A stretch of 64,000 nt of DNA from Adhaeribacter arboris (GTDB lineage: Bacteria; Bacteroidota; Bacteroidia; Cytophagales; Hymenobacteraceae), in contig NZ_PYFT01000001.1 in assembly GCF_003023845.1 (NCBI RefSeq), positions 62,001-126,000 on the forward strand, given 5' to 3'. Below are positions 1 to 64,000 of this stretch, piece after piece. Under the pieces are notes generated by a model, which ran no database searches, was not told where the DNA came from, and saw only the letters and a program-made list of their open reading frames with translations. A program made the translations under genes and the position numbers. The stretch's first letter is position 1. Each line of letters starts with the position of its first letter.

Positions 1-1
1 T

Positions 2-601
2 GTACGGTCTACTTTGGCTAATCATGCCGATGTGGCTTTTGATGCTTCCATTACAAGAGAGGCTTGTCCCTTGAATTTGGCACCTACCTGTAGTACTACC
101 GTAGCTCTAGCGATTGGAGATGCTTTAGCTATGACTCTCATGGAAGTAAAAGGTATAACTTCCGAAAATTTTGCCATAAATCATCCCGCCGGAGGTTTAG
201 GTAAAAGATTATCTTTAAAAGTAAAGGATTTGATGCGTACAGATACCAGAAATTTTGTTGTCGCACCAGAGACTAGTTGGAATGATATTCTAAGTAAAAT
301 TAACGAGGGCAAAATAGGTGCGGTTAACATCGTGGATGGTAATAGCGCATTGCTAGGGATTATAACGGATGGAGATATAAGAAGAATAGTGCAAAATAAA
401 ACTACTGTTGAAATTGCTTCACTTACTGCTATCTCCGTAATGACTAAAAATCCGGTAGTGGTCAAGCCGGAAATGTTGGCTTATGATGCTTTACAATTAA
501 TGGAAAAAAGACCTTCCCAAATATCGGTTTTGCCCGTAATTAATGAAAATAATTATTGTATGGGATTAATTCGGTTACACGATATTGTTGGGAAAATATA
601 A
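2..601 (+). CDS. kdsD: KpsF/GutQ-type D-arabinose-5-phosphate isomerase, 3' part
   Basis: Isomerises ribulose-5-phosphate to arabinose-5-phosphate, the first step to Kdo or related sugars. The reading frame is open from the first bases of the window, so the N-terminal part of the SIS domain is missing. The visible part starts inside the SIS domain, with the family signature REACPLNLAPTCSTT and GDALAMTL, and NHPAGGLGKRL closing it. Two CBS modules follow (roughly visible residues 70-190), each with the GIITDGDIRR-like pattern. The gene leads into a glycosyltransferase series in the same orientation, which fits a role in making a surface-glycan precursor. The start codon is outside the window; the stop is at 599-601. 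Confidence 0.93.
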   Translation, partial: VRSTLANHADVAFDASITREACPLNLAPTCSTTVALAIGDALAMTLMEVKGITSENFAINHPAGGLGKRLSLKVKDLMRTDTRNFVVAPETSWNDILSKINEGKIGAVNIVDGNSALLGIITDGDIRRIVQNKTTVEIASLTAISVMTKNPVVVKPEMLAYDALQLMEKRPSQISVLPVINENNYCMGLIRLHDIVGKI

Positions 602-637
602 TTTTTTACCAATTGAGGTAAATGTAAATATTCATCT

Positions 638-2161
638 ATGCAGAATTTTTTTGAGTGGTTTGCGGAGAATAAAGAACATTATCACAAACCATGGCTTATC
701 TTAGGGAAGGGTCCTTCTTATGCTTACATAAATCAATATAACTTAAAAGACTTTTTCACTGTTTCCTTAAACCATGTTATAAAAAAGATAAAAGTAACTG
801 TGGCGCATGCCATTGATTTTGATGTGGTGGAAAGTTGCGCTCAGGAAATTGATGCTAATGCCCAATATTTAGTACTTCCTTGGCATCCTCATTTTGCTCA
901 TCGTCCTACTGATAAATGTCTTGTTGATATTGTAAAAGAAAACGAGTTTGTTCGCAAACTGGATAAAGAGGGTAGATTACTTTGGTATTATAAATCTACA
1001 AGATCAATCGAGGTTAATGATGTTCCCTATAGTCCTAAACCAAACTTTAAAAACTACCCGGAAGTACCAGTTCTATATTTCAGTGCGGAAGCAGTAGTTA
1101 ATTTATTAGGTTTAGCGGGTGCCAAAAAAATTCGCTCATTAGGGGTTGATGGTGGCACTTCGTATAGCAAAGATTTTAAGGACTTAGCCGAAAAAACCTT
1201 ATTGGCAAATGGTCAATCAAGTTTTGACCTTCAATTTAAATCCATATCAAAAACAATCATGAAATTAGATATAGACTATGCCCCACTTAATATAGAAAGT
1301 CCCATCAGAATCTTCGTTGGTAGTGCCGAACCACAGTTAATACCAGTAAAGGTGCTTGAGTATTCAATAAGAAAACATACTACCATGAGTGTTGAGGTTT
1401 TTCCTTTGTATCAGGCAAATATTCCTATTCCCTTACCGAAAGATCCAAAAAATAAGCCAAGAACCCCCTTTTCTTTTCAACGGTTTTTAATTCCTACACT
1501 AAAAGGTTTTAAAGGAAGGGCTATTTATCTTGATTCGGATATGCAAGTGTTTAGTAATATTGTTGACTTATGGAGTAAACCATTTGAAGGAGGAGATGTA
1601 CTTTCGGCTTATGATATATCTGGATCGACCAGAAAACCCCAATTTGCTGTTATGCTCATGAATTGTGAAAAATTAAACTGGAATATACAATCTATAATTG
1701 CTAAACTGGATAGTGGAGAATTAAACTATGAACAACTGATGTATGAGTTCAAAATAGCTAAAAATATTAAACCCGTTATTGAAGGTGAATGGAATTCGTT
1801 AGAGCATTACGAAGAAGGTAAAACTCATTTACTACATTATACAGATATGACTCGCCAACCATGGATAACCAAAACAAATCCTCTGGGGCATTTATGGGTA
1901 AAAGAGTTGGTTGAATCCATTGACAATAAATTTATTTCATTAGACGAAGTAAAAGATCATATCAAAAAGGGGTACTTACGTCCTTCCCTTTTGTACCAGA
2001 TAAGTAGCCGTAAATATGATGTTACGAAATTACCGCCAAAAGCTAGAGCATTAGATAAGTTTTTTACTCCTCCTCACGAATTAACTCAAAGTACTTCTCG
2101 TAATAAGATTTTTCTAAATAATATAGTTAGCAAATTCGTGACTTCTTATATTAAAGGTTAA
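638..2161 (+). CDS. Two-domain glycosyltransferase, C-terminal GT8-like
   Basis: 507 residues. The N-terminal half (about 1-215) begins with a nucleotide-binding-like segment (LILGKGPSYAYI) and contains LGVDGGTSY. It resembles the DUF115/MAF-like glycan enzymes found in some Bacteroidota glycan loci, but I am not certain of the family. The C-terminal half (about 225-500) looks like a GT8-type glycosyltransferase: it starts with IRIFVGSAEPQ, and the DxD motif is in YLDSDMQVF near residue 300. The gene lies 36 bp after the isomerase gene and 17 bp before a GT2 gene, so probably co-transcribed. The sugar and acceptor cannot be told. Confidence 0.75.
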   Translation: MQNFFEWFAENKEHYHKPWLILGKGPSYAYINQYNLKDFFTVSLNHVIKKIKVTVAHAIDFDVVESCAQEIDANAQYLVLPWHPHFAHRPTDKCLVDIVKENEFVRKLDKEGRLLWYYKSTRSIEVNDVPYSPKPNFKNYPEVPVLYFSAEAVVNLLGLAGAKKIRSLGVDGGTSYSKDFKDLAEKTLLANGQSSFDLQFKSISKTIMKLDIDYAPLNIESPIRIFVGSAEPQLIPVKVLEYSIRKHTTMSVEVFPLYQANIPIPLPKDPKNKPRTPFSFQRFLIPTLKGFKGRAIYLDSDMQVFSNIVDLWSKPFEGGDVLSAYDISGSTRKPQFAVMLMNCEKLNWNIQSIIAKLDSGELNYEQLMYEFKIAKNIKPVIEGEWNSLEHYEEGKTHLLHYTDMTRQPWITKTNPLGHLWVKELVESIDNKFISLDEVKDHIKKGYLRPSLLYQISSRKYDVTKLPPKARALDKFFTPPHELTQSTSRNKIFLNNIVSKFVTSYIKG

Positions 2162-2178
2162 ATATAGTATTCAAGAGA

Positions 2179-3159
2179 ATGGTAGACCTTGTAACAGTTT
2201 GTATTCCTGTCTATAATGGTGAAAAGTATTTAAGAGAGTGCCTGCTTACTGTTCTAAACCAAACTTATAAAGCAATTGAAATTGTTGTTGTAGATGATGG
2301 TTCGACTGATAATTCTGTGAATATCATAAATGAATTTCAAGAAATTGATACAAGAATAAAATTATTTATTAATGAACAAAATTTAGGTTTAGTAAAAAAT
2401 TGGCAAAAATGCATTGAATTGGCTAAAGGGGAATGGATAAAGTTTATATTTCAAGATGACTTTTTAAGCTCTGATTGTATAGAAAAAATGCTTCATGCTT
2501 GTATAATCAATGAAGTACCTATTTGCATTTGTAGTAGAGATTTCATAATAGAAGACTCAGCAAGTGTTTTCTTGAAAGACTTTTTTGTCAGTAATGTTAT
2601 AAAGCTAGAAACATATTATCCTACACCAAGAAAATTAATTCCATCTGATATATGTATAATAGCAAAACATAATTTGTTGGTTAATTTTATTGGTGAGCCA
2701 ATAGTTCTTCTTTTTAAAAAATGCTGCATCGAACAATTTGGAAATTATAATTTGGATTTAGTTCAATTAGTAGATTATGAATTTGCTCTACGTATATGTT
2801 TGAATTCTGAGTCATTTTTTTTGCCTGAACATCTTGTTCATTTTCGTGTCCATTCTAATTCTGCTTCAGATAATCAATTTAGTAATAATCTAAAATTAGT
2901 AAAAAACCAGTTTGTAGAGCCATTGTTAATGTTGCATGAATATAATTTTAATAGATATTTTAGAATATTAAAGCGAAACTATGGTGCTTTAAATTTATTT
3001 AAAAGAATATTCTTTTTCTATTATAATAATAAGTCATCGTATAAACTGCCAAAAGAATTAGAAAATTATTTATTTGAAAGATATAAAGGACTTCAACTTA
3101 TTAAATTTAGTATTCCTGCTTACAAAGTGTTTAATAGATTAAAAAGCAAATTGTTATAA
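2179..3159 (+). CDS. Glycosyltransferase family 2
   Basis: 326 residues with a GT-A fold at the N-terminus. VTVCIPVYNGEKYLRECL begins the nucleotide-binding region, VVDDGSTD is the first Asp cluster and FQDDFLSSD is the DxD-like metal site. The C-terminal third is basic and carries no obvious membrane anchor. It probably transfers one sugar from a nucleotide donor to a glycan intermediate on the cytoplasmic face. Base composition is visibly more AT-rich than that of neighbouring genes downstream of 4110, a pattern shared with the next gene. The 17-bp upstream and 10-bp downstream gaps suggest an operon. Confidence 0.9.
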   Translation: MVDLVTVCIPVYNGEKYLRECLLTVLNQTYKAIEIVVVDDGSTDNSVNIINEFQEIDTRIKLFINEQNLGLVKNWQKCIELAKGEWIKFIFQDDFLSSDCIEKMLHACIINEVPICICSRDFIIEDSASVFLKDFFVSNVIKLETYYPTPRKLIPSDICIIAKHNLLVNFIGEPIVLLFKKCCIEQFGNYNLDLVQLVDYEFALRICLNSESFFLPEHLVHFRVHSNSASDNQFSNNLKLVKNQFVEPLLMLHEYNFNRYFRILKRNYGALNLFKRIFFFYYNNKSSYKLPKELENYLFERYKGLQLIKFSIPAYKVFNRLKSKLL

Positions 3160-3169
3160 AGTAGAAATA

Positions 3170-4102
3170 ATGCAAGTTTCGGTAATCATACCAAATTATA
3201 ATCATGCCACGTTTCTAGATAAACGAATAAATTCAATTTTGAATCAAACTTATCAGAATTTTGAGATTATAATTCTGGATGATTGTTCGACAGATAGTAG
3301 TAGCAAAATAATTGAACAATATAGAGAAAACCCTAAGATTTCTCATATTATTATTAATTCAAAGAATTCCGGTTCTACATACATTCAATGGAAGCGAGGT
3401 ATTGAACTAGCAAGTGGTGATTGGGTTTGGATTGCGGAAAGTGACGATTGGTGTGAACCTACTTTTCTTGAAGAGATGTACTTCTTGGTAGTTAATTTTC
3501 CAAGTACAACTTTAGCTTATTGCCAATCTCTCATAGTGTCTGATGATAAAATATTAAGGTTAACAAGTAATCCAATGCTCTATTCTTTTGTTAATGGAAA
3601 GGAATGGATTGTACAAAATATGTTAGGTAAATGCGATTTAGAAAATGCTAGTATGGCCATCTTCAAAAGAAAAGCATTTTATCAGTTAAGTGAAGAGTTT
3701 ATTATGTTCCGACAATGTGGGGATTGGCTTTTTTGGTGTGAGATTGCTCAACAAGGAAGTGTTGCAGTATCAGGTAAGTATTTAAATTATTTCCGAAAAC
3801 ATTCTTCTAATGTTACTTCTACTGGTTGGACGAGTGGTAGATATTATTTAGAAGGTAGTATAATATTTAAAAAGTTAATTGTAGACCTAAAGTTAACAGA
3901 AGAAGAAGTTAGCTATGGTTTAAAAAAGCTTTTGAACCAGCTATATAAAGATAAATCTATATTTAATCCAAAATTTTATAAAGAATTGCTTAATAGTGTT
4001 ATTAGCATTTATCCATCGATTGCGCAAGGTATGATTAAACAATTTAGCAAACAGCAAAGAAGAGAACTTTTTAAGTATTATATAAAAAAGTTTCTTCCTT
4101 AG
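3170..4102 (+). CDS. Glycosyltransferase family 2
   Basis: 310 residues. The GT-A start motif VSVIIPNYNHATFLDKRI, ILDDCSTDSS and the metal-site block AESDDWCEP are all in the expected order. GDWLFWCEIAQQG matches the usual acceptor-side ED/W region of GT2 enzymes. Low GC, like the gene before it, so the two may have been acquired together. It sits 10 bp after one GT2 gene and 7 bp before the next, consistent with one transcript. Donor and acceptor are unknown. Confidence 0.9.
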   Translation: MQVSVIIPNYNHATFLDKRINSILNQTYQNFEIIILDDCSTDSSSKIIEQYRENPKISHIIINSKNSGSTYIQWKRGIELASGDWVWIAESDDWCEPTFLEEMYFLVVNFPSTTLAYCQSLIVSDDKILRLTSNPMLYSFVNGKEWIVQNMLGKCDLENASMAIFKRKAFYQLSEEFIMFRQCGDWLFWCEIAQQGSVAVSGKYLNYFRKHSSNVTSTGWTSGRYYLEGSIIFKKLIVDLKLTEEEVSYGLKKLLNQLYKDKSIFNPKFYKELLNSVISIYPSIAQGMIKQFSKQQRRELFKYYIKKFLP

Positions 4103-4109
4103 TATCATA

Positions 4110-5078
4110 ATGGAAAGTTATAAAGCTACGATAGTACCGGTTAGTTCTGATAATCGGCCTTTTTGGTCTGTTATGATTCCTACTCATAATTGTTCTAATT
4201 ATTTAAGAAAAACATTAGAGCAGGTGCTCCAGCAAGACCCCGGACCCGATCTGATGCAGATTGAAGTAATTGATGATTTTTCAAGCGATAATCCGGAAAA
4301 GGTGGTGAAAGAAGTGGGCAAGGGAAGAGTAGGTTTTTTTCGCCAACCAAAAAATGTAGGTCATACAAAAAATTTTGAAACCTGTTTGCAACGATCCAGA
4401 GGATTGTGGGTGCATCAATTGCACGGCGACGATTATGTGTTACCCGGATTTTACAATGAACTATATAATGTAATTCAGAATAATCCAACTATTGGGGCAG
4501 CCTTTTGTCAGAATTTTTCCGTTAACGAACAGGATCAGTTTATTGGTTTAAGTAGTCTAATTCAAACGCAAGCGGGTATTATTCCGGATTTCTTACGATC
4601 AATTGCCTATCGTCAACGAATATTTACCCCCAGTATTGTAGTTAAAAGAGCTGTTTACGAAGATTTAGGCGGCTTTGATGAGCGGTTGAAGTGGTGCGAG
4701 GATTGGGAAATGTGGGTGAGAATAAGCAAACATTATAACTTTGGCTACTTGCCCAAAGCTCTAGCTTGCTACCGGGTTCATAATACCTCCAATACTGCCA
4801 AATATGCTAAAAACGCCATTAAAATGCTTGATTTTGTAGAAGGCGTAAGAGTGGTAAACAATTATTTGCCCGAAAATGAAAAAGCAAGCCATTTAAAAGA
4901 GGTATTAAATTACTACGGCGAAACCTGGGTAATGTACGAAATTGAAAGTGCTCTGCGGGCGGGTGATAAGAAAACAGCGTGGTTTAATTGGAAGTTAGCG
5001 AATAAAATTACTTCCGCTATGTCCGTTAAAATAAGGTTGGCTAAATTGGCGTATCGTTTAGCAAAAGCAAAAAGCTAG
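4110..5078 (+). CDS. Glycosyltransferase family 2
   Basis: 322 residues. The GT-A domain starts late, near residue 18 (FWSVMIPTHNCSNYLRKTL), after a short N-terminal tail. VIDDFSSDNPE and QLHGDDYVLPGFY supply the two acidic motifs, and GGFDERLKWCEDWEMWVRI is the typical GT2 acceptor/catalytic region. Codon use is less AT-rich than in the two genes before it. It is followed after 5 bp by another glycan gene. Function beyond sugar transfer cannot be assigned. Confidence 0.92.
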   Translation: MESYKATIVPVSSDNRPFWSVMIPTHNCSNYLRKTLEQVLQQDPGPDLMQIEVIDDFSSDNPEKVVKEVGKGRVGFFRQPKNVGHTKNFETCLQRSRGLWVHQLHGDDYVLPGFYNELYNVIQNNPTIGAAFCQNFSVNEQDQFIGLSSLIQTQAGIIPDFLRSIAYRQRIFTPSIVVKRAVYEDLGGFDERLKWCEDWEMWVRISKHYNFGYLPKALACYRVHNTSNTAKYAKNAIKMLDFVEGVRVVNNYLPENEKASHLKEVLNYYGETWVMYEIESALRAGDKKTAWFNWKLANKITSAMSVKIRLAKLAYRLAKAKS

Positions 5079-5083
5079 TATTA

Positions 5084-6076
5084 ATGATAAGTTTGGCTAC
5101 TCAGTCTTTCGGAAAAGAAAGTGAGTATAAAAGAGCAATATTAACTATTTTAAGTTTTTATGCGCATTTGCCTAATGACTCAGCTACATCACAGGTAGTT
5201 CTTTTTACAGATTATCCCACTTATTTTGAGTTTTATTTGCAGGGAGTGCCGGTTAAATACGTTACGCTTACCACTGAGAAAATTAAGGTAATGCGCGGAA
5301 CAATAGACTTTTTGCACCGGATGAAAATTGCTTTAATCGAAGAAGCTTTTCACTTAGTTCAAAGTAATTTAATATATGTCGACTCTGACACCTTTTTTAT
5401 TGCGGATCCTACTCCACTGTTAGAGAAATTAAGCCCGGTAAATAGCTTTATGCACCTTAAGGAGTATGAATTTGAGAAGTTATGGAATCAACCATTGCCA
5501 TTTGGGCAAGCGTCGCGGGCTTTTATACAATTGATTGAATCTAAACAATTCTTGTTAGCTGGCGGAAGTAAAATTAGTGTTACCCCAAAGCATTATTCCT
5601 GGAATGCGGGTGTCATGTTTTTCCATGCGACGCACGCCCGATTTATCCCGGATGTATACTCCTTAACGGATCAGTTTTATCTATCTACCCAAAGTCACGC
5701 TAGCGAACAGTACGCCTTTTCTGTGGTTCTGCAGGAAAATACAAAGCTGGAACCATGCAATTCGGTGATTTATCATTATTGGTACCGGGTAAAAAAACAA
5801 ATAATTGACTTGTTTTTAGCGGAACAAATCAATATTAGTTTGGGTGAAAAAGCATTAGGTCAAAAACTGGAACAAGTAAGAGCGTGGTGTACGATGCTTC
5901 CCGGCTATTTTGAAGAAAATATTTTAATGGTGAAAGATAACGCCATACAATCATTTAACGAAAGAAAATATTGGCAAGGATATAAGTATGCTCTTAAAGT
6001 TTTTAGCAAAAAACCTTTCGATTTTGAGTTCTTTAAAGATGTTTTTTATCATACTAAAAAATGGCTAAAGCATTAA
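5084..6076 (+). CDS. Probable glycosyltransferase (GT8-like)
   Basis: 330 residues with no clear GT2 motif. LIYVDSDTFFIADPTPLL near residue 100 has the DxD arrangement typical of GT8-like and related nucleotide-sugar enzymes, and WNAGVMFFH near residue 175 matches the 'N-G-hydrophobic' block often seen after it. The start at 5084 is 5 bp after the previous stop. The 3' end overlaps the next gene by 16 bp, a strong sign of translational coupling. Family assignment is from motif resemblance only. Confidence 0.7.
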   Translation: MISLATQSFGKESEYKRAILTILSFYAHLPNDSATSQVVLFTDYPTYFEFYLQGVPVKYVTLTTEKIKVMRGTIDFLHRMKIALIEEAFHLVQSNLIYVDSDTFFIADPTPLLEKLSPVNSFMHLKEYEFEKLWNQPLPFGQASRAFIQLIESKQFLLAGGSKISVTPKHYSWNAGVMFFHATHARFIPDVYSLTDQFYLSTQSHASEQYAFSVVLQENTKLEPCNSVIYHYWYRVKKQIIDLFLAEQINISLGEKALGQKLEQVRAWCTMLPGYFEENILMVKDNAIQSFNERKYWQGYKYALKVFSKKPFDFEFFKDVFYHTKKWLKH

Positions 6077-6969
6077 ATAAGATCAAGGTTGGGTTTTGCG
6101 TAGCCTACGATTGGGAGCTGCTACGTTATTCTATTCCCCCGGTTTATGCAGATGCAGATATTATTTGTTTGTCAATGGATAGTAACCGTAAAAGCTGGTC
6201 CGGTGGATTATACGCCTGGGATGAGGAGCGTTTTAGGAAAATGGTGGCAGAATTGGACCCCTTAGGGAAAATTAAAATATACGAGGATCAGTTTTATATA
6301 CCAACTTTACAACCCATAGAAAACGATACCCGCCAAAGAAACCGAATGGCGGAGTTTTTAGGTAAAGAAGACGGTTGGCACATTCAAATAGATTCTGACG
6401 AATACTTTATCGATTTTGAGAGCTTTGTTTCTTTTTTAAGAAAGTTTAAATCCGATAAAAAAGTAAATATCCGTTGTCCGTTAATCAATTTATATAAATT
6501 TTTACCCAACGGTATTTTATGGATAAAACCTAAAACCTTTAAAGAAATTGAATTTGCTAATATTGCCACCAATTATCCAAATTATGAGAGTGCCCGTATT
6601 AATGGGTATTTTAATGTACAAGCAAATTTTCCAATTTTACATCAATCCTGGGCAAGAAGCGAGCAGGAAATTTGGGGTAAATTAAATAGCTGGGGTCATT
6701 CTAATGAGTTTGAAGTTGCTAAATATTTCAAGCTTTGGCGGGATGCTAATAGCCAGAATTATAAAACTTATAAAAACATTCATTATTTAAGAGCAGAAGC
6801 CTGGCCCGCTTTAGAGATACAAGTAAAGGCAACCACCATTCAGGAAGCCTTGCATCTGAAAACATCTGATTTTCCGTTGCCAATTACAAGTTGGGACTTG
6901 AAAAAATCTAATTCTATTTGGCTGTCTAGGTTTAAAAAAGCCCTTAGCCTAATTACGGCAACAAAGTAA
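6061..6969 (+). CDS. Glycosyltransferase-like protein of the glycan locus
   Basis: 302 residues. It begins inside the end of the previous gene (16-bp overlap). The N-terminus (KVGFCVAYDWELLRYSIPPVY) and the segment WHIQIDSDEYFIDF near residue 110 suggest a GT-A-type enzyme with a DSDE metal motif. RQRNRMAEFLG precedes it, as in some GT2-like families. No membrane segment is visible. I do not recognise a characterised homologue. Position and coupling indicate a role in the same glycan pathway. Confidence 0.65.
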   Translation: MAKALNKIKVGFCVAYDWELLRYSIPPVYADADIICLSMDSNRKSWSGGLYAWDEERFRKMVAELDPLGKIKIYEDQFYIPTLQPIENDTRQRNRMAEFLGKEDGWHIQIDSDEYFIDFESFVSFLRKFKSDKKVNIRCPLINLYKFLPNGILWIKPKTFKEIEFANIATNYPNYESARINGYFNVQANFPILHQSWARSEQEIWGKLNSWGHSNEFEVAKYFKLWRDANSQNYKTYKNIHYLRAEAWPALEIQVKATTIQEALHLKTSDFPLPITSWDLKKSNSIWLSRFKKALSLITATK

Positions 6970-7009
6970 CAGTTTTATCTTACAAGTAAACGACCCAATC
7001 TTAGGACGA

Positions 7010-7948
7010 ATGAAAGTTTCAATTATAATACCTACATATAATGGGGCGCATAAAATACTTAAGGCATTGCATAGCTTGGAAAGGCAAGTTTATAAGCCTG
7101 AGGAAGTAATAGTGGTGGTGGATGGTTCTACCGATGGTACGGCTAGTATTATCCAAAATAACAAAATTCAGTTACCCGGTTTTAAGATAATAGAACAAGC
7201 CAACAGTGGCCGGGCTGCTGTAAGAAACCGGGGCGCAGCAGAATCTACGGGTGATTTACTGGTATTTATGGATGATGATATGATTGTGCCCAAAGAATGG
7301 TTATCAGCTCATGTCGAACATCATAATTCGGTTAAGAATAGTTTGTTGGTGGGAAAGCTTGAGCCACCTGGTATAGAACTAAAAGGAGAATTTATCATTT
7401 TTGAAAATTGGCAGAACAATAAATGGAACAAAAATTTAATTCAAGACAATAGAGAAGTCGCTTTACTGAAGAACCCATATATTTCTGCCAATAATTTTTC
7501 AATTCCTAAAGATTTATTTTTGAAGTTAGGCCAGTTTGATAGTAGACTTAATGATGCGGAAGATTATGATTTAGCAGTTAGAGCATTTCAGGAGAATTAT
7601 CCTATATATATTAGTTCCAAAGCTTACGCCTATCATATTGATCTAGGATTAAAAAATTTTAGAAGTTATATCCGGAGAGTAAGGCAGTATAGAACTGCGC
7701 AAGAAAAGTTGGTGCTTCTTAATCCTGGATTATACATTGATAAAAATAAAAATGAGAGGTATCCAGACAATCCGGTAGGAATTAAATATAATATTTTTAA
7801 AATGTTTGCTCATGAGTATTGGATAGCAGCGGCTGAAAAAGAGTATTTAAAATGGTTACCATTGCCGATAAGATGTAAAATTTACGATATAATTGTAACC
7901 GCTAACGGAAAGTTTTTTCCGGATAAGGTAGATTTATCAAAAAATTAG
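7010..7948 (+). CDS. Glycosyltransferase family 2
   Basis: 312 residues. MKVSIIIPTYNGAHKILKAL, VVVDGSTDGT and the strongly acidic FMDDDMIVPKEW form a textbook GT2 catalytic domain. LNDAEDYDLAVRAF gives the distal ED motif. The protein is soluble, with a basic C-terminus. It starts 40 bp after the previous gene and is followed after 2 bp by an acetyltransferase gene, so the two are probably translated together. Confidence 0.93.
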   Translation: MKVSIIIPTYNGAHKILKALHSLERQVYKPEEVIVVVDGSTDGTASIIQNNKIQLPGFKIIEQANSGRAAVRNRGAAESTGDLLVFMDDDMIVPKEWLSAHVEHHNSVKNSLLVGKLEPPGIELKGEFIIFENWQNNKWNKNLIQDNREVALLKNPYISANNFSIPKDLFLKLGQFDSRLNDAEDYDLAVRAFQENYPIYISSKAYAYHIDLGLKNFRSYIRRVRQYRTAQEKLVLLNPGLYIDKNKNERYPDNPVGIKYNIFKMFAHEYWIAAAEKEYLKWLPLPIRCKIYDIIVTANGKFFPDKVDLSKN

Positions 7949-7950
7949 AA

Positions 7951-8589
7951 ATGCTAATCCTAATTACTAAAAAAATATTTGATTGGTTTAATGCTAAGTG
8001 GATTAACGGTAAAGTTCATGTTACCTCTATTGTCCAACAGTGCGATTTAGGTGAAAACGTGAGAGTCAGCAAACATTCATATTGCTATAATACCAAGGTT
8101 GGCGCTTATTCTTACTTTTCAGGTTATAATTTAATAGTAAATAGCAATATAGGTAAATTTTGTTCTGTGGGCTTGTATGTATCCATTTGTCCGGGTAAGC
8201 ATCCAACTAGTACCTTTGTGTCAACGAGCCCGGTATTTTATTCGCTGAATAAGCCTACTTTTTCTTCCTATCAAGCTTTTAAAGAAGCTGGTAGCGTTGA
8301 AATAGGACATGATGTTTGGATAGGCTCTAATGCTGTAATATTAGACGATATTAAAATTGGTCATGGTGCTATTATTGCGGCCGGATCAATCGTTAGCCGT
8401 GATGTGGAACCTTATACCATTGTGGGTGGAGTTCCCGCTAAGTTTATTAAGAAAAGATTTTCCGATGAAGTCATCACTAAATTATTAAATAGTAAATGGT
8501 GGGACAAAAGCGATGATTGGTTAAAAGAAAATTATGAAAGTATGCAGAACATAGATAAGTTTTTAAAAATTATACAAAATAATAATTAG
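7951..8589 (+). CDS. CatB-like hexapeptide-repeat acyltransferase
   Basis: 212 residues forming a left-handed beta-helix protein. Imperfect hexapeptides run from about residue 30 to 160, interrupted near residue 90 by a loop containing the conserved His of GKHPTSTF. EIGHDVWIGSNAVI and GHGAIIAAGSIVSRDV are typical of xenobiotic/O-acetyltransferases that use acetyl-CoA. Embedded among glycosyltransferases, it most likely O- or N-acetylates a sugar of the surface glycan. The gap to the preceding gene is 2 bp. Confidence 0.88.
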   Translation: MLILITKKIFDWFNAKWINGKVHVTSIVQQCDLGENVRVSKHSYCYNTKVGAYSYFSGYNLIVNSNIGKFCSVGLYVSICPGKHPTSTFVSTSPVFYSLNKPTFSSYQAFKEAGSVEIGHDVWIGSNAVILDDIKIGHGAIIAAGSIVSRDVEPYTIVGGVPAKFIKKRFSDEVITKLLNSKWWDKSDDWLKENYESMQNIDKFLKIIQNNN

Positions 8590-8602
8590 TATTTTATACT
8601 AA

Positions 8603-9586
8603 ATGGACTTATCAATTATTATAGTTAATTTTCGAACCTTTACTATAACTGTTAATTGCATTAAATCCATTATAGCCAATTTGAGGTATTTAAAGTATGA
8701 AATAATACTTGTAGATAATGCGCCAATCGAGGATTTTAGTACTGCCTTTAAAGAAGTATCTCCAAATCTTACTTACATTAAATCTTTAGAAAATATTGGC
8801 TTTGGTAGAGCTAATAATTTAGGAATGACCTATGCTACTGGTAGGTATATTTTACTCATAAATTCTGATACGTTAGTTTTTGATGATAGCCTGCTAAAAT
8901 GTTATCAGGCTATGGAAGCCGATACTACCAAAAAAATTGGTTTGTTGGGTTGTAAGCTTTTAAATGAAGATAAATCTTTTCAGCCTTCCTTCTATCCTTT
9001 TCGTAAAAACACCTTATTTAATCATCTTATTACCAATAATTGGTTGCTTAGCAAAATATTTGGTGTAAACAGATTGTTTCAGGAAACTAATGTAATAATG
9101 GAAGTTGGGGATGTTTCGGGGGCATTTATGTTGTTGCGTAAAATAGTAATTGATAAAGTGGGCGGTTTTGATCCAGATTTTTTTCTTTATTGTGAAGAGT
9201 CAGAATGGTGCCGCGAACGGATTGCTAAATATTTTAAAATTATTTACTTTCCTATGGCTGCTATCATTCATTTGGGTGGTAAAAGTGCCCCTCAAGGACC
9301 AATGAACGTACAGGCTAAGTTGTCGCAAGCTTTGTTATGGTATAAAAAGGGGTGGTTCAATTATATGTTGTATATAGTGGTTACATACCTGAGTATGCTA
9401 GTACATATTAGTTTACTTGTATTTATCAAGAAATCAAGTAAAAATATAATATTGGCGGATATAAAAACTTCTTTAAAAATATTCCCTTACTTATTTACGG
9501 ATGTTATTAAATATAAAAAAACATGGGGAAATAGGAAAAAACCCCTTATATACGAAGGAGCAAAGGCTATTTTTTTTGATCAGTAA
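8603..9586 (+). CDS. Glycosyltransferase family 2, rhamnosyltransferase-like
   Basis: 327 residues. DLSIIIVNFRTF at the start, LVDNAP, NIGFGRANNLGM and LLINSDTLVF are the motif set of the GT2 group often annotated as rhamnosyltransferase or N-acetylglucosaminyl-diphospho-decaprenol L-rhamnosyltransferase. FDPDFFLYCEESEWCRE carries the distal acidic motif. One hydrophobic segment near residues 255-275 (LYIVVTYLSMLVHISLLVF) may anchor the enzyme to the inner membrane. It is the last gene of a tight run; a 132-bp gap follows. Confidence 0.88.
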   Translation: MDLSIIIVNFRTFTITVNCIKSIIANLRYLKYEIILVDNAPIEDFSTAFKEVSPNLTYIKSLENIGFGRANNLGMTYATGRYILLINSDTLVFDDSLLKCYQAMEADTTKKIGLLGCKLLNEDKSFQPSFYPFRKNTLFNHLITNNWLLSKIFGVNRLFQETNVIMEVGDVSGAFMLLRKIVIDKVGGFDPDFFLYCEESEWCRERIAKYFKIIYFPMAAIIHLGGKSAPQGPMNVQAKLSQALLWYKKGWFNYMLYIVVTYLSMLVHISLLVFIKKSSKNIILADIKTSLKIFPYLFTDVIKYKKTWGNRKKPLIYEGAKAIFFDQ

Positions 9587-9718
9587 ATTAAGATCAAAAC
9601 AGTTATTAAGGTTAAGGTTTGACTACTTGTCTGTATTAAAAACTATAATTATTAAGAAAAATAAATGTCTAGGATAAAGAAACTTACAAAAATAAGTTTG
9701 CTCATAAATTAAATTCAA

Positions 9719-10837
9719 TTGAATAGAATTAAGATAACGTATATTCTTTCTAATATAAATAAAGCATTAGCCTTTGAATGGATTGCGGCTAATCTTGATC
9801 AAAGTAAGTTTGAGTTGCAATTTATTCTTTTAAATCCGGGAATTTCCGAATTACAAAAATTTTTAGAAGAGAAAGGAATTAAAGTATACGCTTTCAATTA
9901 TAAAAGCAAAAAAAATATTCCGGCGGCTTTTATAAATACATGGTGGATCTTAAAAAAAGAAAATCCAACTTTAATTCATGCGCATTTGTTTGAAGCTAGC
10001 TTGATTGGCTTAGCAGCAGGTAAATTGGCGGGTATTTCTAAGCGAATTATGACCCGGCATCATGGGAATCAGCATCATGCTTATTTTCCTAAAGCGGTTT
10101 ATTATGACAAAGTCATTAATTCTCTAGCTACCCACATTATTGCTCCATCTGAATCTGTGAAAAATATACTTATAAACTTGGAGAAAGTAAGACCAACAAA
10201 GGTTAGCGTTGTTCATCATGGATTTGATCTGACTTATTTTGATAAAATAGATTCAGACAAAGTTGAGTTCTTAAAATCGAAGTACAATCCTGATAATAAA
10301 TTTCCGGTTATAGGAGTAATTTCCAGGTACATGGAATTAAAAGGTATTCAATACATTATACCTGCATTTAAAAAGATTGTAGAGCTTTACCCTAATGCTT
10401 TATTAATATTGGCTAACGCTAATGGAAGTTATAAACCACAAGTGCACCAACTATTAAACCAATTAAATGTAAATAATTATATAGAAATATCTTTTGAACC
10501 TAATGTAGCAACATTGTATCGTTTATTCGATATATTTATTCATGTACCAATTGAACAAAGTTCGGAAGCATTTGGGCAAATTTATATTGAGGCGTTAGCT
10601 TCAAGCATTCCTTCTATCTTTACTTTATCTGGTGTAGCTTCTGAATTCGTCCAAGATCGGAAAAATGCTTTAGTGGTACCATATAAAAATTCTGAGGAGA
10701 TATTCAACGCAATGAAGGAACTTTTAACCAATGTTCCTTTAAGATCTAATCTGGTTAAAGAAGGAAAGAAGAACGTTTTTGCTAGTTTTACATTAGATCA
10801 AATGATCTCTAAATTAGAAAATTTATATGAAAGTTGA
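9719..10837 (+). CDS. Glycosyltransferase family 4
   Basis: 372 residues with a GT-B fold. The C-terminal donor domain shows VIGVISRYMELKGIQYIIPAF and EAFGQIYIEALASSIPSIFT, the EX7E-type motif of GT4 enzymes. The start is a TTG at 9719; a TAA lies 9 bp before it in frame, so little else is possible. The 3' end overlaps the next gene by 11 bp (ATGAAAGTTGA region), indicating coupling. The acceptor is unknown. Confidence 0.9.
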   Translation: MNRIKITYILSNINKALAFEWIAANLDQSKFELQFILLNPGISELQKFLEEKGIKVYAFNYKSKKNIPAAFINTWWILKKENPTLIHAHLFEASLIGLAAGKLAGISKRIMTRHHGNQHHAYFPKAVYYDKVINSLATHIIAPSESVKNILINLEKVRPTKVSVVHHGFDLTYFDKIDSDKVEFLKSKYNPDNKFPVIGVISRYMELKGIQYIIPAFKKIVELYPNALLILANANGSYKPQVHQLLNQLNVNNYIEISFEPNVATLYRLFDIFIHVPIEQSSEAFGQIYIEALASSIPSIFTLSGVASEFVQDRKNALVVPYKNSEEIFNAMKELLTNVPLRSNLVKEGKKNVFASFTLDQMISKLENLYES

Positions 10838-11714
10838 CCCTTTTTTTACTGTAGTAATACCAACGTACAACCGGGCAAGCTTTATAGAAAAAAGTATTCA
10901 ATCTGTGTTAAAACAAAACTTTCAGGATTTTGAAATTATTGTAGTAGATGATGGAAGTACGGATAATACGGAAGAAGTAGTTAGTGCAATAAACAGCGAT
11001 AAAGTTATTTACCATAAAAAGGTAAATGAGGAAAGAGCGGTAGCCCGTAATACAGGAGCTAAACTGGGAAGAGGTAAGTATGTTAATTACTTTGATTCGG
11101 ATGATTTATTGTATCCTAACCATTTAGAAGAAGCTTATAAATTAATTCAGCAATACAAAGATCCGGAATTCTTCCATTTAGGTTACGACATAAAAGATCC
11201 AAAAGGAAAAATTCTTTCTGTAGTAAACTCTTTATCCGGAACACTTAATGATAAACTAATTAAAGGTAATTTCCTGAGCTGTAATGGGGTTTTTTTAAGG
11301 CGTGATGTAGCTTTACAGCACCCTTTCAATACCGATCGCGATTTATCGGCATCCGAAGATTATGAGTTGTGGTTACGATTAGCGGCTATTTATCCGCTCC
11401 GTTTTTCTAATGTAATTACTTCTACGGTGGTTAACCATGAGCTACGCAGTGTACTGGTAATTAACAAGGATAAACTTATAAGAAGAAAAAGCTTATTTAT
11501 GAAATACCTTTGGGAAGATGAGGCAGTTAGGAATAAGTACAGTAAATATAAAGATTTAGTTTTAGCGGATGGTTATACTTATACAGCATTGCATTTAGCA
11601 TTGACCAAAAAACATAGGTCTAGTGCGATGTGGTATTTAGTTAAATCAATTTTTGTTAGGCCAGCTACTTTAAGCACAAGAAGGTTTTGGGCAACATTAA
11701 AAAATATAATATAA
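10827..11714 (+). CDS. Glycosyltransferase family 2
   Basis: 295 residues. FFTVVIPTYNRASFIEKSIQ, VVDDGSTDNTEE and YFDSDDLLYPNHL are the classic GT2 motifs. ASEDYELWLRLA is the distal acidic block. The gene starts within the end of the GT4 gene (11-bp overlap) and is followed by an epimerase gene 13 bp later. It probably adds one residue in glycan repeat-unit assembly. Confidence 0.93.
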   Translation: MKVDPFFTVVIPTYNRASFIEKSIQSVLKQNFQDFEIIVVDDGSTDNTEEVVSAINSDKVIYHKKVNEERAVARNTGAKLGRGKYVNYFDSDDLLYPNHLEEAYKLIQQYKDPEFFHLGYDIKDPKGKILSVVNSLSGTLNDKLIKGNFLSCNGVFLRRDVALQHPFNTDRDLSASEDYELWLRLAAIYPLRFSNVITSTVVNHELRSVLVINKDKLIRRKSLFMKYLWEDEAVRNKYSKYKDLVLADGYTYTALHLALTKKHRSSAMWYLVKSIFVRPATLSTRRFWATLKNII

Positions 11715-11727
11715 AGATATTTAAAAA

Positions 11728-12663
11728 ATGGCAAATATTTTAATAACGGGTGGCGCAGGTTTTATTGGTAGTTGTTTAGCTGACAAATTAGTAGAAGACT
11801 CTGATAATTTTGTTTTAATTGTTGATAATTTGCTGACAGGACACATGCAAAAACTCCCTTCTGCTGAGTATAAGAACTGGCGGTTTATTAAATGTGATGT
11901 AAATGATTATGCGGATATTTCATCCATTTTTTACGCGCATCATTTTGATTATGTATTTCATTATGCTGCCTTGGTAGGAGTTAAAAGAACCCTGGATAAT
12001 CCTATATTAGTTTTGAGAGATATTAAAGGCATAGAAAATATTCTTAATTTAAGCAAAAATACGCACGTTAAAAGAGTATTTTATTCCTCTTCTTCCGAAG
12101 TATACGGCGAACCCGTAGAGTTTCCGCAGAGAGAGCTAACTACGCCGCTTAATTCTCGTTTGCCTTATGCGGTAGTGAAGAATATTGCGGAAGCTTATAT
12201 GCGTTCGTACAAACAAGAGTATAATCTTGATTATACCATATTTAGGTTCTTTAATACCTATGGGCCTAAGCAAAGTCGGGATTTTGTGATGTCTAAATTT
12301 ATTAGTGCGGCTCTAAATAACCAAGATATAACTATTTATGGCAATGGTTCCCAAACCAGAACTTTTTGTTATATAGATGATAATATAGATGCTACTGTAA
12401 ATGCATTTAAAAATAATTTATGCGTGAATGATGTCGCCAACATTGGCAGTAATATTGAAACATCGGTTCTAGATTTAGCTAAAATTATAGTTGAAATTGT
12501 AGGATCATCTTCTAAAATTGTTCATTTGCCTCCTTTACAAGAAGGAGATATGACTAGAAGAAATCCAGATAATACTAAGATGAAAGAACTGCTAAATCGT
12601 GAAATGACTGTGCTGAAAGATGGTATATGGAAGGTTATTCAAAATGGAAATTTTGGTCATTGA
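11728..12663 (+). CDS. NAD-dependent nucleotide-sugar epimerase/dehydratase
   Basis: 311 residues of the extended short-chain dehydrogenase family. GGAGFIGS near residue 7 binds NAD, FYSSSSEVYGE supplies the catalytic Ser/Thr region, and YAVVKN (YxxxK) is the catalytic pair. FNTYGPKQ and a C-terminal sugar-binding half complete the fold. Likely substrates are UDP- or dTDP-sugars (4-epimerisation, decarboxylation or dehydration); motifs alone do not separate these. It provides a donor for the neighbouring transferases. Confidence 0.88.
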   Translation: MANILITGGAGFIGSCLADKLVEDSDNFVLIVDNLLTGHMQKLPSAEYKNWRFIKCDVNDYADISSIFYAHHFDYVFHYAALVGVKRTLDNPILVLRDIKGIENILNLSKNTHVKRVFYSSSSEVYGEPVEFPQRELTTPLNSRLPYAVVKNIAEAYMRSYKQEYNLDYTIFRFFNTYGPKQSRDFVMSKFISAALNNQDITIYGNGSQTRTFCYIDDNIDATVNAFKNNLCVNDVANIGSNIETSVLDLAKIIVEIVGSSSKIVHLPPLQEGDMTRRNPDNTKMKELLNREMTVLKDGIWKVIQNGNFGH

Positions 12664-12841
12664 AATTTAAAAAATTGCCAGGCTTACTCAATCAATTTTA
12701 GTAAAATACATGTTATAACAGATTTTAAATCATATATCAAATACATTCTAAACATTTAAACTGGGGTAATGTTATTTTGAGCATGCCTTATTGATTTAGC
12801 TTTTTATTAGTTTTTATTTACAAAATTCTGAGTAAAACTTT

Positions 12842-14698
12842 ATGTGTGGAATTGCCGGATTTGTTGATTTTAGGCAACTTTCGAATCAAACCGATTTAGA
12901 ATTATTAACGGAGTGTATTACGCATCGGGGACCAGACGCAGGCGGTTATTTTTATGATGGAACAACCGGCTTAGGCCATCGTCGCCTTAGCATCCTTGAT
13001 TTATCAGCAGCAGCCAATCAACCCATGTATTCGGCTAATCAACAGTACATTATTGTTTTTAATGGTGAAGTCTATAATTTTCAGGAAATAGCGCCTGAAT
13101 TAGGTATAAATCTTAAAACTACTTCGGATACGGAAGTTATATTAGAAGCTTTTGTAAAGTGGGGGCCTGACTTTGTTCATCGGCTGAATGGCATGTTTGC
13201 TTTGGCCATTTACAATAAGGTGCAAAAAGAGCTATTCCTATATCGGGACCGGATGGGAATAAAACCTATTTATTATTATCAGCAAGGGCCATACTTGGCA
13301 TTCTCTTCTGAATTAAAATCTTTAGTAAAACTACCCCACATACAAAAAAAATTAACTCTAAATAAAGAGGCAATAAATCAATTTTTGTATTTAGGGTACA
13401 TCCCGAGGCCCAATAGTATTTATTCTGAAATAAAAAAGATGGATTCGGGAACCTACATGCGGATAAATAAGCATGAATTTAAAACAATTCCTTATTGGCA
13501 GTTATCTGATCAGTTTAAACCAGTTTTGTTAAATAATGAAATTGAAGCAAAAACTAAATTAAAGGACCTGGTGCTAAGTTCGGTTAAGTACCGGATGATC
13601 AGTGATGTACCCTTTGGTACATTCTTAAGTGGTGGTATAGATTCCAGCTTAATTACGGCGGCGGCTCAACAAATTTCCAGTACGCCGGTGAAAACTTTTT
13701 CCATTGCTTTTCATACCAGCAAATACAACGAAGCTAAATATGCCGCAGCAGTGGCCAGTTATTTAGGTACGCATCATCATGAGTTTACCGTAACTGAAAA
13801 AGAAGCCTTGGAGTGGGTTGACCAATTAACCGGTATATTTGATGAACCATTTGCCGATTCCTCGGCTATTCCCACTTTAATAGTGTCGGAGTTAGCGCGC
13901 AAACACGTTACGATGACTTTATCTGGAGATGGGGGCGATGAGCTCTTTTTTGGTTATGGCATGTATCAATGGGCCGAAAGATTAGCTAATCCTTTGGTTA
14001 CTACCTTCCGAAAACCTATTGCTAAAGTGTTACCTTTTTTAGGCAATCGACTTGAAAGGGCCGCTCAGGTGTTTTTATACGAAGATGCAAATCGCCGGAA
14101 AAGTCATATTTTTTCGCAGGAGCAATATTTATTTAGTGAAAAGGAAATTAATAAACTACTAAAGCCGGAATTTCAAGCTACTCCTTTAATAATTGAAGAT
14201 TGGAACGTGCACGCTAGGAAATTAACGGCTATGGAGAAACAGGCTTTGTTTGATATGTACTATTATTTGCAAGACGATTTACTGGTTAAGGTGGACCGGA
14301 CCACCATGCGCCATTCTTTAGAAACAAGGGTGCCGTTGCTGGATTACCGCATTGTTGAATTTGCCTTAAATTTAAGCCCGGATTTAAAATCTAAAAACGG
14401 AATAAATAAATATTTATTAAAGCAGGTACTATACGATTTTGTTCCAAAAGAAATTTTTGATCGACCCAAATGGGGTTTTTCAATACCGTTGGCTTTATGG
14501 TTAAAAACTAGTTTAAAGTATCTGATTGAAGATTATTTAAATGAAACAATTGTAAATAAGTATGGAGTTCTGAATTATTCTGAAGTAAAGCGTTTAAAAG
14601 AAAGCTTTTTACAAGGGAAAGAGTATTTATATAATCGTGTTTGGCTGCTTATTGTATTACAAAAATGGTTTGTTCAAAACAGCTTAATCATGAAATAG
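12842..14698 (+). CDS. asnB: Glutamine-hydrolysing asparagine synthase (AsnB family)
   Basis: 618 residues. Cys2 after the initiator Met (MCGIAGF) is the N-terminal nucleophile of the class II glutamine amidotransferase domain; HRGPDAGG and GHRRLSI follow. The synthetase domain has the PP-loop SGGIDSS near residue 262 and SGDGGDE near residue 360. In surface-glycan loci this family commonly amidates sugar acids rather than aspartate, and the placement here between transferase genes suits that role. A 178-bp gap precedes it, so it may have its own promoter. The start is fixed by the need for Cys at position 2. Confidence 0.93.
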   Translation: MCGIAGFVDFRQLSNQTDLELLTECITHRGPDAGGYFYDGTTGLGHRRLSILDLSAAANQPMYSANQQYIIVFNGEVYNFQEIAPELGINLKTTSDTEVILEAFVKWGPDFVHRLNGMFALAIYNKVQKELFLYRDRMGIKPIYYYQQGPYLAFSSELKSLVKLPHIQKKLTLNKEAINQFLYLGYIPRPNSIYSEIKKMDSGTYMRINKHEFKTIPYWQLSDQFKPVLLNNEIEAKTKLKDLVLSSVKYRMISDVPFGTFLSGGIDSSLITAAAQQISSTPVKTFSIAFHTSKYNEAKYAAAVASYLGTHHHEFTVTEKEALEWVDQLTGIFDEPFADSSAIPTLIVSELARKHVTMTLSGDGGDELFFGYGMYQWAERLANPLVTTFRKPIAKVLPFLGNRLERAAQVFLYEDANRRKSHIFSQEQYLFSEKEINKLLKPEFQATPLIIEDWNVHARKLTAMEKQALFDMYYYLQDDLLVKVDRTTMRHSLETRVPLLDYRIVEFALNLSPDLKSKNGINKYLLKQVLYDFVPKEIFDRPKWGFSIPLALWLKTSLKYLIEDYLNETIVNKYGVLNYSEVKRLKESFLQGKEYLYNRVWLLIVLQKWFVQNSLIMK

Positions 14699-14736
14699 TT
14701 AATCTTTTTTTCATTGTAAATTTTTATAAAACTTAA

Positions 14737-15993
14737 GTGGATACAATACCTGTTTTATTTATATCCTACGATGGAATGACAGATCCCTTGGGGCAATCGC
14801 AGGTATTACCGTACCTGGTCGGTTTAAGCAAACTGGGCTACGACATTACCTTATTATCCTGCGAAAAACCGGAGCGATTTAAAAAAAATAAATCAGTAAT
14901 TGAAGCTATTATCCAATCAAATAACATTAACTGGCAGCCTATTTCATTTACTTCTAGTCCTCCGGTATTAGCTAAATACTACGATTTGTACCAACTTCGG
15001 AAAACGGCCGAACGGCTGCATTTAAAGAAAAAGTTTCAATTGGTGCATTGCCGCAGCTACGTAAGTGCAGCCGTAGGCGTGCATTTAAAAAATAAGTTTG
15101 GCGTAAAGTTTTTATTTGATATGCGGGGCTTTTGGGTAGATGAGCGGGTAGATGGAGGAGCCTGGAACTTAAATAATCCTTTTTATAATCAAGCATACAA
15201 AAACTATAAAAAAAAGGAAGCTACCTATATTGCCCAAGCAGATGCCATTATTAGTCTAACGGAGGCGGGGAAGCAAGAAATGCAAACCTGGCAAAGTTAC
15301 CAACAAGCGTCTATTCAGGTTATTCCGTGCAGTGCTGATTTTAATTTATTTAGTCTTACCTCTCTGGATAAAAAACTTGCCTCTCGGAGACTTTTAGAGA
15401 TTAAAGAAGATGCATTGGTTATCAGTTATTTAGGTTCGGTTGGCGCCTGGTATCTTTTAGACGAAATGCTGGCCGCCTTTGCCGTTATAAAAGAAAAGTA
15501 TACGAACGCTGTATTCTTGTTTATTACCACTGAACCGGCCGAAATGATTCTGAATACGGCTAAAAATTTTAAGCTTCAAGCATCAGATTTTGTTATTCGG
15601 GCGGCTAGTCGCCAAGAAGTACCCGTTTTTACGGCAGCTTCGGACATTAATTTATTTTTTATTAAACAGAGTTATTCTAAAATTGCCAGCTCGCCAACCA
15701 AGCTAGGCGAAATTCTAGCCATGGGTATACCCGTTATCTGTAACTCCAAAGTAGGAGATGTGGAAAGTATTGTTCGGGAGATGGATGCCGGAATCATTAT
15801 TTCTGATTTTACGGCCGAAAACTATGCAAAAATTGTTGCCGGAATACCAGAGTTGTTAGCTAAAAATCCTGCCATTATCCGTGACCGAGCCAGAGAATAC
15901 TATACTCTAGACAATGCGATAAAAAAATACGCTCAAGTTTATCGTTCTTTACTTCCTGAGTTGAATTACGTAAGCAGCACCTCCGCGGAGTAA
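14737..15993 (+). CDS. Glycosyltransferase family 4
   Basis: 418 residues, with a GTG start 38 bp after asnB. The N-terminal acceptor domain has the LGQSQVLPYLVGL motif typical of GT4 enzymes in exopolysaccharide loci. In the C-terminal domain, SYLGSVGAWYLLDEML, then SPTKLGEILAMGIPVICN gives the conserved E of the donor site. The pairing of asnB with one or two GT4 genes is a recurring arrangement in exopolysaccharide clusters. It is followed 11 bp later by a second GT4-like gene. Confidence 0.9.
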   Translation: MDTIPVLFISYDGMTDPLGQSQVLPYLVGLSKLGYDITLLSCEKPERFKKNKSVIEAIIQSNNINWQPISFTSSPPVLAKYYDLYQLRKTAERLHLKKKFQLVHCRSYVSAAVGVHLKNKFGVKFLFDMRGFWVDERVDGGAWNLNNPFYNQAYKNYKKKEATYIAQADAIISLTEAGKQEMQTWQSYQQASIQVIPCSADFNLFSLTSLDKKLASRRLLEIKEDALVISYLGSVGAWYLLDEMLAAFAVIKEKYTNAVFLFITTEPAEMILNTAKNFKLQASDFVIRAASRQEVPVFTAASDINLFFIKQSYSKIASSPTKLGEILAMGIPVICNSKVGDVESIVREMDAGIIISDFTAENYAKIVAGIPELLAKNPAIIRDRAREYYTLDNAIKKYAQVYRSLLPELNYVSSTSAE

Positions 15994-16004
15994 TTGGTTG
16001 ATTA

Positions 16005-17069
16005 ATGAAAATATTATTTGTAGCACCCTATCCTCACGGTAAAGCACCCTCTCAAAGATTTAGGTTTGAACAATATTTCGGCTTTATAAAGGAAGAAAGC
16101 GGGCAATATACATTTGCATCCTTTTTAGATGAAAAAACCTGGAATATTCTTTACAAACCCGGCCATAGTGTGCAAAAAGTTTGGGGTATTTTAAAAGGTT
16201 TTTTTAAAAGGTTTGTTCTTCTTTTTTTAGTGCCAAAGTTTGATTTCATCTTTATTCACCGGGAAGCAACGCCAATTGGACCGCCCTGGTTTGAGTGGAT
16301 TGTAGCAAAAGTTTTACAAAAAAAAATTATCTACGATTTTGATGATGCTATCTGGTTACCTAATACATCTGAAAACAATAAAATAGTAGCTGGTATTAAA
16401 TGGCATCATAAAGTTAAAGCTATTTGCGGATGGGCATATAAGGTTAGTTGTGGCAATTCTTTTTTGTGTGAATTTGCTAAACAGTTTAATCCAAATGCTT
16501 TTGTTAATCCAACCACCATTGATACTATTCACCTCCATAATCAGGTAAAGAACCAAAACACCAACCCGGTAGTTATTGGCTGGACCGGAACGCATTCTAC
16601 CATGAAATACTTGGATCAAATAGTACCGGTTTTACAAGAATTGGAAAAAGAATTTAGCTTTGAATTTAGGGTAATTTCTGATAGAGAACCTGATTGGAGT
16701 TTGCGTTCGTTGGTGTATAAACCTTGGCAGAAAGAAACAGAAATTGCGGATTTACTACATTTTCATGTAGGTTTAATGCCTTTAGAAGATGACATTTGGG
16801 CAAAAGGTAAATGTGCTTTTAAAGCTTTGCAGTATATGGCTTTAGGTATTCCGGCGCTGGTTTCGCCAGTAGGAATGAATACCGAGGTAGTAGAGCATGG
16901 AATTAATGGATTTATCTGTAATAATGATGATCAGTGGTACGCCAATTTAGAAGAAATAATCAGTAAGCCAAAATTGAGAGAAGACTTAGGTGTAGCTGCT
17001 CGCCAAAAAATAGAGCAATATTATGCTGTAACCGGTAACCGACTTAACTTTTTAGGATTTTTTGTGTAA
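16005..17069 (+). CDS. Glycosyltransferase (GT4-like)
   Basis: 354 residues. KILFVAPYPHGKAPSQRFRFE at the N-terminus is characteristic of a GT4-like group in Bacteroidota. IIYDFDDAIWLP and VIGWTGTHSTMKYL follow, and FKALQYMALGIPALVSPVG contains the donor-site region. It is the last plus-strand gene of the glycan locus. Its final 49 bp overlap, tail to tail, the end of the minus-strand membrane protein gene, an unusual convergent overlap that makes independent termination unlikely. Confidence 0.88.
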   Translation: MKILFVAPYPHGKAPSQRFRFEQYFGFIKEESGQYTFASFLDEKTWNILYKPGHSVQKVWGILKGFFKRFVLLFLVPKFDFIFIHREATPIGPPWFEWIVAKVLQKKIIYDFDDAIWLPNTSENNKIVAGIKWHHKVKAICGWAYKVSCGNSFLCEFAKQFNPNAFVNPTTIDTIHLHNQVKNQNTNPVVIGWTGTHSTMKYLDQIVPVLQELEKEFSFEFRVISDREPDWSLRSLVYKPWQKETEIADLLHFHVGLMPLEDDIWAKGKCAFKALQYMALGIPALVSPVGMNTEVVEHGINGFICNNDDQWYANLEEIISKPKLREDLGVAARQKIEQYYAVTGNRLNFLGFFV

Positions 17070-18361
17070 ACCTGAATGATATATAAGGCGGAAAGATAAA
17101 AAGGCATAATTGGAATTTTATAACGTACTAAAGTGCCAAAATTACCACTACTGGTACCTACGCCAAATGCTAGCGCCAAACAAAAAATCATACAAAATGT
17201 AAGCATGGGTTTAATACTTATCAGCTTTATCGTTCGAAATAATCCAGGTTTAAGCATAAAATAAATTGTTAAATAAAAAAAGATGGTTGCTTCTAATGCC
17301 GATAAAAGCATAACTGCGTTACGCACTTCCCATATAAAAGGACGGTATAAAGCCACAATAATGGCCTGAGGTCCAACAGTTAATATACTTTTTAAGCTTC
17401 CATCATAAACGCCAATTTCGTAAGCTGAACCCGTATAAACCTGCTTCGAAAGGTATAAAGAATTAATCTGAGTACGCTCGCTTAATTTAGTTACATCGTA
17501 TTTTGTATCTCCTTCGGTTATCTTTGTGGCGCCTAGATAAGAAACCAATAAACCTAACATCAAAAAGATTGGCTTAGCTATCATCCGCAGATACTGGTTT
17601 TGAATTCTGTCACTATTTTCCATTACAATCCAGAATAAAGCGGGCGGTAAAAAGGATAATAAGATATACACTTTAACAATGTATATAACGTAGGCGCTAC
17701 AAAAAACAATTATTAAAGATTTTAATAATTGTTTTTTCTCTACCGCAAAACTGTAAAATCCAAAAAATAACCAACCCAATGCCCCGATAGCTAAAGAATC
17801 TTTTAGAAGCCCTGAGCCCCAAAACACAACGGAAGGTAGAAAAAAGATGGCAGTAGCAAACTGTTTATGTAGAATGGGGTAAATTTTCAGGAAAGTAATA
17901 TACATGGCCCACATGCCGCTAAAGCTTAAACATGCAAACCACAAAGCTATTACCGAATAAGTACCAAAACTGAAAATACCGAAAAAGCCGGCAAATTTAA
18001 TTACCATGTATTCAGCTGGTGCCCGGTACCAAATCATTTGGGCAGCATACAATCTGGTAGCTGGATCGTACTCTCCATTTGCCAGTATAAGTTTAATAGC
18101 TAAAAAAGGCGAGTCTTGAAAGGCCGCGTAGATGATTTTAGCCTGATTAAAATAATTGGAGGTATCGCCTCCTAATATACCATTTGAGTAATAAAACTGA
18201 TAGATAAAACCAAGGGCAATTGCCCCAAATAATTTCAAGGATAATGCTAGAGTAAAGTATTTTTGATTTACCTTGTTGGTAACCAGCGGCTTTACGGCAT
18301 ACACCAAAGTGTAAATTAAAAGCAGGTAAATAGGAGTTAAGATTAGATCTTTTAATTCCAC
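17021..18361 (-). CDS. Polytopic membrane protein, possible glycan polymerase
   Basis: 446 residues with about ten hydrophobic segments, starting with LILTPIYLLLIYTLVYAV. The start is a GTG at 18361. A periplasmic-looking stretch holds GGDTSNYFNQA near residue 65, and LPSVVFWGSGLLKDSLAIGALGW near 180 carries conserved-looking polar residues within membrane. This layout resembles Wzy-like/EpsG-like polymerases or membrane glycosyltransferases, and the glycan locus lacks any other polymerase candidate, but I cannot assign a family. It converges with the GT4-like gene with a 49-bp overlap. Confidence 0.75.
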   Translation of the reverse strand: MELKDLILTPIYLLLIYTLVYAVKPLVTNKVNQKYFTLALSLKLFGAIALGFIYQFYYSNGILGGDTSNYFNQAKIIYAAFQDSPFLAIKLILANGEYDPATRLYAAQMIWYRAPAEYMVIKFAGFFGIFSFGTYSVIALWFACLSFSGMWAMYITFLKIYPILHKQFATAIFFLPSVVFWGSGLLKDSLAIGALGWLFFGFYSFAVEKKQLLKSLIIVFCSAYVIYIVKVYILLSFLPPALFWIVMENSDRIQNQYLRMIAKPIFLMLGLLVSYLGATKITEGDTKYDVTKLSERTQINSLYLSKQVYTGSAYEIGVYDGSLKSILTVGPQAIIVALYRPFIWEVRNAVMLLSALEATIFFYLTIYFMLKPGLFRTIKLISIKPMLTFCMIFCLALAFGVGTSSGNFGTLVRYKIPIMPFYLSALYIIQVYTKNPKKLSRLPVTA

Positions 18362-18474
18362 TTATGGGTAAATGATAAGTAATCAGTAATAACTTTACGT
18401 TTAAAATCTAGTAGGTTGCTGATAATTAACGAACAAAAAGAAATTTATAACTTATATTATACCCTAAAACCATC

Positions 18475-19761
18475 TCACACCTTCCGGTTTTTACGGAGGA
18501 AATCGCGGGCTTCGCGGAAAGCGTCTGTTTTGCGTTCGGCTTTGTCTTTTACTTCTTCGTAGTGTTCTTTAGCGCGGACCAAATCTTTTTCCTGAACAAA
18601 AATGCGGGCCAGGTTTAAGTGCGAAGACACGTAGTAGCCGGATTCAACTTCGCCGGTTTGCCGGGCGAACCGAATGCACTGGTCGTAGAGTTGTTTGGCT
18701 TTCGGAAAATCTTTGCGGTTTTGGCAAATGTAGGCCAGGTAATACGACGCGTAACGGCCGCCGATAGCTTCGTAGCCGGGCATGTGTTTGTTGTACTTGG
18801 TTAAGATTTCGTTCGATAAGCGCTCCGTTTCCCGGAAATTACCTTCCCGGAAGTTCATCATGGCGTAAAAACGTTGAAAATACGCGTTATCGGGGTAGGT
18901 ATTCGCCAGATTACGGGCAATGGGCATGGCTTCGAAGTGGTCGTTTTCTTCGTTGGCCAAAATTTTCATTAAAAAGAATTTGGCTTCGGTGCCGGTGTAA
19001 AAGCCATTGCGGGCTACCATTTTGAGCTGCTGCAGCCCTAATTCTTTATTACCGCGCGGGAAAAACAAAATAACCGGCTTTAACAAAGGATAGTTCTGCG
19101 CAATCCAAACGGCATAATAATTATAAAGGGCCTCACCAAATAAAAATTCGGGGCTTAAACCATTGGCTACCCGACTTTTCTGGAGAAACTCTAAGGAATG
19201 CCGGCTGCAAATAGTGGCTTTGCGCCAATTACTACGTTCGGAATGCAGCCGGGCCTGAAACCCATAAGCTGCCGACAGGAAAAATGCTGCTTCCAGATTT
19301 TTGGCGTCTTTCTCGTATAGCTGTTCCGCAAAGTAAATAGTAGAATCCATGTAGGCGAAGAAAGGCGCATCAAACTGTTTGGTTTGCACGTTAGTAGGCA
19401 CAATTTTCCACCAGTAGCTCAATCCCATCAAAAAATAAGGCATGGGATGTTTTTTATACCGCCGACGGAGCGAACGAAATTGTTTCTCGGCCCGCTCGAA
19501 TTTAAAATTGTACATGTTATCGACGGCGCCGCTTAACTCATTTTTAATATCCTCGTTCATCAGCAGCCAACCATCCGTTTCAATGGCTTGCGGGGTAATG
19601 TCGATGGAATCTATGTATAAGTCCCGCATAATAAAGGTATCGGGCGGAATAGCATAGGGGATGGTGTCTTTTCTCGGGGCTTCCTGACCTTGGTCCTGAG
19701 CCAGGCATAGCAGAGGGAGTAAGCCTATCCAAAAGAAAAAAAACAATTTCTTCATGCGCAA
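18475..19761 (-). CDS. Secreted tetratricopeptide-repeat protein
   Basis: 428 residues. An N-terminal signal peptide (MRMKKLFFFFWIGLLPLLCLAQ) predicts export. The rest is helical with TPR-like units: FKFERAEKQFRSLRRRYKKHPMPYFLMGLSYWW near 85, a run through YFQRFYAMMNFREGNFRETERL, and HLNLARIFVQEKDLVRAKEHYEEVKD near the C-terminus. No enzymatic motif. It probably acts as a periplasmic or outer-membrane-associated scaffold. GC is higher than in the glycan locus. Confidence 0.8.
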   Translation of the reverse strand: MRMKKLFFFFWIGLLPLLCLAQDQGQEAPRKDTIPYAIPPDTFIMRDLYIDSIDITPQAIETDGWLLMNEDIKNELSGAVDNMYNFKFERAEKQFRSLRRRYKKHPMPYFLMGLSYWWKIVPTNVQTKQFDAPFFAYMDSTIYFAEQLYEKDAKNLEAAFFLSAAYGFQARLHSERSNWRKATICSRHSLEFLQKSRVANGLSPEFLFGEALYNYYAVWIAQNYPLLKPVILFFPRGNKELGLQQLKMVARNGFYTGTEAKFFLMKILANEENDHFEAMPIARNLANTYPDNAYFQRFYAMMNFREGNFRETERLSNEILTKYNKHMPGYEAIGGRYASYYLAYICQNRKDFPKAKQLYDQCIRFARQTGEVESGYYVSSHLNLARIFVQEKDLVRAKEHYEEVKDKAERKTDAFREARDFLRKNRKV

Positions 19762-20344
19762 ATAAAAGCTTTTTACGTTAAAATTAACTATTGTTTCCCG
19801 TATAAAGGTTCCGGTATTAGAATAATTGTTTTGTCATATAATTTCCGGTAGTAAACGACCTTCGCCTAAATTAAATCCAACCCGCCAAAAGTAAAAAATA
19901 ACCCGGTTTAATTGCAAAAAATTGATTTAATCGGTCAAGTTACTGCTTTCTACGTGCTATTTGCAATTAGGAAATTCTTTATTTTACGCGCCCTTTGTTA
20001 AATGCAGCTTTTTTAACAAAATGATTATACTATTACTAGCTTTTACAGGCAGTTTGTATGTACGGGAATAATTCGCTTTGATTTATAGCAGTAAAAAAGA
20101 TTTAATACATCAACTTTACTATCGGTTTAGCTTATGTAAAGAACAGTTAAGTGGCCATTGCTATATAAGTAGCGAAGGTGGCGGAGTGTACTAGTCGTGA
20201 ATAGATAATATGGTGTTATTTTTAAATATTTGCTTCCGATGGAATAAAGATACTTTCTTAATTTATATGGTACGCAATTTTTACATCGGAATAGTTACTT
20301 CTTAATCTTAAAACGTATAGACTCTACTATTGCATATAGTTGCT
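19762..20344. other. 583-bp divergent intergenic region
   Basis: Lies between the divergent TPR and peptidase genes, so it must hold both promoters. I see no convincing TTTG/TAnnTTTG pair, no hairpin with a T-tract, and no ORF of convincing length on either strand. It is AT-rich with no strong repeats. Confidence 0.6.
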
Positions 20345-21259
20345 ATGGAATTATTAAAACAACTTTGCCGGATTCATGCTCCTTCGGGTAACGAAGGAAA
20401 ACTTACTCAATTTTTACTCGATTATATTGATTCCAATAAAGCGAGTTGGCGGGTTATGCCGCAGGTATTAGCCGGTGAAGGTTTTCAGGATTGTATTATT
20501 CTGGTTTTTGGACAGCCTCGCACTGCTATTTTTGCCCATATTGATTCGATTGGTTTTACGGTGCGCTATGGCCGGGAATTAATTAAAGTCGGGGGACCAG
20601 ATACTGAAACCGGGTACCGGCTGGTTGGGGAAGACCGCCAGGGACCCATTGCCTGTACTTTGCAGGTATCCGATGAATATAATGGATTGAGTTACGAGTT
20701 CGAGCGGGATATTGATCGGGGAACGGAATTAGTTTTTGCCTGCAATTTCCGGGAAACAGAAACTACCGTGCAATCCTGCTATCTGGATAACCGATTGGGC
20801 GTTTGGAGTGCTTTGCAAGTGGCGAAAACCTTGGAAAACGGAGCTATTGTATTTTCGTGCTGGGAAGAACACCGGGGCGGCTCGGTAGCCTACCTGGCCA
20901 AGTATTTACACGAAAAATACGGCGTAAAACAGGCGCTTATTTCCGATATTACCTGGGTAACCGAAGGGGTGCATCCCGGCAAAGGCGTGGTTATTTCCTT
21001 GCGTGATTCATTAATTCCCCGGCGCAGCTTCGTCAATAAACTAATTGATTTGGCGCAACAAACAAATATTCCGTTTCAACTGGAGGTAGAAGGAGTTGGG
21101 GGGAGCGATGCCAAAGAATTGCAGCAAAGCGCTATTCCCTGGGATTGGTGTTTTGTGGGAGCACCCGAAGATAATGTGCATTCTCCCGACGAAATCGTAC
21201 ATAAAGCCGATATCCAAAGTATGGTAGCTTTGTACGAAGTGCTCATGCGGGAGCTATAA
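20345..21259 (+). CDS. M42/M20-like metallopeptidase
   Basis: 304 residues from the ATG at 20345. A TTG 15 bp upstream is possible but the ATG gives the usual [17 protein letters not shown] start. Expected di-zinc ligands are visible in order: His in [10 protein letters not shown], Asp in YLDNRLGVW, the Glu pair in CWEEHRGG, Asp in LISDITWV and His in DNVHSPDE. The set and spacing match M42/M20-type aminopeptidases. It is cytoplasmic (no signal peptide) and monocistronic between two gaps, so probably a general peptide-degrading enzyme. Confidence 0.85.
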
Positions 21260-21292
21260 TCTGTGAAATCCGTTTAATCCGCAATTCATTAT
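21258..21292. repeat. Intergenic aatccg/aatctg word cluster
   Basis: Directly after the peptidase stop there is a string of near-identical hexamer words spaced about 10-11 bp (aatctg, aatccg, aatccg, then caattcatt). The same word series occurs at 24910-24955, 28727-28780 and 31149-31197, always between genes. Confidence 0.5.
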
Positions 21293-21391
21293 TATTTAAT
21301 CTTGTGGCTTGCAGATCTGGAATTAATAGATTTAATTTACCAGATACGCATATTGTATAAAAAGCATTCTTAACACCTTAAACCCGTTTAC

Positions 21392-23605
21392 ATGGAGAAC
21401 ATTGTTTACTTAATTCCGGCTTTCGGAGTAATTGCCTTATTGTATACTTTTGTAAAATCGGCTTGGGTCAGTCGCCAGGATGCGGGTGATGCCAAGATGA
21501 CGACCATTGCTAAATACATTGCCGAAGGAGCTATGGCTTTCTTGCAGGCCGAGTACAAGGTATTAGGTTATTTTGTTGTTATTGCGAGTATTTTTTTAGG
21601 ATACCTGGGTACAGTAGGCGAGAAGTCTTCGCCGGTAATTGTAGTTGCTTTTATTATTGGCGCTTTTTTCTCGGCTTTGGCCGGTTTTATCGGGATGCGA
21701 ATTGCCACCAAAGCCAATGTGCGCACCGCGCAGGCAGCCCGTACCAGTTTATCTAAAGCCTTGGATGTTTCCTTTGGCGGCGGAGCGGTAATGGGAATGG
21801 GCGTAGCTGGTTTAGCCGTGTTGGGTTTAGGTACCTTGTTTATTATTTTTAAAGCCATGTTTGTGGGAGATACCTACAACGCCGAAGAAATGGAACGTGC
21901 CCTGGAAGTATTAACCGGGTTTTCGCTGGGTGCCGAAAGTATTGCTTTATTCGCCCGGGTAGGAGGGGGAATTTACACCAAAGCCGCCGACGTAGGGGCT
22001 GATTTAGTAGGTAAAGTAGAAGCCGGTATTCCGGAAGATGATCCCCGGAATCCGGCTACCATTGCCGATAACGTGGGTGACAACGTAGGGGACGTAGCCG
22101 GAATGGGCGCCGATTTATTTGGTTCTTATGTAGCTACTATTCTAGCTACCATGGTGCTGGGCCGCGAAATTACGGTAACCGATAACTTTGGTGGTATCTC
22201 GCCGATTCTGTTGCCCATGGTCATTGCCGGTTTAGGAATTATTTTTTCGATAATCGGGACATTTTTTGTAAAAGTAAGCGAAGGTGGCGATGTGCAGCGG
22301 GCTTTAAATTTAGGCAACTGGTCGTCGGTGATTTTAACGGCTATTGCCTCTTATTTTGTGATTAACTTTATTCTGCCCGATACCGCTTTAAACCTGCGCG
22401 GATTTGAATTTAACCGAATAGATGTATTTTATGCGGTTTTAGTAGGCCTTGTGGTAGGAACTTTAATGAGTATTATAACCGAATATTATACCGCCATGGG
22501 CAAACGCCCGGTAATGAGTATTGTGCGGCAGAGCAGCACGGGGCACGCTACTACCGTTATTGGTGGTTTAGCGGTAGGTATGGAATCCACAGTATTACCA
22601 ATTCTGGTATTAGCCGGCGGTATTATTTTATCCTACGAAGCAGCCGGTTTATACGGCGTAGCTATTGCCGCTGCCGGTATGATGGCTACCACTGCCATGC
22701 AGCTGGCCATTGACGCTTTCGGACCTATTGCCGATAACGCCGGTGGTATTGCCGAAATGAGTGAGTTACCTAAAGAAGTGCGGGAAAAAACCGATATCTT
22801 GGATGCGGTTGGTAATACTACGGCTGCTACTGGTAAAGGCTTTGCCATTGCCTCCGCAGCGCTTACCTCGCTGGCCTTATTTGCGGCTTTTATGGGTACG
22901 GCTAATATTACCGTAATTGATATTTCGAACGCGCGGGTATTGGCCGGTTTGTTTGTGGGTGGCATGATTCCGTTTATTTTCTCAGCGTTGGCTATTTCGG
23001 CGGTAGGCCGGGCAGCTATGGCCATGGTAGAAGAAGTACGCCGCCAGTTCCGCGAAATACCGGGTATTATGGAAGGTACCGGTAAACCGGAGTACGACAA
23101 ATGCGTGGCTATTTCTACGAAGGCCGCAATCCGGGAAATGATGTTGCCGGGTGCTATTGCTTTAATTGTGCCCATAATTATTGGTTTTACCTTTGGTCCG
23201 GAAGTATTAGGCGGCTTGCTGGCCGGTGTTACCGTGTCAGGAGTTTTAATGGCCATGTTTCAATCAAATGCCGGTGGTGCCTGGGATAATGCGAAAAAAT
23301 CGTTCGAAAAAGGCGTAATGATTAACGGTAAGATGGAATATAAAGGTTCGGATGCCCACAAAGCTTCAGTAACCGGCGATACCGTGGGTGATCCGTTTAA
23401 AGATACTTCCGGCCCGTCCATGAATATTCTTATCAAACTTATGTCGATTGTTTCGTTGGTTATTGCCCCGCATATTGCGGCGCCCGATGCCGAACCAACC
23501 GCAGTACCGACTTTAGATAAGGAAAAATTGCACGAACAAAAACTTAATGCCGTAACTTCCGGAAATATGCCTCCATCAAAAGTGTTGTTTATTGCCGGAC
23601 GATAA
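21392..23605 (+). CDS. hppA: Membrane-bound ion-translocating pyrophosphatase
   Basis: 737 residues with about 16 membrane segments. It hydrolyses cytoplasmic pyrophosphate and pumps H+ and/or Na+ across the inner membrane. The hallmark [18 protein letters not shown] (near residue 230) and the second acidic block [15 protein letters not shown] near the C-terminus bind Mg-PPi. The sequence [10 protein letters not shown] has Ala, not Lys, at the position separating the two classes, so it belongs to the K+-dependent type; whether it pumps H+ or Na+ is not decidable by eye. A strong terminator follows 24 bp after the stop. Confidence 0.96.
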
Positions 23606-23628
23606 TTGTTTCATATTTTTAATTTATT

Positions 23629-23663
23629 GGAAGCCCTTAAAGTCCTTTAAGGGCTTCCTTTTT
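23629..23663 (+). terminator. Intrinsic terminator after hppA
   Basis: A perfect 14-bp inverted repeat (ggaagcccttaaag / ctttaagggcttcc) with almost no loop, followed by a T-tract. Confidence 0.9.
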
Positions 23664-23904
23664 GTAAAACGATTTCTGCAATTTTTTCGATTTTAGGAAC
23701 TCTCTTTAATCGATAAAAACATAATGGGAACGCTCCGTTTATAAATCTCGTACCGATTTATGGAAATGAGATATTGCCGTAATTTTAATATCGGGTTATA
23801 ATAAAAGTTTAATGGCTTTAGAAAATGATTTGCAGAAGATCTAGCCAGCCGAATACTTTACATTTTTAGCCGGAAATGTATCACTCCTAAATTAGCGACC
23901 AACT

Positions 23905-24447
23905 ATGAGCTCCTCTACGGTTAAACTGCACGATAAAGAATTTGCTGTTTATTTACAGGAAGAAGAAATTAGGCAAGCCATTTTAAGCTTAGCTTTCCGG
24001 ATTAATCAGGAGTATGCCGGTAAAACGCCACTTTTCTTAGCTGTTTTAAATGGTTCTTTTATGTTTGCTGGCGATTTATTAAAAGAAATTACTGTTCCTT
24101 GCGAGATCTCTTTTATCAAGCTGGCTTCTTACCAAAATACGCAAAGTACCGGCAACGTAAAAGAATTGGTGGGCTTAAATGAAGACGTTACAAACCGGCA
24201 CGTAATTATTTTAGAAGATATCGTGGACACGGGTCATACCGTAAGTGTATTGCTGAAAAAGTTACAAACGCTGGCCACCACCTCCGTCGAAATAGCTTGT
24301 ATGCTTTTAAAACCAGCTTGCCTGCAACACCCCCTGGAAATAAAGTACGCCGCACTCTCTATTCCCAATGATTTTGTAGTAGGTTACGGCCTTGATTATA
24401 ACGGTTTAGGCCGGAATCTTCGGCATATTTACAAACTGAAAAGCTAA
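23905..24447 (+). CDS. hpt: Hypoxanthine phosphoribosyltransferase
   Basis: 180 residues. Salvages hypoxanthine (and guanine) with PRPP to IMP/GMP in the cytoplasm. The PRPP-binding motif ILEDIVDTGHTVS is near residue 98, and VVGYGLDYNGLGRNL near the C-terminus is the purine-binding/flexible-loop signature of this enzyme. The length is normal. The gene stands alone after a terminator, so it has its own promoter in the 240 bp upstream; no clear promoter motif was seen there. Confidence 0.95.
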   Translation: MSSSTVKLHDKEFAVYLQEEEIRQAILSLAFRINQEYAGKTPLFLAVLNGSFMFAGDLLKEITVPCEISFIKLASYQNTQSTGNVKELVGLNEDVTNRHVIILEDIVDTGHTVSVLLKKLQTLATTSVEIACMLLKPACLQHPLEIKYAALSIPNDFVVGYGLDYNGLGRNLRHIYKLKS

Positions 24448-24612
24448 GCTGTTATTAATCCAGTCTATCTATTTAAAAGAAAATCAATCCAGGAGAATTA
24501 GTAAAACTTTGCTAATGATAAATTTTAATTCTGGTAGAAATTAGCCATAAGTATTCATTGATTCCATTACCTCTATTTGTTAGAACCAAGTAGCTACTCG
24601 CAACAGACACTC

Positions 24613-24695
24613 GTTTGGCCGTGGATGGTCTTCTAAGCTTCCGGCGCCGATGAATGAGGCATCTCACACAGGATAGAAGGAAGCTTAGTTCCGCC
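24613..24695. repeat. Dispersed intergenic element, copy A
   Basis: Lies in the 543-bp gap between hpt and adk, which holds no convincing gene. It shares gtttggc, cttctaag, ttccgg.gccg, aaggaagctta and ccgcc, in the same order and spacing, with 45556-45634. This copy also has a perfect 10-bp inverted repeat (ctaagcttcc at 24633, ggaagcttag at 24679) enclosing 36 bp. Origin unknown: a structured RNA or a small non-autonomous mobile element. Confidence 0.55.
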
Positions 24696-24909
24696 TTTAT
24701 ATGAAGTAAATAGAAAGAGTAATTAGTCCTCACTTCTACTTCATCATTTCTAATCTTTCATTTCGACAAACGCTTGGTATTTAATTCTTACTTCATTCTA
24801 TAGAAAAGAAGTACTTCAGCCATTACCATAATTTAAAAATTATAAGCGATATACCTAAATTATTATAAAAAGCATTCCGCAAAAGGATAGTATCAAGATA
24901 AAATTTAAG

Positions 24910-24955
24910 TAAATCTGTATAGTTCGTTAATCTGTTTAATCTACGATTCAATTTT
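24910..24955. repeat. Intergenic aatctg/aatctac word cluster
   Basis: Repeated short words (aaatctg, ttaatctg, ttaatctac, gattcaatt) of the same type as at 21258, placed just upstream of the adk promoter. Confidence 0.45.
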
Positions 24956-24960
24956 ATTTG

Positions 24961-24968
24961 TACTTTTG
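24961..24968 (+). promoter_or_regulatory. Bacteroidota -7 promoter box of adk
   Basis: TACTTTTG fits the TAnnTTTG consensus of the Bacteroidota housekeeping sigma factor and lies 22 bp before the adk ATG. No clear TTTG was seen at the -33 position. Confidence 0.55.
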
Positions 24969-24990
24969 AATTTAATAACGTAAAAACGGC

Positions 24991-25581
24991 ATGTTAAATA
25001 TTGTTTTATTTGGCCCTCCGGGCGCGGGAAAAGGAACGCAAAGTCAGAAATTAATTGATACCTATAGATTAATTCACCTTTCTACCGGTGATTTGCTGCG
25101 TTCAGAAATTGCGGCTGGTACCGAACTCGGATTAAGAGCCAAAGAACTTATGGATAAGGGTTTATTGGTGCCCGACGAAGTGGTAATTGGTATGATTGAT
25201 TCAAAACTGAAGGAAAATAAAAGTGCGGCTGGTTTTATATTCGATGGGTTTCCGCGCACCGTACCCCAAGCCAAAAGCCTAGATACTTTACTGGAACAAA
25301 ACAATACAGCCATTAGTGGTATGATTGCCTTAGAAGTAAACGAAGAAGAACTAACCAAGCGCCTTTTACTTCGGGGACAAACCTCTGGCCGTCCCGACGA
25401 TCAAAACGAAGAATTAGTTCGGAAACGCGTTCAGGAATATAACACTAAAACAGCTCCGGTTGCGGGCTATTATGCCAACCAAGGTAAGTACAACGCCATT
25501 AATGGCATAGGGGAAATTGAAGAGATCTTCACTGAAATTTGCGAGATTATAAATTCATACGCGGTCCAGCCGAAAGCGTAA
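24991..25581 (+). CDS. adk: Adenylate kinase
   Basis: 196 residues. Interconverts ATP + AMP and 2 ADP. The P-loop GPPGAGKGTQ is at residues 7-16, STGDLLRSEI binds AMP, FDGFPRTVPQA is the adenylate-kinase signature, and GRPDDQNEELVRKRV is the start of the short lid form, which lacks the zinc-binding insertion. The length agrees with a short-type enzyme. A TAnnTTTG box sits 22 bp upstream and a hairpin follows the stop. Confidence 0.97.
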   Translation: MLNIVLFGPPGAGKGTQSQKLIDTYRLIHLSTGDLLRSEIAAGTELGLRAKELMDKGLLVPDEVVIGMIDSKLKENKSAAGFIFDGFPRTVPQAKSLDTLLEQNNTAISGMIALEVNEEELTKRLLLRGQTSGRPDDQNEELVRKRVQEYNTKTAPVAGYYANQGKYNAINGIGEIEEIFTEICEIINSYAVQPKA

Positions 25582-25620
25582 ACAGTGGATAGTTCATGGT
25601 CGATAATCCACAGACCACGG
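25581..25620. repeat. Intergenic tggacta-type words
   Basis: Degenerate words of the gtggatag / catggtc / atccacagaccacgg type immediately after adk. They recur at 25816, 47291, 48233, 52257, 53494 and 61703. Confidence 0.45.
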
Positions 25621-25645
25621 CGAAAAATTTTAGCTACGTAGCTGA

Positions 25646-25692
25646 TTAGTTGTCCTTCCGCGAGTCTTAAAGATTCTTGGAAGGACAACTAA
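25646..25692 (+). terminator. Long hairpin after adk, probable terminator
   Basis: A perfect 14-bp inverted repeat (ttagttgtccttcc / ggaaggacaactaa) with a 19-nt loop. Only a short T-run follows, so it is a probable rather than certain terminator. Confidence 0.65.
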
Positions 25693-25815
25693 TTTAACTG
25701 CTTTTTATCGCCAAATATCAATCTAAACTCTTAACTAAAGTAGTTGGAGCGCTCAGCAGTCATTCGTATCCAATTTAATGAAATACGTATTATTATAAAT
25801 TTATAATTAACACCT

Positions 25816-25850
25816 CCCGTGGACTATCGGCCATGGATCGTGGACTAAAT
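25816..25850. repeat. Intergenic tggacta-type words
   Basis: The words gtggacta, ccatgg and cgtggacta follow each other directly before the obgE start. Same family as 53494-53734. Confidence 0.45.
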
Positions 25851-25858
25851 ACTAATAA

Positions 25859-26854
25859 GTGGCAACATCTAACTTTATTGATTACGTAAAAATTTGCTGC
25901 CGTTCCGGTCACGGTGGGGCCGGGTCGGCGCATTTATTCCGGGATAAAAAGAACGCTAAAGGAGGACCAGATGGAGGCGATGGTGGTCGGGGAGGGCATA
26001 TTATTTTGAGGGGCAATGCCCAACTCTGGACCTTGCTGCACTTACAATATCAAAAACACGTTATCGCCAAGCACGGTGAAGGCGGCGGTAAAGATACTTC
26101 TACCGGCGCCAACGGGGAAGATGTCATCTTGGAAGTACCCATTGGTACCATTGCCCGCGATGCAGAAACCGGCGAAGTAAAAACGGAAATAACCGAAGAC
26201 GGCCAAACGGTGATTTTAACGCCTGGTGGCCGGGGTGGGTTAGGCAACGCGCACTTTAAATCACCCACGAACCAAACTCCCCGCTACGCGCAACCCGGCG
26301 AACCCGGCCTGGAAGAATGGGTAATTCTGGAGTTAAAATTATTAGCTGATGTAGGCTTGGTGGGCTTCCCGAATGCGGGAAAATCGACGCTGTTGTCGGT
26401 AGTGTCGGCGGCTAAACCTAAAATTGCCAATTATCCTTTCACTACCCTTGTACCTAATTTAGGTGTGGTGGCTTACCGCGATTATAAGTCGTTTGTAATG
26501 GCGGATATTCCCGGTATTATTGAAGGTGCATCGGAAGGGAAAGGCTTAGGTTTACGTTTTCTCCGCCATATTGAGCGTAATTCCATTTTGTTGTTTATGA
26601 TATCTGCCGAAAGCGCTAATATTGCCAATGAATACACTATTCTTTTAAACGAACTCGGTACCTATAATCCGGAGTTACTCGAGAAAAAGCGCTTATTGGC
26701 GGTTACCAAATCAGACTTACTCGACGAAGAACTGGAAAATGAAATTCGGGCTACTTTGCCGCCGCAGGTGCCGGCCGTGTTTATTTCCAGCATTACGCAA
26801 AAAAACATTCCGGTTTTAAAAGATATGGTTTGGCAGGCTTTAACCAACTCGTAA
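25859..26854 (+). CDS. obgE: Obg-family GTPase, ribosome assembly
   Basis: 331 residues from a GTG start; no ATG is available upstream. The N-terminal Obg domain (1-158) is glycine-rich ([13 protein letters not shown]). The GTPase domain then shows G1 [10 protein letters not shown]3 DIPGIIEGA and G4 TKSDLLD. It ends after the G domain, without the C-terminal OCT domain, as is common outside Firmicutes. It acts in 50S subunit maturation and stress signalling. Confidence 0.96.
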
Positions 26855-26924
26855 ATTTTTTAAGCCCACGGAATTAAAAATAATAAATTTTCATTTACCA
26901 GAAGAGAAACCAAGGCCTAAAATG

Positions 26925-26937
26925 TGTCAGATTGTCA
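26925..26937. promoter_or_regulatory. TGTCA direct repeat upstream of grpE
   Basis: TGTCA-N3-TGTCA lies 65 bp before the grpE start. It could be an operator for a heat-shock or stress regulator. No CIRCE element was seen. Imperfect arms flanking it (ccaaggcctaaa / ttaaggctttgg) could alternatively terminate obgE. Confidence 0.3.
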
Positions 26938-27001
26938 CTTTAAGGCTTTGGCAAATAAATTGATACGCACCATACAAACCAATTGGAAGAATAAATAAGC
27001 T

Positions 27002-27580
27002 ATGTCAGCGGAGAATAATACAAAACACGAAGCCGAAGATTTTGAAAATGTAACCGAGGCAAGTTTACCCGAAGATACTGGCTCCGAGCAGTCCGATACT
27101 CCTGCGGAAAACGAGCAACCATCGGGTAATGGTCAGGCTACTAAATCGGAAGCAGAAATAAACGAATTGAAAGATAAATATTTACGCTTATATTCAGAAT
27201 TCGACAACTACAAACGTCGTACTTCTAAGGAGCGTCTGGATTTATTGAAAACAGCTAACCAGGAAATGGTAGTGGCTTTGCTGCCCGTGCTGGATGATTT
27301 TGAGCGGGCCCGTCAATCGATGGAAACTGCCCAGGAAGTAGAAGCGGTAAAAGCCGGCGTGGATTTAATTTATAATAAACTTCAGTCTATCATGCAGCAG
27401 AAAGGTCTGAAACCAATGGAAGCTGTGGGGCAATCATTTGACGCCGAGCTGCACGAAGCCATTACCCAGATACCGGCTCCGGATGAAACGCAAAAAGGTA
27501 AAGTTATAGACCAGGTTGAAAAAGGATATTACCTGAACGATAAAGTAATTCGCTTCGCGAAAGTTATAATAGGAGCATAG
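27002..27580 (+). CDS. grpE: Nucleotide exchange factor GrpE
   Basis: 192 residues. Releases ADP from DnaK. The N-terminal 50 residues are acidic and low-complexity; a long coiled coil follows (ELKDKYLRLYSEFDNYKRRTSKER). The C-terminal beta-domain carries the family signature VIDQVEKGYYLNDKVIRFAKV. It lies 3 bp before dnaJ, so the two are co-transcribed and the chaperone cycle is served by one operon; dnaK is not in the window. Confidence 0.96.
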   Translation: MSAENNTKHEAEDFENVTEASLPEDTGSEQSDTPAENEQPSGNGQATKSEAEINELKDKYLRLYSEFDNYKRRTSKERLDLLKTANQEMVVALLPVLDDFERARQSMETAQEVEAVKAGVDLIYNKLQSIMQQKGLKPMEAVGQSFDAELHEAITQIPAPDETQKGKVIDQVEKGYYLNDKVIRFAKVIIGA

Positions 27581-27583
27581 GCC

Positions 27584-28723
27584 ATGGCTAAGAGAGATTA
27601 TTACGAGGTATTGGGGGTGAGCAAAAGCGCCAGTGCTGACGAAATTAAAAAAGCATACCGGAAAATTGCCATTAAATTCCACCCGGACAAAAATCCGGAT
27701 GACCCAACCGCCGAAGACAAATTTAAGGAAGCCGCCGAAGCGTACGAAGTTCTGAGCGATCAGGAAAAACGGGGCCGTTACGACCAATTTGGCCACCAGG
27801 GGGTAAATGGCGGCGGTTATGGCCACATGAACATGGAAGACATTTTCTCCCAGTTCGGCGATATATTTGGCGGTGGTAGTCCGTTTGGCGATATATTTGG
27901 CGGTGGCCGCTCGAGCGGTGGCCGCCGGGTACGGAAAGGCACTAACTTACGCATTAAATTAAAGCTCGACCTGGAAGAAATTGCCAATGGGGTGGAGAAA
28001 AAAATAAAAGTAAAACGGTACGTAGCTTGTAATACTTGCGGGGGTAACGGTGCTAAAAATGGTACAGCGCTGCAAACCTGTAGCGGTTGCCAGGGAACCG
28101 GCCAGGTAAAAAAAGTAGTAAATACCATGTTAGGCCAAATGGTTTCCACGTCTACTTGCCCGGTTTGCGATGGGGAAGGTAAAAAAGTAAGCCAAAACTG
28201 TGATGTTTGCCAGGGAGAAGGCCGGGAATTAAGAGAAGAAGTAATTGCTATTAACGTTCCGGCTGGGGTAGGTGATGGCATGCAACTTTCGATGAGTGGC
28301 AAAGGTAATGTACCCCAACGAGGTGGTATTGCCGGCGATTTGCTCATTCAAATTGAAGAAGAAGTTCACCCACTGCTGAAGCGCGAAGGCAACAACATTG
28401 TATTTGAGCAGTATATCAGTTTTGTGGATGCCGTTCTGGGTGCTAATATTGAGGTTCCGACAATTGAAGGTAAAGTTAAAATTAAAATTGATCCTGGTAC
28501 CCAAGGTGGAAAAATTTTACGCTTACGCGGTAAAGGCATTAAAGATATTAACGGCTACGGTAAAGGCGACCAACTGATTCATATCAACGTCTGGACACCG
28601 AAGCACGTATCCAACGACGAACGCCAGATTCTGGAGAAGCTACGCAACTCCGATAATTTTGTACCCAACCCAGGAAAAAATGAAAAAGGCTTCTTCGAGA
28701 AAATGAAAGAATATTTTCAATAG
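27584..28723 (+). CDS. dnaJ: Chaperone DnaJ
   Basis: 379 residues, full-length type I Hsp40. The J domain has the HPD tripeptide (KFHPDKNP) near residue 34. A G/F-rich linker with two copies of [10 protein letters not shown]-like units follows. Four zinc motifs CxxCxGxG are present ([32 protein letters not shown]), then the substrate-binding C-terminal domains. It stimulates DnaK ATPase and delivers clients. It begins 3 bp after grpE and is followed by a terminator. Confidence 0.98.
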
Positions 28724-28726
28724 AAT

Positions 28727-28778
28727 GACGGAAATTCGCGGATTAATAGGATTAAGCAGATTTCCTAGATTATAATTC
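28727..28778. repeat. Intergenic aatcc-type word cluster
   Basis: Words such as gaaattcgcggattaa, ggattaag and gattataattcaat follow dnaJ. In reverse complement they match the aatccg words found at 21258 and 31149. Confidence 0.4.
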
Positions 28779-28818
28779 AATGCCTCTTCTGATAAAGGAG
28801 AGGCATTTTTATTTTTTA
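28779..28818 (+). terminator. Intrinsic terminator after dnaJ
   Basis: aatgcctct / agaggcatt, a 9-bp stem with an 11-nt loop, followed by a T-rich tract (tttttattttttt). Confidence 0.88.
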
Positions 28819-28950
28819 AGTTCGGTAATGTTTAGGTTTGTAAAGGAAATTGAACCTTGACATTGTCTCCAAAGAATTTAGCTTATCAATTTAGAATACA
28901 GCTTGTGTATCCAAGCCGAAAGACTAAATTTGAAAATAAAAGCTATCGCC

Positions 28951-29862
28951 TTGAGCATACTCAGAATTGTAGGAGTAAGTAAAAAATATGCCACCCACCT
29001 GGCCCTGCAAGACATAACCTTCGAAATACCCACCGGATGTATTTTTGGCTTATTGGGCCCAAACGGAGCCGGTAAAACTTCTCTTATCCGAATTATTACC
29101 CAAATTACAGGGGCTGATACCGGTCAGGTTTTTTTTAAGGAAGAACCACTCCACCCCAATCATATCCGATCGATGGGGTATTTACCGGAGGAACGGGGTT
29201 TGTACAAGAAAATGAAAGTAGGGGAGCAATTGCTTTACCTAGCCCAACTAAAAGGCTTATCCAAAGCTGAAGCAAGCGATAAAATAAAAAAATGGGTAGA
29301 CAAACTGGAGATCCGTTCCTGGCTAGATAAAACTATTGAAGATTTATCGAAAGGGATGCAGCAAAAAGTGCAATTCATTGCTACTGTCATGCATCAGCCA
29401 GAACTGATCATTCTCGACGAACCATTTTCTGGGTTTGACCCGATTAATGCTACTATTATCAAAGATGAAATTCTGGCGCTTCGCGAGGCGGGTTCTACTA
29501 TTATTTTCTCTACCCACCGCATGGAATCGGTAGAAGAGCTTTGTGATAATATTGCTTTAATTAACCGGTCGCGCATGATTTTAAATGGGCCGGTACGGGA
29601 AATCAAAAATACCTATAAAACCAGCTCTTACCTGGTAGAAGGTACAGGTCGTTTATTGATTTTATCTCCGGACTTTAAGGTAGTGGAACAACAACAAAAT
29701 GGCAATTATTTTCGGGCAGTCATACAATTGCTGCATGGAGTATCGCCAAATGATTTGCTGCGGTATTTAATTGAGCGCGTAGAAGTACACGCTCTGCGGG
29801 AGCAAATACCTAGTATTAACGACATATTTATCAAACAGGTAAAAGAATATCAGGATGCATAA
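28951..29862 (+). CDS. ABC transporter ATP-binding protein (NatA-like)
   Basis: 303 residues from the TTG at 28951, which gives the usual start (LSILRIVGVSKKYA); the frame stays open to 28903 through another TTG. Walker A is GPNGAGKTS, the signature loop is a degenerate LSKGM rather than LSGG, Walker B is LIILDEPFSGFDP, and STHRM is the H-loop. A C-terminal extension follows, as in NatA/CcmA-type exporters. It overlaps the permease gene by 8 bp, so the two form a functional pair. Confidence 0.9.
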   Translation: MSILRIVGVSKKYATHLALQDITFEIPTGCIFGLLGPNGAGKTSLIRIITQITGADTGQVFFKEEPLHPNHIRSMGYLPEERGLYKKMKVGEQLLYLAQLKGLSKAEASDKIKKWVDKLEIRSWLDKTIEDLSKGMQQKVQFIATVMHQPELIILDEPFSGFDPINATIIKDEILALREAGSTIIFSTHRMESVEELCDNIALINRSRMILNGPVREIKNTYKTSSYLVEGTGRLLILSPDFKVVEQQQNGNYFRAVIQLLHGVSPNDLLRYLIERVEVHALREQIPSINDIFIKQVKEYQDA

Positions 29863-31150
29863 AATCTGGCTTATAATTCAGCGCGAATACCTGGTACGGG
29901 TACGCAAAAAAAGTTTTATTATCATGACCTTGCTAGGACCCTTGCTGCTGGCTTCTATTATGGTAGTGCCTATTTGGTTGGCTAGTGTTTCGGATGCTAC
30001 GGATACCATTGAAGTGCTCGACGAAAGTGGCCTTTTTGTAAATGCCTTTAAAGATAACGGCGAGACTAAGTATATACCGGTAAGCGGATCCTTAGAAACG
30101 CAAAAAGCGGCTTTCCTGCAAACTGAATATACGGCCCTGCTTTATATCCCTAAGTTAGATTTAAGTAAACCGGAAGGCATCCGGCTATATTCTAAAACTA
30201 ATTTGGGTATTACCAAGCAATTGCAACTGGAGAATATTCTGAAAAAAGAAATCGAAACGATTAAGTTCAAGCAATCCGGGATCGATCGGGAGGTGCTGGA
30301 TAAAATGAAAACCAATGTTAGCATTAATACTACTAACCTTACGGATAGCGGCGAGCAAAATAATAATGCTATGGTTACTACGGCGGCCGGTTACGTAGGC
30401 GCCTTTTTAATTTATATGTTTATTTTTATTTACGGCGTGCAGATTATGCGGGGAGTAATAGAAGAGAAAACCAACCGCATTGTGGAAGTAATCATTTCGT
30501 CGGTGAAGCCTTTTCAACTAATGGCCGGTAAAATTATTGGTATTGCAGCGGTAGGCCTTACCCAGTTTCTGCTTTGGATAATTTTATCTTCGGTGGTTAC
30601 AACAGTGGTCTCCTCCCGGTTTGAAATCGACCGGTTTTCCGATGCCCGTATTACCGAAACTTTAAAAGCAAGCAAAGATCCTGGTAAGGCAAAAGAAATG
30701 CACAACGTAGTAAGTGCCTTAGATAATCTGAATTTGCCCTTATTGTTGAGTTGCTTTATCTTTTACTTTTTAGGTGGCTATTTACTGTACGGAGCCTTAT
30801 TTGGGGCAGTAGGTTCGGCGGTAGATAACGAAACCGATACCCAGCAATTCATGCTGCCCATAACTATCCCGCTGGTTTTATCTTTTATTGTGGCGCAAAC
30901 GGTTATTATCAAAAACCCGGATGGCCCGGTAGCTTTCTGGATGTCCATGATTCCGTTTACCTCGCCCATTGCCATGATGCTCCGGTTACCTTTTGGCGTA
31001 CCCACCTGGCAAATTTTATTATCTATGTTATTCTTGGTGCTGGGCTTTATTTTTACTACCTGGATAGCCAGCCGCATTTACCGGGTGGGAATTTTATTAT
31101 ACGGTAAAAAACCTACTTACCGGGAATTATCGAAGTGGCTGTTTTATTAA
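29855..31150 (+). CDS. ABC-2 type permease (NatB-like)
   Basis: 431 residues. One N-terminal membrane helix (SFIIMTLLGPLLLASIMVVPIWL) is followed by a periplasmic domain of about 140 residues and then five or six more helices, beginning with GAFLIYMFIFIYGVQIMRG. EEKTNRIVEVIISSVKPFQLMAGKI is typical of NatB/YhaP exporters of sodium or small amphipathic molecules. It starts inside the ATPase gene (8-bp overlap). The substrate is not determinable. Confidence 0.9.
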   Translation: MHKIWLIIQREYLVRVRKKSFIIMTLLGPLLLASIMVVPIWLASVSDATDTIEVLDESGLFVNAFKDNGETKYIPVSGSLETQKAAFLQTEYTALLYIPKLDLSKPEGIRLYSKTNLGITKQLQLENILKKEIETIKFKQSGIDREVLDKMKTNVSINTTNLTDSGEQNNNAMVTTAAGYVGAFLIYMFIFIYGVQIMRGVIEEKTNRIVEVIISSVKPFQLMAGKIIGIAAVGLTQFLLWIILSSVVTTVVSSRFEIDRFSDARITETLKASKDPGKAKEMHNVVSALDNLNLPLLLSCFIFYFLGGYLLYGALFGAVGSAVDNETDTQQFMLPITIPLVLSFIVAQTVIIKNPDGPVAFWMSMIPFTSPIAMMLRLPFGVPTWQILLSMLFLVLGFIFTTWIASRIYRVGILLYGKKPTYRELSKWLFY

Positions 31151-31197
31151 ATCTGAATCGCAGATTTTCACGGATAACGCGGATTCATTAATACAAT
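31149..31197. repeat. Intergenic aatctg/cggatt word cluster
   Basis: aatctgaatcgcagatt, cacggataacgcggattca: the same word vocabulary as at 21258, 24910 and 28727, directly after the permease stop. Confidence 0.45.
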
Positions 31198-31320
31198 TTA
31201 TATCCAATTGCTTTAAATAGCGGCCATAACGTAGGATATGAAACCCGGCGGGTTGGCGCAATTTTTTAAATCAACCTGATGGAAGGTAACTAATGTTATT
31301 GGGTATTACACATAAACCAT

Positions 31321-31363
31321 AAACAAAGAGCCAAGGTAATTTTATCACCATGGCTCTTTGTTT
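31321..31363. terminator. Bidirectional terminator between convergent genes
   Basis: A 17-bp stem (aaacaaagagccaaggt / accatggctctttgttt) with one mismatch and a 9-nt loop, flanked by A-rich and T-rich arms. It sits between the permease (+) and the Fe-S carrier (-). Confidence 0.85.
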
Positions 31364-31496
31364 GAATACTATATTGAATTGGAATGTTCTTCTTTAACGC
31401 ATATTTAAAATTCGTTAAAACTACCTGATCTATTTCATGCGTGGTTTAGGCAAGTACACTTTGCGGTGTCTGGGTTAGCCGCAAAAAACGACAATG

Positions 31497-31850
31497 TTAA
31501 GAAGAAAAAGAACTGCCGCAGCCGCAGGTACTCTGGGCTTGGGGATTGTTAAAAGTAAAACCCCGGGCATTTAGTCCGTCCTGAAAATCAATTTCCATCC
31601 CCATCACGTACATGCCGTGTTTTTTATCCATCAACACCATTACCCCATCTATTTCGTAAGCTTCATCGCTATCTTTCTTTTTATCGAAACCCAGCAAATA
31701 AGACATGCCGGAACAACCGCCGCCTTGCACGCCTACCCGTAACCCATATTCGGTTGGTACGTTTTTATTCTGCATAATTAGTTTTACCTCGTTTAAAGCC
31801 CGGGGTGTAATTGAGATAGGAGCTATTTTATTTAGTGTGGTAGTCGCCAT
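31497..31850 (-). CDS. A-type iron-sulfur carrier protein (IscA/ErpA/SufA family)
   Basis: 117 residues, full length. The three conserved cysteines are present: one in GGGCSGMSY near residue 45 and two in the C-terminal CGCGSSF. The protein accepts Fe-S clusters from a scaffold and delivers them to apo-enzymes. It stands alone, so IscA, SufA and ErpA cannot be separated. A possible minus-strand -7 box lies at 31913-31920. Confidence 0.93.
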   Translation of the reverse strand: MATTTLNKIAPISITPRALNEVKLIMQNKNVPTEYGLRVGVQGGGCSGMSYLLGFDKKKDSDEAYEIDGVMVLMDKKHGMYVMGMEIDFQDGLNARGFTFNNPQAQSTCGCGSSFSS

Positions 31851-31912
31851 ATTAGTAGAGAAATAAATTTTTCACAAAAATAACTAATATTCAGTATAAT
31901 TGTTTTGCCCAA

Positions 31913-31920
31913 CAAATATA
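31913..31920 (-). promoter_or_regulatory. Candidate -7 box of the Fe-S carrier gene
   Basis: On the minus strand this reads TATATTTG, matching TAnnTTTG, about 63 bp before the ATG. No matching TTTG was found at -33. Confidence 0.3.
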
Positions 31921-31998
31921 AAAGAATAACAGGCCAGTTACCGAAATGATTCCGGTATAAAGGGTAATTCGGCCGCCGAACTATTTACCAATAAAACT

Positions 31999-32523
31999 AT
32001 GCATGAATACCTTTTTGATTTATTAAAAATTTTATTGCCCGCTGCTTTGGTTCTAGTAGGCATGTACCTGGTAATTAAATCTTACCTCGACAAAGAAACC
32101 CAACGCCGGGTTTTAGAATTAAGAATGAAAAACACCGAAATAGTTTTACCTATTCGTTTGCAAGCTTACGAACGGATTTGTTTATTGTTAGAACGGATTG
32201 CGCCCAGCAATTTATTGATTCGGGTAAGTCCGGCTGGCCAAAATGCAGTAGAGTTTCAATACACGCTTCTGGCCGAAATCCGGAACGAATTTAGCCATAA
32301 TGTGTCGCAACAAGTGTACATGAGCGAAGTTGCTTGGCAGCACGTAAAACAAGCCAAAGAAGACGTCGTAACCATGGTGAACAAAGCTTTCCACGAACTA
32401 CCCGAAAATGCCAAAGGTACCGATTTAGCGAAACGCATTCTGGAATCTGTTATAGCCGATAATTATGATCCTACTACTGCGACTTTAAGCTTTATTAAGC
32501 AGGAAATAAATCAGGTATTTTAA
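31999..32523 (+). CDS. Small membrane-anchored conserved protein
   Basis: 174 residues. One N-terminal transmembrane helix (LLKILLPAALVLVGMYLVI) is followed by a cytoplasmic helical domain starting YLDKETQRRVLELRMKNTEIVLPIRLQAYERI. The pattern 'LPLRLQAYERLxLxLERI...EFxHNxSQQ' is one I recall from an uncharacterised family common in Bacteroidota. No catalytic motif. It is divergent from the Fe-S carrier and ends before a bidirectional terminator. Confidence 0.8.
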   Translation: MHEYLFDLLKILLPAALVLVGMYLVIKSYLDKETQRRVLELRMKNTEIVLPIRLQAYERICLLLERIAPSNLLIRVSPAGQNAVEFQYTLLAEIRNEFSHNVSQQVYMSEVAWQHVKQAKEDVVTMVNKAFHELPENAKGTDLAKRILESVIADNYDPTTATLSFIKQEINQVF

Positions 32524-32671
32524 GTAAATAGACCCAAGTATCAAGATATTAGATGTTAGACTTTTTTGGAATTGAGGAATTGAAGTTTAATGCTTTATTA
32601 CAGCAATCCCGACATCAAGTATATTGAGTTAATTTTGTCACTTTACTTAGTTTAGATCGTGCATAAAAACC

Positions 32672-32704
32672 AACCCGCCAGCTTTAAAGCTGGCGGGTTT
32701 TATT
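32672..32704. terminator. Bidirectional terminator
   Basis: Palindrome aacccgccagctttaaagct followed by ggcgggttt: an uninterrupted GC-rich stem with a T-tract on the plus side and A-tract on the other, between convergent genes. Confidence 0.92.
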
Positions 32705-32728
32705 GTTGAGGATAAAAGTTGTAATTTT

Positions 32729-33817
32729 TTACCCGAATAGCTCCCGTAATTTATACACTAATGCCTGAATCTGAGCCAGGGAATGCGCTGGGAAGTTAGC
32801 AATCCGGATTTGAGTATCTTTATAATTTCCGTAGCCGCTGCCAATTACCATATCAAAAGGTGCCAATTTTTTGATTACTTCCGCTGATGAAACCTTAGTG
32901 TTGGCAATTACCGTAGTTTGCGACCGGTGCGCTGGTTCCGCTACGGCAATATCAAAGTTCTGGCTTTCTGCTAAGTAACCGTAAATAACTTTGGCTTTAG
33001 CTTCCGTTTCCTGCCGGATAGTAGCTACTCCGTGATGATTCATTTCTTCCACTACTTTACCCAGCAGATAAATTGCCAGCACATTCGGGGTTTCCGGGTT
33101 TTGGTAGGCCCGCGCTTTACTCAGCAAAGCCGGAATGCTATGATACGAACCAATCGAATTTCCTTTAGATTTTAATTTTTCCGCTTTCGCTACGCAACGA
33201 TCGTTTACCAGCCAAATACCTAAACCGGCGGGCAAGCCAAAGCCTTTCTGCACTGAAAAATAGGTAGAGTCAATCTGATTAAAATCAAACTCCGGATAAG
33301 GCGCCGAAGAAACCGCATCTACATAAATTAAGGCTTCGGAATCTACTTTTTCCCGGAATTGATTTATATCCGCTGCTGGCATACTGGCACCGGAACTGGT
33401 TTCATTTTGTACTAAGGCTACCAACTCCGTTTTTTCAGGAACTTCTACTTCAGCAAGAGTAAAGCCTTGCCCAAAAGGTATTTCCCACTTGGTAGCTTTT
33501 CTACCAAGTTCCTGAGAAATTTCGTAAAACCGCTTCGAGAAAGACCCATTTACCAGATGAAAGCTTTCGCGTTCCACATTATTCTGAATGGCTCGTTCCC
33601 AAACTTCATTGGCTGAGGCAACAAACAAAATATCCCAGTTTGCGGGCAATTGTAACAACTGCAGCAAACCATTTACCGCATGCGCATAAATATCTTTAAA
33701 CTGCTGACTCCGGTGCGAAATAGAGCCAATTTTGTTCGCCATAGCAGTAGCCAAATGGGCGGGAACAGTGGGGTACAATTCCGAAGGCCCCGGCGTAAAG
33801 TATATTTTGTTGTTCAT
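32729..33817 (-). CDS. serC: Phosphoserine aminotransferase-like class V aminotransferase
   Basis: 362 residues. PLP enzyme; the Schiff-base Lys is in STYFSVQKGFGLPAG near residue 190. FTPGPSELYP at the N-terminus and SISHRSQQF are typical of SerC/class V enzymes. Its minus-strand neighbour immediately upstream encodes a phosphoserine phosphatase/3-phosphoglycerate dehydrogenase fusion, so the pair supplies all three steps from 3-phosphoglycerate to serine. The assignment as SerC rests on this context plus the family. Phosphoserine may also feed the CysM operon. Confidence 0.88.
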   Translation of the reverse strand: MNNKIYFTPGPSELYPTVPAHLATAMANKIGSISHRSQQFKDIYAHAVNGLLQLLQLPANWDILFVASANEVWERAIQNNVERESFHLVNGSFSKRFYEISQELGRKATKWEIPFGQGFTLAEVEVPEKTELVALVQNETSSGASMPAADINQFREKVDSEALIYVDAVSSAPYPEFDFNQIDSTYFSVQKGFGLPAGLGIWLVNDRCVAKAEKLKSKGNSIGSYHSIPALLSKARAYQNPETPNVLAIYLLGKVVEEMNHHGVATIRQETEAKAKVIYGYLAESQNFDIAVAEPAHRSQTTVIANTKVSSAEVIKKLAPFDMVIGSGYGNYKDTQIRIANFPAHSLAQIQALVYKLRELFG

Positions 33818-33819
33818 TT

Positions 33820-33930
33820 AGTTACAAGTTACAGGTTGCAAGTTGCAGGTTGAAAATTTTAATAAATATAAAAGATACAAGTTACAGGTTTAGAAAAACA
33901 ACTTGCAACCTGTAGCTTGTAACCTGCAAC
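33820..33930. repeat. gcaagtt/acaggtt word repeats, inverted arms
   Basis: Fills the gap between serC and serA. Left arm words: gttacaggttgcaagttgca. Right arm words: aacttgcaacctgtagcttg. The two are inverted copies about 40 bp apart and could fold into a long imperfect hairpin in the serA-serC transcript. Related words recur at 47130-47218. Confidence 0.6.
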
Positions 33931-35823
33931 CTAATAAAGCACCCGGAATTTAATGGTGTTTTGGATATTGCGTAGGTCGCCGATCAGGTTTTTGTCGTAG
34001 GCCTTATCAATATCGGTGATGACGTAGCCAATGTTTTCGTTCGTTTTTAAATACTGACCCAAAATATTCACATGGTGGTTGGCCAGCACATTATTAATAT
34101 GGGCTAGTACTCCCGGAACATTGTCGTGGACGTGAATTAAACGATGCGCATTCTTCAGCTCTGGTAACTGAATATTCGGGAAATTAACGCTTTGGTAGGT
34201 ATTACCCGAGTTTATGTACTCCATTATGCGGTTCGGAACGAAGTTGGCAATATTGGCCTGGGCTTCGGAAGTACTGCCGCCAATGTGCGGGGTTAAAATA
34301 ACATTAGGTAAACCGCGCAACTCGTTCACAAATTCTTCGGCATTGTTCGCCGGCTCGTACGGAAATACGTCTACCGCGGCGCCTATAATTTTACCGGATT
34401 TAATATTTTTAACTAAACTCGGAATATCTACCAAATGGCCCCGGCTCAAATTCAAGAAAATAACTCCGTCTTTCATGGCTTCAAACTCGGCAGAACCAAA
34501 TAAGTCTTTGTTGCTGGCTCGACCATCTACGTGCAAGGTTATGATATCGGCGATACTCAGCAGTTGCTTTAAAGAGGTGCATTTTTTGGCATTTCCAAGT
34601 TGTAGCTTTTCTACCATATCGTAGTAATACACTTCCATGCCCATCGCTTCGGCGAGAACCGACAACTGAGAGCCAATGTTGCCGTAACCTACAATACCTA
34701 ATTTTTTACCCCGCACCTCAAAACTATTATGCGCCGATTTATCCCATTTGCCCTGGTGCATTTTTTCGCTCTTATTGGGTATGTTTCGGGAAAGCATGAT
34801 AATCTCGCCGATAGCTAATTCTACCACGCTGCGGGTGTTGCTGTAGGGCGCATTAAAGGCCGCAATTCCGGCTTTGGCACAAGCTTTCAGGTCAATTTGA
34901 TTCGTGCCGATGCAGAATGCCCCAACCGCCATTAGTTTATTCGCACTTTGAATTACTTTTTGGGTAACCTGAGTTTTCGACCGGATGCCTAAGATGGATA
35001 CATTTTTTACCTTTTCACTTAGTTCCTCTTCGTTCAGAGCCGTGCTCATGATTTCCACCTGGTATCCTTCCTGCTTAAACAAACGTACCGCTTCCGGGTG
35101 GATATTTTCCAGGAGCAACACGCTTATCCGGTTTTTAGGATAAGAAATAGCCATGGGTAGTTTATTCTGGTACAAAAACTCATCGAAGCTGGGCGCAATG
35201 TGTTCGGCTTTGGCAACAACCGCATCGCGGACTACGTTTTCGGTGAAAGCGTAGAATTTATTCGCTAAGCCAGCTTCTTTGATTTCGTAATCCGTGTAGC
35301 CATCGCCTAGCACGTACACATCGCCTTGTAAAGCCAGATTTTCCAATAATTTAATTTTGCCTTTGTCGCGGCACAGTACATTCTCCTGGTCAAATCCTAT
35401 AATGTTGCCGTTTTCATCAAACCGGAAGGTATTGGCATAAATATTTTCTTCTTTAATGCCGTACTCGGTAACAATAGGAGTAATAAATTCTTTGAATCCG
35501 CTCGAAACAATTAAAATCTGATCGGCAAAGGCGGTAAAAAAGTCTTTATTGCGACGGATAGAATCCGATACTTTGGTTTTTAGCGTGGCAATTAGCGGGG
35601 TTAAGTGCTTTTTGTTGGCTTTCAATAATATCAAACGCTGGGTTAATCCTTCGGTAAATGAGCTTTTACCGTCCATGGCGCTATTGGTCAGGTTCTTGAT
35701 TTCGGCCAGAATCTGATCTTTATTCTCATCGTCTTTCAGCGAAATTTCTCCTAACTCATCCAGAGCTTCTACCTGAGTAAACGTACTATCAAAATCTATT
35801 ATGAAAAATTTGTCTTTAATCAT
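33931..35823 (-). CDS. serA: Phosphoserine phosphatase / 3-phosphoglycerate dehydrogenase fusion
   Basis: 630 residues, two enzymes in one. Residues 1-220 are a HAD phosphatase of the SerB type: DFDSTFTQ (nucleophile Asp), SSGFKEF, and GDGYTDYE with the metal-binding Asp residues. Residues 235-550 are D-3-phosphoglycerate dehydrogenase: GIVGYGNIGSQ binds NAD, NLSRGHLVD and TPHIGGSTSEAQ hold catalytic Arg/His. A C-terminal ACT domain (HDNVPGVLAHINNVLANHHVN) may sense serine. All expected catalytic residues are present. Transcribed together with serC. Confidence 0.93.
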   Translation of the reverse strand: MIKDKFFIIDFDSTFTQVEALDELGEISLKDDENKDQILAEIKNLTNSAMDGKSSFTEGLTQRLILLKANKKHLTPLIATLKTKVSDSIRRNKDFFTAFADQILIVSSGFKEFITPIVTEYGIKEENIYANTFRFDENGNIIGFDQENVLCRDKGKIKLLENLALQGDVYVLGDGYTDYEIKEAGLANKFYAFTENVVRDAVVAKAEHIAPSFDEFLYQNKLPMAISYPKNRISVLLLENIHPEAVRLFKQEGYQVEIMSTALNEEELSEKVKNVSILGIRSKTQVTQKVIQSANKLMAVGAFCIGTNQIDLKACAKAGIAAFNAPYSNTRSVVELAIGEIIMLSRNIPNKSEKMHQGKWDKSAHNSFEVRGKKLGIVGYGNIGSQLSVLAEAMGMEVYYYDMVEKLQLGNAKKCTSLKQLLSIADIITLHVDGRASNKDLFGSAEFEAMKDGVIFLNLSRGHLVDIPSLVKNIKSGKIIGAAVDVFPYEPANNAEEFVNELRGLPNVILTPHIGGSTSEAQANIANFVPNRIMEYINSGNTYQSVNFPNIQLPELKNAHRLIHVHDNVPGVLAHINNVLANHHVNILGQYLKTNENIGYVITDIDKAYDKNLIGDLRNIQNTIKFRVLY

Positions 35824-36077
35824 GGCAATAAAAACTTAAAAAAGGAAAACCAAAGTTGAAAATTTTTTACTGTTTATCGAAGTGATTCCTAGTTTTATTC
35901 TAAAAATTAGAAAAGAAGATTATTTTGTAGCAATGCAGGTTAGTTTTTTGAATATTTTGAAAAAAATAGGTTGGAAAACAGCTTTTTGTTAAATACTTAA
36001 TCAGCAACGCAATGCAACCCTAAGTTTATTTTTGAGTTCAGATCAGGGCTTAGATAAAGAATAAGTAGTCAGCTGGC

Positions 36078-36755
36078 TCAGAGGAATGAGGTTAAAAGTA
36101 ATGTGAGTGCTACTTTTATAACTTTGTTGCCGGGTGGTTTTTCGATGCATTTTTTGTATGCTTCGGCAATTTGCTTAAATTTTTCGGAGTGCAGGTGCAG
36201 CTCATCAAACCAATCATCGAAAGTCATGGCCGTGCCCCGACAATCAATATGGTACACGTTAGCGAAGGTTTGGGCTAAATCAGCGAATAGAAAATTTACT
36301 TCAAAAATAATAGCTTTCAGTATTTTCCGGCTAATCTCTTCATCGGTAATTCCTTTAATCATGAGCGGCCTTATGAGCCATTTGCCGGAATTAATCATCT
36401 GGTTAAGTATGGGTTGTAGGGCATACCATTTTTTCCAGCGGGTTTTGTAAGTGGGTAAAGCATAATCGTAGCCTTGCGTAATTATTTGCAGGTTGGTAAA
36501 CTTGCCGGAATCGCGGAATCGTTGAAAGAGTTGATAATACTGGGCTTTAATCGTCCAGATAAAAGAGTAAAGATCCTTGGTGAGGTACTGGTAACCCATT
36601 CGAATATCTGCTTTATCCGGCTCAGTTTCCTAGGTCAGCATTTTTTCTATTTCGTACCAAGGGCGAAGCGGGTGGGTGTTTTTTGCGTTCACCATAATAG
36701 CCAAGCGATTAAAGCTTAACAAATCATTGCCGCCCCGCTAATCATCTTCTATTTT
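36078..36755 (-). pseudogene. Decayed SGNH/GDSL-like hydrolase
   Basis: The intact stretch (36078-36599, 173 codons) contains YDYALPTYK and the DELHLHSEKF block, which looks like the Asp-x-x-His block V of SGNH hydrolases. The same frame continues upstream beyond the ATG as ETEPDKADIR, then a TAG at 36630-36632, then 32 further sensible codons including RGGNDLLSFNRLA (block III GxND), then another TAG at 36738-36740. The catalytic Ser block is not found. Reading this as a truncated pseudogene with two stops explains why the apparent ORF starts in mid-domain. The alternative is a short unrelated gene. Confidence 0.6.
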
Positions 36756-36843
36756 TGAAATTCTCCTTTCATTCCGGCAGCCTATTTTAAACTTACAAGT
36801 TTAATCGTCTTGCCAGCATTTCCTTAGCCTGATTTGGAAATAA

Positions 36844-36875
36844 AAAAGCCCCGCATTTATAATGGCGAGGCTTTT
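36844..36875 (-). terminator. Terminator of bshA
   Basis: An 11-bp stem (one G-U pair) with a 10-nt loop; read on the minus strand it ends in CTTTTTTA, 18 bp after the bshA stop. Confidence 0.85.
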
Positions 36876-36893
36876 CTAATATAAGCTAAACTC

Positions 36894-38042
36894 TTAAACC
36901 GAGGCACTCACCTCTTGTAACTGAGCGTCAATTACATTTTGGTATACTTCTTCGTAGCGGGGCACAATCTTATCCACTTCAAATTCGCGGGCGCGGGCCA
37001 AAGCATTTACCCGGAATTGCGGTAACTGGGCGTCATCCAGAATATACAAAGCATTTTTTACCATATCCTCCACATCGCCCACTTTGCTCACAAATCCGGT
37101 TACCCCGTCTACGTTCAGCTCCGGAATACCGCCGGCGTTAGACGAGATTACCGGCACTTCGCAAGCCATCGCTTCCAGAGCGGCTAGGCCAAAGCTTTCT
37201 TTTTCCGAGGGCATCAAAAATAAATCGCACACCGAAAGTACTTCTTCCACAGCATCTAACTTGCCCAAAAAGCGCACGTCGCCACAAATTTTAAGCTGAC
37301 GGCATAATTTTTCCATTTTCTGCCGGTCGGGGCCATCGCCCACCAATAATAATTTACTCGGAATTTTGCGCCGTACTTTATCAAATATCTTTAACACGTC
37401 CTGTACCCTTTTCACGCTCCGGAAGTTAGACGTATGCACCAGCAACTTTTCGCCGAAAGGAGCAATAGCGGCCCGGAAATGTTCTTTGTGCTGTTTCCGG
37501 AACCGTTGTAAATTGATAAAATTAGGGATAACCACAATTTCCTTTTCGATGGCGAAATGCTCGTAGGTTTCCCGGCGCAGGTCGTTCGAAACGGCGGTAA
37601 CGCCATCCGACTGATTGATGCTGAAAGTTACTACCGGTTCGTACGATGAGTCTTTTCCGACCAAGGTAATATCGGTGCCGTGCAATGTGGTAACAAAGGG
37701 AATATTAATCCCTTTGGTTTTTAAGATTTGTTTTGCCATGTAAGCAGCGGAAGCGTGCGGAATGGCATAATGGACATGCAGAATATCCAACTTTTCAAAC
37801 TGCACAATATCTACCATCTTACTGGCCAAGGCCAACTCGTAAGGTGCGTGCTGAAATAAAGGATACGACGGAATATTTACTTCGTGGTAAAAAACGTTGG
37901 CACTAAAAAAATCAAGCCGCACCGGCTGACTATAAGTTATAAAATGCACTTTGTGGCCTCTTACAGCCAAAGCGTTACCTAGTTCGGTGGCTACTACACC
38001 GCTGCCGCCAAAAGTAGGATAACAAACAACTCCGATATTCAT
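36894..38042 (-). CDS. bshA: N-acetyl-alpha-D-glucosaminyl L-malate synthase
   Basis: 382 residues of the GT4 family. The start MNIGVVCYPTFGGSGVVATELG is diagnostic for BshA, which joins UDP-GlcNAc to L-malate in the first step of bacillithiol synthesis. HVHYAIPHASAAYMA and the donor motif ESFGLAALEAMACEVPVI follow. It is cytoplasmic and stands alone, which is usual in Bacteroidota; bshB and bshC are not in the window. Presence implies a bacillithiol-based thiol system, consistent with heavy investment in cysteine synthesis nearby. Confidence 0.95.
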   Translation of the reverse strand: MNIGVVCYPTFGGSGVVATELGNALAVRGHKVHFITYSQPVRLDFFSANVFYHEVNIPSYPLFQHAPYELALASKMVDIVQFEKLDILHVHYAIPHASAAYMAKQILKTKGINIPFVTTLHGTDITLVGKDSSYEPVVTFSINQSDGVTAVSNDLRRETYEHFAIEKEIVVIPNFINLQRFRKQHKEHFRAAIAPFGEKLLVHTSNFRSVKRVQDVLKIFDKVRRKIPSKLLLVGDGPDRQKMEKLCRQLKICGDVRFLGKLDAVEEVLSVCDLFLMPSEKESFGLAALEAMACEVPVISSNAGGIPELNVDGVTGFVSKVGDVEDMVKNALYILDDAQLPQFRVNALARAREFEVDKIVPRYEEVYQNVIDAQLQEVSASV

Positions 38043-38461
38043 GGTAATAAAAAATGAGTTTTACGCAATGTACGTACAACAACCATCAAATGAAACAATT
38101 GTTCGGCTTCAGAAATTAAGTTATCGAGAACTTTAAGACCAGATAATTCATATTGGGTAAATAGAAAGTTAAAATTAGTCCGTTTGATAATGTATTATCT
38201 TACAAACTGCTCTGCTATATTAATTAAAAACCATGTAGCAAGAATAATAGCAGAACGGGCATTTAGTCGTTAACAGAAATTAACATTTAAGTTGTAAGAC
38301 GGTACTTATTTTCCGAATAAGATATTCTTTCAAATACAAAAGACTGCTTGAAACATCTACTTTTGTCTACTGAATTTTGCGGAATGTAGATACGCAATTC
38401 TGGTTTTATTTAACCAATTAAGCTAAAATTAAGAATTGGCAGGTTTTGTTAGTGATAGCTA
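38043..38461. other. 419-bp intergenic region without recognisable features
   Basis: Upstream of bshA on the minus strand and downstream of the GH3 gene. AT-rich, with no ORF of note and no T-tailed hairpin. A weak minus-strand promoter-like pair (TTTG then TACATTG about 17 bp later) lies close to the bshA start. Confidence 0.4.
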
Positions 38462-41419
38462 CTAAGATTTTACTAAAATAGCCTTATAAATTACATCGTG
38501 GATGCGGGTCCGGAAGTTTTCGGTGAGTAATTTTTGGTTAGCGGCATTCGGATACACGCGATTCGATAAAAAGATATACACTAGTTTTTGATCCGGGTCT
38601 ACCCAGGCGCAAGTGCCGGTAAAACCGGTATGCCCAAACGAATTTATGGAAGCTTTAAGGGAAGTAGGCCCGAAACCATTAGGATTAGGTTTGTCCCAGC
38701 CTAAACCGCGGCGGTTCGTAGGGTCTTGTTGTTGGGCGAATTCAGTTACCACCGGAGATTTAAAAAATTGAACGCCACCGTAATTACCGTTTAAGCGGTT
38801 CATCTCCATTAAAATAGCCAAGTCGGTGGCATTACTAAACAAGCCTGCGTGGCCGGCTACCCCGCCCAGCATGGCTGCCGTCTGGTCGTGTACGGTTCCC
38901 CAAACCAAAGTCCGGCGGAAATAATTATCGTACTCGGTAGGAGCAATTTGGTCTTTAGTAAATTTATTTAAGGGATTATAAGTTAGCGTGCGCAAGCCTA
39001 GCCGTTTGTAAAAATATTGATCGGTAAATTCGGCAAGCGGTTGTTGCAGCAAGCGTTCGGCTACCCGCTTTAAAATATAAAAGCTAAGGTCACTGTATTT
39101 CATTTCGTAACGCGCTACGCCTCTTTTCTTGAGTAGCAGGCGCGAGTGTACCGTCCAGGACCAAAGCGAATCTTCCATGGTTTTCACGGAGTAAACGCCC
39201 GGTACCACTTCGTTTGGGTAAATAGTGGTTTGGGCACTCGCGTAATACGTAGGGCTCAATTGCAGCGAAGCCAGCGTTTTTTGCCAGTTCGGAATGCCCG
39301 GTTGCAAACCTGCCTGGTGCAGCAAGATGTCTTTAATTACCAGATTTTGCTTGTTCGTGCCTTTTACTTCGGGTAGATAATAAGCTAGTTTTTGGTTCAG
39401 GTCTAATTTACCCTGATCCTTCAGGTACATAATAGCTTGCAGGGTGCTGGTTACTTTGGTAATGGAGGCTATATCGTAAAGAGTATTGTTGGTAACAGGC
39501 TGGTTGCTCTCATAAGTATACTTGCCGTAAGATTTGTTAAAGACAATAGCGCCATCACGGGCTACCAGCACCTGACAGCCAGGAGTAGCTTTGGTATTAA
39601 TAGCTTCGGTGGCTAAATCATCAATCTCACTTAAAACGTTTGAGTCCAGGCCTACGCTTTCCGGAACATCGTAGCGAAGGCGATTTAAGCTGGCGGTTTC
39701 CAGACCAAATCCCGCCGGAAAAGCTTCGGAAGCGGTAACAGGTAATTTACCCTGGGCGGGTAAGGAGCCAAACAATACCTGAGGCGTTACACTCTGCGAA
39801 ATTGGGTTATCTTCGTAGCTGCATACGAGCCATTTACTGCCTTCGAAATATTTTAAACTGTAGGCATTGCCTAATACACATACTACTACTTTTTGCCGCG
39901 GATTTTCTTTTTGCAATTTTTGAATAAAAGTGCGCGAATATTCGCCGATACCGTAATTACTAACCGAAGTACTGTTTAAACTATGCAAACTGACTACTAC
40001 TACATCAAAGCCGCTTAATTTTTTTCGCAGATTAATAAAAACGGAATCGGGTACGTAGCGTTCCCGCACGTTAAAAGTAGTAAAAGGAGCGTAACGTTGC
40101 AGGGTTTCGGTAAAAGGATTATCGGGCCGGATGCCAATGCTTACGTGGGCGTACCGGGTAGTATCTACTTCCCGGAAAGGTAATAAATTACCGTGGTTAG
40201 CGGTTATGGTTACCGATTGTTCGTAAAGTTTGTGCTGCACGGCCCGGCTGCGGGGGCGATTGAGTTCTTCTTTCAGGTGGTGCAAGTTTACGGGGCGGTA
40301 TTGGCTTAGGCCCGCCCAGTACTTGGCGTGCAGTATTTTCCGAACCCGGGCATCAATATCCTCGGTAGTAATTTCCCCGCGGCTAATGGCATTTTTAATT
40401 TCGGTAACGGCCGTTGGCACATCTTCGGAAAACAGCAACACATCGTTACCAGCTAGTAAGGCCAAGGCATCCAATTGACCTGGTTTGTACGCCCGGGTAA
40501 CACTTTTCATGTTCAAAGCATCGGTAAATACCAGGCCCTGGTAGTTCATTTTTTGCTTTAGTAAGCCGGTTACCAGTTTATAAGACAGGGTAGTAGCTTT
40601 TACTTCGGTAGAATCGAATTGCGGCATGTACAGGTGCCCCACCATTACGCCTTTTACCCCCGCTTGAAACGATTGCATAAACGGATACAAATCTACTTCC
40701 GTTAGGCGCTTTAAATCAGAATTAATAACGGGTAATGCCCGGTGGGAATCCGTATCGGTATCGCCGTGACCGGGAAAATGTTTCGCTACGGCAATAATGC
40801 CATTATCTTGTAAACCTTTAATGTAAGCAATGCCGCGGCGGCTTACCTGTTCTTTCGATTCACCAAAAGAACGGTTACCAATAACCGGGTTTTTAGGATT
40901 GCTGTTTACATCCAGTACCGGGGAGAAACTCACTTGTACGCCCAGCCGATGCAGGTTTAAAGCAATTTCCTGAGCCATTAGGTATACGTAATGTTCATCG
41001 GCCATAGCGCCTAAGGTCATTTGTTTGGCAAAGTGCATGCTGCTGTCCAGGCGCATGTTTAAACCCCATTCGGCGTCCATGGCAATGAGCAAAGGTACCT
41101 TCGCGCGGGATTGGTACTGATTGGTAAGAGAGGCCTGGCGGTAAGGGCTACCGTACAAAAACATTAAACCGCCAATGTTGTACTGAGTAATTAACTTTTC
41201 AATCTGTTGTACGTGTTCTGCACCCCGGTTCGAAAGAGCAGTTACCATAAATAACTGGCCCAGTCGCTGATCGAAAGTGAGCGAGGAAAAAACACTATCT
41301 ACCCAGGCTTGTTCGGTTTTACTTACAACAGGCTGATCCGTGGAACTATACGACGATAAAAGTAAGCTTAAGCCCAAAAAAGAACTCACCAAAAAAAGTA
41401 ATAAAAAATTCTTCCACAT
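38462..41419 (-). CDS. GH3 beta-N-acetylglucosaminidase fused to a serine hydrolase
   Basis: 985 residues from the ATG at 41419, which gives a proper signal peptide (MWKNFLLLFLVSSFLGLSLLL); the frame remains open further upstream, but that part looks non-coding. Domain 1 (about 40-370) is NagZ-type GH3 with KHFPGHGDTDTDSH, holding the His/Asp catalytic dyad, and VFTDALNM with the nucleophile Asp. A GH3 C-terminal alpha/beta domain follows. Domain 3 (about 590-980) is a class C beta-lactamase-like hydrolase with SITK (SxxK), YSD and HTGFTG. It likely cleaves peptidoglycan or its fragments in the periplasm. Confidence 0.92.
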   Translation of the reverse strand: MWKNFLLLFLVSSFLGLSLLLSSYSSTDQPVVSKTEQAWVDSVFSSLTFDQRLGQLFMVTALSNRGAEHVQQIEKLITQYNIGGLMFLYGSPYRQASLTNQYQSRAKVPLLIAMDAEWGLNMRLDSSMHFAKQMTLGAMADEHYVYLMAQEIALNLHRLGVQVSFSPVLDVNSNPKNPVIGNRSFGESKEQVSRRGIAYIKGLQDNGIIAVAKHFPGHGDTDTDSHRALPVINSDLKRLTEVDLYPFMQSFQAGVKGVMVGHLYMPQFDSTEVKATTLSYKLVTGLLKQKMNYQGLVFTDALNMKSVTRAYKPGQLDALALLAGNDVLLFSEDVPTAVTEIKNAISRGEITTEDIDARVRKILHAKYWAGLSQYRPVNLHHLKEELNRPRSRAVQHKLYEQSVTITANHGNLLPFREVDTTRYAHVSIGIRPDNPFTETLQRYAPFTTFNVRERYVPDSVFINLRKKLSGFDVVVVSLHSLNSTSVSNYGIGEYSRTFIQKLQKENPRQKVVVCVLGNAYSLKYFEGSKWLVCSYEDNPISQSVTPQVLFGSLPAQGKLPVTASEAFPAGFGLETASLNRLRYDVPESVGLDSNVLSEIDDLATEAINTKATPGCQVLVARDGAIVFNKSYGKYTYESNQPVTNNTLYDIASITKVTSTLQAIMYLKDQGKLDLNQKLAYYLPEVKGTNKQNLVIKDILLHQAGLQPGIPNWQKTLASLQLSPTYYASAQTTIYPNEVVPGVYSVKTMEDSLWSWTVHSRLLLKKRGVARYEMKYSDLSFYILKRVAERLLQQPLAEFTDQYFYKRLGLRTLTYNPLNKFTKDQIAPTEYDNYFRRTLVWGTVHDQTAAMLGGVAGHAGLFSNATDLAILMEMNRLNGNYGGVQFFKSPVVTEFAQQQDPTNRRGLGWDKPNPNGFGPTSLKASINSFGHTGFTGTCAWVDPDQKLVYIFLSNRVYPNAANQKLLTENFRTRIHDVIYKAILVKS

Positions 41420-41865
41420 GGGTACTGATACTATATAATTTGAATAGGTCAGAATAAAATCTAACTTTGCCGGACTAGATTTTAAACCAAAGCTTAAAGT
41501 TCGCGCCCTATAAATATTGCTACATTTTACGGCAGTTTTTGGCCAAAAAACCAATCTTTTACAATTTCGGTTCCTACTGGTTTCGTTTTTAGCCCCAGGC
41601 CGGCAACTTTATTCTGTAAACAAACAACTATCGCGGTAAAAACCAAAAATCAAAACGCAGAATCAAACAAATCGTTTGTAATATTACTAATAAATTTTCG
41701 ATTGAATAAATAGAGGGCCATTTAAAACCAGCTGGTTTAAACTTGCTAAACCTTTTTATCGTTCTTTTTCCGCGCAGCTTTACTGCTGGAGAAGACATGT
41801 AATAAACGAAGCCGCGTAGTTCGAAAGTGTTGTGAATGGCGCCTGATTCCTTTAAATTATTTTTT

Positions 41866-41873
41866 TAAGTTTG
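41866..41873 (+). promoter_or_regulatory. Candidate -7 box of mutL
   Basis: TAAGTTTG matches TAnnTTTG, 28 bp before the mutL ATG. A small palindrome acaaatcgtttgt lies farther up near 41668. The rest of the 482-bp divergent gap (41420-41901) shows no gene. Confidence 0.4.
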
Positions 41874-41901
41874 CCCTGTTTTTAAATTAAGATATTGCCG
41901 C

Positions 41902-43767
41902 ATGCCCGATATTATCCGTTTGTTACCCGAGTATTTAGCCAACCAAATTGCCGCCGGCGAAGTGGTGCAACGGCCAGCTTCGGTGGTGAAAGAACTGCTC
42001 GAAAATGCGGTCGATGCCCAGAGTGCCAGCATCCAGTTAATTGTGAAAGAAGCCGGGAAACAATTAATTCAGGTAGTTGATAATGGTTTGGGAATGAGCG
42101 AAACGGATGCGCGGATGTGCTTTGAGCGTCATGCCACTTCTAAGATTAAATCTACCGAAGATTTATTCCGGATTCGGACCATGGGGTTTCGGGGCGAAGC
42201 ATTGGCTTCTATTGCGGCGGTGGCGCAGGTAGAACTTAAAACGAAAACCCGCACCAGCGACATAGGAACAAAAATAGTAATCGAAGGGTCTGAGCTTATT
42301 AGCCAAGAGCCGGTAGCCGTGCCGGATGGAACCTCGGTGTGCGTGAAAAACTTATTCTATAATGTACCCGCGCGCCGGAATTTCCTTAAATCTAACCCGG
42401 TGGAAATGCGGCATATTCTGGATGAATTCATGCACCTGGCTTTAGCGCATCCGGAAATTGCTTTTTCTCTCTACCAAAACGAAATCGAAATTTTTCAGCT
42501 GCCCGCCGGTAAATTAAGCCAGCGGATTGTGAATTTATTTGGGAATAATTACCGGGAGCAATTAGCCACCTGCGAGGAAGTAACGTCTTTTATTAAAGTA
42601 AAAGGCTACATCGGGAAACCAGAATTTGCTAAAAAATCGCGCGGAGAGCAATTCTTTTTCGTGAACGAACGGTACATTCGCAGTTCGTATTTGAACCACG
42701 CCGTATTAACGGCCTACGAAGGTTTACTCCCGAAAGATAGTCATCCGTTTTACGTTTTATTCATTGAGATTGCTCCCGAAAGTATTGATATTAACGTGCA
42801 TCCTACCAAAACCGAAATTAAATTTGAGGATGAAAAAACCGTTTACGCGATTGTTCGGGCAGCGGTAAAGCAATCGTTAGGCGTGCATAATATTGCGCCT
42901 TCGCTGGATTTTGAAGGGGATGTAAATTTTTCGGCCATCCGGCCAGTAGCTGCCCCGGCCAATGACAGCAGCTTTGCCAAAGCGGCCAATTTTGAAAGTT
43001 TTATTCAAAAAAACACTTCTCCCGGTGCTTCCGTAACTCCGGCGCCTACACCCAAAAATGGGGGGCACCCGGATTGGCAAAAAGTGTTTGAACCGCTGCA
43101 GCAAGTGTCGCAGGATTTTCCCCGCGAAATAAATGAAAGTAAATTAACGGAGTTCGATTTTCTTAGTGGGCTAGGTAAAACAAGCGCCAGCGATCAATCG
43201 GGTAAAAAGGCTTTGCAGGTCCACCAGAAATACATTATGGTACAGGTAAAGTCGGGCATTATGCTCGTCGATCAGCAAGCGGCTCAGGAACGGATTTTGT
43301 ACGAACAATTTTCGGCGTCGCTGCAGAAAAATACCGGCAGTTCGCAAGCTTTACTCTTTCCGCAAGTGGTGCAACTTTCGCCGTCGGATTACGATTTATT
43401 GCAGCAACTTACCAAAGAATTTAATGCTCTGGGTTTTGTTTTTAATGAATTTGGGAAACATACCATTGTTTTAAACGGAATTCCGGCGGATGTGCCCGCC
43501 CGCGATGAAAAAGCCTTGCTCGAAGAACTGCTCGAACAGTACAAAAACAATCAACAGGAAATAACCTTATCTAACAAAGAAAACCTGGCCCGGGCCATGG
43601 CTAAACGCGTGGCCTCGCGTTATACCAGCCGCCTCACCGATTGGGAAATGAATGCCCTGGTAGATAAATTATTTGCCTGCCAAACCCCGAGCTATACGCC
43701 TGCGGGTCAGAAAACGTTAGTGATGATGGAATTAGGCCAGCTGCAAAACTTTTTTCTTAAAAATTGA
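41902..43767 (+). CDS. mutL: DNA mismatch repair protein MutL
   Basis: 621 residues. The N-terminal GHKL ATPase has ELLENAVDAQS, VVDNGLGM, and HATSKI...TMGFRGEALASI, followed by NVPARRNFLK and VNERYIRS. A Pro/Ala-rich linker spans about 345-400. The C-terminal dimerisation domain contains DQQAAQERILYE, the position of the endonuclease metal motif DQHA(X)2E(X)4E with His replaced by Gln, and it lacks a CPHGRP-like motif near its end (CQTPSYTPAGQK). Nicking activity is therefore uncertain. Leads two rhomboid genes 12 bp downstream. Confidence 0.96.
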   Translation: MPDIIRLLPEYLANQIAAGEVVQRPASVVKELLENAVDAQSASIQLIVKEAGKQLIQVVDNGLGMSETDARMCFERHATSKIKSTEDLFRIRTMGFRGEALASIAAVAQVELKTKTRTSDIGTKIVIEGSELISQEPVAVPDGTSVCVKNLFYNVPARRNFLKSNPVEMRHILDEFMHLALAHPEIAFSLYQNEIEIFQLPAGKLSQRIVNLFGNNYREQLATCEEVTSFIKVKGYIGKPEFAKKSRGEQFFFVNERYIRSSYLNHAVLTAYEGLLPKDSHPFYVLFIEIAPESIDINVHPTKTEIKFEDEKTVYAIVRAAVKQSLGVHNIAPSLDFEGDVNFSAIRPVAAPANDSSFAKAANFESFIQKNTSPGASVTPAPTPKNGGHPDWQKVFEPLQQVSQDFPREINESKLTEFDFLSGLGKTSASDQSGKKALQVHQKYIMVQVKSGIMLVDQQAAQERILYEQFSASLQKNTGSSQALLFPQVVQLSPSDYDLLQQLTKEFNALGFVFNEFGKHTIVLNGIPADVPARDEKALLEELLEQYKNNQQEITLSNKENLARAMAKRVASRYTSRLTDWEMNALVDKLFACQTPSYTPAGQKTLVMMELGQLQNFFLKN

Positions 43768-43779
43768 TATTACATAAGT

Positions 43780-44562
43780 ATGATGAGTATAACCCCCATG
43801 GTGCGAAACCTACTAATTATAAATGTGGTAGCGTATATTGCTTTTACTTATTTTGGTAGTTCAGCACCTTTTGCCTTGTACGATTTTCGCTCCGAATTAT
43901 TCCGACCTTATCAGTTTATTACGTATATGTTTATGCACGATAGTCGGTCATGGGGTCATATTTTTAGCAATATGCTCAGCTTGTTTATTTTCGGACCGAT
44001 GCTAGAACACCGCTGGGGCCCGCAACGTTTTTTAATTTTTTATTTAGTTTGTGGCGTGGGGGCAGGGATATTATATTCCGGCATCCGATCTTACGAGTTT
44101 GGGCAAATGCAACAAGCAGAACAAGAGTTTTTAATTAATCCTACGCCTGAAAATTATCACTCTTTTCTAGAAGAGAGTTTAAAAGGTGATTATGATACTC
44201 AGATGCTTTTAGACTTTAAACGCAATCAAACTAATACGCAATTTATAGCAGCTGCAAAACAGGATGTAAAGAATTTTTACGAAAAAATCATCAATATTCC
44301 CATGGTGGGTGCTTCCGGCGCCGTATTTGGCTTGTTAATGGCTTTCGGTTTGTTATTCCCCAATACGGAATTATTCCTGCTCTTTTTTCCGTTTCCCATA
44401 AAAGCGAAGTATTTTGTGTTATTCTACGGTGCTTACGAACTTTATGCGGGCGTACAACGCTTGCCCGGCGATAACGTAGCGCATTATGCCCACTTAGGCG
44501 GAATGCTTTTTGCGTTTATTTTGCTTAAAGTCTGGGAACGCGACCGCTCTAACTTTTACTAA
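43780..44562 (+). CDS. Rhomboid family intramembrane serine protease
   Basis: 260 residues, six hydrophobic segments. HIFSNMLSLFIFGPMLEHRWG is the rhomboid H-x-x-x-N region; GASGAVFGLL near residue 176 carries the catalytic Ser, and AHYAHLGGMLFAF the catalytic His. A large cytoplasm/periplasm insertion lies between helices 2 and 3. It starts 12 bp after mutL and is followed by a paralogue 9 bp later. Confidence 0.92.
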   Translation: MMSITPMVRNLLIINVVAYIAFTYFGSSAPFALYDFRSELFRPYQFITYMFMHDSRSWGHIFSNMLSLFIFGPMLEHRWGPQRFLIFYLVCGVGAGILYSGIRSYEFGQMQQAEQEFLINPTPENYHSFLEESLKGDYDTQMLLDFKRNQTNTQFIAAAKQDVKNFYEKIINIPMVGASGAVFGLLMAFGLLFPNTELFLLFFPFPIKAKYFVLFYGAYELYAGVQRLPGDNVAHYAHLGGMLFAFILLKVWERDRSNFY

Positions 44563-44571
44563 CCAACTTGT

Positions 44572-45471
44572 ATGACGAGTATTTTTGACGATATCCGGAA
44601 TGCTTTCCGCCTGCGCAATGCCCTCAATCAATTAATTCTAATTAATGTGATTGTGTTTGTGGTATTGTTGCTGTTGCGGGTCATTCTGCGCATTTCTACC
44701 CATTCCGATGCTTTATTTGAAACCATTCTGGAATATATTGCCATGCCGGCTAATCCCGGAGTTTTACTTACCCGGCCCTGGACTATATTTACGTATTTTT
44801 TTACGCACCGTGAGTTCTTCCATATTATATTTAATATGCTGAATCTTTATTGGTTTGGCATGATTATCCGCGAATATTTAGGTGATAAGAAATTGGTAAG
44901 TTTGTATATTTTAGGTGGTTTGGCCGGCGGGTTGTTTTTTTTATTATTCTATAATTTAATTCCGTATTACCAGCCCCGGGCTGTCTACGCTACCATGATT
45001 GGTGCTTCGGCAAGTACCTTGGCAGTTACAGTAGCGGCAGCCACCTTATTACCTAATTTTCAATTTAATCTGTTATTTATCGGGCCGGTTAAAATTAAAT
45101 ACATTGCGGCTTTCTTCGTGCTCTTGTCAATATCCGGGGCTATAGGCGATAACGCGGGCGGTAACTTAGCTCACTTAGGCGGCGCTTTTATCGGATTTTT
45201 ATTTATCAAACAACTGCAGCGGGGTACCGATTTAGGGCGACCCATTCATGCCGTAGGTAATTTTTTCCGGAATATATTTAAGCCCCGCACCCCTTTAAAA
45301 GTAACCTACAAGAACCAAAGCCGGACCAGTACTTATACCACTTCCGGCAGCGGCGAGCCTTCCCAAACCGAAATTGATCTTATTTTGGATAAAATTTCTA
45401 AGTCTGGTTACGAGAGTTTATCGAAAGAAGAAAAACAAAAACTTTTCCGCGCCAGCCAGAAAAAAGATTAA
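44572..45471 (+). CDS. Rhomboid family intramembrane serine protease, paralogue
   Basis: 299 residues. HREFFHIIFNMLNLYWFG is the membrane-embedded His/Asn region, MIGASASTLAV holds the Ser in a GASAS variant of GxSG, and NLAHLGGAFIGF has the catalytic His. A hydrophilic C-terminal tail of about 75 residues (rich in Ser/Thr, then SEIDLILDKISKSGYESLSKEEKQ-like) resembles tails common in Bacteroidota rhomboids. It is tandem with the preceding gene but only distantly similar. Confidence 0.92.
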   Translation: MTSIFDDIRNAFRLRNALNQLILINVIVFVVLLLLRVILRISTHSDALFETILEYIAMPANPGVLLTRPWTIFTYFFTHREFFHIIFNMLNLYWFGMIIREYLGDKKLVSLYILGGLAGGLFFLLFYNLIPYYQPRAVYATMIGASASTLAVTVAAATLLPNFQFNLLFIGPVKIKYIAAFFVLLSISGAIGDNAGGNLAHLGGAFIGFLFIKQLQRGTDLGRPIHAVGNFFRNIFKPRTPLKVTYKNQSRTSTYTTSGSGEPSQTEIDLILDKISKSGYESLSKEEKQKLFRASQKKD

Positions 45472-45555
45472 AGAAAATTTAATACCAAATAGAAATAAAC
45501 AAGACGTATTAACTGGTTATAATTAGAATCAGATAGCCAAGAAGAAACGACAGCA

Positions 45556-45634
45556 GTTTGGCTAGGAAGGGCCTTCTAAGGTTCCGGTGCCGCAGGCATT
45601 CCGACGTGAGGAGGAAAGGAAGCTTAAACCCGCC
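45556..45634. repeat. Dispersed intergenic element, copy B
   Basis: Second copy of the element at 24613-24695; shared blocks are gtttggc, cttctaag, ttccgg.gccg, aaggaagctta and cccgcc. The inverted arms taaggttcc/ggaagctta here have one mismatch. A further 7-bp hairpin (cagctcc/ggagctg) at 45694-45714 may belong to a longer structure. The 383-bp gap contains no credible gene. Confidence 0.55.
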
Positions 45635-45793
45635 CAGAAGAGTCAAACGAGGCCACCGGCCATGAGGCAATCAGGTTACTTCTCAAACTGCATCAGCTCC
45701 AATGCCTGGAGCTGGGAACCGGCTCCTAAAATAAATTGTCCAAATACGACTTTTATAGTGAAATCTAGTATTATTTATTAAATTTTCTTTACG

Positions 45794-45832
45794 CAAAAAG
45801 CGCCTGCTCTTAGAAAGTGCAGGCGCTTTTTG
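45794..45832. terminator. Bidirectional terminator
   Basis: A perfect 14-bp stem (caaaaagcgcctgc / gcaggcgctttttg), 11-nt loop, with A and T tracts on the two sides, between the rhomboid (+) and cysN (-) genes. Confidence 0.92.
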
Positions 45833-45854
45833 TATGCATTCTGTTAATATCAGC

Positions 45855-47123
45855 TTATAAGATTATAGCAGCCGCTACGGTTTCGTTGGTAAACTCATCT
45901 ACTAAAATCAGACTACCCGTACCGCTATTTTTGCGGTAATCGTCATAAAAAAGCGGGAGAGTGGTGCGTAAGGTAATGCGGCCAATATCGTTTAAGCCAA
46001 TATTCAGGTCTTCTTCAATCTTGTGCAAAGTATTAATATTCATTTTGTACCGGATATCTTTTACTAAACACTTGGCTTCTTTGGTCGTGTGGCGCACAAT
46101 GTATTTTTTGCCTTTTGCCAGCGGCTTTTCGCTCATCCAGCACACCATTATTTCTAAATCCTGGCTTACTTCCGGCTGATTGTTAGGTTTAACCAGCATA
46201 TCGCCCCGGCTAATATCAATTTCGTCCGTCAGCGTTATTACCACCGACATAGGGGCAAAAGCTTCTGCTACGGGGCCGTCAAACGTTTCAATGGTTTTTA
46301 CCGTACTGGTGAATCCGGAAGGCAGCACCAATACCTCGTCACCGGGTTTAAATACGCCCCCTTCCACGCGGCCGGCATAGCCCCGGAAATCGTGGTACTC
46401 GGTGCTTTGGGGTCGCAGCACGTATTGCACCGGAAAACGGGCATCTACGTGATTTAAATCGCTGCCTAAGTGTACGTTTTCGAGCATGTACAGCAAGGTA
46501 GAGCCTTCGTACCATGGCATTTTCGTAGATTTATTCACGATATTATCCCCTTGTAAGGCACTTACCGGCACGTAACGCACATCGGCAATATCTAACCTGG
46601 AAATAAAATCTTGAAAATCCGTTTTAATTTTTTCGTAAACTTCCTGACTGTAATCCACCAAATCCATTTTATTCACGCACAAAATAATATGGTCAATCTT
46701 CAGCAATGAAGTGATAAATGTATGGCGACAGGTTTGCTCAATAACCCCTTTGCGGGCATCCACTAAAACCACTGCCAGGTTAGCGGTAGATGCACCGGTA
46801 ACCATGTTGCGGGTGTATTGAATATGCCCCGGAGTATCGGCCATAATAAACTTGCGTTTAGGCGTGGCAAAATACCGGTAAGCCACATCAATGGTAATGC
46901 CTTGCTCGCGTTCGGCCCGCAAGCCATCCGTGAGCAGTGCCAGGTTAACGTACTCTTCGCCGCGCATTTGGCTGGTGCGCTCAATGTTTTGGAGCTGATC
47001 TTCAAAAATTGTTTTGGTATCGTAAAGCAATCGACCAATGAGGGTACTTTTACCATCATCCACGCTGCCGCAAGTAATAAACCGCAGCAAGTCGGCATCG
47101 CGTTTTTGTTCTTTTATTTCCAT
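45855..47123 (-). CDS. cysN: Sulfate adenylyltransferase subunit 1 (GTPase)
   Basis: 422 residues from the ATG at 47123 (MEIKEQKRDADLLRF). The frame runs 12 codons further upstream but only through tandem gcaagtt words, so that extension is rejected. GTPase motifs: GSVDDGKSTLIGRLLYD, DTPGH, NKMDLVD. With CysD it forms APS from ATP and sulfate, driven by GTP hydrolysis. It lies downstream of cysD on the minus strand, separated by 204 bp of repeats. The C-terminal beta-barrels are intact. Confidence 0.95.
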   Translation of the reverse strand: MEIKEQKRDADLLRFITCGSVDDGKSTLIGRLLYDTKTIFEDQLQNIERTSQMRGEEYVNLALLTDGLRAEREQGITIDVAYRYFATPKRKFIMADTPGHIQYTRNMVTGASTANLAVVLVDARKGVIEQTCRHTFITSLLKIDHIILCVNKMDLVDYSQEVYEKIKTDFQDFISRLDIADVRYVPVSALQGDNIVNKSTKMPWYEGSTLLYMLENVHLGSDLNHVDARFPVQYVLRPQSTEYHDFRGYAGRVEGGVFKPGDEVLVLPSGFTSTVKTIETFDGPVAEAFAPMSVVITLTDEIDISRGDMLVKPNNQPEVSQDLEIMVCWMSEKPLAKGKKYIVRHTTKEAKCLVKDIRYKMNINTLHKIEEDLNIGLNDIGRITLRTTLPLFYDDYRKNSGTGSLILVDEFTNETVAAAIIL

Positions 47124-47129
47124 TTTAAT

Positions 47130-47218
47130 GAGTTGCAAGTTGCAGGTTACAAGTTGCAAGTTTAAAGGTTAGAAAGTTGGAAGGTTATTTTAAGTTTCAG
47201 GTTGCAAGTTACAGGCTT
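47130..47218. repeat. gttgcaagtt / ggttagaaag word repeats
   Basis: Direct tandem words gttgcaagttgcaggttaca, then aaggttagaaagttggaaggtt, then caggttgcaagttacagg, immediately upstream of cysN. Same vocabulary as 33820-33930 and (last part, reverse) 48366-48428. Confidence 0.6.
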
Positions 47219-47290
47219 AAATGTTATTTGGTTAGAAGTTTATAACCATCCATCATTTCACAAATTAACCATTCCGCAACTCAACAATTA

Positions 47291-47328
47291 AATCCGTGGA
47301 CTGCGGACTATGGTCCATCGACTAATCT
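47291..47328. repeat. Intergenic tggacta-type words
   Basis: ccgtggactgcggactatgg followed by tccatcgacta just after cysD. The adjacent 47240-47290 has aattgttga-type words (as reverse complement), also seen at 48265-48358. Confidence 0.5.
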
Positions 47329-48232
47329 AAAAATACCCTTGCTTTTTGCGGTCTTCCATAGCGGCTTCAGACCGCTGGTCGTCGGCGCGGGCAGCACGTT
47401 CTGTAACGCGGGCAGCAGCTACTTCAGCAATAATATCTTCAATGGTGTTGGCCGGCGAGAAAACGGCTCCGGTACAAGTCATATCACCCACCGTCCGGAA
47501 GCGAACGGTTTGTTCTTGGTACTGTTCATCTTTCAGCAAGGAAATGTATTCGGATTTCGCCAGTAAAACGCCTTTCCGGTTCACAATTTCGCGCTGGTGC
47601 GAAAAGTAAATACTCGGAATTTCGAGATTTTCGGAAGCAATATATTGCCAAATATCCAATTCGGTCCAGTTACTCAACGGAAATACCCGGAAATGTTCGC
47701 CCACATTTTTGCGGCCATTGTACAAGTGCCACAACTCCGGGCGTTGATTTTTGGGGTCCCATTGGCCAAACTCATCCCGGTGCGAAAAGAAACGTTCTTT
47801 GGCGCGGGCTTTTTCTTCGTCGCGCCGCGCGCCGCCAAAAGCCGCATCAAATTTAAATTCTTCAATGGCGCTTAGTAAAGTTACGGTTTGCAAACCGTTG
47901 CGGCTTGGGTTCGGGCCTTTTTCTTCCTGGGCTAAACCTTGGTCAATAGAATCTTGAACGGTGCGCACAATTAGGCGAGCCCCAATTTTATCTACCAGGT
48001 AATCGCGGAATTCAATGGTTTCCGGAAAGTTATGGCCGGTATCTACGTGCAGCATCGGGAAAGGTAGTTTGCTGGGCCAAAAAGCTTTGCGCGCCAGGTG
48101 CGCCATTACAATAGAATCTTTGCCGCCCGAAAACAATAGCACCGGATTTTCAAATTGAGCTACCGCTTCGCGAATCACAAAAATGGATTCGGCTTCGAGC
48201 TGTTTGAGATAACTAAGTTTATACGAATACAT
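47327..48232 (-). CDS. cysD: Sulfate adenylyltransferase subunit 2
   Basis: 301 residues. PP-loop ATPase motif SGGKDSIVMAHLARKAF near residue 35; GARRDEEKARAKERFFS and the C-terminal REIVNRKG region are typical. It catalyses the adenylyl transfer from ATP to sulfate, with CysN as GTPase partner. It is the middle gene of the minus-strand order cysC, cysD, cysN, but the gaps of about 190-200 bp are filled with repeat words, so co-transcription is probable rather than certain. Confidence 0.96.
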   Translation of the reverse strand: MYSYKLSYLKQLEAESIFVIREAVAQFENPVLLFSGGKDSIVMAHLARKAFWPSKLPFPMLHVDTGHNFPETIEFRDYLVDKIGARLIVRTVQDSIDQGLAQEEKGPNPSRNGLQTVTLLSAIEEFKFDAAFGGARRDEEKARAKERFFSHRDEFGQWDPKNQRPELWHLYNGRKNVGEHFRVFPLSNWTELDIWQYIASENLEIPSIYFSHQREIVNRKGVLLAKSEYISLLKDEQYQEQTVRFRTVGDMTCTGAVFSPANTIEDIIAEVAAARVTERAARADDQRSEAAMEDRKKQGYF

Positions 48233-48270
48233 TTTTTAGTCCATAGTCCATGGCCGATAGACCACAGTGA
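48233..48270. repeat. Intergenic tggacta-type words
   Basis: tagtccatagtccatggccg, then atagaccacag, directly upstream of cysD. A further copy tagtccacgga is at 48306. Confidence 0.5.
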
Positions 48271-48365
48271 TAATTGTTTAATTGTTATGTTGCTGAATTG
48301 TTTTTAGTCCACGGATTTAATTGTTGAGCTGCTGAATGATTGAATTGTGGAATGATGCAGGGCTA

Positions 48366-48428
48366 TAACCTTTCAATCTTTTAACTTTTCAACTTTCTAA
48401 CTTTTCAACTTTCTAACTTTTCAACTTC
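48366..48428. repeat. aacttttcaactttct tandem words
   Basis: An almost regular direct repeat: aacttttcaactttct twice, then aacttttcaactt, period about 16 bp, abutting the 3' end of cysC. Confidence 0.65.
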
Positions 48429-49035
48429 AATTCAAGCCGCCAAAGGTAAGGCGAGGTAAAATAGCATCCAATAGCTTTTGCAGGCTTTCTTCGTAGGTTT
48501 GCTGGTCGGTTCTAATTTCCAGAGCTGGATTAGTAGGCGCTTCGAAAGGGGCATCCAAACCGGTAAAGTTTTTAATTTCCCCGTTTAAAGCTTTTTTATA
48601 CAAACCTTTTACATCCCGTTGCGCGCATACTTCAAAGGGAGCATTAATGTACACTTCATAATAATCCGGTTCGCCGATAATACTTTTTGCCAGATTCCGG
48701 ATTTCGGCGGTGGGACTAATGAGCGAACAAATGGTTATTAAGCCGGCGTTTAAAAACAATTTAGCCGTTTCAGCAGACCGACGAATATTTTCCAATCGAT
48801 CGGCCTCGGAAAAACCAAGATTGTTATTAATGCCACTGCGTAAATTATCGCCATCGAGCAATTGGGTAAGATGGCCGCGCTGGTGCAGGGCAAATTCCAG
48901 ACCTTTCGCTAAAGTACTTTTACCCGATCCAGATAATCCTACCATCCAGATAACAAGTGCCCGCTGCCGGAGCAATTCTTCTTTACTGGTACGGGTAAGC
49001 GTTTGGTCGAAAATCGGGTGAATGTTTTCTGCCAT
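48427..49035 (-). CDS. cysC: Adenylylsulfate kinase
   Basis: 202 residues. P-loop GLSGSGKSTLAKGLE near residue 33; LDGDNLRSGINNNLGFSEADR is the APS-binding signature; KGLYKKALNGEIKNFTGLDAPFEAP follows. It phosphorylates APS to PAPS. The window's CysH, however, has the Cys motifs of an APS-type reductase (see that entry), so PAPS may serve sulfation instead, and CysQ next door would clear the resulting PAP. Confidence 0.95.
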   Translation of the reverse strand: MAENIHPIFDQTLTRTSKEELLRQRALVIWMVGLSGSGKSTLAKGLEFALHQRGHLTQLLDGDNLRSGINNNLGFSEADRLENIRRSAETAKLFLNAGLITICSLISPTAEIRNLAKSIIGEPDYYEVYINAPFEVCAQRDVKGLYKKALNGEIKNFTGLDAPFEAPTNPALEIRTDQQTYEESLQKLLDAILPRLTFGGLN

Positions 49036-49279
49036 GTTTCGTTTTGAAAAATTCGCGGCTAAATTAAGTCGTATTTAAATAAAATAACAGTTATTCCTTT
49101 TTAAGTTGGAAAATAAGGAAATTAGTTGCTGCCAGGTAAAAGAATCAGCAAACAAAATAGAAGGTATGTAGGCAGGAGGAATGGAGTGGATGCAATAGCT
49201 GTAGACTTTTATGTTTATCTAATTTTCTATATTGCCTCCGGAAATAATAATTTTTGTCTAAGTCCTTTACTAAAAATTT

Positions 49280-50059
49280 ATGTTACCTATCCCGTTACCT
49301 ACTTTATTACCCGGACTTCTGCAATTAGCCAAAGAAGCTGGTCGGGCTATTATGCAGGTTTATAATCAGCCAGCCAGTTTTACGCAGGTAACTTTAAAAA
49401 GCGATCAATCACCCTTAACGCAAGCCGACCAAGCCGCCCATGATATAATTGCTGCGGGTTTGGCGGCCCTAACTCCTGGCGTGCCCGTATTATCGGAAGA
49501 GGGTAAATTAGTGCCCTACGAAGAACGCAGAACCTGGGAATTTTACTGGTGCGTTGATCCGCTGGATGGTACCAAAGAATTTATTGGCCGGAATGGAGAA
49601 TTTACGGTCAACATTGCCTTAATAGTCAACAATGTACCAATCGCTGGTATTATTTACGCTCCGGTAACCGACGAACTTTATTACACCGATGGGCAAAATG
49701 GAGCCTACAAACAAGCAGGTACTAAAGCAGAAGAAAAGCTTCAGGTAAGCGGTAAAACAGAAAAATTGGTGGTGGTAAAAAGCCGGTCGCACAGCACTCC
49801 GGAAGAAATTACTTTTTTAGAGCAATTTCCGGTAGCCACCGAAATCCGGATTGGCTCCTCCTTAAAATTCTGTTTAATTGCCGAAGGAAAAGCGCAGCTT
49901 TACTTCCGGCATGGCCCAACCATGGAGTGGGACACGGCCGCCGGACAAGCCATTCTGGCACAAGCGGGCGGTCAGTTAACCAGTCCTACAGGTGAGCCGT
50001 TCCAATATAATAAGCCATCGCTGGTAAATGGCAGTTTTTTGTGTACGAGTTGGCAGTAA
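49280..50059 (+). CDS. cysQ: 3'(2'),5'-bisphosphate nucleotidase
   Basis: 259 residues of the inositol monophosphatase fold. Metal-binding motifs in order: LTQADQAAHD, LSEEG, WCVDPLDGTKEFI and WDTAAGQAILAQAGG. It hydrolyses PAP to AMP and phosphate, removing the inhibitory by-product of PAPS use. It is divergent from cysC across a 244-bp gap and lies upstream of the cysteine operon leader, which has its own promoter. Confidence 0.95.
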   Translation: MLPIPLPTLLPGLLQLAKEAGRAIMQVYNQPASFTQVTLKSDQSPLTQADQAAHDIIAAGLAALTPGVPVLSEEGKLVPYEERRTWEFYWCVDPLDGTKEFIGRNGEFTVNIALIVNNVPIAGIIYAPVTDELYYTDGQNGAYKQAGTKAEEKLQVSGKTEKLVVVKSRSHSTPEEITFLEQFPVATEIRIGSSLKFCLIAEGKAQLYFRHGPTMEWDTAAGQAILAQAGGQLTSPTGEPFQYNKPSLVNGSFLCTSWQ

Positions 50060-50112
50060 AAGTTTCGTTTACTACTTTCAGGATAACGCGGCATTAAATT
50101 TGTTCGAAAATA

Positions 50113-50143
50113 TTTTGTGCTATGATATAGTTTTTTACCTTTG
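50113..50143 (+). promoter_or_regulatory. Bacteroidota-type promoter of the cysteine operon
   Basis: TTTTG at 50113-50117 and TACCTTTG at 50136-50143, 18 bp apart, match the -33 TTTG / -7 TAnnTTTG consensus of the Bacteroidota primary sigma factor very well. The predicted transcript starts just before the leader ORF at 50161. Confidence 0.8.
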
Positions 50144-50160
50144 CCACAATTAATTAAAAA

Positions 50161-50253
50161 ATGAAAATAAAAAACAACCTTTTTACTGGTATTTATGCCG
50201 CTGCTTGTTGCTGTTGCGCTAGGTTAGTGCCTGCGGAAAGGTTTGCTGTTTAA
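50161..50253 (+). CDS. Cysteine-rich leader peptide 1 (attenuation)
   Basis: 30 codons: ATG, a short basic/hydrophobic start (MKIKNNLF), then AAACCCCAR with four consecutive Cys codons (TGT TGC TGT TGC, 50206-50217), ending FAV-stop. The tip after the Cys run, ggaaaggttt at 50235-50244, duplicates the 3' arm of the terminator at 50299-50308, so it can pair with the 5' arm instead. A ribosome stalled on Cys codons would leave it free (read-through); a ribosome reaching the stop would cover it (termination). The peptide itself probably has no function. Too short for standard gene finders. Confidence 0.85.
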   Translation: MKIKNNLFTGIYAAACCCCARLVPAERFAV

Positions 50254-50280
50254 GGATTAATTAAAATAGCAATAATATTT

Positions 50281-50313
50281 AAAGCCTTTCCGAAACCAGG
50301 AAAGGTTTTTTTT
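50281..50313 (+). terminator. Attenuator 1
   Basis: An 11-bp stem with one G-U pair (aaagcctttcc 50281-50291; ggaaaggtttt 50299-50309), 7-nt loop, and eight T's. The alternative pairing of its 5' arm with 50235-50244 has ten base pairs of almost identical sequence. Confidence 0.88.
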
Positions 50314-50337
50314 GTTTATAGGTAAAAGAATTAAAAA

Positions 50338-50424
50338 ATGAACAAACAACTAATTTTCAATTTTGCGGCGTGTTGCTGTTGCTGTGCTTGCCCCTGGGAA
50401 GGCCTTGATGCGCCTGCGTGTTGA
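50338..50424 (+). CDS. Cysteine-rich leader peptide 2 (attenuation)
   Basis: 28 codons, MNKQLIFNFAA then five consecutive Cys codons (50371-50385), Ala, another Cys, and Cys again as the last residue: seven Cys in all. The segment gggaaggc at 50396-50403, right after the Cys codons, can pair with the 5' arm of the terminator at 50446 (eight pairs with one bulge). Same architecture as leader 1 but different sequence outside the Cys run, which argues for selection on the codons rather than a recent duplication. Confidence 0.85.
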   Translation: MNKQLIFNFAACCCCCACPWEGLDAPAC

Positions 50425-50445
50425 TTTTAGGATACGTATATTATC

Positions 50446-50477
50446 AAGCCTTTCCCGCAACCGGAAAGGCTTTTTTT
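50446..50477 (+). terminator. Attenuator 2
   Basis: A perfect 10-bp stem (aagcctttcc 50446-50455; ggaaaggctt 50463-50472), 7-nt loop and a run of seven T's, 46 bp before cysM. A T-tailed hairpin directly ahead of an operon makes sense only as a conditional terminator. Confidence 0.88.
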
Positions 50478-50523
50478 ATTTCTTTTTACTAAAAATTTAT
50501 TTCAGACTTAAAATTATATAAAT

Positions 50524-51456
50524 ATGCTTCTCACCGCCGAAACGCTTGATTTGCAAGAGCAACTAACTAATTTAAGTTCATTTATCGGCAATACGCCCTT
50601 GTTCCCGATTACCCGCGCCTTTGCCAAACCGGGAGTAAAAATTTACGCCAAACTGGAATGGCAGCAATTAGGCGGCAGCGTAAAGGCTCGGCCGGCTTTC
50701 CGGATTATCCAGGATGCGGTCAAAAGCGGTCGTTTACAACCGGGTCAATCTTTATTAGATGCTTCGAGCGGTAATACGGCCATAGCTTACGCCGCCATTG
50801 GAGCCGCTATTCAAATTCCGGTAACTATCTGCTTACCCGAAAATGCCTCCGACGAACGTAAAACTTTGCTTAAAGCTTTCGGGGCGAATATTGTTTATAC
50901 ATCGCGTTTCGGCTCCACGGACGAAGCTCAGGAAATAGCCAAACAATTGTTCTCGGATTATCCGGATCGTTATTTCTATGCCGACCAATACGGTAACCAA
51001 AGCAACTGGCAAGCCCATTACCATACCACCGCGAACGAAATTTTCCGGCAAACCAAAGGAGAAATTACGCACTTTGTGGCGGGTTTAGGAACTACCGGCA
51101 CTTTTACCGGCACTAGCCGCAAGTTAAAAGAACTTAACCCGGAGATTGAATTAATTTCGTTGCAGCCTGATGCGGCCATGCACGGCCTGGAAGGTTGGAA
51201 ACATTTGGAAACAGCTCGCGTGCCTAAAATTTACGATAGTACTCTGGCTAATCAAAATTTAGCCATCGACACGTACGAAGCATTTGATTTAATTCAAAAA
51301 GTGGCGCAAACCGAAGGTTTGTTAATTAGCCCATCGGCAGCCGCTAATTTAGCGGGGGCCATTAAAGTAGCCGAAAGTATTGACGAAGGAGTAATTGTTA
51401 CGGTTTTCCCGGACAATGCCGAAAAGTACAGCGAAGTGTTGAAATCGCTTTTTTAA
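50524..51456 (+). CDS. cysM: Cysteine synthase, CysM/CysK family
   Basis: 310 residues. PLP Lys in GGSVKARPAFRII near residue 50; SSGNTAIAYA binds the cofactor phosphate; GLGTTGTFTGTSRKL and SPSAAANLAGA follow. The enzyme makes cysteine from an activated serine (O-acetyl- or O-phosphoserine) and a sulfide donor. The downstream JAMM protease, sulfur carrier and E1-like enzyme point to the CysM/CysO/Mec-type route, in which sulfur comes from a protein thiocarboxylate. It is the first gene after the double attenuator. Confidence 0.93.
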   Translation: MLLTAETLDLQEQLTNLSSFIGNTPLFPITRAFAKPGVKIYAKLEWQQLGGSVKARPAFRIIQDAVKSGRLQPGQSLLDASSGNTAIAYAAIGAAIQIPVTICLPENASDERKTLLKAFGANIVYTSRFGSTDEAQEIAKQLFSDYPDRYFYADQYGNQSNWQAHYHTTANEIFRQTKGEITHFVAGLGTTGTFTGTSRKLKELNPEIELISLQPDAAMHGLEGWKHLETARVPKIYDSTLANQNLAIDTYEAFDLIQKVAQTEGLLISPSAAANLAGAIKVAESIDEGVIVTVFPDNAEKYSEVLKSLF

Positions 51457-51534
51457 GATTTAAGACAATAGTAGCCACGTGCTGAACATAAGACTAAATA
51501 CTTTTAAGGTAAATTAAGCTTAGCTAATAAATTA

Positions 51535-51972
51535 ATGAGATTACAACTAACCGAAGCCGCGCAACGCATTATTCAAGAGCATGCTACCGAAATTTTTCCG
51601 GATGAATGCTGCGGTTTTCTGTACGGCGAGGAAAAGGAAGTGCGACTAATTCAGGAAGCGGTTCCGGTGATTAATAGCAAAGATGGTGATAAGCGTCGCC
51701 GGTTCGAGATATCGCCGGAAGACTACATGCGGGCCGAGAGGTACGCACTGGAAAATAATACCAGCTTATTAGGTGTGTATCATTCGCATCCTAATCATCC
51801 GGCCCGGCCATCTGAGCATGATTTAAAGCAAGCCGTTCCTTTTTTCTCTTACATTATTGTATCGGTTATGGAAGGTAAAATAGCCGATATTACTTCCTGG
51901 CAGTTAAACGAAGCCGACCAGTTTGAAGAAGAAAATATTTTACAACCTGAAAATTATACTAGCAATACCTAA
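51535..51972 (+). CDS. JAMM/MPN metalloprotease (Mec+-like)
   Basis: 145 residues. The zinc site is complete: Glu in the early DECCGFLYG segment, then HSHPNHPARPSEHD, i.e. HxHP-x5-PSxxD. In the known CysO pathway such an enzyme clips cysteine off the carrier's C-terminus; in relatives (QbsD, HcyD) it removes residues after Gly-Gly to activate the carrier. Here the carrier gene follows after 3 bp and ends Gly-Gly-Val, so both roles are possible. Confidence 0.92.
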   Translation: MRLQLTEAAQRIIQEHATEIFPDECCGFLYGEEKEVRLIQEAVPVINSKDGDKRRRFEISPEDYMRAERYALENNTSLLGVYHSHPNHPARPSEHDLKQAVPFFSYIIVSVMEGKIADITSWQLNEADQFEEENILQPENYTSNT

Positions 51973-51975
51973 AAA

Positions 51976-52251
51976 ATGGCAAAAATAATTATTCCTACTC
52001 CGCTCCGGAAATTTACCGGCAACCAGGCTACCATTGAAACCAACGGTTCTACCGTGCTGGAAAGTCTGCAAAGCTTAGCGGAAACCCATCCGGACATAAA
52101 GAAACATTTATTCGATGATAGCGGACAGGTTCGTAAGTTTGTGCGGTTATACTTGGGTGATGAAGACATTAAAGCTCTTCAGAACGAACAAACTACGGTG
52201 CAGGCTAACTCGGTTATCAGCATAATTCCGGCTATTGCGGGTGGAGTTTAG
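51976..52251 (+). CDS. MoaD/ThiS-family sulfur carrier (CysO-like)
   Basis: 91 residues with the beta-grasp fold. IIIPTPLRKFTGNQATIETNG at the start and VRLYLGDEDIKALQ, then VISIIPAIAGGV at the end. The Gly-Gly that would be adenylated and thiocarboxylated is followed by one extra Val, so maturation is expected. It probably carries sulfide as a thiocarboxylate to CysM. Translationally tight (3 bp) with the JAMM gene. Confidence 0.92.
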   Translation: MAKIIIPTPLRKFTGNQATIETNGSTVLESLQSLAETHPDIKKHLFDDSGQVRKFVRLYLGDEDIKALQNEQTTVQANSVISIIPAIAGGV

Positions 52252-52256
52252 AACCT

Positions 52257-52284
52257 AGTTTATGGTCAATAGTCCACGATAACT
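52257..52284. repeat. Intergenic tggacta-type words
   Basis: agtttatggtcaatagtcca then cgataac in the 99-bp gap between the carrier and MoeB-like genes. It interrupts an otherwise compact operon. Confidence 0.4.
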
Positions 52285-52350
52285 AAAAATATTTTAAATA
52301 GAATGCCAGATAGTAATGGCATAAAAAGATAAAAGTTAATACCTGCTAAA

Positions 52351-53493
52351 ATGGTAACTTTCAGTAAACAAGAATTAGAGCGGTACAGCCGCCATTTAAT
52401 TATACCCGAATTTAATATAGAAGGGCAACGTCGCCTCAAAGCTGCCAAAGTATTGGTGGTAGGAACCGGTGGGTTAGGCAGCCCCTTATTGTTGTATTTA
52501 ACCGCCGCCGGTGTGGGCACCATTGGCATCCTAGATTTTGATATTGTCGACGATAGTAATCTGCAGCGCCAGGTATTATTTAGTGTGGCCGATGTAGGCA
52601 AACCTAAAGTAGAAGCGGCGAAAGCTCGTTTAGAAGCCTTAAATCCGCACGTAAATTTTGTGGTGCACAACGAACGCCTCACTTCCGAAAATGCCCTTGA
52701 GATTATCAAAGATTATGATTTAGTAGCTGATGGTACCGATAATTTCCCGACCCGTTATTTAGTGAACGATGCCTGCGTTATTTTAAATAAACCAAATGTT
52801 TATGGCTCCATTTTCCGTTTTGAAGGCCAGGTATCGGTGTTTAACTACACCGATGCCGAAGGTAAAACCGGTCCTAACTACCGCGATTTATTTCCTACCC
52901 CGCCGCCTCCCGGTTTAGTACCAAGCTGCGCCGAAGGTGGCGTATTAGGGGTGCTGCCTGGTATTATTGGTTCATTGCAAGCCAACGAAGTAATCAAAGT
53001 ATTAACGGGAGTAGGGGATCCTTTGTCCGGCCGGTTATTTTTATTTGATGCGGCTACTTTCGAAACCCGGGTACTTAAGGTACACAAAGACCCCAGTAAC
53101 GCACCCATAACCGAGCTGATTGATTATGAGTTTTTCTGCGGCATCGGCGCTGAAGACGAAGAGGATAAAGAAAAAGTAAAAGAGATTACGGTGAGCGATT
53201 TACAAGCCTGGCAAGACAACCATACCGATTTCCAGTTGATAGATGTACGCGAACCTTACGAATACGAAATTGCTAATTTACACGGCGAATTAATTCCACT
53301 GGGCGAAGTAGAAACCGCTATTGATAAAATTGCCTCCGATAAAAATGTGGTGGTGCATTGCCGCTCGGGTGCCCGTAGTGCCAAAGCTATAGCCGCACTC
53401 GAGAAGAAATACGGTTTTAAAAATTTGTACAACTTAAAAGGTGGCATTTTAGCCTGGGCGAACGAAATCGACCCAACCATGGCAAAGTACTAG
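52351..53493 (+). CDS. moeB: MoeB/ThiF E1-like adenylyltransferase with rhodanese domain
   Basis: 380 residues. The adenylation domain (1-245) has VVGTGGLGSPLLLYL, DADIVD-like IDFDIVDDSNLQRQ, and GTDNFPTRYLVNDAC. The zinc-binding Cys pairs of MoeB are largely missing. The C-terminal rhodanese domain (275-375) has the active-site Cys in VHCRSGARSAKAI. It would adenylate the carrier's C-terminal glycine and, through the rhodanese Cys, deliver sulfur to form the thiocarboxylate. Its place after the CysO-like gene supports that role. Confidence 0.93.
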   Translation: MVTFSKQELERYSRHLIIPEFNIEGQRRLKAAKVLVVGTGGLGSPLLLYLTAAGVGTIGILDFDIVDDSNLQRQVLFSVADVGKPKVEAAKARLEALNPHVNFVVHNERLTSENALEIIKDYDLVADGTDNFPTRYLVNDACVILNKPNVYGSIFRFEGQVSVFNYTDAEGKTGPNYRDLFPTPPPPGLVPSCAEGGVLGVLPGIIGSLQANEVIKVLTGVGDPLSGRLFLFDAATFETRVLKVHKDPSNAPITELIDYEFFCGIGAEDEEDKEKVKEITVSDLQAWQDNHTDFQLIDVREPYEYEIANLHGELIPLGEVETAIDKIASDKNVVVHCRSGARSAKAIAALEKKYGFKNLYNLKGGILAWANEIDPTMAKY

Positions 53494-53734
53494 TTAGTCG
53501 ACAGTTCATAGACCATAGTCCACGTTTAATAGACCATAGAAGATACTAATTAATTGGACGATGAACAATGGATGGTTAAATAGGAACTATCGACTAACTA
53601 AATGAAAGTATTAAAAGATAAAACTACGGTCTATGGACTATGGACTGAAAATTAAAACTGTGGTCTTTGGACTATCGTCCGTGGACTATAAACTAAAACC
53701 GTGGTCTATAAACCATGGACTATGGACTAAAACA
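53494..53734. repeat. Large block of tggacta/ccatagtcca words
   Basis: The 241-bp gap between moeB and cysH consists almost wholly of degenerate copies of tggactatgg, gtggtcta and accatagtccac in both orientations, period roughly 7-8 or multiples. Best copies: ctatggactatggactg, gtggtctttggactatc, ccatggactatggacta. It could form many alternative hairpins. It makes the cysH frame appear 34 codons too long. Confidence 0.7.
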
Positions 53735-54412
53735 ATGACTCAATTTGAACAATTAACCGAGGATATCCGGCAGGACTTAGAAGCCTATAAAGCCCGTGGA
53801 TTAAAAATATTTGCTTCTTCGTCGCTGCAAACGAATAGTATGCCGCTGCTGCATATTATTAGCCAAGTCGCCCCCGAAACCCCCGTTTACTTTTTAAATA
53901 CAGGTTACCATTTTCCGGAAACCTTAGCTTTCCGGCAACAAGTTAAAGATTTACTAGGCCTAAATATTACCGATTTATATTCGGCGGTTCCTAAATACCA
54001 GCAACGGGATGCTTCCGGTCGTTTGTTATTTACTTCTGACCCGGATTATTGCTGCTACTTAAATAAAATACAACCTTTAGAGCCCATTTTAGCGAGCCAC
54101 GACGTGTGGATTAGTGGCGTACGGGGCGACCAAAGTAAAGTGCGGGCCCAAATGAAACGCGAAGAAAAAGCGCCCAATGGGGTACTGCGTTACCACCCCA
54201 TGCTCGGCTGGACGAGCAAGATGGTGTACGATTACATTCGCCTGCATAAACTACCGAAACATCCGCTCGAAGGCGAAGGCTACGTGAGCATTGGTTGCGA
54301 ACCTTGCACCCGCAAAATAGACGTAGATGCCTTGCTTGACGACCGCAATGGCCGCTGGTTTGGCATGAATAAAACCGAATGCGGTTTACATACGCAATTA
54401 ATCTCCAAATAA
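53735..54412 (+). CDS. cysH: Adenylylsulfate reductase (4Fe-4S, CysH family)
   Basis: 225 residues from the ATG at 53735 (MTQFEQLTEDIRQ). The frame is open another 34 codons upstream, but these are intergenic repeat words, so that start is rejected. SSLQTNSMPLL is the PP-loop-like region. CCYLNKIQPL and GCEPCTRKI give the CC...CxxC set that binds a 4Fe-4S cluster, so this is the APS-reducing type; ECGLH carries the catalytic Cys. It makes sulfite. The sulfite reductase is not in the window. Confidence 0.94.
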   Translation: MTQFEQLTEDIRQDLEAYKARGLKIFASSSLQTNSMPLLHIISQVAPETPVYFLNTGYHFPETLAFRQQVKDLLGLNITDLYSAVPKYQQRDASGRLLFTSDPDYCCYLNKIQPLEPILASHDVWISGVRGDQSKVRAQMKREEKAPNGVLRYHPMLGWTSKMVYDYIRLHKLPKHPLEGEGYVSIGCEPCTRKIDVDALLDDRNGRWFGMNKTECGLHTQLISK

Positions 54413-54415
54413 AAC

Positions 54416-55354
54416 ATGAAAATACTCCTTACTGGCGGCGCCGGTTATATCGGCACCGAACTCACGCATGAGCTTCTGAAAAACCCGGAAGTAGAAGAAT
54501 TAATTATTTACGATAATCTGAGCCGTCGTAATTTTAATTTATTTATTGGGCGTAACCATTTGCCTGATAACCGGGTGAAGTTTATAATGGGCGACATTCT
54601 GGATTCTTATAAGCTACGCAAGGTAATTAACGAGGTAGAGGTAGTATATCATTTAGCCGCCAAAGTACTGACCACTTTTTCGAACGACGATCCGCATTTG
54701 TTTGAACAGGTAAACCATTGGGGTACCGCCGAATTGAGCTATGCGCTGGAGCAAAGCCAAGTGAAAAAAGTTTTTTACCTTAGTTCGGCTTCGGTTTACG
54801 GCGACTCTAACGTGCCCATGGACGAAAACACCGAACCGCAACCGCGCACCTATTACGGTTTATCGAAGCATAACGGCGAAAAAATGATTGCCCGGTTAAC
54901 GGATCGCATGCAAACGTATATAATCCGGTGCGGTAATGTGTATGGCTATAGCCGCAGTTTGCGGTTTGATTCGGTCATTAATAAGTTTATGTTCGATGCC
55001 CATTTTACCAACCGGATTACCTTGCAAGGCAGCGGTAAACAACAACGAGCCTTTGTCCATATTCACAAGGTTAGCCAGGATTTAGCCAATATTTTGACGC
55101 ACGATTTTCCGTCCGGAACCTATAACCTGGTAGATAAAAATCTAAGCATTAATGAGTTGGCAAATACCATGAAAGAAATTTACCCGGATTTAGAAATGCT
55201 GTTTATTTTACAGGATCGTAAATCGCGAACCTTATTTTTGAATCCGGATAGCCGTTTAGAAGCAATTTCAACCTACCGGCCCCGCACCATTACGGAAGAG
55301 CTAATTGAATTCAGCCATCATTTCGCGTTTGTACCAAGCGGATACTATAAATAA
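54416..55354 (+). CDS. NAD-dependent epimerase/dehydratase
   Basis: 312 residues of the extended SDR family: KILLTGGAGYIGTEL at the N-terminus, LSSASVYGDS with the catalytic Ser, YYGLSKHNGEK (YxxxK), and CGNVYGYSRSLRFD. It lies only 3 bp after cysH, so it is transcribed with the sulfur operon although the family usually modifies nucleotide sugars. Whether this is functional (for example a sulfo- or deoxysugar) or accidental is unknown. Confidence 0.88.
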   Translation: MKILLTGGAGYIGTELTHELLKNPEVEELIIYDNLSRRNFNLFIGRNHLPDNRVKFIMGDILDSYKLRKVINEVEVVYHLAAKVLTTFSNDDPHLFEQVNHWGTAELSYALEQSQVKKVFYLSSASVYGDSNVPMDENTEPQPRTYYGLSKHNGEKMIARLTDRMQTYIIRCGNVYGYSRSLRFDSVINKFMFDAHFTNRITLQGSGKQQRAFVHIHKVSQDLANILTHDFPSGTYNLVDKNLSINELANTMKEIYPDLEMLFILQDRKSRTLFLNPDSRLEAISTYRPRTITEELIEFSHHFAFVPSGYYK

Positions 55355-55362
55355 TTAACTAA

Positions 55363-55413
55363 AGTAATAATGCAAAATGCTGCCTGGTTTAGGCAGCATT
55401 TTGCATTATTACT
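55363..55413. terminator. Perfect 23-bp hairpin at operon end
   Basis: agtaataatgcaaaatgctg + cct is matched exactly by its reverse complement after a 5-nt loop (ggttt). No long T-run follows. Position just after the epimerase stop suggests a terminator or mRNA-end stabiliser. Confidence 0.7.
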
Positions 55414-55729
55414 ATCCAAGAATAATTTCCGAAGTAATAGTGCTTGATAGTAATATCTTACTCAAGTTAGCTAAAGGGAAGAGTAAAAAATTTAATTTCT
55501 GAACAAAGCTTCCTCAAAAAAGGCAAAACTTTCCCCCTTCCTGATTCCTTTAAGCCGGAATATCCTTAATTTCGGGTGTTCTTTTCTAATAGTATTTGCC
55601 TGGTTTACATTTTATTGCTTAAAAACTACCTACTTCGGGGATTGTTACGGCAATTTAAAATACTTCTCTTTGCAGATAGTCTTGAGTAATTCGGTTTACT
55701 CGATTTTGATTTTTTACCATTTTAAATTT

Positions 55730-56689
55730 ATGGCGGTTACTGTTCCTCCTTCGCGATTAAAAATATACCTGGCTTTTGCGGCCATTTACCTTATCTGGGG
55801 ATCTACTTTTCTGGGTATTCGGTTTACCATTGAAACCATGCCTCCTTTATTAATGTCGGGTGCTCGCTTTTTACTGGCCGGGCTTATTTTATACACGTTT
55901 GCCCGTTTACAGAGCGTTCCTAATCCAAGTTTAAAGCAATCAAAAACCAGCGCCATTATTGGAATTTTTCTGGTCGTTTTCGGAAATGGGGGAGTTGCCT
56001 GGGCCGAACAGGCGGTACCATCGAGTATGGCAGCATTACTTATTGCCACGGTACCGTTATGGATTACTTTGCTGGGCTATTTGTTTTTCGGGAAACCAAA
56101 ACCAGGAATAAAAACCGTGCTTGGGTTAATTTTAGGCTTGGTAGGGGTACTTACCTTAATTGGTCCGGATAATTTAATGGGTCAGGGGAAGATAGATGTT
56201 TTTAGTATGTTGGTAATCATTATCAGTACGGTATCGTGGGCTTTTGGCTCTTTGTACGCCGCCCGCGGTAAAAATGTAGCTGCTCCCCTTATGTCTACGG
56301 CCATTCAAATGATTACCGGTGGCTTGCTGCAATTAGTAATTGGCGCTTTTTTAGGAGAGTATAATGCCTTAAACTTTGCGGCTTTTTCCGGTAAATCTAT
56401 TCTGGCTTTTTGTTATTTAGTTGTATTTGGCTCTTTAATCGGGTTTTCGTCGTATAGTTGGCTTATTCGGGTGGCGCCCCCCAGCCGCGTGGCAACCTAC
56501 GCGTATGTAAACCCATTAGTAGCAGTATTATTGGGCTGGTTGTTCGCAAACGAAGCCGTTACGTTCCAAATGTTACTGGCCGCTTTATTTATTTTACCCG
56601 CAGTTATTTTAATATTACAAGCCAACGCCAAAAAAGAACAAACTACGTTAACTGCCCCACCCCAAGTAGCAGTTGCAGGCAAAGATTGA
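55730..56689 (+). CDS. EamA/DMT-family transporter
   Basis: 319 residues from the ATG at 55730; a longer frame up to 55670 exists but adds an unlikely tail. Ten hydrophobic helices in two EamA repeats: AFAAIYLIWGSTFLGIRFTIETMPPLLMSGARF is the classic start, and FGSLIGFSSYSWLIRVAPPSRVATYAYVNPLVAVLLGWLF is the start of the last part. It exports small metabolites, frequently amino acids such as cysteine or threonine; no substrate can be read from the sequence. A gap of 375 bp with no gene precedes it (hairpin at 55363 aside). Confidence 0.92.
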   Translation: MAVTVPPSRLKIYLAFAAIYLIWGSTFLGIRFTIETMPPLLMSGARFLLAGLILYTFARLQSVPNPSLKQSKTSAIIGIFLVVFGNGGVAWAEQAVPSSMAALLIATVPLWITLLGYLFFGKPKPGIKTVLGLILGLVGVLTLIGPDNLMGQGKIDVFSMLVIIISTVSWAFGSLYAARGKNVAAPLMSTAIQMITGGLLQLVIGAFLGEYNALNFAAFSGKSILAFCYLVVFGSLIGFSSYSWLIRVAPPSRVATYAYVNPLVAVLLGWLFANEAVTFQMLLAALFILPAVILILQANAKKEQTTLTAPPQVAVAGKD

Positions 56690-56954
56690 TTGAATAGTTA
56701 ACGTGTAAGCTTAAACAAGAGTGTACAAGGAATGGAGGCTCGTAATCTTAGAACCTTTGGCAAGGGCTGTTTCATTTTGTAAAGAATCCATAAAAGGGAG
56801 TTTTGTATATCTTATTTTATGAACCGAAGAATCTTGTTGTTTATAAAATAATGGTGCGTAATACGCATATTTTGGTAAGTACTTATAGAAAATCCGTATC
56901 TACCGCATTGTTTTTCCGTGTTTTACAAGCGTCTTAAATCCTTAATATGCGTAA

Positions 56955-56992
56955 TTTTCAGTCAAACTGAATCTTTTCAGTTTGACTGAAAA
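56955..56992. promoter_or_regulatory. 17-bp inverted repeat before a small gene
   Basis: ttttcagtcaaactgaa (56955) and its exact reverse complement (56976), 4-nt loop tctt. It ends 10 bp before the ATG at 57003, so it would occlude translation if transcribed. Could be a hairpin controlling the small gene, an operator, or a terminator of upstream transcription. Confidence 0.5.
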
Positions 56993-57002
56993 GTATAGTA
57001 AC

Positions 57003-57230
57003 ATGCCAGGATTATTAGATCATATATTCGATAATGTTGATATCGAAAAATTAAATAGAAAAGAAATAATGAGTTACACGGCCTATATTTCAGAAATATC
57101 CCAGCAGAACTTGCCGTTAGATAAAAAGCTCAAATTTTTAACTATACAAATTCGTTTGCAACGAAGATTATTGAATTTAGATGCTGACCAATTTAAATTA
57201 GATAAGGAGTTACTTTATACCTTAAAATAA
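57003..57230 (+). CDS. Small hypothetical protein
   Basis: 75 residues from the ATG at 57003; a longer frame starts with TTG at 56982, but that codon lies inside the 17-bp inverted repeat. MPGLLDHIFDNVDIEKLNRKE, then LDKKLKFLTIQIRLQRRLL, is predicted to be all-helical and charged with no membrane part. No family recognised. It stands alone between a 293-bp gene-free upstream region and a minus-strand gene. Codon usage looks normal for the genome but coding status rests on the length of the open frame. Confidence 0.5.
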   Translation: MPGLLDHIFDNVDIEKLNRKEIMSYTAYISEISQQNLPLDKKLKFLTIQIRLQRRLLNLDADQFKLDKELLYTLK

Positions 57231-57404
57231 GAAAAACGCAGCCTACTATCTTCTTAGTTAAATTGTAATCCATAAGGGACAAGTACAAATATGTAGAGAA
57301 GTAGAATTATTGTAATGTTCTTAAAAAGAAATTTTACGAAGCGCTCCGGCTTAAGGAATAGTATTTACCCCGAGCGTTATACCGCTCAGAAATAAACTTT
57401 AATG

Positions 57405-59054
57405 TTAAGAGGGCAAGGTAACCGAAGCAAAGGTGAACTTCTCGCCATCGAACAGCCCTTTATCGCTTAGTTTTAATGCCGGAATAACCAGTAAACCCAT
57501 AAACGACAAGGTCATGAAAGGAGATTGTAGAGTGCTGCCCAATTCTTTACTCATGGCATCTAGCTCCGAATAGGCTAACGCTACTTCATAACCATTTTCC
57601 GCCGACATAATTCCGGCTACCGGCAGCGGCAATAATTTTAAATCCCCGCCATTTACGGCCGCAATTCCGCCCTGAACCTCAATTAGTAAATTTACGGCTT
57701 TGCAAATACTGGCATCGTCGGTACCAACGGCAATAATATTATGGGAGTCGTGGGCGACCGAAGAGGCAATTGCCCCGGATTTTAAATGGAAATTTTTAAT
57801 GAAGCCAATGGCGGGTTTTTCGTTCCGGTAGCGATTTACTACGGCAATCTTTAAAATATCGCTTTCTACATCGGCTACGGCATTGTTTTCGGAGGTTAGC
57901 AGAGCCGGAGCCGTTACCCGACCAGTAATTAATTGGCCATCGTAGGTTTCTATTACATTTAATTGTACCGGGCCATCTACCGGAAAATGAAAATCGGCGG
58001 CTGATTTTAACGGAGTATTAAAGTTATTTACGATTTCGCTGGGCGTATATTCTAGTTTGGTTACGCCGTGTTCCGCTACTAATTCCCCATTGATAAACGT
58101 TTCTAAAACCGTAAAATCAGCACCAAGCGAATCCGTAATAATGAAATCGGCCGGGTCGTGCTCGCGTAACAATCCCACTTCCAAACCGTAGTGCAGAACC
58201 GGATTTACACAAGCAACTTGTAATACGGTAAATACATCTATATTTTTAGCGAAAGCTCGTTTTACCAGGTTATTAATGTGGCCTTCCACTAAATCATTCG
58301 GGTGTTTATCGTCGGAGCAAAACATTATATGATTGGGGTACTCGGGTAATAAATCAATGAGAGCTTCAAAGTTTTTAGCCGCACTACCTTCTCTTATGAG
58401 GATTTTCATTCCGGCCGCTAACTTATCCCGGGCTTCATCGGCGGTAAAACATTCGTGGTCGGTGTTAATGCCGACCGCGACGTATTGTTGAGCCTGCTCA
58501 CCCCGTAAGCCGGGAGCGTGCCCATCCACCTGTTTTCCGAACTTTTGAGCCAGAGTAATTTTCTGCATTACCAATGGGTCTTGCTGCAAGACCCCGGGCC
58601 AGTTCATCATTTCGGCCAGGTATTTTACTTCGGGGTTCTGAAATAATTCTTCAATGTCTTCTGGTGTAATTTCGGCCCCCGCAGTTTCGAACGGCGTTGC
58701 CGGCACGCAGGAAGGGGCGCCGAAATAAAATTTAAACGGCACTTTTCGCCCATTCTCGATCATGTATTCCACCCCTTTTATTCCCAACACGTTGGCAATT
58801 TCGTGCGGGTCCGAAACGGTAGCTACTGTTCCATGCGGTACTGCTAATCGGGCAAATTCACTGGGAACCAGCATGGAGCTCTCGATGTGCACGTGGGCAT
58901 CAATAAAACCAGGTAAAATATACTGTTGACTGGCTACGGGTTCGCGAAAAATGTGCGTGATTTTACCGTTCGTAACCGCAATAGTTCCACTAAAAATCTG
59001 TTTATGTAATACGTCTACGATCTGGCCGCTGACTTTAAATTCCCGGTAAGACAT
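57405..59054 (-). CDS. ade: Adenine deaminase
   Basis: 549 residues of the amidohydrolase superfamily. [23 protein letters not shown] near residue 48 holds the first metal ligands; DGHAPGL and [11 protein letters not shown] follow, and [21 protein letters not shown] is the distal metal site. The C-terminal part ([10 protein letters not shown], near 430) matches adenine deaminase. It converts adenine to hypoxanthine, which Hpt (23.9 kb) can salvage. The start is a plain ATG, and no operon partner is seen. Confidence 0.95.
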
Positions 59055-59137
59055 GGTTTAGCTGGTTCCGATTAATTTACGTATACTACGAATCGTAAGT
59101 ACAATTTGCACTATATTCGCACGAAATTTTTGTCGTT

Positions 59138-59296
59138 TTGAAAAAGATAATTTTAAGCTTGGCGGTAGTAGGTTTACTGCTGGCGGGCTCCGGAACGGCT
59201 TGTACCCGGCAAACCCCGCAGCAGAAAAAAACTAAAGTCTTTAAACGGAGCCATCGGGTAGGTAAATCCATGCCTTGCCCCAAGAAAGATTGTTAG
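59138..59296 (+). CDS. Small secreted basic peptide
   Basis: 52 codons from a TTG. An N-terminal signal sequence (MKKIILSLAVVGLLLAGSGTA) is followed by a Cys and a Lys/Arg-rich tail ending PCPKKDC. LLLAGSGTAC only loosely resembles a lipobox. It is too short to be called by usual filters, but the signal peptide, the clean stop and the 18-bp gap to cmk make it plausible. It could be a lipoprotein or a secreted peptide. Function unknown. Confidence 0.5.
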   Translation: MKKIILSLAVVGLLLAGSGTACTRQTPQQKKTKVFKRSHRVGKSMPCPKKDC

Positions 59297-59314
59297 CCCA
59301 CCAACCCGGTTTTT

Positions 59315-60019
59315 ATGAGAAAAATTGTTATTGCCATTGACGGTCACTCTTCTTGCGGAAAAAGTACTACGGCCAAACTGGTGGCTAAAGAAATGGGATA
59401 CGCGTATATTGATACCGGCGCCATGTACCGGGCGGTTACCTTATATTTTCTTCAAAATTACGTTGATTTTACCAATCCAAAGAAAATTCAGCAAGCTCTC
59501 GAACATATCCATATTACCTTTGAGCGCAATCCGAAAACGTTACGCAATGAAGTTTTTCTAAATGGCCTGAACGTGGAAGATGAAATTCGGAAAATGTACA
59601 TTTCAGACAAAGTAAGTGAAGTAAGCGTAATCCCTGAGGTTCGCCACGCCTTGGTGCACCAGCAACAGAAAATGGGTAAACGCCGCGGAGTAGTAATGGA
59701 TGGCCGCGATATTGGTACCGCCGTATTTCCGGATGCCGAAGTGAAAGTTTTTATGACCGCCGACGTAATTACCCGGGCGAAACGCCGTCAGCGGGAACTG
59801 CTCGAAAAAAACGAAATGGTTCCTTTAAATACGATTATAGAAAACCTGCAAAAGCGCGACTTAATCGATTCTACCCGCAAGGAAAGCCCGTTAATTCAGG
59901 CGCCCGATGCGGCCTTGCTGGATACCTCTTACCTTACCATTGACGAACAAGTAGATTTTGTGCTGCGCAAAGTAGCCGAAAAGTTTTGCAGTGCAGAATT
60001 CGTACAGCCTAAAAATTAG
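59315..60019 (+). CDS. cmk: Cytidylate kinase
   Basis: 234 residues. P-loop GHSSCGKSTTAKLVAKE near residue 9; YIDTGAMYRAVT; VVMDGRDIGTAVFP is the CMP-kinase signature near residue 128; RAKRRQRELLEK and RKESPLIQAPDAALLDTS complete the set. It phosphorylates CMP/dCMP. It follows a small secreted peptide gene and is followed by ispH after 186 bp; cmk near ispH is a common arrangement. Confidence 0.97.
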   Translation: MRKIVIAIDGHSSCGKSTTAKLVAKEMGYAYIDTGAMYRAVTLYFLQNYVDFTNPKKIQQALEHIHITFERNPKTLRNEVFLNGLNVEDEIRKMYISDKVSEVSVIPEVRHALVHQQQKMGKRRGVVMDGRDIGTAVFPDAEVKVFMTADVITRAKRRQRELLEKNEMVPLNTIIENLQKRDLIDSTRKESPLIQAPDAALLDTSYLTIDEQVDFVLRKVAEKFCSAEFVQPKN

Positions 60020-60205
60020 AAATATTATAAATTATTACGGTGGTATATTAGAGTATTTAGTAGGAATATTAGCTAAAAAGATGAACCAGAAATTAAAAGC
60101 TGTTGTAGTTTTCAATATACATTATGGAATCAAAATGGATTAATTGTTGTATGCTGAAAAACCTAAATTAAGTATTTAAGAATATTCTTACTCAACCAAA
60201 AAGAT

Positions 60206-61087
60206 ATGAACATCGCCATAGATAAAAATTCCGGATACTGTTTTGGAGTGGAATTCGCCATTCAAATGGCGGAGGATGAAATGGAAAATTCCGCTGAATT
60301 ATACTGTCTGGGCGATATTGTTCATAATAGCATGGAAGTAAAGCGGTTGTACGAGAAAGGTTTGCGCATTATTGACCGGGACCAATTGAAAGAACTACGC
60401 GATAGTAAAGTTCTGATCCGGGCCCACGGCGAACCGCCGGAAACATATAAAATTGCCATGCAAAATAATCTGGAACTGATTGATGCGTCTTGCCCGGTAG
60501 TGCTAAAATTACAAAACCGGGTAAAACATGCCTTTGATTCCAGTAAAGCTATGGGTGGGCAAATTGTTATTTACGGACAGCAAGGCCACGCCGAAGTAAT
60601 AGGCATTGCGGGGCAAACCCAGAATGAAGCAATAATTGTAACTTCTGAAGCGGATTTAGCTAAAATTGATTTTACCAAACCGGTTACCTTATTTAGCCAG
60701 ACTACCAAAAGCACCAAGGGCTTCTATCATATTAAAGCCGCCATTGAGCAGCAAATAGCGCAAGCCGGTGGCAGCCTCGCCAACTTTGATCCTAACGACA
60801 GCATTTGCCGGCAGGTTTCTAACCGGGAGCCGCAATTAACTAAATTCTCCGCCGAGCACGACGTAATTGTTTTTGTGAGCGGTAAAAAAAGTTCGAATGG
60901 CAAGGCTTTGTTCGCCGTTTGCCAGGCTACTAATCCGAAAAGTTACTTCGTGGAGAATGCCGATGAACTAGATCCCGCCTGGATAGATGGGGCGAATTCG
61001 GTGGGCATTTGTGGCGCTACCTCAACCCCCATGTGGCTGATGCAGCAAGTAGCTGATAAAATCCAAAGCTTGGTGCCGGTTATATAA
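60206..61087 (+). CDS. ispH: 4-hydroxy-3-methylbut-2-enyl diphosphate reductase
   Basis: 293 residues. The last step of the MEP isoprenoid pathway, giving IPP and DMAPP. The three Cys ligands of the 4Fe-4S (3Fe-4S) cluster are visible: SGYCFGVEFAI, DASCPVVLKL, and SICRQVSNREPQ. RAHGEPP is conserved near residue 75. Oxygen-sensitive cytoplasmic enzyme. Length normal. It depends on Fe-S assembly (A-type carrier at 31.5 kb). Confidence 0.97.
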   Translation: MNIAIDKNSGYCFGVEFAIQMAEDEMENSAELYCLGDIVHNSMEVKRLYEKGLRIIDRDQLKELRDSKVLIRAHGEPPETYKIAMQNNLELIDASCPVVLKLQNRVKHAFDSSKAMGGQIVIYGQQGHAEVIGIAGQTQNEAIIVTSEADLAKIDFTKPVTLFSQTTKSTKGFYHIKAAIEQQIAQAGGSLANFDPNDSICRQVSNREPQLTKFSAEHDVIVFVSGKKSSNGKALFAVCQATNPKSYFVENADELDPAWIDGANSVGICGATSTPMWLMQQVADKIQSLVPVI

Positions 61088-61115
61088 ACGGGTACAATTT
61101 TTCTTCTTATCTAAA

Positions 61116-61146
61116 TTGGGCCTTTTAACTTCTGCATCCGGCCCAA
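61116..61146. promoter_or_regulatory. Inverted repeat before DUF502 gene
   Basis: ttgggcc (61116) and ggcccaa (61140) form a 7-bp stem over a 17-nt loop, 17 bp before the next ATG. It has no T-tail, so it is more likely a binding site or weak hairpin than a terminator. Confidence 0.3.
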
Positions 61147-61162
61147 ACAAAGTACTCGTCTA

Positions 61163-61705
61163 ATGAAACGTTTCTTCCGTTATTTCCTGAACGGGTTCCT
61201 GGTTATGGCGCCCATAAGTATTACCGTTTATATTATTTTGGCTATAATCCGGTGGTTAGATGAGTTTTTTGACTTAGGCATTCAGGGTTTAGGTATTCTG
61301 GTAATGATGGTGCTGCTTACTTTGGTAGGTTTTATTAGTTCCTCGTTTTTGGTGCGTCCTTTTTTAATTATCACCGAAAGAATTCTGAACCGGGTACCCA
61401 TTGTTAGCATTATTTATTCTTCCATTAAAGACTTATTTAACGCCTTTGTGGGCGATAATCAGAAATTTAATAAACCGGTAATGGTTAAAATGAACGACTT
61501 ACCTGAAACTTTCCGGATGGGGTTTATTACCCACGATAGCCTTACGGCAATTAACCACGAAGATAAAATGGCCGTATATTTCCCGGACTCGTATAATTTT
61601 TCCGGCGAACTTTGGATTGTTAATCGCGCAAATGTGGTTCATCTGAATCTTCCCAGTTCAGAGGTAATGAAATTCATCGTTTCCGGCGGAGTGGCGAAAT
61701 TGTGA
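61163..61705 (+). CDS. DUF502 membrane protein
   Basis: 180 residues. Two N-terminal helices (RYFLNGFLVMAPISITVYIILAII and LGILVMMVLLTLVGFI) precede a soluble domain of about 110 residues with IPIVSIIYSSIKDLFNAF-like and FRMGFITHDS segments, the layout of the DUF502 family. The family is widespread and uncharacterised; it has been seen near cell-envelope genes. No catalytic residues visible. 75 bp after ispH. Confidence 0.85.
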   Translation: MKRFFRYFLNGFLVMAPISITVYIILAIIRWLDEFFDLGIQGLGILVMMVLLTLVGFISSSFLVRPFLIITERILNRVPIVSIIYSSIKDLFNAFVGDNQKFNKPVMVKMNDLPETFRMGFITHDSLTAINHEDKMAVYFPDSYNFSGELWIVNRANVVHLNLPSSEVMKFIVSGGVAKL

Positions 61706-61733
61706 TATAGACCATAGTCCATAGATCACAGTT
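61703..61733. repeat. Intergenic tggacta-type words
   Basis: gatatagaccatagtccata then gatcacag directly after the DUF502 stop. Rightmost copy of the word family in the window. Confidence 0.45.
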
Positions 61734-61798
61734 TTTACAATTATTGGTAAGAGCACCAACGAAGGAAGCTAACTCATAACTTTTAACTCACCCCGCCC

Positions 61799-62599
61799 GT
61801 GTTTGTTCAGATAGGTAGGTCAAAGTTGCATTACCGGGTGTACGGCGGCGGCGAACAGGTTGTGCTGGCTTTTCACGGGTATGGTCAAGATCATTCGCAT
61901 TTTTACAATATGTCGGCTGCCCTGCCGCTCGCAAAAATTATAGCTTTCGATTTATTTTTTCATGGTCAAAGCGTGTTGCACAAAACGGATACGCCTTTGC
62001 GAAAAGAGTTTTTGGCACAACTCATTCTTCCGGTTTTAGAAGAACAACAAATTACCCGTTTTTCCTTAATGGCTTTTAGTATGGGCGGCAAATTTGCTTT
62101 AGCCTTATTAGAAGCCTTTTCGGATGAAATAGATCAGGTTTTACTTATTGCTCCCGATGGCATTAGCACTAGTTTTTGGTATAACGTGGCTACTTACCCT
62201 GGTTGGTTACAAGGTTTATTTAAGCGCACCGTTATTCAACCGGCCCGTTTTTTTAAATTTATTAATTGGCTCGACAGTACCCGGTTAGTTGATCCGGGAT
62301 TGACCAAATTTGCTGCTTGGCAAATGAATAGTACCCAAAAAAGATTGCGGGTTTATCGAAGCTGGATGGGCTTTCGGACCCTTACTTTTGATATCCGCAA
62401 AATTGTGCGTTTACTAAATAGCCAACAAATAAAATTTATTTTGTTTTTAGGGGAATACGATCAGGTTATTTCCGGCAAAAGATTGCAGGTATTTGCCCGC
62501 TCAATTCAAAACTGCCAACTTATTCTTTTAAAAACCGGCCACACTTTTTTGCTGCACGAGGTAGCCTCTTACCTCCGCCGCCATCCAGGAGTTTTTTGA
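61799..62599 (+). CDS. Alpha/beta hydrolase
   Basis: 266 residues, GTG start. The fold is typical: FHGYGQDHSHF oxyanion-hole region, MAFSMGGKFALALLEAF gives the nucleophile elbow (G/S-x-S-x-G with Ser in FSMGG), and TGHTFLLHEV the catalytic His. The acid is probably Asp in LGEYDQVI. Substrate unknown; such enzymes are often esterases. It begins 93 bp after the DUF502 gene and marks the end of the dense gene region. Confidence 0.88.
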   Translation: MFVQIGRSKLHYRVYGGGEQVVLAFHGYGQDHSHFYNMSAALPLAKIIAFDLFFHGQSVLHKTDTPLRKEFLAQLILPVLEEQQITRFSLMAFSMGGKFALALLEAFSDEIDQVLLIAPDGISTSFWYNVATYPGWLQGLFKRTVIQPARFFKFINWLDSTRLVDPGLTKFAAWQMNSTQKRLRVYRSWMGFRTLTFDIRKIVRLLNSQQIKFILFLGEYDQVISGKRLQVFARSIQNCQLILLKTGHTFLLHEVASYLRRHPGVF

Positions 62600-62871
62600 A
62601 GGGGTGTAAAGTTCCGTACATCTAATTGTTCGATTTTTAATTATGGTAATGGAATTAATTACTTCCTACTGAAACGGATGTTAGAAGAAGGCTTCGTAAA
62701 CAGGTGAGGATGCACTCACCGGTATTTTGACTGGTTTCGTATTATTAGAAAACATCAGGCAAAAACTACGGAGCTGTACTAAATAAAGCATTATAGCTTT
62801 CTGCAACTTTTCTGTTATTAGGTAAACCGGGTACTTTCTAAATCCATCCTTCCAAGGGCTATTTAGCCGTG

Positions 62872-62897
62872 TTATAAACGTTTATATCCGTTTATAA
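62872..62897. other. AT-rich hairpin in a gene-poor gap
   Basis: ttataaacg / cgtttataa, 9-bp arms with an 8-nt loop, inside the stretch 62600-62904. That stretch contains no credible gene and no recognisable insertion sequence, and lies at the left edge of the accessory region. Confidence 0.3.
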
Positions 62898-62904
62898 ACG
62901 CTTA

Positions 62905-63081
62905 TTAATACGGATAAGCCTCTTGAGAAGGGTGATCAATACCTAATTGGGGCCTCCATTTTTGCCGCGAAGGCCTTTTCGCCCGCTGAGAAAAAGCAAT
63001 ATCATAGGCAGCTATAAAGGCAAATAAGAGAATGTAGCCCAGTCCGGAGCTGCTCTGGAAACAAAAATGAGTGACTGGCAA
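62905..63081 (-). CDS. Possible 58-residue membrane peptide, or gene remnant
   Basis: On the minus strand there is an open frame of 58 codons starting with TTG. It contains one strong transmembrane helix (LGYILLFAFIAAYDIAF) followed by a Lys/Arg-rich tail (QRAKRPSRQKWRPQLG). The composition is unlike random AT-rich DNA. There is no ATG, no recognised family, and the frame closes at a TAA on the upstream side (63106-63108), so it may be the end of a lost gene. Kept as low confidence. Confidence 0.3.
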   Translation of the reverse strand: MPVTHFCFQSSSGLGYILLFAFIAAYDIAFSQRAKRPSRQKWRPQLGIDHPSQEAYPY

Positions 63082-63226
63082 GATAATTGGTGAATTTTCT
63101 ATATATTACTTCTAGCATGAACCGAGTAGCTAACACCGCTAAAAAAGCTATTACAAGCCTCATTTAAGCAAGTATACCTACTCCATACATAGTGCCGATA
63201 ACCGGAACGACTCCGTATATCTGCTA

Positions 63227-63242
63227 GTTGTGGTACATTAAA
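63227..63242 (+). other. Left cassette junction (attC-type R' end)
   Basis: gttgtggtacattaaa precedes the ATG at 63243. The same string, gttggggcacattaaaa, precedes the next gene's ATG at 63744. gttgtgg is the exact reverse complement of ccacaac at 63680, as expected of the two ends of one integron-type cassette. Confidence 0.55.
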
Positions 63243-63674
63243 ATGACAGAAGAACAAAAATATTTACCTTCCGAAATCATAAATAAGTCAACTTTAAACA
63301 GTCACGAATATGGCTGGAAAAGAAAAGATTTTAAAGAAGTTGTAGACTACGCTGTAAAAGCTGGACTTGGAGTAGTAGGTGGACAAGTTCAGTTTATGTT
63401 TCCTGATGGAACGTGTGAACTGTACTGGCACAAGTATGATACGAAAGAAAAACTAGCAGGTGAAAGTTGGTTAAGTTACTGTGAAAGAACTAAACAGGAA
63501 TGTCTTGAGCAGTTTGAAGCTCTACCTAATAACCTAAGGTTAATAGAAGAAGGAATAGAAAAATTTAGGTTCTTAAGAGAGAAATCTGAACAAGGAGTAG
63601 AACTTGAAAACTACTTGATATTCATTCTTTACTTTGATAACTCTGAAACAGAGATAGCTAAAAAGGAAAAATAA
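63243..63674 (+). CDS. Hypothetical protein, probable cassette gene
   Basis: 143 residues from the ATG at 63243; a longer frame to 63228 crosses the cassette junction and is rejected. The body has MTEEQKYLPSEIINKSTLNS, WKRKDFKEVVDYAVKAGLG and QFMFPDGTCELYWHKY, then a charged helical end (ECLEQFEALP, LRLIEEGIEKFRF). No family recognised. It is soluble, the size is typical of gene cassettes, and GC is lower than in the core genes. It is separated from the next gene only by an attC-like hairpin. Confidence 0.65.
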   Translation: MTEEQKYLPSEIINKSTLNSHEYGWKRKDFKEVVDYAVKAGLGVVGGQVQFMFPDGTCELYWHKYDTKEKLAGESWLSYCERTKQECLEQFEALPNNLRLIEEGIEKFRFLREKSEQGVELENYLIFILYFDNSETEIAKKEK

Positions 63675-63679
63675 CGATA

Positions 63680-63733
63680 CCACAACAACACCTTTACGGT
63701 AGCTACGCCACCGCAAAGCCCAGAACGTTGGGG
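63680..63733 (+). other. attC-like recombination site between two cassettes
   Basis: Outer arms ccacaac (63680-63686) and gttgggg (63727-63733) pair six of seven. Inner arms ctttacggtagc (63692-63703) and gccaccgcaaag (63707-63718) pair ten of twelve with symmetric A-C mismatches; unequal spacers of 5 and 8 nt separate the arms. This is the two-box, imperfect-palindrome layout of integron attC sites. Exact agreement with the GTTRRRY consensus is lacking (gttgggg). Confidence 0.55.
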
Positions 63734-63743
63734 CACATTAAAA

Positions 63744-64000
63744 ATGATAGAAATTGATACACATAAAGTTTCATTAAAGTTTTTTGACTTTGACTGTCCA
63801 CCAGATGAGTTGACAAAAGAACTTGGCCTCGAACCGACTAGGACAGCCTTGAAAGGTCAGGAATATTACATTGGACCAGAAAACAAGAGAGTTAAAAAGA
63901 CTTGGAAATGGAATTTCTGGGAACATCAAATTACTATAGTAGAAAAAGACGTTTGGATTGGCGACCTAATAGATAACTATATAGACAAGGTTTTTCAACC
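63744..64000 (+). CDS. DUF4279-like protein, 3' part outside window
   Basis: At least 85 codons; the window ends inside the gene. MIEIDTHKVSLKFFDFDCPPDEL then LGLEPTRTALKGQEYYIG matches the pattern of DUF4279 proteins ('P-x-x-I/L-x-x-x-L-G-L-x-P-T-x-x-x-x-K-G'), small proteins found in accessory regions, sometimes linked to immunity functions. The start is directly after a cassette junction like that of the previous gene. The assignment is by recall of the motif. Confidence 0.65.
   Translation, partial: MIEIDTHKVSLKFFDFDCPPDELTKELGLEPTRTALKGQEYYIGPENKRVKKTWKWNFWEHQITIVEKDVWIGDLIDNYIDKVFQ

Follow-up and report, generated by a model that had tools for sequence, protein, structure and literature searches.

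Two short open reading frames (ORFs) with runs of Cys codons, each followed by a T-tailed hairpin, lie ahead of a set of cysteine genes in Adhaeribacter arboris. What does this arrangement do for the genes behind it, and why does it occur twice? We examined both questions in the window, the whole stretch of 64,000 nucleotides analysed here, and in the genomes of relatives. The first structural gene (Table 1) encodes a protein whose best NCBIfam match is TIGR01138 (cysM), with a score under the curated cut-off, and whose closest solved chains are cysteine synthase B. We take the JAMM/JAB protein encoded behind it to be Mec-like and the sulfur carrier to be CysO-like, and the gene set as a whole presumably represents the CysM-CysO-Mec route to cysteine together with sulfate reduction. 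A cysQ gene of the inositol-monophosphatase family is located upstream of the leaders and ends at 50059. The genes on the opposite strand of the window, which we assume to be cysN, cysD and cysC, had no Cys leader 5' of them in a scan of that strand.

Table 1. Positions of the leader elements, of the genes behind them and of a second tandem in the same genome
Feature	Position	Strand	Details
Promoter-like site, presumed Bacteroidota type	50114..50143	+	TTTG - 18 nt - TAccTTTG; read from sequence
Promoter boxes	TTTG 50114-50117; TAccTTTG 50136-50143	+	18 nt spacing
Leader ORF1, MKIKNNLFTGIYAAACCCCARLVPAERFAV	50161..50253	+	ATG 50161, 30 codons, stop TAA 50251-50253
Antiterminator segment, unit 1, gcggaaaggtttg	50233..50245	+	Duplex with 5' arm of terminator 1
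Intrinsic terminator 1	50281..50313	+	Stem-loop 50281-50309 and T tract
Leader ORF2, MNKQLIFNFAACCCCCACPWEGLDAPAC	50338..50424	+	ATG 50338, 28 codons, stop TGA 50422-50424
Antiterminator segment, unit 2, gggaaggccttgatgc	50396..50411	+	Pairs with tatcaagcctttccc, small bulges
Intrinsic terminator 2	50446..50477	+	Stem-loop 50446-50472 and T tract
cysM-like PLP-dependent cysteine synthase, first structural gene	50524..51456	+	PF00291
JAMM/JAB metalloprotease	51535..51972	+	PF14464
ThiS/MoaD-like sulfur carrier	51976..52251	+	PF02597
ThiF/MoeB with rhodanese	52351..53493	+	PF00899, PF00581
PAPS-reductase-family protein, cysH-like	53633..54412	+	PF01507
Second tandem, own genome (G000)	C1:4357950; C1:4358133		MNKNASSSANFCKSMACCGICCMAVAGKA; MINTLTSCCCMCCCAAKDGLV; before nitrite/sulfite-reductase-type gene at 4358304
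Second tandem with reductase region	L190:1951-4437 = G000 C1:4357950-4360436		Also L227

The layout proposed in the sequence-only reading, with a promoter-like site, two Cys-run ORFs and two T-tailed hairpins before cysM, proved accurate in each of its positions. We assign the promoter-like site to the Bacteroidota type from what we take to be its consensus; the general sigma-70 promoter scan covers promoters outside this type. ORF1 carries a run of four Cys codons (CCCC, 50206-50217), located both by eye and by script, and ORF2 has five consecutive Cys codons (50371-50385) among seven in the whole ORF. The two terminators are of similar build, with 11 pairs, a loop of 7, -13.7 kcal/mol and a z-score of -3.77 for terminator 1, and 10 pairs, -14.0 kcal/mol and a z-score of -3.93 for terminator 2. 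In unit 1, ggaaaggttt (50235-50244), 17 nt past the Cys run, had been predicted to pair with the 5' arm of terminator 1, and it does so within a slightly larger segment that begins 16 nt past the run, ends 5 nt before the stop codon and forms a duplex of 11 pairs (-17.1 kcal/mol; p 0.005 against the shuffled leader). In unit 2, the predicted pairing of gggaaggc with the 5' arm of terminator 2 was also found, but its extent had been put too short: the match is the longer one given in Table 1. Including flanks, this duplex has 18 pairs (-20.6), and for RNA that starts at +11 past the Cys run, energy minimisation yields the antiterminator. A search for TAnnTTTG detected no second promoter box in the 70 nt 5' of ORF2, no box was seen by eye between terminator 2 and cysM, and a scan revealed no further unit of Cys run and hairpin elsewhere in the 64-kb window. 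A riboswitch or other known RNA was considered and rejected, since an Rfam search at gathering score, which covered the window alone, gave no match anywhere in it.

Both units persist in close relatives. The genus set comprised eight genomes, including that of A. arboris itself (G000). A cysM 95-100% identical to the copy in the window is present in four of the eight, and all four retain both leaders, both terminators and the antiterminator segments; the conservation of Cys runs and alternative pairings on which the sequence-only reading depended was thus borne out. The ORF1 run is CCCC in G004 and CCC in G003 and G007; all three have CCCCC in ORF2 and keep the TAccTTTG box. The other four genomes have no close cysM; three contain one at 38% identity, and G002 has none at threshold. 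G002 contains a single CCCC leader 5' of a ThiF-rhodanese gene, and in G005 and G001 a single leader precedes a rhodanese-domain gene (Pfam on the G005 copy).

A survey of cysM operons in relatives, as the sequence-only reading had proposed, was likewise positive. Genome contigs were scanned with six CysM peptide patterns and the best 80 of 160 relatives were used; titles of the surveyed records include Cytophagales, Saprospiraceae, Chitinophagales, Flavobacteriales and Fodinibius. A unit was scored where an ATG-initiated ORF of at most 70 codons with at least three consecutive Cys codons was accompanied by a T-tailed hairpin of -9 kcal/mol or better. At least one unit was present within 1.5 kb 5' of cysM at 65 of these best 80 loci, with one unit at 47 and two at 18. 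Units with runs of at least four Cys codons numbered 74 on the sense strand and 0 on the antisense strand of 111 kb of upstream DNA, and a single one occurred in the remaining 714 kb, both strands counted. The same detector, applied to sense-strand runs of at least four in the upstream stretches, returned 74 for Cys, 22 for Leu, 4 for Val and 1 for Arg; the Leu and Val runs are probably TGYTGY repeats in other reading frames. TGY runs of at least four stood at 81 sense versus 0 antisense in these stretches, and the Cys codons comprised 318 TGT and 108 TGC. Chance is excluded as the origin of Cys-run leaders with hairpins before cysM.

At 15 of the best 80 loci, the detector found no unit within 1.5 kb upstream of cysM. 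At two of these loci, the DNA 5' of cysM extends to 210 nt at most; in L119 and L124, a unit lies farther out, at about 3 kb. Eleven, several of them from Fodinibius or Flavobacteriales, showed no sense-strand unit even about 3 kb upstream. Two entries kept in the counts are probably not true members, namely the sense-strand unit of L110, in which the run ends one codon before the stop (pairing p 0.15), and the L118 pair, whose units are 678 nt apart. One record titled Gammaproteobacteria (L107) holds a Bacteroidota-like cysM with a Cys leader; this contig is probably misbinned. A covariance model, R1, was rejected as a counter of attenuators: ordinary terminators at gene ends, of the GCCTTTCC type, occur commonly in the surveyed genomes and score up to 50.6 bits, and on reading, R1-scoring terminators at L199, L200, L201, L202, L203 and L204 had no Cys leader. 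Because gene-end terminators score as high, the R1 tallies of 145/150 and 162/296 are not element counts. The model served for candidates alone, and every candidate was checked for a Cys ORF.

If these units are switches, the segment behind the Cys run has to match the terminator it competes with. We analysed 92 units, 83 from the 80 cysM loci and 9 from the genus, and compared the best duplex between the DNA 3' of the Cys run and the terminator 5' arm with that of shuffled leaders. Pairing exceeded shuffles at p<=0.05 in 73 of the 92 units, with 34 at the floor of 0.005; in 19 it did not exceed shuffles at 0.05. The mean pairing energy with a unit's own arm was -17.1 kcal/mol, against -12.3 kcal/mol for swapped partners and -13.1 kcal/mol for the best swap, and pairing was weaker in 100 of 100 swaps (neither shuffle nor swap test corrects for relatedness). 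The partner swap is the main evidence that leader segment and terminator arm evolve together across lineages. Individual units illustrate this with changed pairs such as ggtgagg/cctcgcc (L121), ggaatgg/ccattcc (L094), cggcaggtgg/ccacctgcc (L113) and, in Fodinibius, ggtagtgg/ccactacc (L101).

Covariation of both foldings, put forward in the sequence-only reading as a further check, was strong for one folding and weaker for the other. The alignment had 43 rows drawn from 56 units that passed the pairing test and limits on run length and spacing. The terminator arms covaried strongly, with double-sided changes in 27 cells, a figure that none of 500 shuffles reached. For the antiterminator, such cells numbered 10, likewise unmatched in 500 shuffles; two of five measures were matched by shuffles (78/500 and 17/500), and sliding the partner by +1 raised the number of such cells to 15.

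The position of the antiterminator segment bears on how a ribosome could act on it. Among the 73 pairing units, the median distance from the Cys run to the start of the core helix is 14 nt (quartiles 11-17), and the median from there to the stop codon is 18 nt. Given the size of a ribosome's footprint, this spacing roughly fits a stalled ribosome that would leave the segment bare and a terminating ribosome that would cover it; in 24 of the 73 the helix starts less than 12 nt past the run, near or beneath a ribosome paused at the final Cys codon. In nascent RNA that extends only as far as the terminator loop, 90 of 92 units have half or more of the 5' arm engaged in upstream pairing, compared with 44% of 1840 shuffles, and the terminator forms in 91 of 92 once the antiterminator segment is removed. 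Once the full terminator is present, it persists in the minimum-energy fold of 86 of 92 units even with a bare segment, and unit 1 of the window is among these 86. Since the terminator wins at equilibrium, antitermination would have to be kinetic, taking place during transcription. A protector (1:2) pairing reached a mean z-score of -1.26, with 31 of 92 units at p<=0.05.

Each unit thus combines a run of end-product codons, an intrinsic terminator placed after the leader ORF and ahead of the structural gene, and a competing antiterminator placed where the ribosome decides, which would act kinetically and not at equilibrium. We conclude that the region very probably contains two ribosome-mediated transcription attenuators responsive to Cys-tRNA, arranged one after the other behind a single promoter. 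RNA initiated 5' of ORF1 would have to pass both terminators to reach cysM-JAMM-cysO-moeB-cysH. With plentiful Cys-tRNA, the ribosome would translate past the Cys run as far as the stop, masking the antiterminator segment, so that the terminator folds and transcription ends. With scarce Cys-tRNA, it would wait on the Cys run and leave the downstream segment bare to pair with the emerging 5' arm of the terminator, letting RNA polymerase pass. The ORFs, Cys runs, terminators, complementary segments, spacing, conservation and lineage tracking are read from sequence, and from them we infer that the leaders are translated, that ribosomes stall and transcription terminates, and that cysteine starvation induces the operon. 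The earlier proposal that each unit senses Cys-tRNA draws support from conservation, survey and pairing, with the regulation itself deduced from these.

Why there should be two units is a separate question. A TAnnTTTG box occurs within 70 nt of the first-leader ATG at 23 of 69 loci (shuffled windows, 379/6900; random, 106/3500), and before the second leader in 1 of 21 cases (from 22 tandems, one being too close to a contig end). A promoter of its own for the second leader was rejected, 20 of 21 second units having no such box; a single transcript therefore probably crosses both terminators. As both units must open, output would respond more steeply to Cys-tRNA than with a single unit.

Tandems of the same unit recur in other lineages and in a second operon of the A. 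arboris genome. There, two leaders precede a nitrite/sulfite-reductase-type gene, with what are presumably a siroheme-synthase/TauE-like fusion and a sulfhydrylase-like enzyme encoded next (the first pattern search of this genome scanned 30 of 54 places with TGY runs; L005 and L007 were chance matches on reading). The first reductase leader reads CCMCC, with Met between Cys pairs, in L196-L198 (G006, G001, G005), and so does the leader of L233 (G002).

The tandem could instead be redundant and have no special function, or be a transient duplicate, with one unit doing the regulating. We judge this unlikely. In its favour, there is a single unit at 47 of the best 80 of 160 cysM loci and, among the eight genus genomes, all of which have the reductase gene, at the reductase locus of one (CCMCC in G002); moreover, 18 tandems outside the genus show no first-to-second trend in terminator strength (11:7) or antiterminator strength (9:9). 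Against it, the genus retains both units at four of four orthologous cysM loci and at seven of eight reductase loci, and on the cysM tree (a quick tree without bootstrap) the state changes between tandem and single at least 12 times. The window is the sole tandem among 24 rows of its clade, the others being 21 single and 2 unit-less, which suggests that this tandem arose independently of those in Saprospiraceae. Between the two units there are also differences that point the same way. Of the 18 tandems outside the genus, 14 have the longer Cys run in the second unit, 3 have runs of equal length and 1 has the longer run in the first; the second unit has its stop codon later in 16, a longer distance from run to T tail in 17, and more Cys codons in total in 13 (2 ties, 3 fewer). 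These sign tests ignore relatedness, and the 18 pairs include L118.

A second alternative accepts the switch and changes its signal: the leader could be an arrest peptide that senses free cysteine or another thiol within the ribosome, in place of the slow decoding that comes with scarce Cys-tRNA. The anatomy of ORF, antiterminator and terminator would serve this too, and the sensing of tRNA charging is itself a prediction from sequence. Arrest peptides, however, retain specific residues. By eye, nothing outside the Cys run is common to the leaders across lineages, although ORF2 is well kept within the genus; the run varies from 3 to 8 and the codons past it change along with the terminator. 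An arrest peptide is therefore improbable. More improbable still is a reading in which cysQ simply ends in two terminators, the two hairpins, and the ORFs encode small functional Cys-rich, for example metal-binding, peptides: cysQ does end just upstream, both hairpins come after short Cys-rich ORFs and gene-end terminators abound in these genomes, but the promoter-like site and ORF1 intervene between cysQ and terminator 1, units sit 5' of cysM and other genes at many loci, and the complementary segment tracks the terminator while the peptides vary except for the Cys run.

Units also precede cysK (L161, L164), the reductase gene in other families (L186, L223), rhodanese genes with Met and Cys mixed (L101, L110) and an ABC transporter ATPase gene (L163). 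The targets cysM operon, cysK, nitrite/sulfite reductase, rhodanese and ThiF would fit a role in cysteine supply. Among 17 sulfite-reductase-type loci across the phylum, including that of A. arboris, 6 have a Cys-containing leader under a loose rule (L211 weakly) and 11 have none; the reductase gene is therefore not a universal target.

In Fodinibius, on the minus strand of L101 (unit near 5187-5306), a rhodanese gene divergent from cysM has the leader MRMDMCMCCCM with its own antiterminator and terminator, and the minus strand of L110 is alike; such a mixed leader is a possible double reader of Met and Cys. On the minus strand of L169, tandem Cys leaders (CCCC, then CCCCCC) lie 5' of a peroxiredoxin gene, and the Cys switch may on this account also serve redox defence. 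A leader with CTCC (MNSHNYIDLSCTCCSKSNRGKDSYI), equipped with a terminator and a matching antiterminator, is found in L162 and L206, about 200 nt before a carbonic-anhydrase-family gene.

Ribosome-mediated attenuators control transcription of trp, his and other amino-acid operons. The units described here resemble those of trp and his in their run of end-product codons, alternative antiterminator, intrinsic terminator and location 5' of a biosynthetic operon. They differ in a three-segment layout, with the antiterminator segment mostly within the ORF and no clear 1:2 protector pairing, in having two successive units that serve a single amino acid, and in their host, a member of the Bacteroidota.

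Poly-Cys leader ORFs 5' of cys operons are described in Actinobacteria including mycobacteria in the pertinent passages of PMC1262725, and cysteine-dependent attenuation in mycobacteria is known from Canestrari 2020 as described in PMC9031893 and touched on in part of PMC13236596. These leaders share the Cys-codon run in a short ORF 5' of a cys operon. However, they are leaderless, with the run near the stop and, as far as the relevant sections go, no conserved terminator hairpin (PMC1262725; PMC9031893), whereas each ORF in the window has its own intrinsic terminator and antiterminator, ORF1 begins about 11 nt past the putative start site, and ORF2 is internal. In Rhodobacterales, the uORFC-8-2 motif has a Cys-codon uORF ahead of an intrinsic terminator, and attenuation is predicted (PMC8632094); it has two Cys codons and occurs 5' of cysS only, in alpha-proteobacteria, and the passages concerning it mention no tandem (PMC8632094). 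In Salmonella, the mgtCBR mRNA carries tandem attenuators with two successive leader ORFs (PMC3641672); according to the sections on this system, they answer two signals, ATP and proline, whereas both units of the window read cysteine codons. For the phylum itself, the relevant part of a Flavobacterium transcriptome study gives strong clues of leader-peptide attenuation 5' of amino-acid operons, with cysteine unnamed there (PMC9723704), and that of a Bacteroides transcriptome study reports short ORFs reminiscent of leader peptides (PMC7366714). A term search of the main text of a 2010 attenuator survey gave no mention of Bacteroidetes (PMC2965389). Among the matches listed in open-licence full texts, we found neither a Cys attenuator in Bacteroidota nor two leader-peptide attenuators for the same amino acid in series, and the open-licence literature yielded no account of how cysteine synthesis is regulated in Bacteroidota. 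The novelty of these attenuators is provisional, the coverage being of open-licence main texts.

With the same design preceding sulfur genes in many relatives, the element looks like a widespread cysteine-starvation switch. A codon-based switch in records of Cytophagales, Saprospiraceae, Chitinophagales and Flavobacteriales would explain cysteine regulation in Bacteroidota and would predict its targets, namely the cysM-CysO operon, cysK, sulfite-reductase-type genes and rhodaneses. The broadest form of the proposal is evenly poised in our view: in many Bacteroidota, and perhaps Balneolota to judge from Fodinibius, a family of attenuators built on Cys codons may govern the supply of cysteine, and same-signal tandems may have evolved there repeatedly, with fewer Cys codons in the leading unit than in the following one, to set a threshold in two steps and so sharpen the response to cysteine. 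Two attenuators in series for the same amino acid would provide a clean test of whether stacked terminators sharpen a response, and natural variation in run length gives graded versions for comparison. Attenuation dependent on Cys-tRNA is a well-supported prediction from these sequences, and its interest lies in its breadth in Bacteroidota and in the graded design of the tandem.
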